43,724 nucleotides of DNA from Candidatus Eiseniibacteriota bacterium (GTDB lineage Bacteria; Eisenbacteria; RBG-16-71-46; JACRLI01). The notes beneath the pieces were generated by a model. It made no database searches and was not told the DNA's origin. It worked only from the letters and a program-made list of their open reading frames with translations. Where the stretch lies: positions 1-43,724 of the forward strand of contig JANXVU010000181.1 in NCBI GenBank assembly GCA_025351485.1. Reading direction: 5' to 3'. The translations under genes were made by a program, and so were the position numbers. Of the stretch, positions 1 to 43,724 are shown one piece after another. Numbering within the stretch: the stretch's first letter is position 1; each line of letters starts with the position of its first letter.

Positions 1-312
1 GGCCTGGCCCCCGGCGCCTTCGCGCGCGTGAGACTGGTGCCGGAGCGGCTCGGCGCGGTCCCGGGTGCTTCCGCCCGGCGGACTGCAGCCGGGGGCGCCG
101 TCATTTCGGTCCCAAGTGAATCCGTAGTCCGCCGGGGTGGACTTGCCGGAGTCTATGTCCTTCGGGACGGACGCGCGTGGCTGCGCTGGCTGTGCATTGG
201 CTCCGAGAGCGCCGGCCGCACGGAAGTGCTGGCGGGCCTCCAGGGCGGCGAGCAGCTCGTTCTCCACCCGGAGGATCTCTTCGACGGGTGTCCGGTCAAG
301 GTGGAGCCGTGA
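1..312 (+). CDS. RND efflux periplasmic adaptor (membrane fusion protein), 3' end only
   Basis: The reading frame is open from base 1 and ends at TGA 310-312, leaving about 103 C-terminal residues; the N-terminus lies outside the window. The visible part has the look of the end of an HlyD/AcrA-type adaptor: a beta-rich stretch ('VISVPSESVVRRGGLAGVYVL' region) followed by a membrane-proximal segment ending 'GGEQLVLHPEDLFDG'. Such adaptors link an inner-membrane RND pump to an outer-membrane channel. The strongest support is context: the next gene is an RND permease whose GTG start overlaps this stop (GTGA, 309-312), the usual adaptor-permease order. The family call from the fragment alone would be weak. 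Confidence 0.75.
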   Translation, partial: GLAPGAFARVRLVPERLGAVPGASARRTAAGGAVISVPSESVVRRGGLAGVYVLRDGRAWLRWLCIGSESAGRTEVLAGLQGGEQLVLHPEDLFDGCPVKVEP

Positions 313-3300
313 ACCGGGGAATCTCCAGCACCGGGCTCGCGGGTCGGATTGCCCGCGCGTTCCTGCACTCCCAGCTCACCCCCCTGATGATCGTAGCTTC
401 GCTGCTGGTCGGGCTCGTGGCGGCATTCACGCTGCCGCGGGAAGAAGAGCCGCAGATCAAGGTCCCCATGATCGACATCCGGCTGGCCTGGCCGGGCAGG
501 TCCGTCGAGGAGGTGGAGAGGCAACTCACCACGCCCGTCGAAAGGCGTCTCTCGCAGGTCCCGGGCCTTGAATACGTCTACTCCACCACCCGGGACGACG
601 GGGCGCTCCTGATCGCGCGCTTCGTGGTGGGCTCAAGCCCCGAGGATGCACTGGTGCGCATCCGCACCCGGCTCGACGAGGCGGCCGCCGGGTTTCCGCA
701 GGGCGCACGGGTTGAGGCGGTTTCACCCCGTTCGATCGATGATGTGCCGGTGCTGGCGCTGAACCTGTGGAGCCCGAAACGGCCGGGAATCGTCCAGGAC
801 GATCTGCGCCGGGTGGCGTCGGAATTCGCCGTGGAGCTGCGAAAAGAGCCTGGGGTGGCCCTGGTCGAGATCGTGGGCGGCCAGGACCGGGAGGTGCGCG
901 TAGCGCCCGATCCCACGCGAATGGCAGCCGCCGGCGTCACGGTGGATCGGCTCACCGCGGCGCTGGCCGGGGCGGGACTTTCCTTGCCGGCAGGCAGCGA
1001 AGGTCGCGCCGGGGTGGCAAGGGAACTGCGCGTGGAATCGCCGCTCCGCACCGCCGCCGAAATCCGCTCCCTTGCCATCCGCGCTCCCGGCCAGCGTCCA
1101 CTTCGCCTGTCCGAGTTGGCCACGGTCACCGACGGGCCGTCCGAACCGGCCAACTACGTCTTTTTCGGCGGCAAGGATGGTGCGCGCCACCCGGCCGTAA
1201 CGATCGAAGTCTCCAAACTCCCAGGCGTCAACGCGACCTCTCTGACCCACGCGCTTCATGCGCGTGCAAAAGATCTGCAGGCGCGCCTTCTGGGACGCGA
1301 CATCACCGTCACCACGACGCGCGACTACGGCGTTTCGGCGAAGCACAAGTCCGACGACCTGATGTTCCACCTGCTGCTGGCCACCCTGTCGGTGATCCTC
1401 CTGATCGCCTTCGCGCTGGGGCGCCGGGAAGCCGTGGTGGTGGCCGTGGCCATCCCGGTCACGCTGGCCCTGACGCTGTTTGTCTACCGCTTCTTCGGCT
1501 ACACCCTGAACCGGGTTACGCTCTTCGCGCTGATCTTTTCCATCGGGATCCTGGTGGACGACGCCATCGTGGTGGTGGAGAACATCGCCCGGCACTTCCA
1601 CATGGACGATGCGCGCAGCCCCGACCAGCGCGCCGTGGAGGCGGTCGACGAAGTCGGCAATCCCACCGTGCTGGCCACCTTCGCGGTGATCGCCGCCATC
1701 CTGCCACTGGCGTTCGTGGGAGGCCTCATGGGCCCGTACATGAAGCCGATTCCCGTGGGCGCGTCCGTGGCCATGCTGTTCTCCCTGGGGGTGGCTCTAA
1801 TCGTCACTCCCTGGGCCGCCCGGGCCGTCCTGAAGATCCGCGCCTCGAGCGACGGCCATGGCGAGAACGTCCCTTCCGGCCGGATGGACACGCTCTACCG
1901 CGACGTGATGCGCCGCCTGCTCACCGACCGGAAGGCCCGCGCGGGGTTCTTTGCCGTCATGCTGCTGTTCTTTGCCGGCGCCGCCAGCCTGATGGCGTTC
2001 CGGATGGTGACGGTGAAGATGCTGCCTTTCGACAACAAGAGCGAGTTCGAGGTGCTCGTGGACATGCCTCCGGGAACTCCACTGGAGGGCACGCTCGCGG
2101 TTGCCGACGAGCTCGGAGTCAGGCTGGCCGGGCTCCCCGAGGTGAAGAACTTCCAGGTGTACGCCGGGGCCGGCGCTCCCATCACCTTCAACGGCCTGGT
2201 TCGCCACTACGACATGCGCACCGAACCGCGCTTCGCCGACATCCAGGTCAATCTGGTGGATGCGGCAGACCGACGCCGCCAGAGCCACGCCATCGCGCGC
2301 GGCGTTCGTCCCGAGCTCGAGGCCAGTGCGTCCCGCCACGGTGCCCGGATCAAGGTGGTCGAGGTCCCGCCCGGCCCGCCGGTGCTCTCGACCCTGGTGG
2401 CGGAGGTCTACGGCCCGTCCCTGCAAGGCCAGCGGGCGCTGGCCCACCAGGTGTGGGGCGTCTTCAAGTCCAACCGGGGCGTGGTGGACAGCGACTTGCT
2501 CCTGGCCGAGGACGGTCCCCGCACGCGGTTGGAAGTGGACCGGGAACGGTCGGCGCTCGCCGGTATTTCGGCGGCCGAGGTGACGGATGCCGTCTCCACC
2601 CTGTACGCCGGCCGCATCGCGGGAGCGCTGAACGCCCCGGAAGAGGCCGAGCCGGTGCCGGTCCGTATCAGGCTGGCTCCCTCCGACCGCGCGGACCTGT
2701 CGGCCCTGGGCGCGCTGCGAATAGGCCCCGGCGCAGGCACTCCGATTTCCGAACTGACCGGCGCGGTCTCCGACTCCGCTCCAGCGGAGATCTACCACAA
2801 GAACGGGCACCGGGTGGTCTACGTGCTGGGTGACGTGGCCGGAAAGGTCGAGAGCCCGGTCTATGCTATCGCCGATCTCAAGCCTGGACTGGACTCCCTG
2901 GTGGCGCCCGACGGGGGCCGGGTGGACCAGTTGAATACCCACCTGCCGCTCTCGGACGAGCATTACTCGGTGAAGTGGGACGGGGAGTGGCACATCACGT
3001 ACGAGGTGTTCCGCGACATGGGCGCAGCCTTCGCGGTGGTGCTGGTGCTCATCTACATCCTGACCGTGGGCTGGTTCAAGTCTTTCTACACGCCCTTCGT
3101 GATCATGCTGCCGATCCCGCTCAGCCTGGTGGGGATCCTGCCGGCGCATGCCCTGCTGGGCGCTTTCTTTACCGCCACGTCCATGATCGGATTCATCGCC
3201 GGCGCGGGCATCAGCGTGCGGAACTCCATCATCCTGGTGGACTTCATCGAACTTCGCCGCTCCCAGGGCCACCCGCTGCTGGAGTCGGTGATCGACGCGG

Positions 3301-3527
3301 GCGCGGTGCGCTTCCGGCCCATGGTGCTCACCGCGGCCGCCGTTTGCGTGGGGGCCGGAGTTATCCTGTTCGACCCCATCTTCCAGGGGCTGGCGGTCGC
3401 CCTGATCGGGGGCGAGATCGCAGCCACCCTGCTTTCGCGAGTCACCATTCCGGTGCTCTACTACCTGCTTCAGCGCCGCGTCGAGCTTCGGGCGGCCCTT
3501 CGTGGCACGACCGCCGCGCGGCCCTGA
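309..3527 (+). CDS. RND-family efflux transporter, inner-membrane permease
   Basis: A 1072-residue protein, the normal size for AcrB/CusA-type proton-driven pumps. An N-terminal helix (about residues 20-38) is followed by the porter-domain start with 'LPREEEPQI' and 'WPGRSVEEVERQLTTPVER', typical of the family. The TM4 region contains 'GILVDDAIVVVEN', the paired-Asp proton-relay motif of HAE-type (drug/lipid) pumps rather than the D..D...E arrangement of heavy-metal CzcA/CusA pumps. The C-terminal TM bundle ('GFIAGAGISVRNSIILVDF', then 'RFRPMVLTAAA') is intact. I chose GTG 309 because it overlaps the adaptor stop by four bases and gives a normal N-terminus; the frame stays open further upstream but runs into adaptor coding sequence. 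Substrate cannot be read from sequence. Confidence 0.93.
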   Translation: MNRGISSTGLAGRIARAFLHSQLTPLMIVASLLVGLVAAFTLPREEEPQIKVPMIDIRLAWPGRSVEEVERQLTTPVERRLSQVPGLEYVYSTTRDDGALLIARFVVGSSPEDALVRIRTRLDEAAAGFPQGARVEAVSPRSIDDVPVLALNLWSPKRPGIVQDDLRRVASEFAVELRKEPGVALVEIVGGQDREVRVAPDPTRMAAAGVTVDRLTAALAGAGLSLPAGSEGRAGVARELRVESPLRTAAEIRSLAIRAPGQRPLRLSELATVTDGPSEPANYVFFGGKDGARHPAVTIEVSKLPGVNATSLTHALHARAKDLQARLLGRDITVTTTRDYGVSAKHKSDDLMFHLLLATLSVILLIAFALGRREAVVVAVAIPVTLALTLFVYRFFGYTLNRVTLFALIFSIGILVDDAIVVVENIARHFHMDDARSPDQRAVEAVDEVGNPTVLATFAVIAAILPLAFVGGLMGPYMKPIPVGASVAMLFSLGVALIVTPWAARAVLKIRASSDGHGENVPSGRMDTLYRDVMRRLLTDRKARAGFFAVMLLFFAGAASLMAFRMVTVKMLPFDNKSEFEVLVDMPPGTPLEGTLAVADELGVRLAGLPEVKNFQVYAGAGAPITFNGLVRHYDMRTEPRFADIQVNLVDAADRRRQSHAIARGVRPELEASASRHGARIKVVEVPPGPPVLSTLVAEVYGPSLQGQRALAHQVWGVFKSNRGVVDSDLLLAEDGPRTRLEVDRERSALAGISAAEVTDAVSTLYAGRIAGALNAPEEAEPVPVRIRLAPSDRADLSALGALRIGPGAGTPISELTGAVSDSAPAEIYHKNGHRVVYVLGDVAGKVESPVYAIADLKPGLDSLVAPDGGRVDQLNTHLPLSDEHYSVKWDGEWHITYEVFRDMGAAFAVVLVLIYILTVGWFKSFYTPFVIMLPIPLSLVGILPAHALLGAFFTATSMIGFIAGAGISVRNSIILVDFIELRRSQGHPLLESVIDAGAVRFRPMVLTAAAVCVGAGVILFDPIFQGLAVALIGGEIAATLLSRVTIPVLYYLLQRRVELRAALRGTTAARP

Positions 3528-3547
3528 CCGGGGCCATGGAGGAACAC

Positions 3548-3835
3548 ATGAAGATGATCCTGATCATGGCGGACGAGGGCCGGCTGGACGAGCTTCGCTC
3601 GGACCTCCGGGAGCTGGATGCATCGGGCTACAGCGTGCTGCCGATGCTGGAAGGTTCCGGCGCCACCGGGGTCCACGCCGGAGACCGGGTACATCCGGGC
3701 TCGCTGGTGATGGTGCTGGTCGTCGCTCCGGAAGGCAGTGCCCGCACACTTTTCGAATCCCTCGCGCGAAGGCGCGAGCGGTCGGGGGACAAGATCACAC
3801 GTCTGTTTCTAATGCCCGTCGAGGACAGGGCTTGA
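3548..3835 (+). CDS. Small PII-like (DUF3240/CutA-like) protein linked to RND pump
   Basis: A 95-residue protein beginning 'MKMILIMADEGRLDELRSDL' and rich in alternating beta/alpha segments. It resembles the small ferredoxin-fold PII-like proteins (DUF3240-type) often encoded next to RND cation pumps and thought to sense or regulate them. A GGAGG motif at 3539-3543 sits five bases before ATG 3548, so I prefer this start over the in-frame ATG at 3536, which overlaps that ribosome-binding site. It follows the permease by 20 bases and is surely in the same transcript. The classical PII T-loop tyrosine is not evident, so the glnB name should not be applied. Family assignment rests on size, fold pattern and neighbourhood. 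Confidence 0.7.
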   Translation: MKMILIMADEGRLDELRSDLRELDASGYSVLPMLEGSGATGVHAGDRVHPGSLVMVLVVAPEGSARTLFESLARRRERSGDKITRLFLMPVEDRA

Positions 3836-3917
3836 GGACGGCGGCATCCGCCGCGCCTGGACGCAGCGCCTTCCCCCCCGAAGGGCGGAGGGCGACAGCC
3901 ACCACGAAGGAGGAGTT

Positions 3918-4112
3918 ATGACCGTCAACGAGGGCCTGCGAGGGATCGCGGGCGTATTTATCCTGGCATCACTTGCCCTGGGACTCTGGGTGAGCCACTG
4001 GTTCTTTGCCTTCACCGCGTTCGTGGGCCTCAACCTGTTCCAGTCGGCCTTCACTCGGAGCTGCCCCATGATGTGGTTTCTGAGAAAGGCCGGGTTCAAA
4101 GCCGACGCCTGA
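3918..4112 (+). CDS. DUF2892 family small membrane protein
   Basis: A 64-residue protein with two hydrophobic helices (about residues 9-24 and 27-43) followed by 'RSCPMMWFLRKAGFKADA'. This matches the DUF2892 / YgaP-membrane-domain style: two short TM helices, then a Cys-Pro near the end. A strong ribosome-binding site (AAGGAGGAG, about 3906-3914) precedes ATG 3918. It is the last gene of the RND cluster and is followed within ten bases by a strong hairpin. DUF2892 proteins commonly sit beside efflux or sulfur-handling genes, but their function is not established. Confidence 0.8.
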   Translation: MTVNEGLRGIAGVFILASLALGLWVSHWFFAFTAFVGLNLFQSAFTRSCPMMWFLRKAGFKADA

Positions 4113-4120
4113 GAACAGCG

Positions 4121-4146
4121 ATGGCCCCGGGGAGTCCCGGGGCCAT
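4121..4146. terminator. Bidirectional hairpin between convergent genes
   Basis: A perfect 11-bp inverted repeat (ATGGCCCCGGG / CCCGGGGCCAT) with a 4-base loop GAGT. It lies between the end of the RND cluster (4112) and the stop of the convergent cytochrome gene (4182). The plus strand after it is pyrimidine-rich (TCTTTCTGCC... CTTTTCTC), consistent with intrinsic termination. Confidence 0.75.
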
Positions 4147-4181
4147 CCACTCTTTCTGCCTCCTGCCTTTTCTCCCGCCGT

Positions 4182-5702
4182 TCAGCGCACGATCACGAAC
4201 TTCGCCGCTGCCCGGCTGTCCCCCTGCTGCCAGCGCGCGAAGTAGACCCCCGGGCTGGCCTTTCCGCCATGGCCGTCGCTGCCGTCCCAGGCCGCCTGCA
4301 CGGTTCCTGGCTTGACCGCCCCCATCTCGATCAGGCGTATGGTGCGGCCCTGGGCATCGAACACCAGCAGCGTGCCCGTGCCGGCGCTCTTTGCCTGGAA
4401 CCGGATCGTGCAAGCTCCCCGGGTGGGGTTCGGGCTGATCACCATCGGGCGGGCTCCCGCGAGGATCTCCTGGCCCGGGACTCCCGTGGCCGGTAGATCG
4501 TGCGGACCGAGTCCTGCCGGAACCACGCCATGACAGGAAACGCAGTTCCCCAGCGGCGCCGCCGTGCCCTGGATGGCGATCGCGTTGGCGTTGTCGCGGT
4601 ACTCGCGGCTGGGCCACTCCGCGTGGGTACTGTTGTGGCAGCCTTCGCACATCACTCCGCCGTGCCCCCTGCTCAGCTTGTACAGCCCCCCGTTGGGCTC
4701 ACCGAAACGGGCCGTGTGGCAGCCGGCACACGAGGGCTCGTTCACCCAGGGCACCCGGCCAGTCTCGATCGTCGAGGAAACATTGGCCATGTTCCCGTGG
4801 CAGTTCTGGCAAATCAGTCCGTGCTGGTTGGCCATGACTCCCCGCAGGCACTGGGTGTGAGACCCCGGGTGGCACTTGTAGCAGCCCTCGATCCCCGGAA
4901 CTTCCTGGTCGATGAACTTGTGGGCGTCGTGCATGCGGAACGAGAAGTAGTTCGCCTCCCCGTTGCCGGTCGTGCCCAGCGCGGGGTCCGCGTGACACTT
5001 GGCGCACAGGATCGGCCGCTTGGTGGCGTCGAATCCGGTTACCTTGGGGTGGGCGTTGAGGATGGCGTTCACGCTGGAGTGGCATCCCGAACTGACGCAC
5101 GAGATCTCCACGGAGACCGGCACCACCGGATTGCTCCGGGCGAGTTCGGTTCCGGTGGTGGAATCGTGGGCGATGATCAGGGCCTGCTGGTATCCATCCT
5201 CCACCCCCGGTTGGACATCCGTAAATGGCGTGATCGGCACACCCGCGGCGACGTAGTGACCGCTCGCCGGATCCAGGGTTCCCGTGAGCCCCTTGCCCGT
5301 GAGGCCGATGTTGTCCGGAAGGGTTACACCGAACAGCGCCGGCGCGTAGGTCCAGAAATCGGTCTTACCCACCGAGTAGGTGTTTCCTGGAAACGAGTAG
5401 TTCAGGGTGGCGCCCGAGGTCACCAGGCGGGGCGGGTTCAGAACATCCCCGCGTCGGAGCAGTTGGGCGTGGATGTTGTTATACGGCGGCAGGATCGAAA
5501 AGTCGGCGTGGTACTGGTTCATGCAGTGCATGCCCAGGTCGTTCCAGGAGAGCAGCAGGTAGTCGCCGAGAGCGGTCCCCCCGGATGACGTTTGCGGAAT
5601 ACTGGCCGACAGACGGGGTGAAAGCACCGGTGCCGGCGCCCCCGCCAGGGTGCCTGCGAGTACCAGCACAGCCGTGGTCATGGTGACGATTCGCGGTTGC
5701 AT
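4182..5702 (-). CDS. Secreted heptaheme c-type cytochrome with C-terminal FlgD-like domain
   Basis: A 506-residue protein with a signal-peptide-like N-terminus (residues 1-23). ATG 5702 is chosen because GGGAGGGA lies just upstream and the signal peptide begins there; the frame is open to 5912 but the extra residues look non-coding. After a conserved-looking 'WNDLGMHCMNQYH' region (53-65) come heme motifs: one CX4CH (CVSSGCH, 202-208) and six CxxCH (CAKCH 233, CYKCH 274, CQNCH 298, CAGCH 325, CEGCH 352, CVSCH 387), seven in all. Residues about 420-506 form a FlgD-like Ig domain ('SPNPTRGA', 'GVYFARW') typical of C-terminal sorting or attachment domains in FCB-group proteins. This predicts an exported, probably surface-attached electron carrier. 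No maturation genes are nearby. Confidence 0.9.
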   Translation of the reverse strand: MQPRIVTMTTAVLVLAGTLAGAPAPVLSPRLSASIPQTSSGGTALGDYLLLSWNDLGMHCMNQYHADFSILPPYNNIHAQLLRRGDVLNPPRLVTSGATLNYSFPGNTYSVGKTDFWTYAPALFGVTLPDNIGLTGKGLTGTLDPASGHYVAAGVPITPFTDVQPGVEDGYQQALIIAHDSTTGTELARSNPVVPVSVEISCVSSGCHSSVNAILNAHPKVTGFDATKRPILCAKCHADPALGTTGNGEANYFSFRMHDAHKFIDQEVPGIEGCYKCHPGSHTQCLRGVMANQHGLICQNCHGNMANVSSTIETGRVPWVNEPSCAGCHTARFGEPNGGLYKLSRGHGGVMCEGCHNSTHAEWPSREYRDNANAIAIQGTAAPLGNCVSCHGVVPAGLGPHDLPATGVPGQEILAGARPMVISPNPTRGACTIRFQAKSAGTGTLLVFDAQGRTIRLIEMGAVKPGTVQAAWDGSDGHGGKASPGVYFARWQQGDSRAAAKFVIVR

Positions 5703-6102
5703 AGTTCCCTCCCCCAATGAGTTGAGGATGACCATGGAACTACCTTGTGAGGTCTTGGACGGCGTGGCCAGCGCCCAGGGACTTAGGAATCCCATGGATA
5801 GTGGTGTGCTCTCGGTATCCTCCCGAGTTCTGCTGAACCAAAGGTGGGCCCGTGGATGCATTTCGTACAGGGGCTGCAGGTGGATGCTACACCCGGCCCC
5901 TTGAAAGGCCAACTTCCCCTCGCCTCACCCTGGGTGCAAGATCTGGGGCCATCTCGAATCGCCGGGCAGGGGACTGTGCCAAACCTGGGGCAGGGGTGGC
6001 GCCCGGCCACGCTTGCGCCCGGATGCCTTGGGGTCCAGAATACCCGGACGACCTTCTTTTCATCGGGTCCGCGCTTAGCCCCCAAATTGGAGGCGTGCTC
6101 CC
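5703..6102. other. 400-bp divergent intergenic region
   Basis: This separates the cytochrome gene (minus) from the FNR-like regulator (plus), so it must hold both promoters. I found no convincing -35/-10 pair, FNR-type palindrome (TTGAT-N4-ATCAA) or sigma54 element in it. Apart from ribosome-binding sites at each edge (GGGAGGGA before 5702; TTGGAGG before 6103), I see nothing I can assign. Confidence 0.5.
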
Positions 6103-6807
6103 ATGATGCCGAGTTGCTCCTCCTGCCCTTCCCGGCTGGCCGGAGTCTTCCGTTCCCTCTCTCCCGCACACCTGGCGAGCCTGGAACAGGCCGCCGTGGC
6201 CCATATGTACCGGGTCCACCAGGTTGTATTCTACGAGGGAAATCCGCCGCTCGCCGTCTACTGTGTTCAGTCCGGCCAGGTCAAGCTGTACAAGGTAGGA
6301 CGCGACGATGCCGAACTCGTCACCTCCATTCCACATAGAAGCGAGCTGCTCGGGCACTGCGCCGTGCTGGCGGGGGAGCCCTACGAGGTCACCGCAGAAA
6401 CCCTGGAGCCCTCGACGATCTGTGCGATTCCCGCGCGAACCTGGCTCAAATTGCTGGCCGAGGTCCCGGGGATGGCTGCGGAGCTGCTCGGCGCGCTCGC
6501 CCGGCAGGTGCTGAGCCTGGAAGAAGAGCTGCTCAGCCGCACCCAGGAGGGCGTCCGCCAGCGCGCGGCACGGCTGGTGCTTCGGCTCTACGGGCCCGCC
6601 GGGGATGGCGAGCCGGCATCCGTGGGCTCGCACCCCGGGATGCCCCGCAGCGAGATGGCCCACATCATCGGCACTACCCCCGAGACCCTCTCCCGCACCC
6701 TGCATGAACTGGCCCGCGAGGGCGTCCTCGAACTTACCCGTGGCAAGCTCACGGTTCTGGACATCCGTGCCCTGCGAAAGGTGGTCGTGGATCACGAAGT
6801 CAGTTGA
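6103..6807 (+). CDS. Crp/Fnr-family transcriptional regulator (FNR-type DNA recognition)
   Basis: A 234-residue regulator with an N-terminal cyclic-nucleotide-binding-like beta barrel (about 15-125), a dimerisation helix (about 125-150) and a winged helix-turn-helix (about 180-215). The recognition helix carries 'TPETLSR', giving the E..SR triad (E194, S197, R198) that reads TTGAT half sites in FNR. Cysteines at 5 and 8 (CSSC) match FNR C20/C23 and C107 ('TICAIP') aligns with FNR C122 ('MVCEIP'). The equivalent of FNR C29 is missing, and C54 and C86 are extra. An Fe-S oxygen sensor is therefore possible but not proven. TTGGAGG precedes ATG 6103; ATG 6106 is an alternative. It diverges from a multiheme cytochrome gene, a sensible target. 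Confidence 0.9.
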   Translation: MMPSCSSCPSRLAGVFRSLSPAHLASLEQAAVAHMYRVHQVVFYEGNPPLAVYCVQSGQVKLYKVGRDDAELVTSIPHRSELLGHCAVLAGEPYEVTAETLEPSTICAIPARTWLKLLAEVPGMAAELLGALARQVLSLEEELLSRTQEGVRQRAARLVLRLYGPAGDGEPASVGSHPGMPRSEMAHIIGTTPETLSRTLHELAREGVLELTRGKLTVLDIRALRKVVVDHEVS

Positions 6808-6817
6808 TCCATGTCAA
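6804..6817. promoter_or_regulatory. FNR-box-like palindrome
   Basis: TTGATCCATGTCAA matches the FNR consensus TTGAT-N4-ATCAA at 9 of 10 positions. It overlaps the stop codon of the FNR-like regulator and lies about 147 bases upstream of the NHL-repeat gene. At random about one such one-mismatch site would be expected in a window this size, so position is the main support. Confidence 0.35.
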
Positions 6818-6963
6818 TCCACCGCTTGACCGGCCCGATTGCCTCGCGCCGATCCCCCTCAGTAACTTCCAGTAGAAAGTGAACAGATCATTCAGCCTAA
6901 CCTGGTGCGCGCCCGCGCCCGGGGATCCCGGGCGCTGGTCACGCTACACACTGGAGGTGTCGT

Positions 6964-9300
6964 ATGAAATCGCGGTGGTTCCTGTTTCTGGCGGTGGCAC
7001 TCGGCCTGTCCCTGCCGGCCATGTGCCGGGCCGGGATGGCGCCGACGTTTTTGCTGAAATGGGACAACAATGGAAAGCTCGGCGCGGTGATGGGCATCGC
7101 AGTGGACCGCAGTGGGAACGTTTATGTGGCCGATACGAAAAGCGACTACATTCATAAGTTCGATGGCATGGGCTCGCTGTTGATGGACTTGAAGTGCAGC
7201 CAGCCAGTGGGCGTCGCGGTCAGCTCATCCGGTCTCGTGTATGTGACCAGCCAGGGAACTCGCATGGTCCATCAGTTCGACAATGGCAAGGAAGTCAGGG
7301 CGTGGGGCAAGTTCGAAAGCCCAATGGGCGTCGCCGTGGATGGCGACGGATTTGTGTATGTCGCCGACAACAAGGCCCAAGTCCAGAAATTCACTGCCGA
7401 AGGCAAGTACATTTCCATGTTGAAGGTCTCCAATCCCACCGGAATCGCCGTCGACGCGATGGGCAATGTCTTCGTATCCAGCGGCAACTTCCGAATTGAA
7501 AAATTCGACGGCTTTGGGAATCCCCTCGGTGGTTGGGGTACCCTTGGCACCGATCCGGGCCAGCTCACGCTGCCCTCCGGGGTGGCCACCGACGCCGATG
7601 GAAACGTATACGTGGCCGAGCGCAAGTACTCGCGGATCCAGAAATTTTCGGGGTCCGGAGATTACCTGACCCAATGGGGTAGCAACGGAAGGAACGATGG
7701 GGAGTTTGCCGATCCATGGGGCGTGGCCGTCGGCTCCGACGGGAGCATCTTCGTCACGGACACGGGAAACCTGCGGGTTCAGAAGTTCGCAGTGCTGTGC
7801 GCCCTCACCGCGATTGGTTCGAATGTCCCCGTGGAGTTCAAGCCGGCCGGGATTTCGTTCACATTCGACCAGGTGGCCCAGGAAGGGACAACATGCTTGG
7901 GTATGCCCGCGAAGGCGCCCGCACCGCCGGGGGGGTATTTCGCAGGTATCGGCCCCCAGAACTACAGCGCGTCCACGACCGCGCTCTACACTGGATTCGT
8001 GCACGTTTGCATCAACTACAGCGACAAGTGGTTCAAGGAAGGCGACAAGGCGCTCGCGATATTCCAAATGGTGGACGGGGTTTGGGTAAACCAGACCACC
8101 GGCCACGATGAAGAGATGAACGTGATATGCGGAACCGTCATGCCGCTCGGCGTGTTTGCGCTGTTCACGGCGACACCGCCGTATGGCAGCGTGATCGGCC
8201 ACGTGCTCGCCGGTTGTCCGGCGCCTGAGACGCCGCTCCTTGGAGTTACCGTGGACGTCTATGAAGCCGGGCGTCCCGACCTGGTCGAGAGTGCCGTGAC
8301 GGATGAGGCGGGGTACTACCGGGTGAACATGCTCCCCGCGACCTTTGGGATCAAATACACCGTCCACGTGGTGACCCCCCTCGGGTACAGCACGCCCATC
8401 GAAGCGGTCAGCGTAGCATTCAAGGGCGGGCCGGTGCCGAAGGAACCTGCGCCGGCCCCGGTTGCCCCCCCGGTCCCCCAAAGTGACATAGCAACCGTCG
8501 ACTTTCCCATGGATTGCGTGATTCTCCCCTACGAGCCTCGATCGATCGGTTACTGGAAGCACCAGTTTGCGGTGGCCACGGGAGGCAAGGGCAAGGCCCA
8601 GGTGGATCCTGCGACCCTGTGCGGGTACCTGGACATGATCGTGAACCACTTCAACAGCAACGCAGTGAACTCCGTGATCGTCTACCAGCCGCCTTCCTGG
8701 GGCGGAAACGCTGAAAAACTGCAACTGGCGAGCGACCTCCTGAACCTGAAGGGCTCGGTCGAGATGATCGTCCGGGCGCGCCAGCAGCTCATTGCCTTGC
8801 TCCTCAATGTCGCCTCCGGCGGCATCAATCTGACGCGGGAAGTCAGCAAGGACGGCGCAACGCTGTCGCAGGCCATCACCTATTGCGACCAGCTGATCGA
8901 CGATCCCGCGGGCAACCACGAGAGGGCCAAGACCATCGCCGATGACATCAACAACGGGAAGAAGGTGGCGGCCGGAGTGATTCCGCTGGACACGCAGAAC
9001 ATTGCCTACAGACGTGGGGATGCCGCAGCGGACTTGATGGTGCGACCGAACCCGCTTCGCACATCGGCGCGAGTCGCCTACACCGTTCCGGCGGGCGGAC
9101 GTCCGGTCCAACTGGCTCTGTATGATGTCGCGGGGCGACGCGTGCAGAGCCTAATCAGCGGGCTGCAGCGGGCCGGGCGTCACGAGATGGACTGGACCGC
9201 CAACGTTCGCGGCGGCAACCGCACGGGTGCGGGAGTGTACTTCCTGCGTCTCACGGTCGGCGAGACGGTGAGCATCCGCCGGGTGGCAATCCTGCCGTAG
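6964..9300 (+). CDS. Secreted NHL-repeat protein with carboxypeptidase-regulatory-like and FlgD-like domains
   Basis: A 778-residue exported protein. A signal peptide (1-23, cleaving near 'AMCRA') is followed by six NHL beta-propeller repeats (about 38-278), each with a core like 'GVAVDGDGFVYVAD' and ending 'VQKF'. A spacer region (280-400) leads to a carboxypeptidase-regulatory-like fold (about 405-490, 'GSVIGHVLAG', 'AVTDEAGYYRV'). Next is a Pro-rich linker, then a helical region beginning 'SIGYWKHQFA' (about 526-690), a motif seen in other large secreted bacterial proteins but of unknown role. The protein ends in a FlgD-like Ig domain (about 690-778, 'VRPNPLRTSA', 'GVYFLRL'). GGAGGT five bases before ATG 6964 fixes the start. 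Likely a surface-attached binding protein; the ligand is unknown. Confidence 0.9.
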   Translation: MKSRWFLFLAVALGLSLPAMCRAGMAPTFLLKWDNNGKLGAVMGIAVDRSGNVYVADTKSDYIHKFDGMGSLLMDLKCSQPVGVAVSSSGLVYVTSQGTRMVHQFDNGKEVRAWGKFESPMGVAVDGDGFVYVADNKAQVQKFTAEGKYISMLKVSNPTGIAVDAMGNVFVSSGNFRIEKFDGFGNPLGGWGTLGTDPGQLTLPSGVATDADGNVYVAERKYSRIQKFSGSGDYLTQWGSNGRNDGEFADPWGVAVGSDGSIFVTDTGNLRVQKFAVLCALTAIGSNVPVEFKPAGISFTFDQVAQEGTTCLGMPAKAPAPPGGYFAGIGPQNYSASTTALYTGFVHVCINYSDKWFKEGDKALAIFQMVDGVWVNQTTGHDEEMNVICGTVMPLGVFALFTATPPYGSVIGHVLAGCPAPETPLLGVTVDVYEAGRPDLVESAVTDEAGYYRVNMLPATFGIKYTVHVVTPLGYSTPIEAVSVAFKGGPVPKEPAPAPVAPPVPQSDIATVDFPMDCVILPYEPRSIGYWKHQFAVATGGKGKAQVDPATLCGYLDMIVNHFNSNAVNSVIVYQPPSWGGNAEKLQLASDLLNLKGSVEMIVRARQQLIALLLNVASGGINLTREVSKDGATLSQAITYCDQLIDDPAGNHERAKTIADDINNGKKVAAGVIPLDTQNIAYRRGDAAADLMVRPNPLRTSARVAYTVPAGGRPVQLALYDVAGRRVQSLISGLQRAGRHEMDWTANVRGGNRTGAGVYFLRLTVGETVSIRRVAILP

Positions 9301-9321
9301 CCCGGAAGCGGAGAAGAACAG

Positions 9322-9358
9322 AATGGCGCCGCCGGGCACATACCCCGGCGGCGCCATT
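9322..9358 (+). terminator. Strong hairpin after the NHL-repeat gene
   Basis: A perfect 15-bp inverted repeat (arms 9322-9336 and 9344-9358, AATGGCGCCGCCGGG and its complement) with a 7-base loop, starting 21 bases after the stop codon. It is followed by GCTTTGCG, only a weak T-run. Confidence 0.7.
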
Positions 9359-9415
9359 GCTTTGCGTCCTGGGGTTGGGGCTTCCCAGCCCGGTCGAGCT
9401 GCTCCCCGTGCGGCA

Positions 9416-9444
9416 TTGAACCGCGGTCCCGGCTGGTGTAAACT
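9416..9444 (+). promoter_or_regulatory. Putative promoter of the LamG-like gene
   Basis: TTGAAC (9416-9421), 17 bases, TAAACT (9439-9444): four of six matches in each hexamer with ideal spacing, about 80 bases before ATG 9526. A 9-base direct repeat CCGCGGTCC (9421-9429 and 9462-9470) brackets the -10 element and may bind a regulator. Confidence 0.4.
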
Positions 9445-9525
9445 TATGGGCTGACTCTGGGCCGCGGTCCGTGGCCCTGGTACGCAACTCGTCGTCGTTC
9501 AACTTGCGAATCTGGGAGGCACCTC

Positions 9526-10341
9526 ATGCGTGTCCGTGAATCGGCATTCCATACCCTGGCAATTCTACTCTCGGTCGCGCTCGGGGTGATGACCTCGGCC
9601 CGTTCCGTCCACGCGCAGGCCTGCGCGCCGATTCCCGCGGGGCTGGTGAGCTGGTGGAAGCTGGAAGGGAATGCGCTGGACCTGCTCGGCTCGAACAACG
9701 GCGCTCTGGTCGGCGGCTCGTTCGAGGCTGCCGAAGTGGGCCAAGGCTACCGGCCCGCCGGCCTCGGCAGCCTGGTCCAGGTGCCTGACAACGCTTCGCT
9801 CAACCCGACCACGTTCACGGTGGACCTGTGGGCGAAGATCGACTACTTCCCGGTGTACAATGCCCCGCTCGTCTGGAAAGGCCAGTCCAACGGCGCGGAC
9901 AAGACCACTCCATTTGGGCTCGGGGTTTACGGGACCACTGAAAAGCCCGCACTCACGGGCTTCCCGTTCGCCGTGATCGGGAATGGCGTGGTCAGCCAGG
10001 AAGTGACGAGCCCCACGGCGATCGCGACGGGCGCGTTCTTCCACATGGCGCTGACGGCCGACGGGACCACCCTTTCGCTCTATGTCAACGGCCTGCTGGT
10101 CGACTCCGCCCCGCAACAATTGATCCCCGGCGCGAGTGCGTACGACCTGCAGCTCGGCGGCGTCGCCCAGCCCGGTGCGCTCAACATGCTCCCGGGAGTC
10201 ATCGACGAAGTCGAGATCCACAACCAGGCCGCCACCGCGGCCCAGATCCTGGCCATCTACCAGGCGGGCCCGGAAGGCAAGTGCCTGACCACGCCGCTCC
10301 GGGCGAAGACCTGGGGCCAGGTGCGGCGCAGCTACCGTTAG
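9526..10341 (+). CDS. Secreted LamG/concanavalin-A-like protein with C-terminal TWG..YR tag
   Basis: A 271-residue exported protein: signal peptide 1-31 ending 'SVHAQA', then a single LamG / concanavalin-A-like jelly-roll domain (about 37-250). Typical pieces are '[20 protein letters not shown]', 'FTVDLWAKI', '[19 protein letters not shown]' and '[18 protein letters not shown]'. Such domains bind glycans or proteins outside the cell. The last residues, '[11 protein letters not shown]' (261-271), closely match the end of another secreted protein in this window (encoded at 40745-41398) that shares no other similarity by eye. Unlike its neighbours it has no FlgD-like domain, so the short ending may substitute for it. 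A promoter-like element and a strong upstream terminator suggest its own transcript. Confidence 0.85.
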
Positions 10342-10388
10342 TCCATCGTTCACGAGAAAACAACAGGCCACGCAGGGGGGAATCCAGG

Positions 10389-11504
10389 ATGAGCAGCGTA
10401 AGAGTACTTGTGGGCACGCGGAAGGGCGCATTCATTCTGACCTCCGACGCCGGGCGTGAGCGCTGGGATGTCAGCGGCCCCCACTTCGCGGGCTGGGAGA
10501 TCTACCACATGAAGGGCTCCCCCGTGGACCCGGACCGGCTCTACGCGTCGCAGTCCAGCGGCTGGTTCGGCCAGCAGATCCAGCGATCCAGCGACGGCGG
10601 CAAGACCTGGGAGCAGATGGACAACAAGTTCCTGTACGAAGGTGTCCCGGGCACCCACCAGTGGTACGACGGAACCCCCCATCCGTGGGAGTTCAAGCGC
10701 GTCTGGCACGTGGAGCCCTCGCTGACCGATCCGGACACCGTCTACGCCGGAGTCGAGGACGCGGCCATCTTTCGCACCACCGACGGTGGAAAGAGCTGGC
10801 AGGAACTGGCCGGGCTCCGCGGACACGGCACGGGTTCCCAGTGGACCCCGGGCGCGGGCGGAATGGGCCTGCACACCATCCTGCTGGATCCGGTCCAGAA
10901 GGGCCGGATCTACGTCGCCATCTCGGCGGCCGGAGCCTTCCGGAGCGACGATGCGGGCGCGACCTGGAAGCCCATCAACCAGGGCCTGCGGTCCGAATAC
11001 ATCCCCGATCCCACCGCCGAAGTGGGCCACTGCGTGCACCGCATCACCTTCCACCCTTCCCGCCCGGGCACCCTGTTCATGCAGAAGCACTGGGACGTCA
11101 TGCGCAGCGACAACGCCGGGGATTTGTGGCACGAGGTCAGCGGAAACCTGCCCACCGACTTCGGGTTCGTGATCGACGTCCACGCCCATGAGCCCGAGAC
11201 CATCTACGTGGTGCCCATCAAGAGCGACTCGGAGCACTTTCCGATCGACGGGAAACTGCGGGTGTACCGAAGCCGCACCGGCGGCAACGAGTGGCAGGAG
11301 CTCTCCAAGGGGCTGCCGGAGAAGGACTGCTACGTCAACGTGCTGAGGGATGCCATGGCCATCGACACGCTGGATTCCTGCGGCGTGTACTTCGGAACCA
11401 CGGGGGGCCAGGTCTACGTTTCCGCGGATTCCGGGGACACCTGGAAGGCTATCGTCCGCGACCTGCCCGCCGTGGTCTCGGTCGAGGTGCAAACCCTGCC
11501 ATGA
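10389..11504 (+). CDS. BNR/sortilin-like repeat protein (predicted beta-propeller)
   Basis: A 371-residue protein with repeated Asp-box motifs of the S-x-D-x-G-x-x-W type: 'SSDGGKTW', 'TTDGGKSW', 'SDDAGATW', 'SDNAGDLW' and 'SADSGDTW', plus a degenerate 'SRTGGNEW'. This is the pattern of BNR/sialidase-fold or YCF48-like propellers. There is no signal peptide; it starts '[17 protein letters not shown]', so it is probably cytoplasmic. Sialidase catalytic residues (the Arg triad) are not evident, so an enzyme name is not justified. An AGGGGGG run precedes ATG 10389; the frame is open upstream to 10281 but overlaps the preceding gene. Its TGA overlaps the start of a MoaD-like gene by four bases, so the two are probably produced together. 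Confidence 0.82.
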
Positions 11505-11797
11505 TCCGGGTCATGCTCCCGCAGCATTTGCGGACGCTTGCCCGGGTGGGAGCCGAGGTGCAGCTGGAAGTGCAGGGAGCGGTCACGCAGCGTTCAGTCC
11601 TGGATGCCCTGGAGGCGCGCTATCCGGCCCTCCAGGGCACGATCCGCGACCACGGCACACTGAAGCGCCGGCCCTTCCTGCGCTTCTTTGCCTGCGAAGA
11701 AGACCTCTCCCACGAGCCTCCGGACGCCCCGCTCCCGGGGGCCGTCGCCTCCGGTGCCGAGCCCTACCTGATCATCGGGGCCATCGCGGGCGGCTAA
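11501..11797 (+). CDS. MoaD/ThiS-like ubiquitin-fold sulfur-carrier protein
   Basis: A 98-residue protein starting '[17 protein letters not shown]' and ending in Gly-Gly ('IIGAIAGG'), the C-terminus that MoaD/ThiS proteins use for adenylation and thiocarboxylation. Size and the beta-grasp pattern ('[12 protein letters not shown]', 'RRPFLRFFA') fit the family. It overlaps the BNR-repeat gene by four bases (ATGA, 11501-11504), indicating translational coupling. No molybdopterin or thiamine genes lie nearby, so a role in those pathways is not supported by context; a carrier or modifier working with the BNR protein is an inference. Confidence 0.82.
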
Positions 11798-11807
11798 GTC
11801 GGTGGAT

Positions 11808-14342
11808 CTACTTGTGGACCAGCCGGCTCCTCCAGATCGCCGCATCCGCGGGCCGACCCGCGGCTTCGTACATCGCCACCAGCCGGGCCACGTTGACCTG
11901 GGTCCGAGAGTTCTCCTCGCCGAATTGCTTTTCCAGTCCACGCTCCGCCTCCCGCAGCAGCGGCTCGGCCCGGCTCCATTCACGAGTCGCCGTGTAGTGC
12001 TCCCCCAGGACGCCGGTGGAACTGGCGACCAGCCAGTGCCCGGGTGGGAGATACTTGCGGCGCAGCTCCAGGCTTTCTTTCAGGGCCGCTTCCGCCCCCT
12101 GCGCATGCCCCAGCTTGTCCTCGGCCCGGCCAAGGGTCTGCAGCGCCGCGGGGATCGAACTGTGGCTGTCAGGGAGAAGTTTTCCGCGATAGGAAAGGAT
12201 CTCCCGGGCCATCTCCGCCGCCTGATGGTGACGACCCTCGGCGAACAGCATCATGGCGTAGTTCATCATGGTAAACGCCAGGTCCGGGTGCCCGGGTCCC
12301 AGCAGGATCTTGCGCTGGGCGATCGCATCCCGGTACATCGAGTCGGCTCCCTGGAACTTTCCCTGCAGATCCAACGCCGTGGCCAGCGCGTTTTCCACGT
12401 CTGCGATCTCCCGGTTGGGCGCCCGGTGATGTTCCTTGAGCATCTCGAGCGAGGCGCGGTGCAGCGATTCCGCCTCGGCCCACCTGCCCTGTTCGCCCAG
12501 GGCGACGGCCAGGTTGCTGAGGCTTGCCACGACTTCGTCGCTGCGCGGCCCCAGCAGCTTTGACTTGAGCGAAACCGCCTGGCGGTGCCATTTTTCCGCG
12601 CTCTTCATGTCGCCCTGGTCGTGGGCGGCGCTTCCAAGGTTGGAGTAAAGGCTTGCGAGCAGGGTGTCCTCCCGGGCCCCCAGGGACCGGTGCATCTCGA
12701 TGGCCTGCCGAAACGTGGAATCCGCGCGCGCCGGATCGCCGCGCTGCAGCTCGATCACGCCCAGATCGGACAAGAGGGTCGCCGCGTCGTGGCTGGCGGC
12801 GCCATTCAGCCGCCGGCTGATTTCCAGCGCGCTACGGAAGTGACGCTCGGACTCATCGAAGCGGCCCAGCGACAGGTAGCTCTGGCCCAGGACCGTCTCG
12901 AGTTCCTGCCGGACTTCCGGTTGGGCGGCCAGCTCCGATGGAATGCGGCGGGATGCGGCATCCAGAAGCTCCGACACCGGCACATCCCGGCCACCGGTCT
13001 CGGAGCGAACCGAACGCAGCAGGTCGGCCAGGAAGCCGCTCACCCGTTCGGCGCGCTCCTGGGCCAGGCGGGCCCGATTGGCCTCCATGCGCGTCGTGCC
13101 CATGCCCGCAGCCAGGGAGATCAGGATGAGAAGCCCCGCGGCCAGGGCCGGCGCATGCCGCCGAACATACTTCCCAAGCCGATAGCTCGTTCCGCCGCGC
13201 CGCGCCATCACCGGCAGCCCGGAAAGATACCGCTGCAGATCCTCCGCCAGGGCCTCGACTGTCCGGTAGCGCTGCTCCGGTTCGGGCCGCAGCGACATCT
13301 GGACGATGGCATCCAGATCGCCGGAGAGCTCGCTACGGAGCGCCCCGGCATCCGGTAGTCCGCGCGTCTCGGCCGCCTCGCGCGTGGCCACCGTGGAGGG
13401 TTTCCGCGAGGTGGTGGTGTCCCCGCCGCGATGTTCGGAGTCTGCCGGTCGCAGAGAGACCTGCTGCGGACGGGTGCCGGCCAGGAGTTCGTAGAGCACC
13501 ACCCCGAGGGAGTAGGTGTCGGTGGCGGTCCCGAGCGAATCGCCACGGATCTGCTCGGGGCTGGCATACTCGGGCGTGAACGCTCGCGCATCGCTGCGGG
13601 TCACCGGGAGCGGGGTCTCGCCACTCTCGTCCGCGATCAGCTTGGCGATGCCGAAATCCAGCAGCTTGACCGCGCCGTCCGGCGTGACCAGGATGTTGCC
13701 CGGCTTCACATCGCGGTGGACCACCAGTTTGGAGTGGGCGTATTGCACCGCGGCGCACACCTGGCCGAACAGATGGAGCCTCGATCGCACGTCCATCCGC
13801 CGGCTGTCACACCATTGGGTAATCGGCACCCCGTCCACGTATTCCATGACCAGGAAGGGCGTGCCCTCCGGGGAGACGCCGCCGTCGTAGAGCGTGGCGA
13901 TGTTGGGGTGTTCGAGGCTCGCCAGGATCTGGCGCTCGCGCCGGAACCGCGCCAGGGTTTCCTCCGTGAGTGGCCCGCCCTGCACCATTTTGATGGCGAC
14001 CCGCTTTTCGAACTGCTCGTCCGCCCGGGCGCCTTCATAAACCGCACCCATCCCGCCGACACCCAGCAGCCGGGTCACCGAATACGGTCCGAGCCGCTTC
14101 CCAACCAGAATGTTGGAGGCCGCCATGGCGGCGGAATAGTTGAGCGCCCCGGCCAGCTTGGGCGAAGTGGTCTCGGACTTTTCCAGCATGGCCTGGAGCC
14201 GCGGACGCAGCGGAACGTCCTTCGCATCCAATTCGGCCAGAAATTCCCGGCGCCCTTCGGACTCCAGATCGGCTGCCGCATCGAACAACTCCCGCAACCG
14301 GCGAATGTCCGCGCCGGAATCCGGCGGATCCGTGCGGCTCAT
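11808..14342 (-). CDS. Membrane Ser/Thr protein kinase with TPR sensor region
   Basis: An 844-residue Hanks-type kinase. The kinase domain (about 87-375) has the Gly loop 'LGVGGMGAVYEG', VAIK (K118), 'HRDVKPGN' (D211), DFG (229-231) and 'SPEQ', all intact, so it should be active. One TM helix follows (about 397-414), then about 400 residues of tetratricopeptide-like repeats ('SLGRFDESERHFRSALEI' and similar), predicted to lie outside the membrane and sense or scaffold. GGAGGAGAT precedes ATG 14342, which overlaps the TGA of the upstream ECF sigma gene by four bases. Such sigma-kinase pairs suggest that the kinase controls the sigma factor by phosphorylation, as established for some ECF groups (e.g. 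PknT/EcfP in Vibrio). Confidence 0.93.
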   Translation of the reverse strand: MSRTDPPDSGADIRRLRELFDAAADLESEGRREFLAELDAKDVPLRPRLQAMLEKSETTSPKLAGALNYSAAMAASNILVGKRLGPYSVTRLLGVGGMGAVYEGARADEQFEKRVAIKMVQGGPLTEETLARFRRERQILASLEHPNIATLYDGGVSPEGTPFLVMEYVDGVPITQWCDSRRMDVRSRLHLFGQVCAAVQYAHSKLVVHRDVKPGNILVTPDGAVKLLDFGIAKLIADESGETPLPVTRSDARAFTPEYASPEQIRGDSLGTATDTYSLGVVLYELLAGTRPQQVSLRPADSEHRGGDTTTSRKPSTVATREAAETRGLPDAGALRSELSGDLDAIVQMSLRPEPEQRYRTVEALAEDLQRYLSGLPVMARRGGTSYRLGKYVRRHAPALAAGLLILISLAAGMGTTRMEANRARLAQERAERVSGFLADLLRSVRSETGGRDVPVSELLDAASRRIPSELAAQPEVRQELETVLGQSYLSLGRFDESERHFRSALEISRRLNGAASHDAATLLSDLGVIELQRGDPARADSTFRQAIEMHRSLGAREDTLLASLYSNLGSAAHDQGDMKSAEKWHRQAVSLKSKLLGPRSDEVVASLSNLAVALGEQGRWAEAESLHRASLEMLKEHHRAPNREIADVENALATALDLQGKFQGADSMYRDAIAQRKILLGPGHPDLAFTMMNYAMMLFAEGRHHQAAEMAREILSYRGKLLPDSHSSIPAALQTLGRAEDKLGHAQGAEAALKESLELRRKYLPPGHWLVASSTGVLGEHYTATREWSRAEPLLREAERGLEKQFGEENSRTQVNVARLVAMYEAAGRPADAAIWRSRLVHK

Positions 14343-14914
14343 ATCTCCTCCCCAAGCGCCTGGGCCAGCCAGGCCTTGGCAAATCGCCAGTCCCGCTTCA
14401 CCGTGGCGGTGGACACTTCGAGGACCTCCGCGACCTCCTCCACCTCGAGACCCGCAAAGAACCGAAGCTCCACCACTTGGGCGCACCGTGGCTCCGCCAG
14501 GGCGAGTTGCTCCAGGGCGTCGTTCAATTCCAGCACGTCCAGGGGCGAAGCTTGCGGATCGGCCATGTCCCGGATTTGCGTGGGTTCGGCATTGGCGCCA
14601 CGCTTGGCGGCCCCACGGGCGCGAGCGTGGTCCACCAGGGCATGTCTCATGGCACGCGAAGCCGCTCTGAGGAAGTGGGACCGGTCTTCAAGGGCGGGCG
14701 CCTGCCCGCCGAAGAGCCGCAGGACGGCCTCGTGGAGAAGTGCGGTAGGTTCCAGGGTGTGTCCGCTTCGCTCCCGGCGCATGTGCCGGCCCGCGATGGA
14801 CCGCAGCTCCGCATAGGTGGCGGAGAACACTCGGTCCATGGCGTCCGGGGCGCCCGCACGGGCCTCCTGCAGGAGCCGGGTGACCGATTTGGGTTCGGGA
14901 TGGTTGTCGGGCAC
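14339..14914 (-). CDS. ECF-type RNA polymerase sigma factor (PF07638-like)
   Basis: Starting at GTG 14914 gives 191 residues, the usual length for this family. Region 2 contains 'YAELRSIAGRHMRRER' and 'HTLEPTALLHEAVLRLF', the hallmark of the Sigma70_ECF (PF07638) group common in Planctomycetes, Acidobacteria and relatives. Region 4 has the helix-turn-helix 'VAEVLEVSTATVKRDW'. No anti-sigma gene is adjacent; instead the stop overlaps the start of a TPR-containing Ser/Thr kinase by four bases. The start is uncertain: none of GTG 14914, ATG 14974 or the 15055 start has a clear ribosome-binding site, and a promoter-like element at 15043-15071 would exclude the longest form. Confidence 0.88.
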   Translation of the reverse strand: MPDNHPEPKSVTRLLQEARAGAPDAMDRVFSATYAELRSIAGRHMRRERSGHTLEPTALLHEAVLRLFGGQAPALEDRSHFLRAASRAMRHALVDHARARGAAKRGANAEPTQIRDMADPQASPLDVLELNDALEQLALAEPRCAQVVELRFFAGLEVEEVAEVLEVSTATVKRDWRFAKAWLAQALGEEI

Positions 14915-15042
14915 GCTTGGAGTCCGGTCGCGAAGTGGTGGCAGGCGGAAGCCTTTTCCCGCCGTAGCGACCATAGGGGGAGGCTGAGGTCGTCGATTCG
15001 GAAACCGGCGGGGGCTCACAAGTTTCCGAGTATTTCCCAATA

Positions 15043-15071
15043 ATAATGGGATCACAGACGCCGAATTGCAA
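15043..15071 (-). promoter_or_regulatory. Putative promoter of the sigma/kinase operon
   Basis: On the minus strand TTGCAA (15071-15066), 17 bases, CATTAT (15048-15043), four matches of six in each hexamer, in the only A+T-rich patch of the region. Transcription would begin near 15036, leaving a leader of about 60-120 bases depending on the sigma-factor start. Confidence 0.35.
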
Positions 15072-15134
15072 GACGGAACTGGGCCCGCCGGGGGGGGGAA
15101 ACATCCGGACAGTCCGTGACTTGCAGTCCGGCCG

Positions 15135-15806
15135 TTACTCCCGGCCCAGGTACCTCGCGAAGGCCTGCTCGTTGTCGTCCGTGTTGATCAGGGTGCAGGG
15201 AAAGCGGCTTCCGCCTCCCCCGCCCATCACCAGCCTGACATGGGTCGCCGGAAGCCAGAGCCGTGTGGTTTCCTGGTCGCTGGCGGCGATTTCCCACCTT
15301 GAACCATCTTCCAGGATCACGACTGCTCCCCCGGGCTCGACCTGGTCGATCGAGTGGGCAGTGCCGGCTCCCGGTGCCCGGCCGGCGAGCTTGTCGGCGC
15401 CCACGGGCGGCCTGGGATCCCGGGCTCCCGCCGAATGATGCGGAGCCCCCGGAGATCCGGTCGGCGGAACGGGTCCGCCTTCCGGGGGCTGGCCAGGCGG
15501 TGGCCCTCCCGGAACCGGCGCGCCGGGCGGAGGATTTCCCGGGCGAGGACTGCCGGGCGAGGTGCCGCCCCAATCCCCCTGAGACCGGGGCGGGCCCCAG
15601 CGGAAGGCCTTCAGTCGAGCGGTGTAGCGCGTGAGCCATAATTCCAGAGCCCGGCGCTCCGCGGGCCGCAGCCTCGGGATCCCGCAAGTTCGCTGCTCGG
15701 CCGGGGTCATGACCTCCGGCAAATGGATGGTTTCGCCGCGCACGTATGCGGCCCCAGGTCCCGTGGACACCAGGACCACGAACAGCACCCAAATGCCCGG
15801 CTTCAT
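15135..15806 (-). CDS. Exported protein with Pro/Gly-rich linker, unknown function
   Basis: A 223-residue protein. GGAGG sits five bases before ATG 15806, giving a signal peptide 'MKPGIWVLFVVLVSTGPGAA'. Residues about 28-70 form a small helical segment ('LRPAERRALELWLTRYTARL'). A Pro/Gly-rich low-complexity linker follows (about 72-140). The C-terminal domain (about 145-223) has 'VVILEDGSRWEIAASDQETT' and 'LINTDDNEQAFARYLG', suggestive of a small beta domain with conserved Trp. I do not recognise the family. The layout, signal peptide, flexible linker and small globular end, fits an envelope protein. It lies just upstream of the sigma/kinase operon on the same strand. Confidence 0.6.
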   Translation of the reverse strand: MKPGIWVLFVVLVSTGPGAAYVRGETIHLPEVMTPAEQRTCGIPRLRPAERRALELWLTRYTARLKAFRWGPPRSQGDWGGTSPGSPRPGNPPPGAPVPGGPPPGQPPEGGPVPPTGSPGAPHHSAGARDPRPPVGADKLAGRAPGAGTAHSIDQVEPGGAVVILEDGSRWEIAASDQETTRLWLPATHVRLVMGGGGGSRFPCTLINTDDNEQAFARYLGRE

Positions 15807-15881
15807 CAACACCTCCGCCTATTCTTCGATCACGTTTGAAATTCGTCCGCCGGCGCACAGCCGGGGTCCGCGCAGGAAATC

Positions 15882-16823
15882 TCAGGGATTCGCACGGCCC
15901 TGAGAGTAAAGCGAGAGGATGTCTGCCACGGCCCGATTCAACGGGGCAGGCACTCCGAACACCTTTCCCATCGCCACCACATCTCCGCTGAGCCAGTCCA
16001 GTTCAAGCCGGCTGCCGCGTTCCAGGTCGGAGTGCATCGAAGAGGTCATGTCCGGCGGCAGAGTGTCGCAGAAGGCGAGCCGTTGCTCCGCAAAGTCCTC
16101 CGCGAGCTCGATGCCCTGCGCTCGACCCACCGCGGCCACCTCGCGCATGAGGTCCAGCAGGAAGGCCCTCGACCCGGGGTGCGAACGGATGGGCCCGATC
16201 GGTTTTCGCATGGACGCCGTGGCCGCCGACAGCCCCACCAGGAACACAAACTTCTCCCAGATGTCCCGCCGGATGTCGGAACTCACCGACGCCTCGATCC
16301 CGCCGCGGACGCAGGCGCCTCGCAGCGCAGCGGCGCGCGGGGAGTGACCGCCATCGCATTCGCCAAGAACCAATCGCTGCAGCGCCCCCGACTGCCGCAC
16401 CACGCCCGGCCGCGCGATCGAAGCGCTGATGTAGGCGACACCGCCCATGACCGCGCGCTTGCCCAGCGTGCGGCGCAACACTTCGTCCTTCTGGATACCG
16501 TTCTGAAACGAAATCACTACCGTCCCATCCCGCACCACGGAGGAGACCGCTTGAACCGCCGCCTCCGTCTCCCACAGCTTCACGCAGATGAACACATAAT
16601 CCGCGACGCCGAGACTCTCGGGCGTCTCTCCCGCACGCACTTCGGGAAGGTGGATATCCCCGAGCGGGCTCTCCACCCGCAGGCCGCCGCTCCTGAGGGC
16701 CGCCAGATGGGCACCGCGCGCCACGAAACCCACGTCACACCCGGCCTGGGCCAACCGGGCGCCAAAGCAACCTCCCACGCCTCCGGCTCCCATCACGGTG
16801 ATGCGGGGTGAGCCCGGGCTCAT
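15882..16823 (-). CDS. 2-dehydropantoate 2-reductase family protein (ketopantoate reductase-like)
   Basis: A 313-residue protein with an N-terminal Rossmann motif 'GAGGVGGCFGARLAQAG' (12-28), the 'FQNGI' segment that contacts substrate and cofactor in ApbA/PanE, and the conserved Lys in 'IWEKFVFLVGLSAATA'. The late 'MHSDLERGSRLELDWLSG' motif is the PanE C-terminal signature that carries the substrate-binding Ser/Glu. The reaction in the family is NADPH-dependent reduction of ketopantoate to pantoate for CoA, but many members act on other 2-keto acids. Its ATG overlaps the TGA of the upstream nitrilase gene by four bases. That partner points away from plain pantothenate synthesis, so I withhold panE. 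Confidence 0.88.
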   Translation of the reverse strand: MSPGSPRITVMGAGGVGGCFGARLAQAGCDVGFVARGAHLAALRSGGLRVESPLGDIHLPEVRAGETPESLGVADYVFICVKLWETEAAVQAVSSVVRDGTVVISFQNGIQKDEVLRRTLGKRAVMGGVAYISASIARPGVVRQSGALQRLVLGECDGGHSPRAAALRGACVRGGIEASVSSDIRRDIWEKFVFLVGLSAATASMRKPIGPIRSHPGSRAFLLDLMREVAAVGRAQGIELAEDFAEQRLAFCDTLPPDMTSSMHSDLERGSRLELDWLSGDVVAMGKVFGVPAPLNRAVADILSLYSQGRANP

Positions 16824-17815
16824 CGGCCTTCCTTCACGGGACCTTCCGGCGCCAGCGTGGTCACCGGGCGCCTGGGCCGCTCGTCCACGCGCAGTTCAAA
16901 GATGTCGGGTCGGGCGTAGTGCCCCACCACGTCCAGGTCGAACTTGCCCCGAAGGATCTGCGCCCGGTCGATCTCGGCCACCAGCACGGCCTCGCCTTCG
17001 GTGTCCGGGCCGGCGAGAACCCTGCCGAACGGATCGATGATGCAGCTCCCCCCGCGGCAGATCACATCCTCCGGATCGCCAAAGGCCAGCCCGGGATAGT
17101 CGGCGGGATAGTCGCGGCGGCGGTTGAACTGATTCGCGGAGAGGACAAAACACCGGCCCTCGACGGCGATGTGGCGCATGGAAGGGAGCCAGGAATCCCG
17201 GTCGTCCGCGGTGGGCGCGCAATAGATCTCGACCCCCTTGGCGTACATGGAAGCGCGCAGGAGCGGCAGATAGTTCTCCCAGCAGATCACGGCCCCTACC
17301 CGGCCCAGCGGAGTTTCCAGGACCGTAAGCGTCGAACCGTCCCCGAACCCCCAGACCAGGCGCTCCGATGCCGTGGGCATGACCTTGCGATGCTTTCCCA
17401 GCAGGGCGCCGCCAGGGCCCAGGAAAAGCACGCTGCAGTATAGCGTCCCCCCTTCCCGCTCGATTACGCCCATCACCAGGTGAATACCGAAGGCGCGGGC
17501 GGTCTCTCCCAAAGCGTCCACCGCGGGCCCCGGCACATCCACGCTGCTTTCCCAGTAGCGCCGGAACTCCTCGCGGCCCCTGTCGGTGCGCGACCCCACC
17601 ACCGCTCCGAAATCCATCCCGCGCGGATAGCCGGAGACGAATGCCTCGGGGAACACCACCAGCTTCGCGCCCAGGCCGGCGGCCTGGGCCGCCAGCGCGT
17701 GCGCCTTTTCCAGCGTGCTCTCGCAATCAAAGACGACCGAAGACGCCTGGACCACGGCCACCTTGAACTTCTGCGCAGACGCCTCTTGCCGCGGATGCAG
17801 GTCCTGCGTGGTCAT
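16820..17815 (-). CDS. Nitrilase-family carbon-nitrogen hydrolase
   Basis: A 331-residue enzyme with the Glu-Lys-Cys triad: E57 in 'VVFPEAFVSGYP', K144 in 'GKHRKVMPTASERLVWG' and C178 in 'AVICWENY'. The 'HRK.MPT..ERLVWG.GDGS' form is typical of true nitrilases (nitrile to carboxylate and ammonia) rather than amidases or cyanide dihydratases. AAGGTGAT precedes ATG 17815. The downstream reductase-like gene overlaps its stop by four bases, so the two may act on a common metabolite, for example a nitrile-derived 2-keto or hydroxy acid; that link is inference. Confidence 0.92.
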   Translation of the reverse strand: MTTQDLHPRQEASAQKFKVAVVQASSVVFDCESTLEKAHALAAQAAGLGAKLVVFPEAFVSGYPRGMDFGAVVGSRTDRGREEFRRYWESSVDVPGPAVDALGETARAFGIHLVMGVIEREGGTLYCSVLFLGPGGALLGKHRKVMPTASERLVWGFGDGSTLTVLETPLGRVGAVICWENYLPLLRASMYAKGVEIYCAPTADDRDSWLPSMRHIAVEGRCFVLSANQFNRRRDYPADYPGLAFGDPEDVICRGGSCIIDPFGRVLAGPDTEGEAVLVAEIDRAQILRGKFDLDVVGHYARPDIFELRVDERPRRPVTTLAPEGPVKEGR

Positions 17816-17913
17816 GTCCGGATCACCTTTCCGCTGCACGGAGCCGTGCGTGAGGTGCTCTTTAGTGGAATCATTCCGTCGCCTGCGATGGCATGGCATG
17901 CGAAAGGACCCAA

Positions 17914-17950
17914 GGTTCACTTCCGCCCGCCGGGTGAACCGATGTATAGT
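17914..17950. promoter_or_regulatory. Inverted repeat and -10-like element in divergent promoter region
   Basis: GGTTCAC (17914-17920) and GTGAACC (17934-17940) form a perfect 7-bp inverted repeat with 13 bases between. TATAGT (17945-17950), five of six to the -10 consensus, follows on the plus strand about 85 bases before ATG 18036. The site lies between the divergent nitrilase and OmpA-like genes and looks like an operator. No matching -35 was found. Confidence 0.35.
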
Positions 17951-18035
17951 ATCCGGACCCGGTTGGATTCGCGGCAACAAGTTTTCGGGATCGCATTCCC
18001 GGGCCGGGCCACACACCTTTTTCCTGGGGACAATT

Positions 18036-19448
18036 ATGTCGTCTGGTCTAGGCGGAACCTCCGGAACCCACATCGCTCCCGGAACTCATCCCATCCTTGT
18101 GAGTTCGGCCACCGCCGCCCAGCACAACACCATCCGGCCGGGGCTGTTTCCCGTCGCCTGCTGGCGGATCGACGATATCCGTTTCCAGTTTGGCTCCTCG
18201 TTCCCGGTGCACGAGGCGGCCGAGGAACTGGTAAAGCTCAAGGATCTCATCGCGCAGCACCCCGGCGCCCCGCTCTCCATCTTCGGGCACGCCGATCCGG
18301 TGGGAACCGATGACTACAACAAGGCCCTGGGGGGCCGCCGGGCCGCGGCGATCTACGCGCTCCTCACGCGCAAGACGGACATCTGGGAGGAACTCTTCTC
18401 GCACGCATCGAACCACATTTCCGCGGCTCCGGGTGATGTGTGGGGCGAGCACTCCATCCAGATCATGCTCGCCCGGGTTGGATTCGACCCGGGCCGCCGG
18501 GATGGCGTGGTGGACGAGCCGACCAAGGCGGCCACCCGCTCCTTCCAGCGCAAGCGCGCCCTCCCCCAAAGCGGAGTGGCGGATGTGGCCACCCGCAAGC
18601 TGCTGTACCTGGACTACATGGACGCGCTGGCGAGTCCCGGGCTGAAGCTGGACCCGAAGAAGGATTTCCTGGGACAGGGCGCCGATCCGCAGGGCAAGGC
18701 GGACTTCCAGGGGTGCGGGGAATTCAATCCCATCCTCATGTTTTCGGATGCGGAGAACCGCGCTTTCGAGAAGTCGCCCGATAAGACGGCCCGCGACGCG
18801 GAAAACTCGTTGAACCGGCGGGTATCGGTATTCCTGTTTCGACCCGGCAGCGTGGTGGATGTCCAGAAGTGGCCCTGCCCCCGCGCCCGGGAAGGCGCGA
18901 CCGGCTGCCGCAAGCGGTTCTTCTCCGATTCGGATACCCGGCGCAAGTTCCAGGCCCTCCGCCGGACCAACGATGGGGACCGAAACACCTTTGCCTGCCG
19001 CTTCTTCGACCGGCTCGGCGGGACTTCCCCGTGCGAAAGCGCCAAGCCGCTGGCGACCTTGGTGCTGCGCCTGCAGGACACCCAGGAGAAGCCGCTCAAG
19101 AACCTGCCCTATCGACTGGTGGTCGGCGACCTGGAGTTCGTGGCCAAGACCAACGAGCTGGGCCTGCTGGGCCACCTGGTCCCCAAGGACTCCACCAAGG
19201 GCCAGCTGTTCCTGGACGTCGGCACTTTCGAGCTCACCATCCGCGACCTGGACGGGCCCGACACCCTGGGGGGCGCGGCGTCGCGCCTCGCGAACCTCGG
19301 CTTTCTTGGGGCCGCCGGTGCGGCGGGCGTGCCGCCCGAACGCGTCGAGTTGGCTCTGCGGGGCTTCCAGTTCGCCCACGAGTTGGAACCCACGGGTAAG
19401 CTGACTCCGGAGACGTCCAGTAAACTGAAAGCGCTCCACGGGAGCTGA
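18036..19448 (+). CDS. OmpA-like / peptidoglycan-binding protein without signal peptide
   Basis: A 470-residue protein. Residues about 40-115 form an OmpA C-terminal-like domain ('RFQFGSSFPVHEAAEEL', 'IFGHADPVGTDDYNKALGGR'). Next is a PG_binding_1-like domain (about 145-190, 'RDGVVDEPTKAATRSFQRKR'). A Cys-containing middle region and a beta segment (about 345-405) precede a second PG-binding-like repeat at the end ('LRGFQFAHELEPTGKL', ending 'SSKLKALHGS'). That final repeat resembles those on VgrG-linked and injection-system-associated proteins. No signal peptide or TM helix is visible, which is odd for a peptidoglycan binder and suggests non-Sec delivery. GGGGA precedes ATG 18036. The next gene, a PLD-like enzyme, follows after 19 bases. 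Confidence 0.75.
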   Translation: MSSGLGGTSGTHIAPGTHPILVSSATAAQHNTIRPGLFPVACWRIDDIRFQFGSSFPVHEAAEELVKLKDLIAQHPGAPLSIFGHADPVGTDDYNKALGGRRAAAIYALLTRKTDIWEELFSHASNHISAAPGDVWGEHSIQIMLARVGFDPGRRDGVVDEPTKAATRSFQRKRALPQSGVADVATRKLLYLDYMDALASPGLKLDPKKDFLGQGADPQGKADFQGCGEFNPILMFSDAENRAFEKSPDKTARDAENSLNRRVSVFLFRPGSVVDVQKWPCPRAREGATGCRKRFFSDSDTRRKFQALRRTNDGDRNTFACRFFDRLGGTSPCESAKPLATLVLRLQDTQEKPLKNLPYRLVVGDLEFVAKTNELGLLGHLVPKDSTKGQLFLDVGTFELTIRDLDGPDTLGGAASRLANLGFLGAAGAAGVPPERVELALRGFQFAHELEPTGKLTPETSSKLKALHGS

Positions 19449-19467
19449 CCGAAAGGAAGAATCCAAG

Positions 19468-21024
19468 GTGGCCGACTCACCCGATCTGGGCAAAGTGGAC
19501 GTTAGCCTCAACCGCCTGACCACGGTGGAGCCGCAGTGCGACCCCAAGGATCCGGACTTCGCGCGCTGGTATGACACCGGCACGGACTCCCAGGGCAATC
19601 CCATGCTCCCCATCCGCCAGGGAAACGACGTCCAGCTGTTCATTGATGGGCCCGACACTTTCGCAGCGATGGTCACGGCCATGAAGACCGCCACCGGCGG
19701 TGCCGGGAGCGGACAGTTCATCTACATGTGCAATTGGTTCTTCGACGAAACGTTTAACCTTGTGCCCGGCGAGAACCTGACAGCGATCTTGACCGCCGCG
19801 AGCAACGCCAAGGTGGAGATCCGAGCCCTGATCTGGGACCAACCGAAAACTCAGAACGGTTCGGCCGTCAAGTTCATCGATGGACTCGCCAACGGGGGAG
19901 CGGTCCTGGACAACCGGACGCTGAATTTTGGCACGCACCATCAGAAGATCCTGGTGGTCAATGGCAGCCAGGGCCTCATCGGGTTCGTGGGCGGGGTGGA
20001 TTTTAATCCCGATCGCCTCAAGCACGTCTCCGATGGTGCTCCACTCCATGACGTACATGTGCGCATCGTCGGCCCCGCGGTGTTCGACCTGCTGCATACG
20101 TTCGTGCAGCGCTGGCAGGAACATCCGGACGCCCGCAAGAAGGGTTCACCGAAATTCGATCTGCTGGGGGCCGGCATTCCGGAGCCGACCGCCGCCGGGA
20201 CGGCCGGCGACAAGTTTGTCCAGATTTGCCGCACCTTCGGCAACGGGGCCAGGCACGAGGGCATCGCGAAAAGGACCACCCGGATATTCCCACTCGCCCA
20301 GGAAGACCGGGGGTACGCTTTTCTCAACGGAGGATCGAATGGCCAGCAGGGCATTCGCCAGGCCCTGATCAAGGCCATCGGGGCGTCGAAGGAGTTCATC
20401 TATGCGGAAGATCAGTACATGATCAGCATGGAGATCAGTAATCTGCTCAAGGCCCAGTTGCCCAAGATCAAGAAGCTCATCCTGCTGATCACGCACTCGA
20501 GCATCAGCGACCTGCCCGGCGTCTGGCTGCGCCGAAAGAAGTTCGTGGAGAATCTACTGACTTCCCCCGACAAGGCCAAGGTGGCGATCTGCTGCCTTCA
20601 CCCCGAGAACTTGCCGAGGAACCCCAAGAAGGTGGATCCCAAGGTGGACCACCTGTATGTCCACTCCAAGACCTGGATCTTCGACGACAAGTTCGCGACC
20701 GTGGGCTCGCCCAACCTGAACCTGAGGGGCTGGACCCACGACAGCGAAATATTCGCGGCGATCTTCGACGAATCCAAGGACAAACCCTGCACGCTCCACT
20801 TCGCGCACCAGCTCCGGATGAAGCTGTGGGCCGAGCACCTGAAATTGAAGGAGACGGACGTCTTTGACCCGATCGCCAGCTCCAGGGACTGGTTCTCGCC
20901 CCCCCTCTCCAGCCGCCTCATGACATACGATCACAAGGCGGACACGGATGGCTCGTTCTTCAAGCCATCGATTCTTGACGGACGGATCATTCCGGATGCC
21001 TTCGTGGACCCCAACGGGTCCTAG
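19468..21024 (+). CDS. Phospholipase D-like protein
   Basis: A 518-residue protein from GTG 19468, preceded by AAGGAAG. It carries two HKD-type motifs: 'HQKILVVN' (H158, K160), where the usual Asp is Asn, and 'HSKTWIFD' (H399, K401, D406) followed by 'GSPNLNLRGW'. The catalytic His and Lys are kept in both, so phosphodiesterase or phosphatidyl-transfer activity is likely. There is no signal peptide. Its partner upstream is an OmpA/peptidoglycan-binding protein, also without a signal. PLD enzymes of this kind include antibacterial type VI effectors (Tle5 family) as well as housekeeping lipid enzymes. No immunity-like gene is recognisable beside it; the downstream gene is a convergent PEP-CTERM protein. 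Confidence 0.88.
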   Translation: MADSPDLGKVDVSLNRLTTVEPQCDPKDPDFARWYDTGTDSQGNPMLPIRQGNDVQLFIDGPDTFAAMVTAMKTATGGAGSGQFIYMCNWFFDETFNLVPGENLTAILTAASNAKVEIRALIWDQPKTQNGSAVKFIDGLANGGAVLDNRTLNFGTHHQKILVVNGSQGLIGFVGGVDFNPDRLKHVSDGAPLHDVHVRIVGPAVFDLLHTFVQRWQEHPDARKKGSPKFDLLGAGIPEPTAAGTAGDKFVQICRTFGNGARHEGIAKRTTRIFPLAQEDRGYAFLNGGSNGQQGIRQALIKAIGASKEFIYAEDQYMISMEISNLLKAQLPKIKKLILLITHSSISDLPGVWLRRKKFVENLLTSPDKAKVAICCLHPENLPRNPKKVDPKVDHLYVHSKTWIFDDKFATVGSPNLNLRGWTHDSEIFAAIFDESKDKPCTLHFAHQLRMKLWAEHLKLKETDVFDPIASSRDWFSPPLSSRLMTYDHKADTDGSFFKPSILDGRIIPDAFVDPNGS

Positions 21025-21086
21025 TGGCGGCGCGAGGCCGCGCCAGGATGCCTGGAGTCCCCGGACGGGACTCGCACCAGGAATAA

Positions 21087-21119
21087 GAAGAGGCAGCGTC
21101 GAACAGGCGCTGCCTCTTC
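21087..21119. terminator. Bidirectional terminator hairpin
   Basis: A 12-bp inverted repeat (GAAGAGGCAGCG 21087-21098; CGCTGCCTCTTC 21108-21119) with a 9-base loop, followed on the plus strand by CATTTTC. It sits between the PLD-like gene and the convergent PEP-CTERM gene. Confidence 0.75.
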
Positions 21120-21147
21120 CATTTTCAGGATGCTCTTCCGGGCGGAT

Positions 21148-21771
21148 CTACCTCTTGCCCGCCCGCAGGATTCCAGCCACGCCCAGGAGGCCAACCCCCA
21201 TCAGCATCAGCGGGGTCGGTTCCGGGATGCTCGGGGGAAGGTTCTCGTTGAAGTGGATGTTGTCGATGAAGAAGTCCCACGTCGGTGTGTCTTTGGGCAA
21301 CGCAAAGATCTTGACCTGCGTGCCGGTCGCGGCAAAGCCGATGGTCTTCCGGCCACTGCTCAGGTTCGGAGCCAGCGTGAAATCAGCCAGATTCGCCGTG
21401 TTGTCCGACATCTCGTAGGTGACGTCCTGAGTGAGTCCGTTCAGAACATCCAGGAAGAAGTTGTGGATCGGGCTCTCAAACGTGATGGTAAGCGGGTTGG
21501 TCAGCGTCGGGTTACCGAAGTGGGCGGTGCCGTAGACCGACGTCTCGTCGGCCGGAAGGTTGGTTGTGTTTGTCAGGACGACCCCCCCGTCAAACGTTAC
21601 CTGGCCATCCACGGTATTGAATACCAGATGCTGCGCAGGCCCGGCGGCGGCAAACGTGCTCGGGCCCACGATCGACTCGAAGTCGACCACGGTGGCCGAA
21701 GCGTTCCCGGGCAAACCCAGGATGCCCACCAGGGCGGCGGGCAGGAACAGAAACGCGAGTTTCGTCCTCAT
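21148..21771 (-). CDS. PEP-CTERM sorting-domain protein, copy 1
   Basis: A 207-residue exported protein: signal peptide 'MRTKLAFLFLPAALVGILG', one beta-rich domain starting 'ATVVDFESIVGPS', and a C-terminal PEP-CTERM tail: 'PEPTPLMLMGVGLLGVAGIL' plus a basic end. This tail is recognised by exosortases (EpsH/XrtA family), which cleave and anchor the protein, usually in bacteria making extracellular polysaccharide. AAAAGGAG precedes ATG 21771. It is about three-quarters identical by eye to the next gene upstream, a clear tandem duplication. No exosortase is in the window. Function of the globular domain is unknown. Confidence 0.88.
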   Translation of the reverse strand: MRTKLAFLFLPAALVGILGLPGNASATVVDFESIVGPSTFAAAGPAQHLVFNTVDGQVTFDGGVVLTNTTNLPADETSVYGTAHFGNPTLTNPLTITFESPIHNFFLDVLNGLTQDVTYEMSDNTANLADFTLAPNLSSGRKTIGFAATGTQVKIFALPKDTPTWDFFIDNIHFNENLPPSIPEPTPLMLMGVGLLGVAGILRAGKR

Positions 21772-22143
21772 GATGTCTACTCCTTTTCTGCGTGGCGGTA
21801 GAAGATTGGGGGCGTGGCCGCCATGATGAATCCAAGTCCGGGAGAGAACATTCGGCAGCGCGGTTGGGTTTCTTGCGGAACCGCATCTGAAGCCGGCAGA
21901 TTCTTCCACTGGAGCTTGTGAAATCTAGCGCAATCCTATTCCTCTCCCGCATCGATGGTCAACACCCTGCACGCCGTTTCGTTTTGCCTCCTGAATAGGC
22001 AGTCGTGCCGCAGCGAAGGCCTTTCGGATGACACCAGCTACTTATGCTGCAATTACTTGGACGCCACCCGCGCCGGTTCGCGGGGTGGGCGACTGGCGCA
22101 AGGCGACCCCGCGGCTGTCCGGCGAGACGCCCGAACACAAAAA
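21772..22143. other. 372-bp intergenic region upstream of PEP-CTERM copy 1
   Basis: No gene is supported here. It contains the promoter-like element at 21933-21962 and borders the terminator of the second copy. It is richer in A+T than the coding sequence around it. Confidence 0.5.
21933..21962 (-). promoter_or_regulatory. Putative promoter of PEP-CTERM copy 1
   Basis: Minus strand TTGACC (21962-21957), 18 bases, TAGGAT (21938-21933): five of six and four of six matches. Transcription would start near 21926, giving a leader of about 155 bases. Confidence 0.45.
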
Positions 22144-22175
22144 AGGAAGGCAGCGCCCGTGGGCACTGCCTTCCT
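22144..22175 (-). terminator. Intrinsic terminator of PEP-CTERM copy 2
   Basis: A 10-bp stem (AGGAAGGCAG / CTGCCTTCCT) with an inner GCCC/GGGC pairing. On the minus strand it is followed directly by a TTTTTT tract, the classical rho-independent form, about 30 bases after the stop at 22204. Confidence 0.85.
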
Positions 22176-22203
22176 GATTCGACGAAACTATCTTAGACGG
22201 GGC

Positions 22204-22836
22204 TTACTTCCGGCCCGCCCGCACGATTCCGGCCACGCCCAGCAGGCCAAATCCCATCAGCACCAGCGGAGTCGGCTCCGGCGTGGTGGCAGGAAGGGCC
22301 TCGTTGAAGTGGATGTTGTCGATCAAGAAGTCCCAGGTCTGGACGTCCTTCGGCGTCGCGAAGATCTGCACCTGCGTGCCGCTCGCCGCAAAGCCGATGG
22401 TCTTCTGCCCGCTGCTCAGGTTCGGGGCCAGCGTGAAATCCGCCACGTTCGCCGCGTTGTCCGACATCTCATAGGTGACATTCGTGTTAAGCCCGTTCAA
22501 GACATCCAGGTAGAAGTTCGTGATCGGGTGCTCAAAAGTGATGGTGAGCGGATTGGTATAGCTCGGGTCAACCGCGTCCCCGACCCTGGCAGTGCCGTAG
22601 ACCGAGGTCTGATCGGCCGGCAGGGCAAAAGCGTTGGTCAGCACGACTCCCCCGTCCACTGTGACCTGCCCGTCCACCGTGTTGAACACCAGGTGTTGGG
22701 CCGGTCCAGCCAGGACGTAGAAGCTGGGACCGACGATTGACTCAAAGTCAACGACCGTGGCGGAAGCCGGGCGGGCCGTGCCAAGGAAGCTCGCCGCAGC
22801 GGCAAACAGCGAAAGCGCTAACAGTCTCTTCTTCAT
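22204..22836 (-). CDS. PEP-CTERM sorting-domain protein, copy 2
   Basis: A 210-residue exported protein with signal peptide 'MKKRLLALSLFAAAASFLG', the same 'ATVVDFESIVGPS' beta-rich domain as copy 1, and the PEP-CTERM tail 'PEPTPLVLMGFGLLGVAGIV' plus a basic end. Compared with copy 1 it has a small insertion after 'TSVYGTA'; most of the rest is identical or conservative. GAAGGAGTAA precedes ATG 22836. It has its own strong promoter and terminator, so the copies are separate transcription units and may be expressed under different conditions. Role unknown; sorting would need an exosortase encoded elsewhere. Confidence 0.88.
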   Translation of the reverse strand: MKKRLLALSLFAAAASFLGTARPASATVVDFESIVGPSFYVLAGPAQHLVFNTVDGQVTVDGGVVLTNAFALPADQTSVYGTARVGDAVDPSYTNPLTITFEHPITNFYLDVLNGLNTNVTYEMSDNAANVADFTLAPNLSSGQKTIGFAASGTQVQIFATPKDVQTWDFLIDNIHFNEALPATTPEPTPLVLMGFGLLGVAGIVRAGRK

Positions 22837-23186
22837 GGGTCTTACTCCTTCGTCGGGGATATCGGCCGGAAAGGCCAACGGTTCATGGTTCATTCTGGTC
22901 GAGGAAGCCGAAAGCCCTGGCAGCTATCTACCAACCAAATAGTCAGAATCGGGTTTAATATTATCCAGACTGCGCGGAGCTGTCAAGAAGTAATCGGGTT
23001 CGTCGGAGGATCGAGTTCGGGTAGGATCCACGCGACAATGTTCGGCTTCAGCGCGAGCTTCGCGCCATAACGTCCTATCCTACCAAGGCTTACGTGGGCA
23101 TTCGTCCACTCCGGCCCGGATCGGGCGGACCAGGAATGGTCCCGGCTTGCCTCCGCGGCCCCGTAGTACATGCCTGCCGCGAGAGA
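22837..23186. other. 350-bp intergenic region between PEP-CTERM copy 2 and yaeQ
   Basis: It contains the promoter of PEP-CTERM copy 2 (22958-22986) and a small palindrome, GGACCA-GGAA-TGGTCC (23127-23142). No coding sequence is supported. The palindrome could be a weak terminator for yaeQ or an operator; there is no T-run. Confidence 0.45.
22958..22986 (-). promoter_or_regulatory. Promoter of PEP-CTERM copy 2
   Basis: Minus strand TTGACA (22986-22981, perfect -35), 17 bases, TAATAT (22963-22958; an overlapping GATAAT is also possible), in a markedly A+T-rich patch. The predicted start is about 115 bases upstream of ATG 22836. Confidence 0.6.
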
Positions 23187-23744
23187 TCAGAATCCGGCGG
23201 GGGGCTTCCCCACCAGCCATTTTCGCTCAATCAGGAACCTCGACCCGCCGCAGGACAACCAGGCCTCCCCGTCCTGCAGGGTCAGTTGCAGGTCCATGCG
23301 GCGTTCCGCGATCCCAGCCATGGCCTGTGTAGTTTCCAGGGCCAGCAGGATGACCTCCAGGTTCCGGCAGCGTGCCAGATCGGCCTGCGCCTTGGACCAC
23401 CAGAGGTCGACACTTCTCCCGCCATAGGCATACACAATCACCCGGTCCGCCAGCCCGCACCCTTTACGAAGGCGGCGCTCATCGGGCAGCCCCACGTCGA
23501 TCCACAGTTCCACCCTCCCGGTGAGGTCGCGCAGCCATAGATCGGGCTCGTCGGCGACCCCGATTCCGCGCCCGAACTCCAGCCGGTCGTGCGCGTGAAG
23601 CGCGAAGGCCAGCGCGCGCACCATCATGCGCTCGTCGGTCTCCGAGGGGTGCCGCGCCAGCGTCAGCGCGTGGTCCGCATAGTAGTGGCGGTCCATGTCG
23701 GCCACGTTGAGCTCGGCCTTGAAGATCGTGGCAGTCAGCGCCAT
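23187..23744 (-). CDS. yaeQ: YaeQ family protein
   Basis: A 185-residue protein recognisable along its whole length as YaeQ: 'MALTATIFKAELNVADMDR', 'LTLARHPSETDERMMVRAL', 'DEPDLWLRDLTG', 'ELWIDVGLPDERRLRKGC' and 'LQLTLQDGEAWLS'. E. coli YaeQ is 181 residues. The family has a PD-(D/E)XK nuclease-like fold with the Asp/Glu/Lys cluster in the 'D.GLPDERR..K' segment; its biological role is unsettled. I start at ATG 23744, which matches the conserved N-terminus; the open frame continues upstream into the preceding gene. It lies 58 bases after the stop of the large secreted-protein gene on the same strand. Confidence 0.93.
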   Translation of the reverse strand: MALTATIFKAELNVADMDRHYYADHALTLARHPSETDERMMVRALAFALHAHDRLEFGRGIGVADEPDLWLRDLTGRVELWIDVGLPDERRLRKGCGLADRVIVYAYGGRSVDLWWSKAQADLARCRNLEVILLALETTQAMAGIAERRMDLQLTLQDGEAWLSCGGSRFLIERKWLVGKPPAGF

Positions 23745-23802
23745 GCGCGTCCGGGCCCGGTCTTGCGTTGCCGCGACATGGCGAAGGGCAGCCCGGCTCC
23801 CC

Positions 23803-26800
23803 TTACTGCACCCGCACAAATCGGCCGGTACGGGTTCCCCACGGGGTCTGGAGCCTCACGAAATAGAGCCCCGCGCCGACCCTGGCGCCGGCGGAAGTGC
23901 GGCCGTCCCAGTTGAAGGCGTGCGAGCCGGCACCCATCGGGGAATCCGTGCGCATGACCACCCGCCCATGCACATCCACCACTTCCAGGCGGACGCTACC
24001 TTCGCGCGGCAATGAGAAGCCGAGCCGCGTGATCCTGGAGCTGGGGTTGGGCTGGGCCGGCGAAAGGCTCAGCACGCGGGGCCCGCCGCCCACGCCCTCG
24101 ATCAGCTGGGTGAAGGTCGCGGATATGGTGTGGTCCGCGGTGACGTTGGGAAAGTTGTAGGTGGCGACCGGCCCCACGCTCACCAAATCAACGAGCACAT
24201 CCTGCACCACGTAGGTGAGCGCCGGAGTGATGGTGAAGCCCTGACCGGCCCCGGAGGCGACCACCACCGCGCCGTTCGGCGAGATGGTGCCGTTGGCGCC
24301 CGCTGTGGCGGTGATGGTGAAAGTCGGGACCTTGAACTCGCCGATCGCGAAATCACCGAATCCGGTCACCCCGGTAGCCTGCGTCGTGGTCGCGGTGCGC
24401 GTGCCGATGGTGGCGCTGTTCCAGCCCGCGCTGTAGCGGCGCACCAGGAACACCGCCGGGTTGGCGCCTCCGTCCACGTCGGTCGCGGGGTAGCTGAACG
24501 TGGGATCGAAGCTGGTGAACGAGGGCGATCCGGTCGGGGTCAGCGTCCAGTAGCGGTTCACCGACTTGGCCGGATCCAGGTCGGAACCGGCCAGGTTCGG
24601 GTGGTCGCCCGTCGCGCACGACGCGGTGAGCTCGTACGACGAGACGGCGCCGCTGATGGCCACCGTGACCGGCGCATAGCGGAGCGCATCACCCACATCG
24701 AACTTCACGGTGGGCGAGCCGGCAGCGACCAGGCGGCGCAGGGTTCCCGCCACCCAGCCGGTCGATTGGGATGCGCCCGCGACGACACCGGTCGAGCTCG
24801 TGACCAGCGAATTGCCTCCGGTGGTGATCGTGCCACGCACGAAGGAAACCGTGCCGTTCAAGGTGACGTTGCTCACGAGCGAAACGCCGCTGGCGTTATT
24901 CACCGACAGCACCGAGGTGGCGCTGGTGTTCAGGGTGCCCTGGATCCGCAGCGCCTGGGGTGAGCTGCCGCCCAGCGTCAAGGTGACCGCTCCCGCCGGG
25001 ATCAGGCTCAGCGTGGCGCCGGGTTTGACTTTGATGTTGCCCCGGACGTTCCCCCCCGCACTCAGGCTGCTCAGGTTCAACGTGCCTTGCGAGACGATCA
25101 GGCTGTCCATGGTGTAGGCATTGGAGCCGCTGGGCAGGATCGTGGAAGCGCTGTTCAGTTCGAAGTCGGCGTACAGCCTGCCCGACATGGACGGGGTAAG
25201 CGCCGCGTCGAGACGGAAGCGGCTCCCGGGCTGGAAGCTCACCACGGCGTTGGGAGAGGTCGCCCCAAACGGATTGGCTCCCGCGCCCTGCGCCAGCATC
25301 GAACCGGACTGGAACACGACCGAATTGAGCGCTCCGGGAGCGGCTCCGGTTCCGAAGATGTTTCCGCTGAAACCCGTGCCCAACGTCAGCGTGGCGCCGT
25401 CCTGGAAGGCAAGTGCTCCCGCGCCGGACGCGAAAAGCCGGTGCGCGGCGCCCGTGGCGGTGATCGCGCCCCGGACCGAACCCGTGGCGCTCCCGCTGAG
25501 CGCGAGGGAAAGAGCGCTCGATCCATTGAGCAGCAGCGAGGACCCCGCCGCCAGGTCCAGTCCCAGGCCGGAGGTCCCGGCGAGAGTCAGTGTAGCCGCC
25601 GCGCCGGGCTGAAGCGCCACCGACGTGTTCCCCGAGATCTGCAGCTGCCCGATGGTCTGCGCTGGAACTCCCGTCGAAGTCACCGAGCCGCCGCCGTTGA
25701 AGATCAGGACGTCGTCCGTGGCCGGCGTGGTGCGGGTCGGCGTCCAGTTGGTCGAGGTGCCCCAGGCGGCCGTCCCGGCCTGGTTCCAGGTGTAGACGTG
25801 CTGGGTAAACGTGGCGGTAATGTTCCTGTCGCCCGTGACCAGCACGCTGAGCGGATTGATGCTGCCCGTGGCATCGCCGCTCCAGCCGGCGAAGCTCCAC
25901 CCGCCGGATGGCGTGGCGGTGAGGGTCATCGTAGAACCGCCGGGGTAGGTGGGCTGGTCGGGACTCTTCGCAACCGTTCCGCTTCCCACCAACGTCACGT
26001 TCACCGTGAAATCGGAGGGCGCGAACGAGGCGGCGATGGTCTGGTCCGAGTGCACCGGGGCGAAACTGTAGCTGGTGACCGCGCCCACCGAGCCGCCGTT
26101 CACAAGCACATCCGCCACGTGGAAGCCGGCGTTCGGCGTGATGATGTAGGCCGGCGTCGTCCCGTCGCCAAAGCCCACCGGGCCGTTCGGGCTGATACTG
26201 CCGTTCGCGCCGGCCGAGGAGGTCACGGTCCAGCCTGCCCGCGTGAAGTTGGCGTGGCTCGAATCGGAGCCGATGTTTCCGGCGGCATCATGGGCGGTCA
26301 CCCGGACCCGCACCGAGGTGGAAGGCAGGCCCGCGATGCTCCAGGCGTAGGAACCGGAGTTGGCGATCCCGTTGGCGATCGCGCCCGCGAACGTGGCCCC
26401 TCCGTCGTTCGAGTAGGCCAGGTCCACCGTGGTGACACCCACGTCATCAGTGGCCGTCCAGGTGATGTTCTGGCTGGAGCCGATGGGCCAGCTCTCCCCG
26501 CCCACCGGCGAGGTGACCGTGACGACGGGAGCCTGGGTGTCCGAGGTGTTGAGCGCGAAGGAAGCCACGATGGTCTGGTCGGCGTGGACCGGCGCAAATG
26601 TGTAGTTGGTCACGGCGCCTGCCGAGCTCCCATTCACCAGCACATCCGCGACGTGATACCCGAAGGCCGGCGAGATCACGTACGCGGGCGTCGCTCCATC
26701 ACCCACCCCCACCACTCCATTCGGGGCGATGCTGCCGTTCGCGAGGGCGGACGAGGTGACGGTCCAGCCGGTGATCGAGAAATTGGCGTGGCTCGAGTCG

Positions 26801-27978
26801 GAGCCCACATTTCCGGCGGCGTCGTGGGCGATGACCCGCACCCGCGCCGTGGAGGAAGGCAGCGAGGAAATGGTCCAGGCGAAAGTCCCGGTGTTGGCCA
26901 CGCCGGTGGCGATGGCGTTCGGGAAGGTCGCGCCGCCGTCGGTCGAGAAGGCGATGTCCACGGACGTCACGGCGATATTGTCCGTGGCCGTCCAGGTGAC
27001 GTTGTGCGCGGCGCCGATGGCCCAGCTCTCCGCCCCCACCGGGGAAGTGACGGTCACGACCGGGGGCTGCAGGTCCGGCGCGAACGCGCCCCGCCGGGTG
27101 GCCCAGATGGTCCCGTTGAGGAACACCAGGCTGTCGGAACTCTCCGCCCAGCCGTTGAACAAGCTGCCGCCATTGCCCGTTCCATCGTCCGCGGGCGAGC
27201 TATCGGTCACGTAGACCACGCGGCCGTTGCCGTAGGTGGAGTGGGCGACCATGACGTTGACCGTGGATCCCTGGGCCTGGCCGTTGATCCAGATGTCGCC
27301 GGTCACCGTGGGGTTGGCAGCGGTGTTGAGCTGCATCACGGTTCCGGCGTGGAACGCGATCCCCGGGGCCAGGCCCGCGGCGCCGGTGATGACGGAGTCG
27401 GCCGGCGAGGGGTTCACGTTGGTGCTGGTCTGGGTGATGCTGTTGTTGGGGTCCCCCGTGACGTTGAAGTGCGCGCCAAACAGCTGCTGCGAATCCAGCA
27501 GGTTCAGGACGTGGGGGGAATCGAACCCGTCGTTGTTGCGGTCGGATGCGTTGTGGTCCGAGATCGCGAACAGCCCGCCGCCGTCCCGCACGAAATTGAA
27601 GATCGCCGTGGACTCCGCGGAGGAGAAGCGGATGTTGGGCTCGTTGGTGATGAACACGTCGTAGTTCGAGAGGTCATAGGGGTTGCTGAGATTCTGGTAG
27701 GTGATGCCGAAAGCGGAAGTCAGGGTGGCCACGGTGTAGCCGCGCTTGACCAACTGGACGCCCCAGGCGGAGTTGGCGCCGGTCCAGTAGTTTTCCGGAG
27801 TGGCCCAGGTGATGCCCGATTGGGCCGGGGAAGGTACCGGCTGGTTGACGTCGATGACCCAGTCGGCGTTTCCGGCGGTCTGGGCCTTGGTGTTGTCAAA
27901 GAGCGCCCGCTTCTGGGCGAATGCAGGCGACGCAAACAGCACGCTGGCGAACAGCAGGGCGACGAAGTGTCGAAGCAT
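23803..27978 (-). CDS. Large secreted modular protein (Ig-like, InlB-type repeats, beta-helix-like region, FlgD-like end)
   Basis: A 1391-residue exported protein with signal peptide 1-21 ('FASPAFAQ'). Residues about 25-295 resemble a class I glutamine-amidotransferase-like (ThuA/DUF4350-style) fold ('YDVFITNEPN', 'FVRDGGGLFAISDHN'). Two near-identical modules follow (304-475 and 482-652). Each has an Ig-like 'TSPVG.ESW' domain and an InlB-type repeat ('GWTVTSS', 'NGSI.PNG', 'HVADVLVNG', 'DQTI.ASF'). A third, divergent InlB-like repeat (655-726) leads to a long Ser/Gly/Thr-rich beta-helix-like region (730-1130), another InlB-like unit (about 1240-1305) and a FlgD-like C-terminus ('PNPSSRI', 'GAGLYFVRL'). 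Likely a surface adhesin or fibrous protein. I see no catalytic residues in the amidotransferase-like part. Confidence 0.9.
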   Translation of the reverse strand: MLRHFVALLFASVLFASPAFAQKRALFDNTKAQTAGNADWVIDVNQPVPSPAQSGITWATPENYWTGANSAWGVQLVKRGYTVATLTSAFGITYQNLSNPYDLSNYDVFITNEPNIRFSSAESTAIFNFVRDGGGLFAISDHNASDRNNDGFDSPHVLNLLDSQQLFGAHFNVTGDPNNSITQTSTNVNPSPADSVITGAAGLAPGIAFHAGTVMQLNTAANPTVTGDIWINGQAQGSTVNVMVAHSTYGNGRVVYVTDSSPADDGTGNGGSLFNGWAESSDSLVFLNGTIWATRRGAFAPDLQPPVVTVTSPVGAESWAIGAAHNVTWTATDNIAVTSVDIAFSTDGGATFPNAIATGVANTGTFAWTISSLPSSTARVRVIAHDAAGNVGSDSSHANFSITGWTVTSSALANGSIAPNGVVGVGDGATPAYVISPAFGYHVADVLVNGSSAGAVTNYTFAPVHADQTIVASFALNTSDTQAPVVTVTSPVGGESWPIGSSQNITWTATDDVGVTTVDLAYSNDGGATFAGAIANGIANSGSYAWSIAGLPSTSVRVRVTAHDAAGNIGSDSSHANFTRAGWTVTSSAGANGSISPNGPVGFGDGTTPAYIITPNAGFHVADVLVNGGSVGAVTSYSFAPVHSDQTIAASFAPSDFTVNVTLVGSGTVAKSPDQPTYPGGSTMTLTATPSGGWSFAGWSGDATGSINPLSVLVTGDRNITATFTQHVYTWNQAGTAAWGTSTNWTPTRTTPATDDVLIFNGGGSVTSTGVPAQTIGQLQISGNTSVALQPGAAATLTLAGTSGLGLDLAAGSSLLLNGSSALSLALSGSATGSVRGAITATGAAHRLFASGAGALAFQDGATLTLGTGFSGNIFGTGAAPGALNSVVFQSGSMLAQGAGANPFGATSPNAVVSFQPGSRFRLDAALTPSMSGRLYADFELNSASTILPSGSNAYTMDSLIVSQGTLNLSSLSAGGNVRGNIKVKPGATLSLIPAGAVTLTLGGSSPQALRIQGTLNTSATSVLSVNNASGVSLVSNVTLNGTVSFVRGTITTGGNSLVTSSTGVVAGASQSTGWVAGTLRRLVAAGSPTVKFDVGDALRYAPVTVAISGAVSSYELTASCATGDHPNLAGSDLDPAKSVNRYWTLTPTGSPSFTSFDPTFSYPATDVDGGANPAVFLVRRYSAGWNSATIGTRTATTTQATGVTGFGDFAIGEFKVPTFTITATAGANGTISPNGAVVVASGAGQGFTITPALTYVVQDVLVDLVSVGPVATYNFPNVTADHTISATFTQLIEGVGGGPRVLSLSPAQPNPSSRITRLGFSLPREGSVRLEVVDVHGRVVMRTDSPMGAGSHAFNWDGRTSAGARVGAGLYFVRLQTPWGTRTGRFVRVQ
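26023..27069 (-). repeat. Tandem intragenic duplication of an Ig-like plus InlB-type module
   Basis: Two consecutive units of about 515 bp encode residues 304-475 and 482-652 of the large secreted protein. Shared blocks include 'PPVVTVTSPVG'/'APVVTVTSPVG', 'RVRVIAHDAAGN'/'RVRVTAHDAAGN', 'GSDSSHANF' in both and 'YHVADVLVNG'/'FHVADVLVNG'. The high identity suggests a recent or gene-converted duplication. Confidence 0.85.
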
Positions 27979-27989
27979 GGAAGACCCTT

Positions 27990-28056
27990 GCTGCCGTGGC
28001 AGCGGTTGGCGCTAAGTTGCTGAAACTCGTGGCATTTAGGTCGTGGCTTGCCACGA
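27990..28056 (-). promoter_or_regulatory. Leader of the large secreted-protein gene with two palindromes
   Basis: TCGTGGC-TT-GCCACGA (28041-28056, 7-bp arms, with a third TCGTGGC half-site at 28028-28034) and GCTGCC-GT-GGCAGC (27990-28003, 6-bp arms) lie just upstream of ATG 27978. An A+T-rich run beside the first (28056-28068, read TTATTAT on the minus strand) is the likely -10 area, placing this palindrome near the transcription start as an operator candidate. It could instead be a terminator for deoD, but no T-run follows. Confidence 0.35.
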
Positions 28057-28156
28057 TAATAACATATTCGGCCCGAACTGTCTCTTAAGGATGGAAGGGG
28101 GGCGGGACGCCCCTATGCCCCGTGGGCGGTTTCCAGCGCCATCTGGATCATGGCGT

Positions 28157-28822
28157 TCAGGCTGCCTGCCGGTCGTCCGACGAGAGCTGTTCGCCGCGGC
28201 GGATGTGGTCCGGAACAGTCAGGATCCCGAGCGCTCGGGCCCCGAATTCGGCGGCAACTCCGTACAACCCGGCCACTTCCATCTCCACCCCCAGGATGCC
28301 CATTTTCTCGATGACGTCGAACAGCTGCGGCTGGGGCGTATAGAAAAAATCTGAGGAAAAGACATTTCCCACGCGGAGCTGTATTCCCTTTTCCCTCGCG
28401 GCACGCACGGCCAATTCGACCAGCCCGTAGTCGGCCACCGCGGCAAAGTCGTGGTCCATGAGCCGGATCCGGTTGACCTTCGAATCGGTCGAGGCCCCGA
28501 GCGCAACGATCACGTCCCCCAGCTCCACGTCGGCGGCCAGCGCGCCGCAGCTTCCCACCCGGATCAGGGTCTTGGCCCCGTAGTTCCGGATCAATTCGGT
28601 GGCGTAGATCGAACAGGACGGGATTCCCATCCCGTGGGCCATCACCGAGACCCGCTTCCCGCGGTAGAGCCCGGTGTACCCGTAGACGTTTCGGACTTCG
28701 GTCACCCGCTTCGCCTGCACCAGGAACGTGGCGGCGATGTACTCGGCGCGCAGCGGATCGCCCGGCATCAGGACGACCTCGGCGAAGTCTCCGGGCTGGG
28801 CGGAAATATGGGGGGTGGGCAT
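28157..28822 (-). CDS. deoD: DeoD-type purine-nucleoside phosphorylase, C-terminus frameshifted
   Basis: The 221-residue product aligns from end to end with E. coli DeoD (239 residues): '[20 protein letters not shown]', '[12 protein letters not shown]'-like '[17 protein letters not shown]', 'RVGSCGAL', '[17 protein letters not shown]' and '[10 protein letters not shown]'. It catalyses phosphorolysis of purine nucleosides to base and (deoxy)ribose-1-phosphate. D in 'PDHI' matches catalytic D204. The frame stops at 28157 after 'DDRQAA', but the missing final helix ('[15 protein letters not shown]') is encoded in the next frame down to a stop at 28113-28115. One missing base (a G on the plus strand near 28160) explains it. 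The intact gene would be 28113-28822. This may be a true frameshift or a sequence error. Confidence 0.92.
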
Positions 28823-28870
28823 TCGGGCTCCTGGGTTGGGTGTTCGCCATGGAAGATCAAGGGTGGCCGG

Positions 28871-28876
28871 ATTCTA
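28871..28876 (-). promoter_or_regulatory. Possible -10 element of deoD
   Basis: TAGAAT on the minus strand (five of six), predicting a start about 42 bases before ATG 28822. The -35 at 17 bases (TGGAGT) is poor. Confidence 0.3.
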
Positions 28877-28976
28877 GGCGAGAACGCGGGCGAACTCCAG
28901 CCGGGGAAGCCCCTGGCGGCGGACGCGGGCCGGTCCGGGAAGACAACCTGTGAGGTCGCAGGCGGTTCCCCGCGTG

Positions 28977-29005
28977 TTGACACGGATCCGGAACCCGGCT
29001 AGTTT
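28977..29005 (+). promoter_or_regulatory. Promoter of the dtxR-feo operon
   Basis: TTGACA (28977-28982, perfect), 17 bases, TAGTTT (29000-29005), about 44 bases before ATG 29049. The same two hexamers and spacing occur upstream of the phosphofructokinase gene. No clear DtxR/MntR-type palindrome was found across it, though CGGATCCG (28983-28990) lies in the spacer. Confidence 0.55.
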
Positions 29006-29048
29006 GATGGCACAATCATCCGCTTGCCACTCCAACCGGGGGGATTCC

Positions 29049-29555
29049 ATGTCATCCCAACCTCTGGGCCAGCGCCACGGGCTTGCCGTGAGCACCGAAC
29101 ATTACCTGCGCGCGATCCTCGAGCTGCGCGAGGAGCGCGGCTATGCGCGCGTCGTGGACATCGCCTCGCGGCTCCAGGTCACTCGCGGATCCGTCTCGAT
29201 CGCCCTCTCCCACCTGGAGGACCGCGGGCTGGTGCAGTTCGACGCCGCCCGATTTCCCGAATTGACCCCAACCGGGCTCGAGATCGCCGCGGACGTGCGG
29301 GGGCGATACCGGATCGTGATGAGCTTTCTGGAGGAGGTCCTGGGGCTGCCCTCCGATCAAGCCGAGGCCGAGGCCTGCCGGTGGGAGCACGTGATCAGCC
29401 GCTCGGCCGCCGACCGGCTACTGGATTTTCTGCGCTTCGCCAAGGAAGTGCCCGGCCAGCAGGCGCTGCTGGAACGCTTCGGATCGTTCCGGCGCAGCGG
29501 CGCTCCGGGCGAAAAGATCGTGACGCGCGCGCCGATGGAGCGCGCCTCGAAATGA
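29049..29555 (+). CDS. DtxR/MntR-family metal-dependent transcriptional regulator
   Basis: A 168-residue regulator with an N-terminal winged helix (about 14-75; 'VVDIASRLQVTRGSVSIALS') and a helical dimerisation/metal domain containing 'AEACRWEHVIS'. C110, E113 and H114 match the Cys/Glu/His metal ligands of DtxR (C102, E105, H106), and Q/E positions before them are also typical. No C-terminal SH3-like domain is obvious; the protein ends soon after residue 150. GGGGGGA precedes ATG 29049. It is the first gene of an operon with feoA, feoB and an accessory gene, so it probably represses ferrous-iron uptake when iron (or manganese) is plentiful. Confidence 0.9.
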   Translation: MSSQPLGQRHGLAVSTEHYLRAILELREERGYARVVDIASRLQVTRGSVSIALSHLEDRGLVQFDAARFPELTPTGLEIAADVRGRYRIVMSFLEEVLGLPSDQAEAEACRWEHVISRSAADRLLDFLRFAKEVPGQQALLERFGSFRRSGAPGEKIVTRAPMERASK

Positions 29556-29812
29556 CCCGCGATCCCAAGGCCTCGCATTCCGCGGACCTGCCGCTCGACC
29601 GTATCGCCCCGGGCGGCATCTCCGTGATCCGGCAACTGAACGGCGCCCCGAGCATCGTCCGCCGCATCATGGAACTGGGCCTGGTGCCCGGAACCCGCGT
29701 GGAGGTGATCCGGCTGGCCCCGCTCGGCGACCCGGTCGAGCTCCGGGTGCGCGACGTCCACCTTTCCATCCGCCGGTCGGAGGCGGCCCACATCCTTGTC
29801 CGCCCCGTCTGA
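29552..29812 (+). CDS. feoA: FeoA-family ferrous iron transport protein
   Basis: An 86-residue SH3-like FeoA protein: 'LPLDRIAPGGISVIRQLNG', 'RRIMELGLVPGTRVEVIRLA', 'GDPVELRVRDVHLSIRRSEA'. The 'E.GL.PG..V.V....P.GDP' pattern is diagnostic. FeoA is a cytoplasmic partner needed for FeoB-dependent Fe(II) uptake. ATG 29552 overlaps the regulator's TGA (ATGA), and the 3' end overlaps the start of feoB. Confidence 0.93.
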   Translation: MTRDPKASHSADLPLDRIAPGGISVIRQLNGAPSIVRRIMELGLVPGTRVEVIRLAPLGDPVELRVRDVHLSIRRSEAAHILVRPV

Positions 29813-31973
29813 GAGCCCATCCCGGCGCATCGCCATCCTCGGCAACCCGAACGCGGGCAAATCGACGCTGTTTAACCGCCTGACCGGACTGCGCCAGAAG
29901 GTGGCCAACTACCCCGGCGTGACGGTGGAAAAGAAGACCGGCGTCTGCGAACTCCCTTCGGGCAGCCGCGTGGAACTCCTAGATCTTCCGGGAAGCTACA
30001 GCCTGCGCCCGGGCTCCCCCGACGAAGTCATCGTCCGCGACGTGCTGCTGGGGCTCAAGCCCGACACCCCGCCGCCCGACCTCGTGGTCATCGTGGTGGA
30101 CGCCACGCACCTCGATCGAAATCTGTACCTGGCCCTCCAGGTGATCGAGGTGGGCCGTCCGGTGCTGCTGGCCCTGAACATGATGGACGCGGCCGCCGCC
30201 CTGGGCATCCGTATCGACGAGCGGGCGCTGGAAACCCAGCTCGGCGTGCCGGTGGTCGGAATTTCCGCCGCCCGCGGGGACGGCATCGGCAATCTCCGGC
30301 GCCTGATGGAGCGCGAGATCGAGCCCTCCAACGCGCACTTCCGTAAGCTCCCACCCCACCTGGAAAAGGCCGTGCACAAGCTGGAGGGCCACCTGCCCCG
30401 GCATCCGGGCCTGCCCGAGAGAGGGCGGGATGACTTTGCCATGGCGCTGCTGCTGGACGACGGCGAGGATGACGTTCTGGCCCGCTCTGCCTCTCCCGAG
30501 ACCCACGACACCGTCCGGGAGCTGCGGCGGGAGCTGGCGCGCACCGTCCCGGACTGGCAGACGCGGGACGTGCAGGGCCGCTACGGGACCATCGACGGGA
30601 TCGTCGCCCGGGCGCTGCTCGCACCGGGCGACCGCCGCGACATCGTGCGCGATCGGATCGACCGCGTCCTCACCCACCGGGTGCTGGGGCCGGCCATCTT
30701 CATCCTGCTCATGGGCGCGATCTTCCAATCCGTGTTCGCCTGGGCGCGCCCGGTGATGGACGTGATCGCCGTGGGCGTATCGTCATTCTCGCAGCTCGTG
30801 GCCGGCGTGCTGCCCGAGGGGCCGCTGCGTTCCCTGCTGGTGGATGGGGTGATCGCCGGGGTCGGCGCCACCATCAGTTTCCTGCCCCAGATCGCGATCC
30901 TGTTCTTCTTCCTATCGGCGCTCGAGGACACCGGCTACATGGCCCGCGCCGCGTTCATCATGGATCGGATGATGGGCGGAATCGGCCTCTCGGGCCGCGC
31001 GTTCGTGCCGCTGCTTTCCTCGTTCGCGTGCGCCATCCCCGGGATCATGGCTACCCGCACCATCGATAACCGGCGCGACCGGCTCACCACCATCATGGTG
31101 GCGCCGTTCATGTCGTGCAGCGCACGGCTGCCGGTCTACGCCCTGCTGATCGGAGCGTTCGTGCCCAACCGCTGGATCGGGTTCATCACGCTGCCGGGCC
31201 TGACGCTCTTTTCCATGTACATCCTGGGGATCCTGGCGGCCGTGGTGGTGGCCTTCGTGCTCAAGCGCACCGCGCTGAAGGGCGGCAAGCCGCTCTACCT
31301 GATGGAATTGCCCCCCTACCGGATCCCGTCCTGGCATTCCATCTTCCTGACCGTGCGCGACCGCTGCCTGCTGTTCTTGCAAAAGGCGGGCACGGTCATC
31401 CTGGCGGTCTCCGTGGTGCTGTGGTTCCTGGCCTCCTACCCGCGCGGCGGCCCCCAGGAAGTCGAGATGCGCGCATCCATTGCCCGGGCCCAGAAGGCCG
31501 GCAACGCGGCGCAGGCCGAGACGCTCCAGAAGCAGCTGGCGGGAGTCGCGCTCAGTCACTCCTTCGCCGGGCAGGCAGGCCGGTTGATCGAGCCGGCGAT
31601 CGCTCCGCTGGGATTCGACTGGCGGATCGGGATCGCCCTGATCACTTCCTTCGCCGCCCGGGAGGTCATGGTCTCGACCATGGCCACCGTGTTCAACCTG
31701 GGTGACGCCCACCAGGGATTTCATTCCCTGCCTGAAACGCTTCGAACCGCCCGCGACCCCGCGACCGGAGCGCTCTGCTACACCCCGCTCACCGGGATCA
31801 GTCTGATGGTGTTCTTCGTGCTGGCCTGCCAGTGCATGTCCACGGTGGCCGTGGTGCGGCGCGAGACCAATTCGTGGCGCTGGCCGATCTTCATGGTGCT
31901 GATGATGAACGCGCTGGCCTGGGTCACTTCGCTGGCGGTGTTCCAGGGCGGGCGAATGCTGGGGCTGGGATGA
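29796..31973 (+). CDS. feoB: Ferrous iron transporter FeoB
   Basis: A 725-residue FeoB from a TTG start at 29796 that overlaps feoA by 17 bases. The N-terminal G domain has G1 'GNPNAGKST' (16-24), G3 'DLPGSY' and G4 'NMMD'; 'RQKVANYPGVTVEKK' is the switch-I signature. After the GDI-like helical part comes the membrane region (about 290-720) with Gate domains such as 'GYMARAAFIMDRMMGGIGLS', the 'SCAIPGIMATRT'-type motif (here 'SFACAIPGIMATRTI') and 'SFAAREVMVSTMATVF'. All features of a functional Fe(II) importer are present. ATG 29796 is absent, so the exact start is less sure. Confidence 0.96.
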   Translation: MSAPSESPSRRIAILGNPNAGKSTLFNRLTGLRQKVANYPGVTVEKKTGVCELPSGSRVELLDLPGSYSLRPGSPDEVIVRDVLLGLKPDTPPPDLVVIVVDATHLDRNLYLALQVIEVGRPVLLALNMMDAAAALGIRIDERALETQLGVPVVGISAARGDGIGNLRRLMEREIEPSNAHFRKLPPHLEKAVHKLEGHLPRHPGLPERGRDDFAMALLLDDGEDDVLARSASPETHDTVRELRRELARTVPDWQTRDVQGRYGTIDGIVARALLAPGDRRDIVRDRIDRVLTHRVLGPAIFILLMGAIFQSVFAWARPVMDVIAVGVSSFSQLVAGVLPEGPLRSLLVDGVIAGVGATISFLPQIAILFFFLSALEDTGYMARAAFIMDRMMGGIGLSGRAFVPLLSSFACAIPGIMATRTIDNRRDRLTTIMVAPFMSCSARLPVYALLIGAFVPNRWIGFITLPGLTLFSMYILGILAAVVVAFVLKRTALKGGKPLYLMELPPYRIPSWHSIFLTVRDRCLLFLQKAGTVILAVSVVLWFLASYPRGGPQEVEMRASIARAQKAGNAAQAETLQKQLAGVALSHSFAGQAGRLIEPAIAPLGFDWRIGIALITSFAAREVMVSTMATVFNLGDAHQGFHSLPETLRTARDPATGALCYTPLTGISLMVFFVLACQCMSTVAVVRRETNSWRWPIFMVLMMNALAWVTSLAVFQGGRMLGLG

Positions 31974-32269
31974 GGGGCCCGCTCGGATGGCAGGATCTGG
32001 CCGTCGGGGCCATCGCGCTCGTCGCGCTGGCCTCCCTGGTGCGGGGATTTTTCAAGCGCCGGAATTCCTCCACGCCGGCCTGTGACGACTGCCCCGGCTG
32101 TGCCGTTTCTCGGAACAGCGCCTCCCCTCCCGCCCCACCGCAGTTCATCCCCTTGTCGGATCTCTCCGACGGCCCGCCCCGCAGAATGCCGGGCGGCCCC
32201 GGCCCGGGCCAACAGGACCCCCCGGCATCTCCACCGCCTTCTGCGCATCCAAACTCCTCATCCAGTTGA
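31970..32269 (+). CDS. FeoB-associated Cys-rich membrane protein
   Basis: A 99-residue protein with one N-terminal TM helix (about 10-27), a basic stretch 'FFKRRN', then a Cys cluster 'CDDCPGC' and a Pro/Ser-rich tail. This is the layout of the FeoB_associated (PF12669) proteins, which take the place of FeoC in many phyla. ATG 31970 overlaps the feoB TGA by four bases, so it is translated with FeoB. The tail (about 50-99) is longer and more Pro-rich than in typical members, which are about 50-60 residues. Role in Fe(II) uptake is inferred from linkage. Confidence 0.78.
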   Translation: MRGPLGWQDLAVGAIALVALASLVRGFFKRRNSSTPACDDCPGCAVSRNSASPPAPPQFIPLSDLSDGPPRRMPGGPGPGQQDPPASPPPSAHPNSSSS

Positions 32270-32321
32270 GTCGGCGGGCCCATGGGTCCGCAGAAGTCTG
32301 TCCGCATCCGCAGGAGGAAGC

Positions 32322-33221
32322 ATGTCCATCCGGCCCGTGAAACGAATCGCACAGTCCAGGCCCACCGTGGAAGGCGCCGGCGTCAAGCTGCGCCGGGCGT
32401 TCGGCTTCGGGGACACGGCGGAGACCGATCCCTTCCTGTTATTCGACGACTTCCGCAACGAGCGGCCGGCCGATTACCTTGCGGGCTTCCCGTGGCACCC
32501 CCACCGCGGGATCGAGACCATCACCTATGTCCTGTCCGGCGTGGTGGAACACGGCGACAGCCTGGGCAATCGCGGAAGCCTTGGCGCCGGGGACGTGCAG
32601 TGGATGACGGCAGGAAGCGGGATCCTGCACCAGGAGATGCCACAGGGGGATGCGACAGGGCGCATGCACGGATTCCAGTTGTGGGCGAACCTGCCCTCCA
32701 GCCTGAAGATGACGGCCCCTCGCTACCAGGACGTGAAGGGCGGCGAAATCCCCGAGATCGTGGACGACGACGGCACCCGCGTGCGCGTCGTTTGCGGCAG
32801 CTTCTGGGGCAAGACCAGCCCGGTGGACGGCATCGCGGCCGATCCCAGCTATCTGGACGTGTTCGTGCCCGCGGGCCGGCGCAGGACACTTCCGGTGGAC
32901 ACGCGCCGCCATGCTTTCGCCTACGTGTTCGAAGGGGGCGGATCGTTCCGGGACGCATCGGCCCCGCAAGGGGTGCTCGTGGAGACACCGGGGCCGGTGG
33001 AAACGCTGGTGCGTGAGGAGGCCGGCGACCGCTCCCTGGTGCTGTTCGACGCCGGGGACGAGGTCACGGTACAGGCGGGCGATCGGGGGATCCGATTCCT
33101 GCTGGTCTCCGGCAAGCCGATCCAGGAGCCGGTGGCGTGGTACGGGCCGATCGTGATGAACACGCAGGACGAGCTCAGGCAGGCCATGTCGGAACTGAAC
33201 GCGGGCACGTTCATCAGGTAG
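32322..33221 (+). CDS. Pirin family protein
   Basis: A 299-residue bicupin of the pirin family. The N-terminal cupin has the metal ligands H59, H61 ('WHPHRGIETITYVLSG'), H103 and E105 ('ILHQEMP'), plus 'LFDDFRNERPADY'. The C-terminal cupin ('HAFAYVFEGGGSF', 'DAGDEVTVQAGD') ends with 'FLLVSGKPIQEPVAWYGPIV', which is typical. Bacterial pirins bind iron; some (YhhW) act as quercetin 2,3-dioxygenases and others regulate metabolic enzymes. AGGAGGAAGC precedes ATG 32322. It starts 52 bases after the feo operon and may be co-transcribed, giving an iron link, but that is inference. Confidence 0.92.
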   Translation: MSIRPVKRIAQSRPTVEGAGVKLRRAFGFGDTAETDPFLLFDDFRNERPADYLAGFPWHPHRGIETITYVLSGVVEHGDSLGNRGSLGAGDVQWMTAGSGILHQEMPQGDATGRMHGFQLWANLPSSLKMTAPRYQDVKGGEIPEIVDDDGTRVRVVCGSFWGKTSPVDGIAADPSYLDVFVPAGRRRTLPVDTRRHAFAYVFEGGGSFRDASAPQGVLVETPGPVETLVREEAGDRSLVLFDAGDEVTVQAGDRGIRFLLVSGKPIQEPVAWYGPIVMNTQDELRQAMSELNAGTFIR

Positions 33222-33233
33222 CCGGGGGCTCGC

Positions 33234-33257
33234 GGGGCCGCGGGCTCCGCAGGCCCC
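33234..33257. terminator. Hairpin between convergent genes
   Basis: GGGGCCGCGG / CCGC-A-GGCCCC forms a 10-bp stem with a one-base bulge and a GCT loop, between the pirin gene and the convergent O-methyltransferase. There is no T-run. Confidence 0.45.
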
Positions 33258-33264
33258 ATCCGGC

Positions 33265-33927
33265 TTAGTTCACGATCGCCACCACGAAGCCGTCGTAGCC
33301 CTTTTCGCCGACGGTCTGGAGCGCGGTGCAGGTGGCGCGCGGCTCCGCGCGGAGCATTTCGGTGAGCCGGCGGACCCCCTGCACACTGGGATCGGTGCTG
33401 TCGGGATCGACCACCTCTCCCCCGCGCACCACGTTGTCCACCACGATCACGGTTCCGGGCCGCGAGAGCCGGAGCGCCCAGCTGAAGTACTCCGGGTTGC
33501 CCGGCTTGTCCGCGTCGATGAACACGAAGTCGAATGGACCCCAGCCTTCTCCTGCCAGTATCGGCAGCGTCTCCGCCGCCGGCCCCAGGCGTAGCTCCAC
33601 GAAATCATTCAGGCCGGCGCGGGCGATGTTGACGCGGGCCACTTCGGCATGCTTTTCGTCCGCCTCCAGCGTGACCAGCCGCCCCCCCATCACCAGGGCG
33701 CGCGCGAGCCAGATCGTGCTGTAGCCACCCAGGGTGCCTACTTCCAGAATGGATTTCGCTCCCACGGACCTGGCCAGGAGTTGTAGAAACTTTCCCTGGT
33801 TGGGCGCAACGTGGTGCGCCGGAAGCCCGGCGGCCGCGCTGTCGCGGAGCGCCGCATCCAGCGATGGGTCCGAGGGCGCCAGGGCCTCCGTAAAATACTG
33901 ATCCACTGCCGTCCAGCGATCCTGCAT
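33265..33927 (-). CDS. O-methyltransferase (SAM-dependent, caffeoyl-CoA/catechol type)
   Basis: A 220-residue class I methyltransferase. Motif I is 'ILEVGTLGGYSTIWLA' (60-75); the acidic end of beta 2 is 'LVTLEADEKHAEVAR'; the metal-binding 'FIDADK' (136-141) and 'VVDNVVRGG' (162-170) are those of the cation-dependent catechol/caffeoyl-CoA O-methyltransferase group (PF01596). The N-terminal 'HHVAPNQGKFLQLLAR' is also typical. Substrate unknown. GGGAGGATG precedes ATG 33927. It begins 14 bases after the LytTR regulator gene, so it is probably the last gene of the envelope-stress operon. Confidence 0.92.
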   Translation of the reverse strand: MQDRWTAVDQYFTEALAPSDPSLDAALRDSAAAGLPAHHVAPNQGKFLQLLARSVGAKSILEVGTLGGYSTIWLARALVMGGRLVTLEADEKHAEVARVNIARAGLNDFVELRLGPAAETLPILAGEGWGPFDFVFIDADKPGNPEYFSWALRLSRPGTVIVVDNVVRGGEVVDPDSTDPSVQGVRRLTEMLRAEPRATCTALQTVGEKGYDGFVVAIVN

Positions 33928-33941
33928 CGATTCATCCTCCC

Positions 33942-34709
33942 TCACAGCAATTCCTTCAGCCGGGCGTAGCCCGCGCGGCTCACCGGCAGTTCCTTGCCGT
34001 CCTTGAGAATGGCCACCCGGCTGTCCTTGGCATAGAGCTCCAGGCGAGCCAGCCGCTCCACGTTGAGCACGCAGGAACGGTGCACGCGCACGAAGCGGGC
34101 GGGATCCAGTCCGGCTGCGATCTCGCCCAGCGGCTGCGCTTTCAGGAAGGTCTTGCCCTCGCTCCGGATGCCGGAGTAGTCGTCCTGGGCTTCGATCCAG
34201 TCCACGCGCTCCACCGGGATCACGTGGACGTTGGCGCCATCCTTGACCAGCAGTCGCTCCAGGTGCGAGCCCGGGGCGCGGGCGGCCGCCCCCAACGTGG
34301 ATCCGGAAGGCTGCCGTGCGGAGGAAGATTTCTCCGCCCCCATTCGCTCGCGCACCTGCCGGATGGCCTCCGCCAACCGTTCGCGCCGGATCGGCTTCAT
34401 GACGTAGTCCACGGCGTGCACCTCGAACGCCTTGAGCGCGTACTCGTCGTAGGCGGTCACGAACACCACCGCGGGAGGCACTTCCAGGAGCTCCAGCACC
34501 TCGAACCCGTCCAGCTTGGGCATCTGCACGTCCAGCAGCACCAGGTCGGGAGAAAGCTCCCCGATCCGCTTGAGCGCCTCGAAGCCGTTGGCGCACTCGC
34601 CCACCAGTTCCACGCCCGGTTCGGCTGCCAGATATTCCCGGAGCAGCGCGCGCGCCGGGGCCTCGTCGTCCACGATCACCGCGCGAATTCTGAAAACCTC
34701 AGCGGCCAT
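33942..34709 (-). CDS. LytTR-type response regulator
   Basis: A 255-residue regulator. The receiver domain (8-120) has the acidic pair D14/D15, phospho-acceptor D60 ('LVLLDVQMPKLDGFEVL'), T85 and K105. A linker of about 25 residues leads to a C-terminal LytTR DNA-binding domain (about 150-255) with 'VDWIEAQDDYSGI', 'FVRVHRSCVLNV' and 'LPVSRAGYARLKELL'. I use ATG 34709, which overlaps the kinase gene by 11 bases; ATG 34730 is possible. Together with the upstream LytS-type kinase it forms a two-component system. Confidence 0.94.
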   Translation of the reverse strand: MAAEVFRIRAVIVDDEAPARALLREYLAAEPGVELVGECANGFEALKRIGELSPDLVLLDVQMPKLDGFEVLELLEVPPAVVFVTAYDEYALKAFEVHAVDYVMKPIRRERLAEAIRQVRERMGAEKSSSARQPSGSTLGAAARAPGSHLERLLVKDGANVHVIPVERVDWIEAQDDYSGIRSEGKTFLKAQPLGEIAAGLDPARFVRVHRSCVLNVERLARLELYAKDSRVAILKDGKELPVSRAGYARLKELL

Positions 34710-35781
34710 GGATGTCGTTCTCCCTTCCATTCGTCGCCGGCAGGACCAGGCGCACGCGAAACATCTCCGCTTCCCGGAACACGTCCACGCGGGTGACGCG
34801 CGGATCCAGGGCGGCCAGCCGCTGCCGCACGTTCTCGAGCCCCAATCCCTGGCCGCGCCGCGCAGGCGCCTCGGGATCCCTGGGATTCTCCACCAGGATC
34901 TCCAGCAGCCCGTCCCGCACCTGCGCCTCCACCCGGACCGTTCCCCCCTCGATGCGGTCGGCCACGCCGTGCTTGACCGCGTTTTCAATCAGCGGCTGGA
35001 TCAACAGCGGCGGAACCAGGCACTCGGCGGCGCCCGGGCCAATCTGCTTCTGGAAGGTCAGCCGCTCGCCGAAACGCACTTGCTCGACCGCCAGGTAGAG
35101 CTCCGCGAGCCCGAGTTCCTCCGCAAACGCCACGCGCTCCCGGGCTCCCAGACCCAGGCTGGCGCGCAGGAAATCTCCCAGCAGGCCGCACATGTGGCGG
35201 GCCGCCTCCGGCTCGGCTCCAGCAAGCGCACTAATGGAATTCAGGCTGTTGAACAGGAAGTGCGGATTGAGCTGCGCCCGCAGGGCCCGCAGCTCGGCCT
35301 CGCGGGCGGCCACCTGGGAGGCAAAGACTCTTCGTTCCGCGTCGCGCGAAGCCTCGGCAGTCAGCAGGAAGTAGTGCCCGGCCATGGATTCCGCATAGAG
35401 CACCACTCCCGACACGCCCAGGATCAACAGGTCGCGCATCGTTCCGGGGCGGTCCGGGGGCAGGTTCCAGCGGTGCTGCAACAGGGCGCCCCACAGGGCG
35501 CCCACGATGACCCACACCACCCCGGCCTGGACCGAGGCGCTCACGATGGCCAGCGCCAGCCGGTCCGGGCGGGTGGTTGCGAGCGGGTTGGCGCGGCACA
35601 CCCACCATGCGGACAGGCACACGAACGCATAGAAGAGCAGCAGCGGCACCAGCCATAGCGCCAGGTGGCCCAGGGTGCGGGGATGAACTGCCTGCGCCAT
35701 CGCGCCGAGGAGCAGCCCGATGCCGGCCCACGCCGCCAGGTAGAGGGCCGGGCGGAGCCGGCCCATCAGGATCGGGTGCAT
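34699..35781 (-). CDS. LytS/YehU-type sensor histidine kinase
   Basis: A 360-residue kinase with four hydrophobic segments in residues 1-140, a short helical linker, and the His_kinase domain signature 'LRAQLNPHFLFNSLNSI' (His174). The ATPase part has the N-box 'LIQPLIENAVKHGV' and G-box 'RGQGLGLENVRQRL'. No extracytoplasmic sensor domain is evident, so input probably comes through the membrane or partner proteins. It starts three bases after the LiaF-like gene ends, which suggests that protein is the partner. The stop overlaps the response-regulator start. Confidence 0.94.
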   Translation of the reverse strand: MHPILMGRLRPALYLAAWAGIGLLLGAMAQAVHPRTLGHLALWLVPLLLFYAFVCLSAWWVCRANPLATTRPDRLALAIVSASVQAGVVWVIVGALWGALLQHRWNLPPDRPGTMRDLLILGVSGVVLYAESMAGHYFLLTAEASRDAERRVFASQVAAREAELRALRAQLNPHFLFNSLNSISALAGAEPEAARHMCGLLGDFLRASLGLGARERVAFAEELGLAELYLAVEQVRFGERLTFQKQIGPGAAECLVPPLLIQPLIENAVKHGVADRIEGGTVRVEAQVRDGLLEILVENPRDPEAPARRGQGLGLENVRQRLAALDPRVTRVDVFREAEMFRVRLVLPATNGRENDIHGR

Positions 35782-35784
35782 GTC

Positions 35785-36759
35785 CTAGTTCTTGATCACG
35801 ATGGCGCTCCAGAGCAGCGCCCCGGTGATCACCAGTCGGCCCCTGGGACTTCCGACGGGCCGCCGGGAAGTGTCTTCCACCCCACCCATGATGGGTGTCC
35901 CCTGGTACTCCACCACCCAGTCCTCGGGAACCAGGAGGTTCACTCCTCCCATGACCAGGTTGATCTCCAGGCGGGCCACCTCGCCCTCCATCCGCGCCGA
36001 ACGGAGATCGATGTCCCCGCCGCCCATGATCGCGACCACTTCTCCGCCCCGGAAACGTTGCGAGGCGACCTTGCGCGACACGCTGCTCATGAACACGTCT
36101 ACCCGGAGCACGGCTGATGGGTCATAGGCATCCGATGCCGGCGGAGCCTGGCCCGCGGGAGCGGGGCCCTGGTCCGCGCGTGGCGCGGACTCAGGGGCAG
36201 CCCCGGCTCCTGCTCCTGCCCCGCCGGCTGCCCCGGAAGCCTCTGCGGCCGCCGCGGCCCCTGCTGCCGTGGCGGGTTCGAACGGCGTGGATTCGACAGG
36301 CGGAGCCGGCCTGGTTCCCCACGTGTAGGAAATGTGCGCATCCTTGTCCGCTCCACCGGCGTTCGGGGGCCACTGGCCGAAGCGCCGGGCGTCACGCCCG
36401 ATGTATCCGAACTTGAGGTTCCGGTAGCCCCAGTATCCGCGCCGGATGATGGCCACCCCCAGGAACACCAACAGCAGTGGCCAGAAGTCGAATACGCCGC
36501 GGTTCACGACTCCCAGGTTGTGGAGCAGCCACCAGCTGCCAACCAGGACGAACAGCGTGCCTGAAATCGGGCGCGGCCGGGCATTGCCAAGCCCCATCAG
36601 GCGGGCCAACCCGTAGAACACCAGGAGCACCGGCCACCAGTGAAGCACCGCTCTGGCCTGGACCGCGCCCAGGTTGTCCAGCGTGAACAGCACCCCCAGA
36701 GCCATCACCGCGACCCCGATCACCACTCGGCTCGAGGAACGGTAGGAATTATCTGACAT
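35785..36759 (-). CDS. LiaF-like membrane protein (LiaI/LiaF TM region plus LiaF C-terminal domain)
   Basis: A 324-residue protein with an N-terminal LiaI-LiaF-like TM region of four short helices (about 11-107; 'WWPVLLVFYGLARLMG', 'FWPLLLVFLGVAII'). A long Ala/Gly/Pro-rich linker follows (about 150-215). The C-terminal beta-rich domain of LiaF/YvqF type (about 215-320) has 'SGVVAIMGGGDIDL'-like 'VVAIMGGGDIDLRSARM', 'INLVMGGVNLLVPEDWVVE' and 'TPIMGG'. In Firmicutes LiaF inhibits the LiaS kinase during cell-envelope stress. Here the kinase gene starts only three bases downstream and is of the LytS class, so an equivalent control by a different kinase is inferred. The linker is unusually long and low-complexity. 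Confidence 0.87.
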   Translation of the reverse strand: MSDNSYRSSSRVVIGVAVMALGVLFTLDNLGAVQARAVLHWWPVLLVFYGLARLMGLGNARPRPISGTLFVLVGSWWLLHNLGVVNRGVFDFWPLLLVFLGVAIIRRGYWGYRNLKFGYIGRDARRFGQWPPNAGGADKDAHISYTWGTRPAPPVESTPFEPATAAGAAAAAEASGAAGGAGAGAGAAPESAPRADQGPAPAGQAPPASDAYDPSAVLRVDVFMSSVSRKVASQRFRGGEVVAIMGGGDIDLRSARMEGEVARLEINLVMGGVNLLVPEDWVVEYQGTPIMGGVEDTSRRPVGSPRGRLVITGALLWSAIVIKN

Positions 36760-37375
36760 TGGAGACCTTTCCTGTCCAGGACACCGTCCAGACGGCTCCC
36801 AGAGCCAGCATCATGCCCGCCATCGCGACGACGGGCAAGAGCGGCCGCGCGTGGGGCGCAAGAACCGTGACCACCCGGCGCAGGGCGCGAGTCACGGTGA
36901 GCAGCGCCGGGCGTACTCCATCGGTCCCTGCGGCCGAAATGGCCGTGAACGCGATCATCCATGCCCACGCGGTGGCCAGCGCGAACAGCGCCGCGGCCCA
37001 CGCAAAGAGGCTCCTTCGCCTCCCCGCCCGAGCCCGCTCCGGCGCCGCCGCCTGATCCCGCCGGGGCCGGCCGGACGCCAGTGCGTCGACCACGATCCCC
37101 AGCCCCCCGGCCACGATCAGGAACGGCCAGACCACGCCGAAGGAAATTCCTTGCAGTCCGAGGCTTGCCGCCAGGAGCCCCCCTCCCACCAGCATCAGCG
37201 CCGCGCCGGCCCCGGGCCGCCGCTCGGCCATTTCACCCGCGCCGATGGCGACCACGAAGAGGGGCCACAGCTTCCAGGGCGCGGAAAGATGGAATCCTCC
37301 AAGCCGGCCCAACAGCAACGCGACCCCGAACACGATCAGCACCACGCCCCAGACGGTGGAAACTCCCCTTTTCAC
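36749..37375 (-). CDS. LiaI/DUF5668-like multi-TM membrane protein
   Basis: A 208-residue protein with about six hydrophobic segments, starting 'VSTVWGVVLIVFGVALLLGR' and 'WKLWPLFVVAIGAGEM', the LiaI-LiaF TM (DUF5668) style, with a basic cytoplasmic loop near 105-122 ('RPRRDQAAAPERARAGRRR') and more helices after. AAAGGAG lies before GTG 37375; an in-frame GTG at 37393 overlaps that site and is less likely. Its 3' end overlaps the LiaF-like gene by 11 bases. First gene of a five-gene operon with a two-component system, so probably part of envelope-stress sensing. Confidence 0.75.
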   Translation of the reverse strand: MKRGVSTVWGVVLIVFGVALLLGRLGGFHLSAPWKLWPLFVVAIGAGEMAERRPGAGAALMLVGGGLLAASLGLQGISFGVVWPFLIVAGGLGIVVDALASGRPRRDQAAAPERARAGRRRSLFAWAAALFALATAWAWMIAFTAISAAGTDGVRPALLTVTRALRRVVTVLAPHARPLLPVVAMAGMMLALGAVWTVSWTGKVSNVR

Positions 37376-37621
37376 GACGCCGGCTCCTTTCACCTCGACT
37401 CGTTCATCCCCTCGTTGACGTCCTACGGGGAGAATCTACGGCTACGCAGAGGAGATCTCGCGGGACATTCGGCGAATGGCGGAGGGGAAGCGGCGAACGG
37501 TGGTTTCCCGGGCGGGTGCGGGGGGACGCGGCGGGCTCGGCCAGGCGCGGGAGGCATCCGAGAGGATCCGGATCCCTTGAGCAGCGGGCCCATGCCCTTC
37601 CCTGCTCCCCGGACCAGCGGC

Positions 37622-38950
37622 TCAATCGTGCTGCACTTCGGTGCGGCTTTCCAGGAACCGGGCGAGCAGGTGAAAGTCGGACCCGGGGCGGATGAAGCGC
37701 ACCTCGGTGCGCATGGTCGTGGGATTGACCAGTTTGTCGAAGGGCACGTACATCAGGTCCAGTTGCCCGGTGGCGCTCACCATATGGCCGTCCAGGTTCT
37801 CCTCCACCAGCGCGCGATAGGCTCCAATCCCCAGCTGGCTGCCCAGCATCACGTCGAAGGCATGGGGCAGGGCGCAGCGGGACTCGTAGCCGAGCTGCAG
37901 CCCGACCACCTTGCGCTCGTTGCCGGTGCGCTTGCGGTATTCGTCCGCGGCCATGCGGGCCACCAGCTTGCCAATGTCGATCTTTCCGATCGAGATGTTG
38001 CCGTGCTCGTCCTTGGGGATCTCGTGGATGAAACGTTCCGGAAGGATCTCGGCCAGGCCCTCCGCCAGGACCACCGTGCCGAAGGTTTTCTTTTCGTGCT
38101 TCTCCCGGTACAGCATCAGGTTGACGATCTTGTCCACCAGCGCCTCGACCCGCAGGCGCTTCTCCATTCGGCGCTCGCCGGTCTCGGGGTCCTCCACTTC
38201 GTCCTCGAACACCATGTCGTCGTTCACGTCCTCGAGGCTGAACACCATGTTGGCCTCACCGGCGATGCCCACGCCGTAGCACAGCCAGCCGGCTTTCCGT
38301 CCCATGCACTCGGCCACGTAGTACATCTGGGCCGCCTCGGCGTCCGACCGAAGATTCTTCATTTCCTTGGCCAGGAAGTCCACGGCGGTGAAATACCCGA
38401 ATGTAAAATCGATGCCCTGATAGTCGTTGTCGATCGTCTTGGGCAGGTGCACCACCTGGATCTTCTTGGCGCCGGGGGGAAGGGTCTTCTGGTACTCGTA
38501 AAGGAAGTTGGCCGTCTTGAGCGTGTCGTCCCCGCCGATCGAGATCAGCGCGTCGAGCCCCAGATCGACCAGCGCGGAGTAGACGTTCCGCAACCGCGCC
38601 GTCTTGTCCGGGTCGCCCAGGTCCGCGCGGCCGTGGACGGCCTTTCCGGGGTTGGCCCGGGACGTCCCGATCAGGATCCCCTGGGAGTTCCGGTTCCCGG
38701 TGACGTCCTTGAGCGTGAACTCGCGGTAATGCTCCTCGGGATGGAGGCGCGCGGTGACCGGATGGTAGTCCTGGAGGAACGAGTACCCGTACATGAAGCC
38801 GATCACCTGGCGATTGTCGTCGAGGAAACTCACCGCGGCGGAACTGATCACCGCGTTCGCGGCCGGGGCGGGTCCGCCGGCAAACACGATTCCCACGCGC
38901 CGGATGTGGTCTCCCTTGCGCGGGCGTGTCTCGAGGCGGGCTTTCGTCAT
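37622..38950 (-). CDS. 6-phosphofructokinase, probably pyrophosphate-dependent
   Basis: A 442-residue enzyme of the PFK-A superfamily: 'GIVFAGGPAPAANAVISS' (20-37), 'SIGGDDTLKTA' (137-147), 'HLPKTIDNDYQG' and 'ECMGRKAGWL'. Asp in GGDD and Lys in PKTIDND are the residues that mark PPi-dependent enzymes; ATP-dependent PFK has Gly at both sites (GGDG, PGTIDND). It should interconvert fructose-6-phosphate and fructose-1,6-bisphosphate with PPi/phosphate, which is reversible, serving glycolysis and gluconeogenesis. GAGGGGAAG precedes ATG 38950. It has its own consensus promoter and a palindrome near the start of transcription. Confidence 0.92.
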   Translation of the reverse strand: MTKARLETRPRKGDHIRRVGIVFAGGPAPAANAVISSAAVSFLDDNRQVIGFMYGYSFLQDYHPVTARLHPEEHYREFTLKDVTGNRNSQGILIGTSRANPGKAVHGRADLGDPDKTARLRNVYSALVDLGLDALISIGGDDTLKTANFLYEYQKTLPPGAKKIQVVHLPKTIDNDYQGIDFTFGYFTAVDFLAKEMKNLRSDAEAAQMYYVAECMGRKAGWLCYGVGIAGEANMVFSLEDVNDDMVFEDEVEDPETGERRMEKRLRVEALVDKIVNLMLYREKHEKKTFGTVVLAEGLAEILPERFIHEIPKDEHGNISIGKIDIGKLVARMAADEYRKRTGNERKVVGLQLGYESRCALPHAFDVMLGSQLGIGAYRALVEENLDGHMVSATGQLDLMYVPFDKLVNPTTMRTEVRFIRPGSDFHLLARFLESRTEVQHD

Positions 38951-38988
38951 GGTCTTCCCCTCGCGGGTGGTGTGGGTGGTCGTCTTCT

Positions 38989-39037
38989 GCCTGAAGATCT
39001 CAGGCCCGAAACTATCCATTTGTGGCGCGGCTGTCAA
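38989..39037 (-). promoter_or_regulatory. Promoter and operator-like palindrome of the phosphofructokinase gene
   Basis: Minus strand TTGACA (39037-39032), 17 bases, TAGTTT (39014-39009): a perfect -35 with the same hexamers and spacing as the feo promoter. Transcription should start near 39002, inside the palindrome GCCTGA-AGATC-TCAGGC (38989-39005), which could be a repressor site or a 5' hairpin. The leader is about 50 bases. Confidence 0.55.
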
Positions 39038-39092
39038 AGATGGGCGCGATGCAGGGAGTTTCAATTCCGGGAAGGGGCTGCCACGGGGTCGC

Positions 39093-39380
39093 TCAGCGCT
39101 CCAGGGTGCGGTTCTTCCAGTTCCACCACTTCAGCAGCTCCGCCCGGGGCCGGGAGGTGCGGGCAAAGTACACGGCACAGCGGAAGACATAGAGGAGACA
39201 TGGATCCTGCCGGGTCCCGCGCAGCACATTCAGAGCGTGATAAAGACGCTCCGGATCCCTCCGGGCCAGGGCGGCCAGGGACCGGACCCCCATGTCCCGG
39301 AGGTCCGCCGCGATGCTGGGGCCAACCCCGGGTGCCGTCTGGAGATCGTCGAACGCGGCGGGCTTCTTCCTTGAGCTCAA
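39093..39380 (-). CDS. Cdd1-family helix-hairpin-helix protein
   Basis: A 95-residue protein from TTG 39380, preceded by GGGAGG. An HhH motif ('LQTAPGVGPSIAADLRDMGV', about 13-32) is followed by 'LARRDPERLYHALNVLRGTR' and 'DPCLLYVFRCAVYFARTSRP' and ends 'ELLKWWNWKNR'. This is the full Cdd1 ('pathogenicity locus', PF11731) pattern. HhH motifs bind DNA non-specifically, but no function is established for the family. It is divergent from the ion-channel gene and lies 56 bases upstream of the phosphofructokinase -35 element on the same strand. Confidence 0.85.
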   Translation of the reverse strand: MSSRKKPAAFDDLQTAPGVGPSIAADLRDMGVRSLAALARRDPERLYHALNVLRGTRQDPCLLYVFRCAVYFARTSRPRAELLKWWNWKNRTLER

Positions 39381-39503
39381 CCTGGGCCTCCCTGTTGAAA
39401 TCCTCGTTTCGCCTGCGGGGCGGCAAGCCCCCGGAACCTATGATACCCTGCCTCGTCCGGCCCGCGCACCCGCGGTCCCCGCGCCCCACCTGGAGAATTG
39501 ATC

Positions 39504-40661
39504 ATGGAGCAATACGTCGTCCTGGGCCCGCCCGTTCTGTTCTCCGCGCTGGGCGGCCTCGCGCTGGTGGCGATGATCCTGTGGGATGCATTCGGGACCG
39601 TGCTGGTTCCGCGCCGGATCGGAGGGCGCAATCGCCTGACTCGCGTATTCTACCGGGTCAGCTGGCGGATCTGGAGAAACATCGCCCGAAGGATCGGAAG
39701 ACCCTCACGCCGGGAATCCTTCCTGGGATATTTCGCCCCCTTGTCGCTGCTCCTGCTGCTGGCTTTCTGGGCCCTCGGGCTCATCCTCGGCTTCGCCCTG
39801 CTGCAATGGGCGGCCAGCCTGGCCCGCGAGTCCCATCCGCGGGATTTCGCGACGCTTCTTTATCTCAGTGGAGAGACGTTCTTCACCCTCGGTTTCGGGG
39901 ATGTGACCCCGGGGACCGGCGCCGGAAGACTCTTCAGCGTGATCGAAGCCGGCATGGGGTTCGCGTTCCTTGGAACCGTGATCGGGTACCTGCCCACCAT
40001 GTATTCTTTCTTCTCGCAGCGCGAGATCGAAATTTCGCTGCTGGACGGGCGCGCCGGATCGCCCCCGACCTCGGCGGAATGGCTCCGCCGGGCCGCGACT
40101 TCCGGCTCCGGCGAGCACGTGGGAGCGCTGCTGCGAGAGTGGGAGCGATGGTCCGCGCAACTGCTCGAGACCCACATCTCGTACCCGCTGCTGGCCTATT
40201 ACCGCTCCCAGCACAGCAATCAATCCTGGCTCGCTTCCCTGACCGTGATGCTCGACACCTGCGCCCTCATCCTGGCCGGCCTCGAAGGCCTGCGGGCCGA
40301 ACAGGCGCAGCTCACCTTTGCCATGGCCCGGCACGCGATGGTGGACATCACCCAGTCGTTCGTCCCACGTTACCCCGGTCCATCCCCCGGGAGGCTGCCG
40401 CACGAGGAGTTCGAGCGCCTGATGGAGCACCTGGAACACAGCCACCTGCGGACTTCCGACCCGGCGCAGTTCGAGCGCCGCCTCGCCGAATTGCGGCTGC
40501 AGTACGAACCTTACGCCCACGCCCTCGCATCGAGCCTGCTGATGGAACTTCCGCCCTTCCTCCACCGGACCCCACGGAGGGACAACTGGCGCGGCGCTCC
40601 GTGGGACAAGCTGTTGGGGACCGCGACTCCAACCACGATCTGGAACGACGACCACTTCTAG
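39504..40661 (+). CDS. Two-TM potassium-channel-like protein
   Basis: A 385-residue membrane protein. An N-terminal helix (about 10-28) is followed by a basic segment, TM1 (about 78-103), a pore loop with the selectivity-filter sequence 'TLGFGD' (128-133; K+ channels usually have TVGYGD) and TM2 (about 145-165). The C-terminal 220 residues are soluble and helical without a recognisable RCK/TrkA nucleotide-binding domain. GFGD filters are known in K+ channels, so K+ selectivity remains likely. GGAG lies nine bases before ATG 39504; a TTG at 39498 is also in frame. A TATGAT -10-like element is at 39439-39444. Confidence 0.87.
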   Translation: MEQYVVLGPPVLFSALGGLALVAMILWDAFGTVLVPRRIGGRNRLTRVFYRVSWRIWRNIARRIGRPSRRESFLGYFAPLSLLLLLAFWALGLILGFALLQWAASLARESHPRDFATLLYLSGETFFTLGFGDVTPGTGAGRLFSVIEAGMGFAFLGTVIGYLPTMYSFFSQREIEISLLDGRAGSPPTSAEWLRRAATSGSGEHVGALLREWERWSAQLLETHISYPLLAYYRSQHSNQSWLASLTVMLDTCALILAGLEGLRAEQAQLTFAMARHAMVDITQSFVPRYPGPSPGRLPHEEFERLMEHLEHSHLRTSDPAQFERRLAELRLQYEPYAHALASSLLMELPPFLHRTPRRDNWRGAPWDKLLGTATPTTIWNDDHF

Positions 40662-40685
40662 TTCCGGGCCCGCCGCGCAGGGCAA

Positions 40686-40725
40686 CAGGAAGCCCCGGAG
40701 GGCCATCGCCCCCCGGGGCTTCCTG
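40686..40725. terminator. Bidirectional terminator hairpin
   Basis: A 13-bp stem (CAGGAAGCCCCGG 40686-40698; complement 40713-40725), with a GGGC/GCCC inner pairing in the loop. It sits between the channel gene and the convergent secreted-protein gene. Confidence 0.7.
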
Positions 40726-40744
40726 ATTGCAGCGCGCCGCTGGA

Positions 40745-41398
40745 CTACCGGTAGGTGTTCCGGACTCGCCCCCAGGTGCTCGGGCGGGCCGGCGTGGCCG
40801 CAGAGCAGAACGTGGCACCGGACAGACGGATCGAGTAGTTCGCCGGCCCCTGCAGCACTCCCGGACCCCAACTGGTGATCGCGCTCGCGGCTCCGGCACC
40901 GTCGGGAGCGCGTTCGCTGGTCTGGCCCGCGACCCAAATCGCCCCGCCCGCGGAATTGGCCTGCGCCCCGTTCGGCGCCACCGCGATGTAGTAGAGCCCG
41001 GTGCCCGGAACCAGCGCATTGCTGATCTGCTTGCACCCGGCCGAACAAATCTGCGCCAGGGCTACTCCCTTTCCAGAGGCGTCGAACAGATACAGATCGG
41101 GCTGCATGATGAACAGGCAGTTGAGGCAGGCTCCGAACGCGTTGCGGTCCGTGATCAGGATGCAGTACATGTCCACGTCTTCGTTCGGAAAGGTGGCGCC
41201 GTTGATGGTGGTGAGTGCGCCGATTCCCGCCGTGGTCTGGGCGACCCCGGGCAGCGGCCCGGCATCGCCGACCTCGTTCCAGACCTGCGCCCGAACCGGG
41301 GAGGCCGCGAACAGGGCCACCGCGACTGCGAAAAGGAGTGGCGCGGCCCAGGCTTCAATTCCGACAAACCTCTGCTTCGGCGTGAACTGAGAATTCAT
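40745..41398 (-). CDS. Secreted PPC-like protein with C-terminal TWG..YR tag
   Basis: A 217-residue exported protein with an N-terminal signal ('APLLFAVAVALFAASPVRAQ', about 19-38) after a basic start. The body has 'EDVDMYCILITDRNAF' and 'QPDLYLFDASGKGVALAQI', the style of bacterial pre-peptidase C-terminal (PPC) beta-sandwich domains, with several Cys ('CLNCLF', 'CSAGCKQ'). It ends 'STWGRVRNTYR' (207-217), which matches '[11 protein letters not shown]' at the end of the LamG-like protein (9526-10341). AGAGGA precedes ATG 41398; the open frame extends to 41446 but loses the ribosome-binding site. A TATAAT element lies about 95 bases upstream. Function unknown. Confidence 0.78.
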   Translation of the reverse strand: MNSQFTPKQRFVGIEAWAAPLLFAVAVALFAASPVRAQVWNEVGDAGPLPGVAQTTAGIGALTTINGATFPNEDVDMYCILITDRNAFGACLNCLFIMQPDLYLFDASGKGVALAQICSAGCKQISNALVPGTGLYYIAVAPNGAQANSAGGAIWVAGQTSERAPDGAGAASAITSWGPGVLQGPANYSIRLSGATFCSAATPARPSTWGRVRNTYR

Positions 41399-41797
41399 GG
41401 GTTCCTCTTTCTGCCTGCGAGGCATGTCCGCAGGCTTGGAGTTCAAGGGTCTCGGCGTGGGGGTGCGGGCTCAAGCATCACCTAGATACGCATTATACGC
41501 CATTCTTGCCCCGTTGCACAGGACGAGGCCGCACGGGCAGCCGGCCGCGAACAGCTGAATTGCCCGTCCCCGAGCACGTTGAAACGCATCGGGTTGCGAA
41601 GCAATCCGCAAGTAACTTGGAAGGCCGGCCCGACTCCATCTTCCACGCCGTCCGATGGTGCATGAATTCCCCCCCTCCGGGTACTCTTCCCTAAAGCCGT
41701 GCTCCGAAAATGCCGAATGTACCGGGAGATGTTGTTTGGCACCCGACTTCGACTTATCGCCGGACTGCCCCGGCTCCGCTCACGACAGGAGTGACCC
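41399..41797. other. 399-bp divergent intergenic region
   Basis: It separates the PPC-like gene (minus) from the final repeat-protein gene (plus). It holds the minus-strand -10 at 41492-41497. No coding sequence or clear plus-strand promoter is seen. Confidence 0.5.
41492..41497 (-). promoter_or_regulatory. Consensus -10 element of the PPC-like gene
   Basis: A perfect TATAAT on the minus strand in otherwise GC-rich DNA, about 94 bases before ATG 41398. The -35 at 17-18 bases upstream is poor (GTGCAA or TGTGCA). Confidence 0.45.
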
Positions 41798-43724
41798 ATG
41801 TTGTTCAGCTTCCTCCGGCGCGCCCCGATTCTCGTGGTCCTGGCCACGGCCGCGTTCAGTTCGCCCGCGCACGCCTACTGGCCGGCCGACGGCCGCCCCG
41901 TGGGAATCGTCGGGACGCAGCAGCAGAACCCGACTCTCGCCGGCGACGGGGCCGGCGGGGCCATCGTGTTCTGGACCGACAATCGTAGCGTGACCACGTT
42001 GCTATCCTTTCATCACGTGAAGTCGGACGGAAAGTTCTTCGCGGGCGTCCCGGTGAACGGGGTGCAGTACAACAAGCTCAAGACCAGCGGCCTGCGCCTC
42101 ACTGCCGTGAGCGACGGCGCCGGCGGCGCCTACGCCGTTTGGCAGGAGCAGGTGCCGAGTACGTCCCTGAGCGCGGTCTACGCCATCCGGATAAGCGCGA
42201 CCGGCGGCATCGTCGCGGGCTGGCCCGACTCGGCGCTGCAGGTCTCCACCACTACGCACGGTTCGGGGGCCGGACAGCCGGTGGCCTGCTCCGACGGGGC
42301 CGGCGGACTCCTGATTGCATGGCAGCAGGCGGACGCCGACACCTTCGGCTCGAATGACATCTGGGCGATTCGGCTGACGGGCGCCGGACAGCCGGCGACC
42401 GGTTGGGTGACCGGCGGCACGCTCATCTGCGCGGCCAAGAACAACCAGTCCCAGCCGCTCATCGTGTCCGACGGCTCGACCGGCGCGATCATCGGCTGGC
42501 AGGACCTGCGCGCCGCGGTGCCCGCGGGAAGCACCCCGATTCAGTTGTACGCCCAGCACGTGACCGGGGCGGGAGCGGTCGGGTGGACCGTCGATGGCGT
42601 GGGCGTCTACACCGGGGCCAACGATGCGACCGACGTGGCCATGCTCGCGGACGGCGCCTCCGGAGCGATCCTCTCCTACTCCGTGGCCCCGTCCTCTTCC
42701 TATGACCTGTTCGCCCAGAAGCTCAATTCGTCCGGCGCCAAGCAGTGGGGCGTGAACGGCGTGACCGTGTGCTCCTCGATCCTGAACCAGAATTCGAGCC
42801 AGCTTGCCACCGACGGCAGCGGCGGTGCCATCGTCACCTGGCAGGACACCCGGGCCAACGGCACCGGCGGCAGCCAGGACATCTACGTCGCCAGGATCAC
42901 TTCCGGCGGCTCGGCATCCTGGACCGCCAACGGAGTGGCCATCTGCACCGCCGCCGGCCCGCAGGAATATCCGAAGGCGATCGCCGACGGCGCGAGCGGG
43001 GCCATCGTGATCTGGCCGGACTACCGCACCAACAACTTCGATCTGTACGCGCAGCGGGTGAACAGCAGCGGCGCCCCGCAGTGGACCGCCGACGGCGTGG
43101 CGCTGTGCCTCTCGCACAACGTGGACCCGACCCGGCCCATCGTCGCCATCCCCGACGGCAGCGGCGGAGCGCTGGTGGTGTGGGCCGACAACCGGAGCAC
43201 CGCCGGGATCTACATGGCCAAGCTCAACGGATTCGGCGTGACCGGCCCGGCGGCCGTGGCGCTGGGGGACATTTCCGCGCAGGAAGCCCGGGGCCGGGTG
43301 GTGGTTGCCTGGTCGGCGTTCCTGGACGCGGAAGCGCGCTTCCAGGTGGTACGCTCCGAATCGGACCGCGGCGCCTACATCCCGGTGAGCGACGAATTCG
43401 ACGGCGCCTTTGGCCAGGCGGACTTCCGCTGGACCGACTCGGGCGTGCGGCCGTCCGCGGAGTACTACTACAAGATCGCCTACCGCGAGGGCCAGGCCTG
43501 GAGCTATTCCTCGCCGGTCCGGGTCAGGACCTCTGCCGCCCGGATGGCACTGCGCACCGCGGGCCCGAATCCGACTTCGGGCGAGGCCCGGCTCGAATAC
43601 CAGGTGCCCGCGGCGGGTGACGCCGTCCTGCAGATCTTGAATCTCGAGGGACGGCTGGTTCGCACGCTCGTCTCGGGCCACGTCGAGGCCGGCACCTCTT
43701 CGGCCACCTGGGACGGCCGCACCA
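41798..43724 (+). CDS. Secreted repeat protein with C-terminal FlgD-like domain, 3' end outside window
   Basis: The open frame from ATG 41798 (CAGGAG just upstream) runs off the window; 642 residues are visible. A signal peptide ('LVVLATAAFSSPAHA', cleaving near residue 26) is followed by at least seven repeats of about 60-70 residues. Each contains '(S/A/T)DG.(G/S)GA...W.D.R', for example 'SDGSTGAIIGWQDLR', 'TDGSGGAIVTWQDTR', 'ADGASGAIVIWPDYR' and 'PDGSGGALVVWADNR', commonly followed by 'LYAQ.V...GA..W...GV..C'. This looks like a beta-propeller. A fibronectin/Ig-like region (about 485-575) precedes the start of a FlgD-like domain ('GPNPTSGEARLEYQV', 581 onward), cut before its 'GVYF' end. 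Likely surface-attached. Confidence 0.85.
   Translation, partial: MLFSFLRRAPILVVLATAAFSSPAHAYWPADGRPVGIVGTQQQNPTLAGDGAGGAIVFWTDNRSVTTLLSFHHVKSDGKFFAGVPVNGVQYNKLKTSGLRLTAVSDGAGGAYAVWQEQVPSTSLSAVYAIRISATGGIVAGWPDSALQVSTTTHGSGAGQPVACSDGAGGLLIAWQQADADTFGSNDIWAIRLTGAGQPATGWVTGGTLICAAKNNQSQPLIVSDGSTGAIIGWQDLRAAVPAGSTPIQLYAQHVTGAGAVGWTVDGVGVYTGANDATDVAMLADGASGAILSYSVAPSSSYDLFAQKLNSSGAKQWGVNGVTVCSSILNQNSSQLATDGSGGAIVTWQDTRANGTGGSQDIYVARITSGGSASWTANGVAICTAAGPQEYPKAIADGASGAIVIWPDYRTNNFDLYAQRVNSSGAPQWTADGVALCLSHNVDPTRPIVAIPDGSGGALVVWADNRSTAGIYMAKLNGFGVTGPAAVALGDISAQEARGRVVVAWSAFLDAEARFQVVRSESDRGAYIPVSDEFDGAFGQADFRWTDSGVRPSAEYYYKIAYREGQAWSYSSPVRVRTSAARMALRTAGPNPTSGEARLEYQVPAAGDAVLQILNLEGRLVRTLVSGHVEAGTSSATWDGRT

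Follow-up and report, generated by a model that had tools for sequence, protein, structure and literature searches.

PEP-CTERM, MYXO-CTERM, GlyGly-CTERM, and LPXTG tails are tripartite, comprising a motif, a transmembrane helix, and a basic tail, and are processed by membrane proteases or sortases. The type A domains of the type IX secretion system (T9SS) are folded Ig-like beta-sandwiches of about 70-100 aa with motifs A-E, and are cleaved by PorU. Their last residues, a conserved lysine included, are essential, and extensions are tolerated (PMC11285876). The shortest T9SS signals reported measure 40-55 aa and have motifs B, D, and E (PMC11969387). One and the same T9SS reads several unrelated C-terminal signals by means of different shuttles: PorV for type A and PorP/SprF-like proteins for type B (PMC12618676, PMC10202324).

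The window, i.e., the whole stretch of 43,724 nucleotides of Candidatus Eiseniibacteriota DNA that was analysed, encodes two secreted proteins with a common tail (Table 1). Both tail endings are as the original prediction gave them, that of the 217-aa protein being PARPSTWGRVRNTYR followed by the stop codon. Their bodies had been described as dissimilar, and the only significant BLASTP similarity between the two proteins indeed lies in the 16 C-terminal residues (10/16 identities, E=7e-5), the remaining pieces being noise. Concerning their domains, the LamG-like label of the 271-aa protein agrees with the Laminin_G_3 domain found by Pfam (PF13385, E=1.8e-21), while the PPC-like label of the 217-aa protein is unsupported, since Pfam gives no match. 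An AlphaFold2 model of a window protein, computed without an alignment, had a pLDDT of 32. Other secreted proteins of the window had been said to end in FlgD-like or PEP-CTERM regions, and both classes are seen by eye; the first tagged gene is preceded, at a distance of 225 bp, by the FlgD-like gene on the plus strand, which belongs to a different C-terminal class. The two PEP-CTERM genes are adjacent (21148-22893), with C-terminal regions that are alike (DFFIDNIHFNEN / DFLIDNIHFNEA), and are probably a tandem duplication.

Table 1. Secreted proteins of the window and their C-terminal regions
Feature	Position	Strand	Basis
Secreted protein, T9SS type A-like (FlgD-like) C-terminal domain, end ..GVYFLRLTVGETVSIRRVAILP	6964..9300	+	by eye
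Tagged secreted protein, 271 aa: signal peptide, Laminin_G_3 (LamG/ConA-like), C-terminal tag	9526..10341	+	
C-terminal tag and linker of the LamG protein, 16 residues then stop	10291..10341	+	
PEP-CTERM protein, end ..PEPTPLMLMGVGLLGVAGILRAGKR; third C-terminal class in the window	21148..21909	-	by eye
Second PEP-CTERM protein	22204..22893	-	by eye
Secreted protein, T9SS type A-like C-terminal domain, end ..GLYFVRLQTPWGTRTGRFVRVQ	23803..27978	-	by eye
Tagged secreted protein, 217 aa: signal peptide, body without Pfam match	40745..41398	-	
C-terminal tag and linker TPARPSTWGRVRNTYR-stop of the 217-aa protein	40745..40795	-	

The motif was searched in the 3.44-Mb genome of origin with a degenerate DNA pattern for WG-x-h-[K/R]-x-x-[Y/F]-[R/K]-stop, and in 47 genomes of the phylum as the coded motif [ST]WG-x-[ILV]-[KR]-x-x-YR-stop. 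Stop-anchored matches numbered 21 in the genome of origin, versus 1 for the reversed pattern, and 425 in the phylum, distributed over 43 of the 47 genomes, versus 0 for the reversed pattern. Without a stop codon, the motif was found at only 37 places in these 47 genomes; the matches of this kind that were inspected lie nearly all 1-6 residues, and at most 29, before a stop in secreted proteins, as in TWGGIKALYRE-stop and TWGGLRKTYRKAAPVNKAQRK-stop. Because of this imbalance, and of the nearness of the remaining matches to a stop, the motif is a feature of the C-terminus.

Signal peptides were called with a hydrophobicity and charge heuristic on the 167 tagged ORFs that have an upstream stop in view. 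A signal-peptide-like N-terminus was recognised in 153 of them, and among the remainder several frames are broken or lack a start. In 382 kb sampled from the genome of origin, all 11 tagged gene calls were signal-peptide-like, versus 84 of 296 other gene calls (p=1.6e-6). Tagged proteins are mostly small (median 235 aa) and reach up to about 35 per genome. After trimming both ends, BLASTP distributed 161 tagged bodies into 81 unrelated families, with domains such as LamG, NHL, CHRD, plastocyanin-like, beta-helix, ice-binding, FG-GAP, and lamin-tail. Six NCBIfam choice-of-anchor domains (L, W, E, C, V, and J), whose name comes from their pairing with alternative sorting signals, are also among them. 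In short, this is a genuine C-terminal tag of Sec-exported proteins, modular and defined at the protein level.

Several local arrangements of tagged genes were observed. Tandem arrays occur at L062 (G019:C94, 6702-14627), where nine consecutive tagged genes belong to one expanded family, at L063 (G020:C15), and at L180 (G318:C161), with three genes, and about six tagged frames with different bodies lie within 7.5 kb at G383:C114 (L173/L201). In two distant lineages, the tag is borne by pairs of small secreted proteins of the plastocyanin-like type (L023/L112, G000:C21:41.6-42.2 kb, and L139, G304), and the plastocyanin-like pair of the genome of origin has basic extensions of 11-12 residues after YR. 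Two tagged frames at L003/L084 (G000:C42:8.2-9.9 kb), 49 and 100 aa long and lacking a usable start, are found immediately downstream of homologous untagged secreted proteins, and look like frameshifted or decaying copies.

The consensus of 187 distinct tagged ORFs is [TVS]-[PA]-[VTA]-x-x-x-[TS]-W-G-x-[ILV]-K-[AS]-[LM]-Y-R-COOH, in which W and G are invariant by requirement of the search and not by measured conservation. In these ORFs, the basic position inside the tag is K (89%) or R (11%), the terminal Y and R are each present in 96%, T or S precedes W at -1 in 98%, and P occupies -6 in 59%. Upstream of about -10 the information content is at background level and no position is conserved. 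The motif should better be widened to [TS]-[PA]-[VTA]-x-x-x-[TS]-W-G-x-[ILV]-[KR]-x-x-Y-R. The linker before the tag is short and usually includes [TV]P[VTA], and the tag itself stands at the stop or a few residues before it, most proteins ending at the motif or within about 12 residues of it, and basic residues after it are tolerated (KGNRVTNAKPRR). Lineage variants end in YK, YQ, or YN, and relaxed forms such as TTWGQLRNLYSK and NWSAIRKLYR are also found. The tag lacks any membrane or hydrophobic segment and does not follow the sortase-type plan of motif, transmembrane helix, and basic cluster. No Pfam or NCBIfam model covering it was matched. TIGR04183, which describes motifs A-E, had no match among 82 tagged representatives or six isolated tails, and T9SS-domain or PEP-CTERM sorting-domain models matched none of the same 82. 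An amphipathic-helix mechanism was discarded, the computed moment being unexceptional for the composition of the tag.

Two readings would deprive the tail of any sorting role. The genomes are GC-rich and the motif is short, so the tag might be a chance or compositional artefact of GC-rich coding sequence. However, the reversed control gave zero matches in the 47-genome scan and in the AT-tolerant 385-genome scan, and one in the other 385-genome scan. Furthermore, an AT-richer tag, TCCTGGGGTAGAATTAAATCCATCTACAGATAA, is found on a signal-peptide protein of another lineage (G187), and codon choice at every tag position, like the use of all three stop codons, varies freely. This reading is already refuted and its probability is practically nil. 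Since tag and stop codons vary freely, selection acts on the peptide; a function at the DNA level, such as a terminator or a repeat, is rejected on the ground of the same variation. The other reading, which the original prediction had entertained as the last strand of a small shared domain, makes the tail the final element, or the remnant, of such a domain. A short helix predicted by AlphaFold2 at residues 239-245 of one family would speak for it, with a confidence so low that it was given no weight. On the contrary, conservation ends at about -10 and is not domain-sized, the bodies fall into 81 unrelated families, Pfam and NCBIfam give no match, and in the AlphaFold2 prediction for a ten-member tagged family the tail is detached from a beta-rich body, with pLDDT below 50. 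A shared domain is accordingly disfavoured and very improbable. As for the expectations raised by the two window proteins, an enrichment at C-termini over internal positions, a match beyond chance, a prevalence of signal peptides, and upstream domains from more than one family are all seen in these data.

The strongest evidence for a sorting role of the tag comes from anchor swaps, which were looked for by comparing tagged proteins with untagged homologues among the fetched neighbours. In the genome of origin, a tagged protein of locus L086 is 33% identical over 178 aa (E=1e-15) to a neighbour with a T9SS type A-like end. A tagged protein of G115 has T9SS-domain homologues in G000 (E=4e-37) and G020 (E=6e-30), and in G016 two tagged proteins have a PEP-CTERM homologue in their own locus (E=1e-8). 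The tag is thus interchangeable with T9SS C-terminal domains and with PEP-CTERM on homologous bodies. At another locus (L097, 16879-18084), a PEP-CTERM gene and a gene that ends in the tag variant NTNWSAIRKLYR have a few bases in common, which may place two sorting classes in one operon.

The distribution of the tag was followed in 385 genomes, namely the 47 of the phylum and, for each of many other lineages, one to three representatives. The pattern was found in 56 of them, and in 61 when AT-rich codons were tolerated. Outside the phylum, the two patterns combined give 18 of 338 sampled genomes, from about 13 lineages. Protein ends were inspected in 14 of these 18 (G150, G183, G286, and G363 were left out) and belong to signal-peptide proteins with the full motif, with the exceptions of G085, which is doubtful, and G148, a single frame with no usable start in view. 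SprA (PF14349), the T9SS translocon, was matched in 18/18 tag-positive outside genomes, two of these matches (G085 and G363) being weak and below the family cut-off, versus 90/338 overall (hypergeometric, 1.2e-11; about 3e-8 with 13 families as independent units). In each of the 24 tag-positive genomes tested, TIGR04183 is matched 43 times or more, and C25 peptidases are matched 3 times or more. Some tag-positive genomes of the phylum itself, which are incomplete assemblies, have no SprA match. Because about 72 SprA-positive outside genomes were sampled without the tag, SprA is not sufficient for its presence. Shared ancestry can explain part of the association; the T9SS dependence of the tag is what we infer from a pattern confounded by ancestry. 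Regarding the surroundings of the tags, no recurrent gene family and no machinery emerged from 770 gene calls in the regions retrieved. Neither a receptor nor a shuttle or protease for the tag was identified among its neighbours. The co-occurring processing enzyme that had been predicted was not found beside tags, the T9SS being the one co-occurring system that was tested. In several genomes, peptidases of the C25 (gingipain/PorU-like) type were matched at no more than about 10 kb from tags (G019:C94:15792, G016:C315:8273, G145:C15:18329, and G017:C85:5428), G145 having one tag; this nearness may be due to chance.

The tag is probably an address label for export or cell-surface attachment, and the anchoring or export signal originally proposed is supported by C-terminal enrichment, by signal peptides, and by the diversity of the bodies. 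On balance, the evidence leans towards a modular C-terminal sorting or anchoring tag, for which the export machinery in the outer membrane of T9SS-bearing bacteria is the most likely reader. The tagged protein would reach the periplasm by means of its signal peptide. A dedicated receptor, located there or at the outer membrane, would bind the tag and deliver the protein to the far side of the outer membrane or onto it. The likeliest reader would be a component of the T9SS route or an addition to it, for example a PorV/PorP-like shuttle. Such a reader is favoured because, outside the phylum, the tag was found only in SprA-encoding genomes; the fact that known T9SS signals are folded domains, whose motifs B, D, and E are absent from the tag, counts against it. 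A further step, proposed more tentatively, is that a linear nonapeptide (WGxhKxxYR), served by a shuttle or receptor of its own in uncultured lineages with a T9SS, and with neither a folded domain nor a transmembrane tail, may constitute a new class of outer-membrane export or anchoring signal.

The main rival is a dedicated anchoring or processing system that would act on the soluble tag independently of the T9SS, in analogy with exosortase/PEP-CTERM or myxosortase/MYXO-CTERM, its enzyme occurring in the same lineages by coincidence. A short and near-invariant linear peptide would suit an enzyme or a receptor as substrate. Moreover, genomes with the tag also possess full sets of T9SS domains and PEP-CTERM, which suggests a third pathway, and many SprA-positive genomes are devoid of the tag. 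Nonetheless, known sortase-type tails have the transmembrane segment that the tag lacks, no candidate enzyme was found near tags, and the full confinement of the tag to SprA-positive genomes among those sampled outside the phylum would have to be fortuitous. This system is considered rather unlikely. Still less probable is non-covalent retention, in which the basic-aromatic tail would hold the protein at the surface by binding an envelope polymer (lipopolysaccharide or S-layer glycan) or the outer membrane directly. K, Y, and R are near-invariant and evenly spaced from tag to tag (W and G being required by the search), which points to specific protein recognition over bulk charge, and amphipathicity is ordinary for the composition, even if the tag is short and aromatic, has a net positive charge, and accepts additional basic residues, as a retention peptide might.

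No description of the tag was found in the literature, in a search limited to open-licence PMC papers. The motif provides a one-line rule by which a surface or secreted destination is predicted for hundreds of unannotated proteins of uncultured phyla, and in the bacteria that carry it three or more C-terminal sorting codes are in use at once. If the T9SS reads the tag, the minimal T9SS signal could be a short linear peptide and not a folded domain; if it does not, a receptor or processing enzyme is still to be discovered.

Among the described systems, the T9SS type A domains (TIGR04183/PF18962) resemble the tag in being C-terminal on Sec-exported proteins with diverse bodies, in occurring in the same genomes and on homologous bodies, and in the importance of the last residues, a conserved Lys included, with tolerance of short extensions (PMC11285876). 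They differ from it in size and build, as the tag comprises about 10-16 aa around a W-G core, has no upstream motifs, and matches neither type A model. The short CTDs of Prevotella intermedia (PMC11969387) are likewise reduced C-terminal signals of secreted proteins, but they retain 40-55 aa, with three beta-strands and motifs B, D, and E, and CTD HMMs find them but not the tag. Type B signals (TIGR04131), which need over 100-200 aa and are often encoded beside a PorP/SprF shuttle, and type C CTDs, which need about 100 aa, are both unlike it. PEP-CTERM, MYXO-CTERM, GlyGly-CTERM, and LPXTG tails share with the tag a short near-invariant motif on many unrelated secreted proteins per genome, and PEP-CTERM occurs on bodies homologous to tagged ones; the tag, in contrast to all of them, has no transmembrane helix. 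In kind, the tag belongs to the C-terminal sorting signals, but to neither the T9SS domains nor the sortase-type tails.
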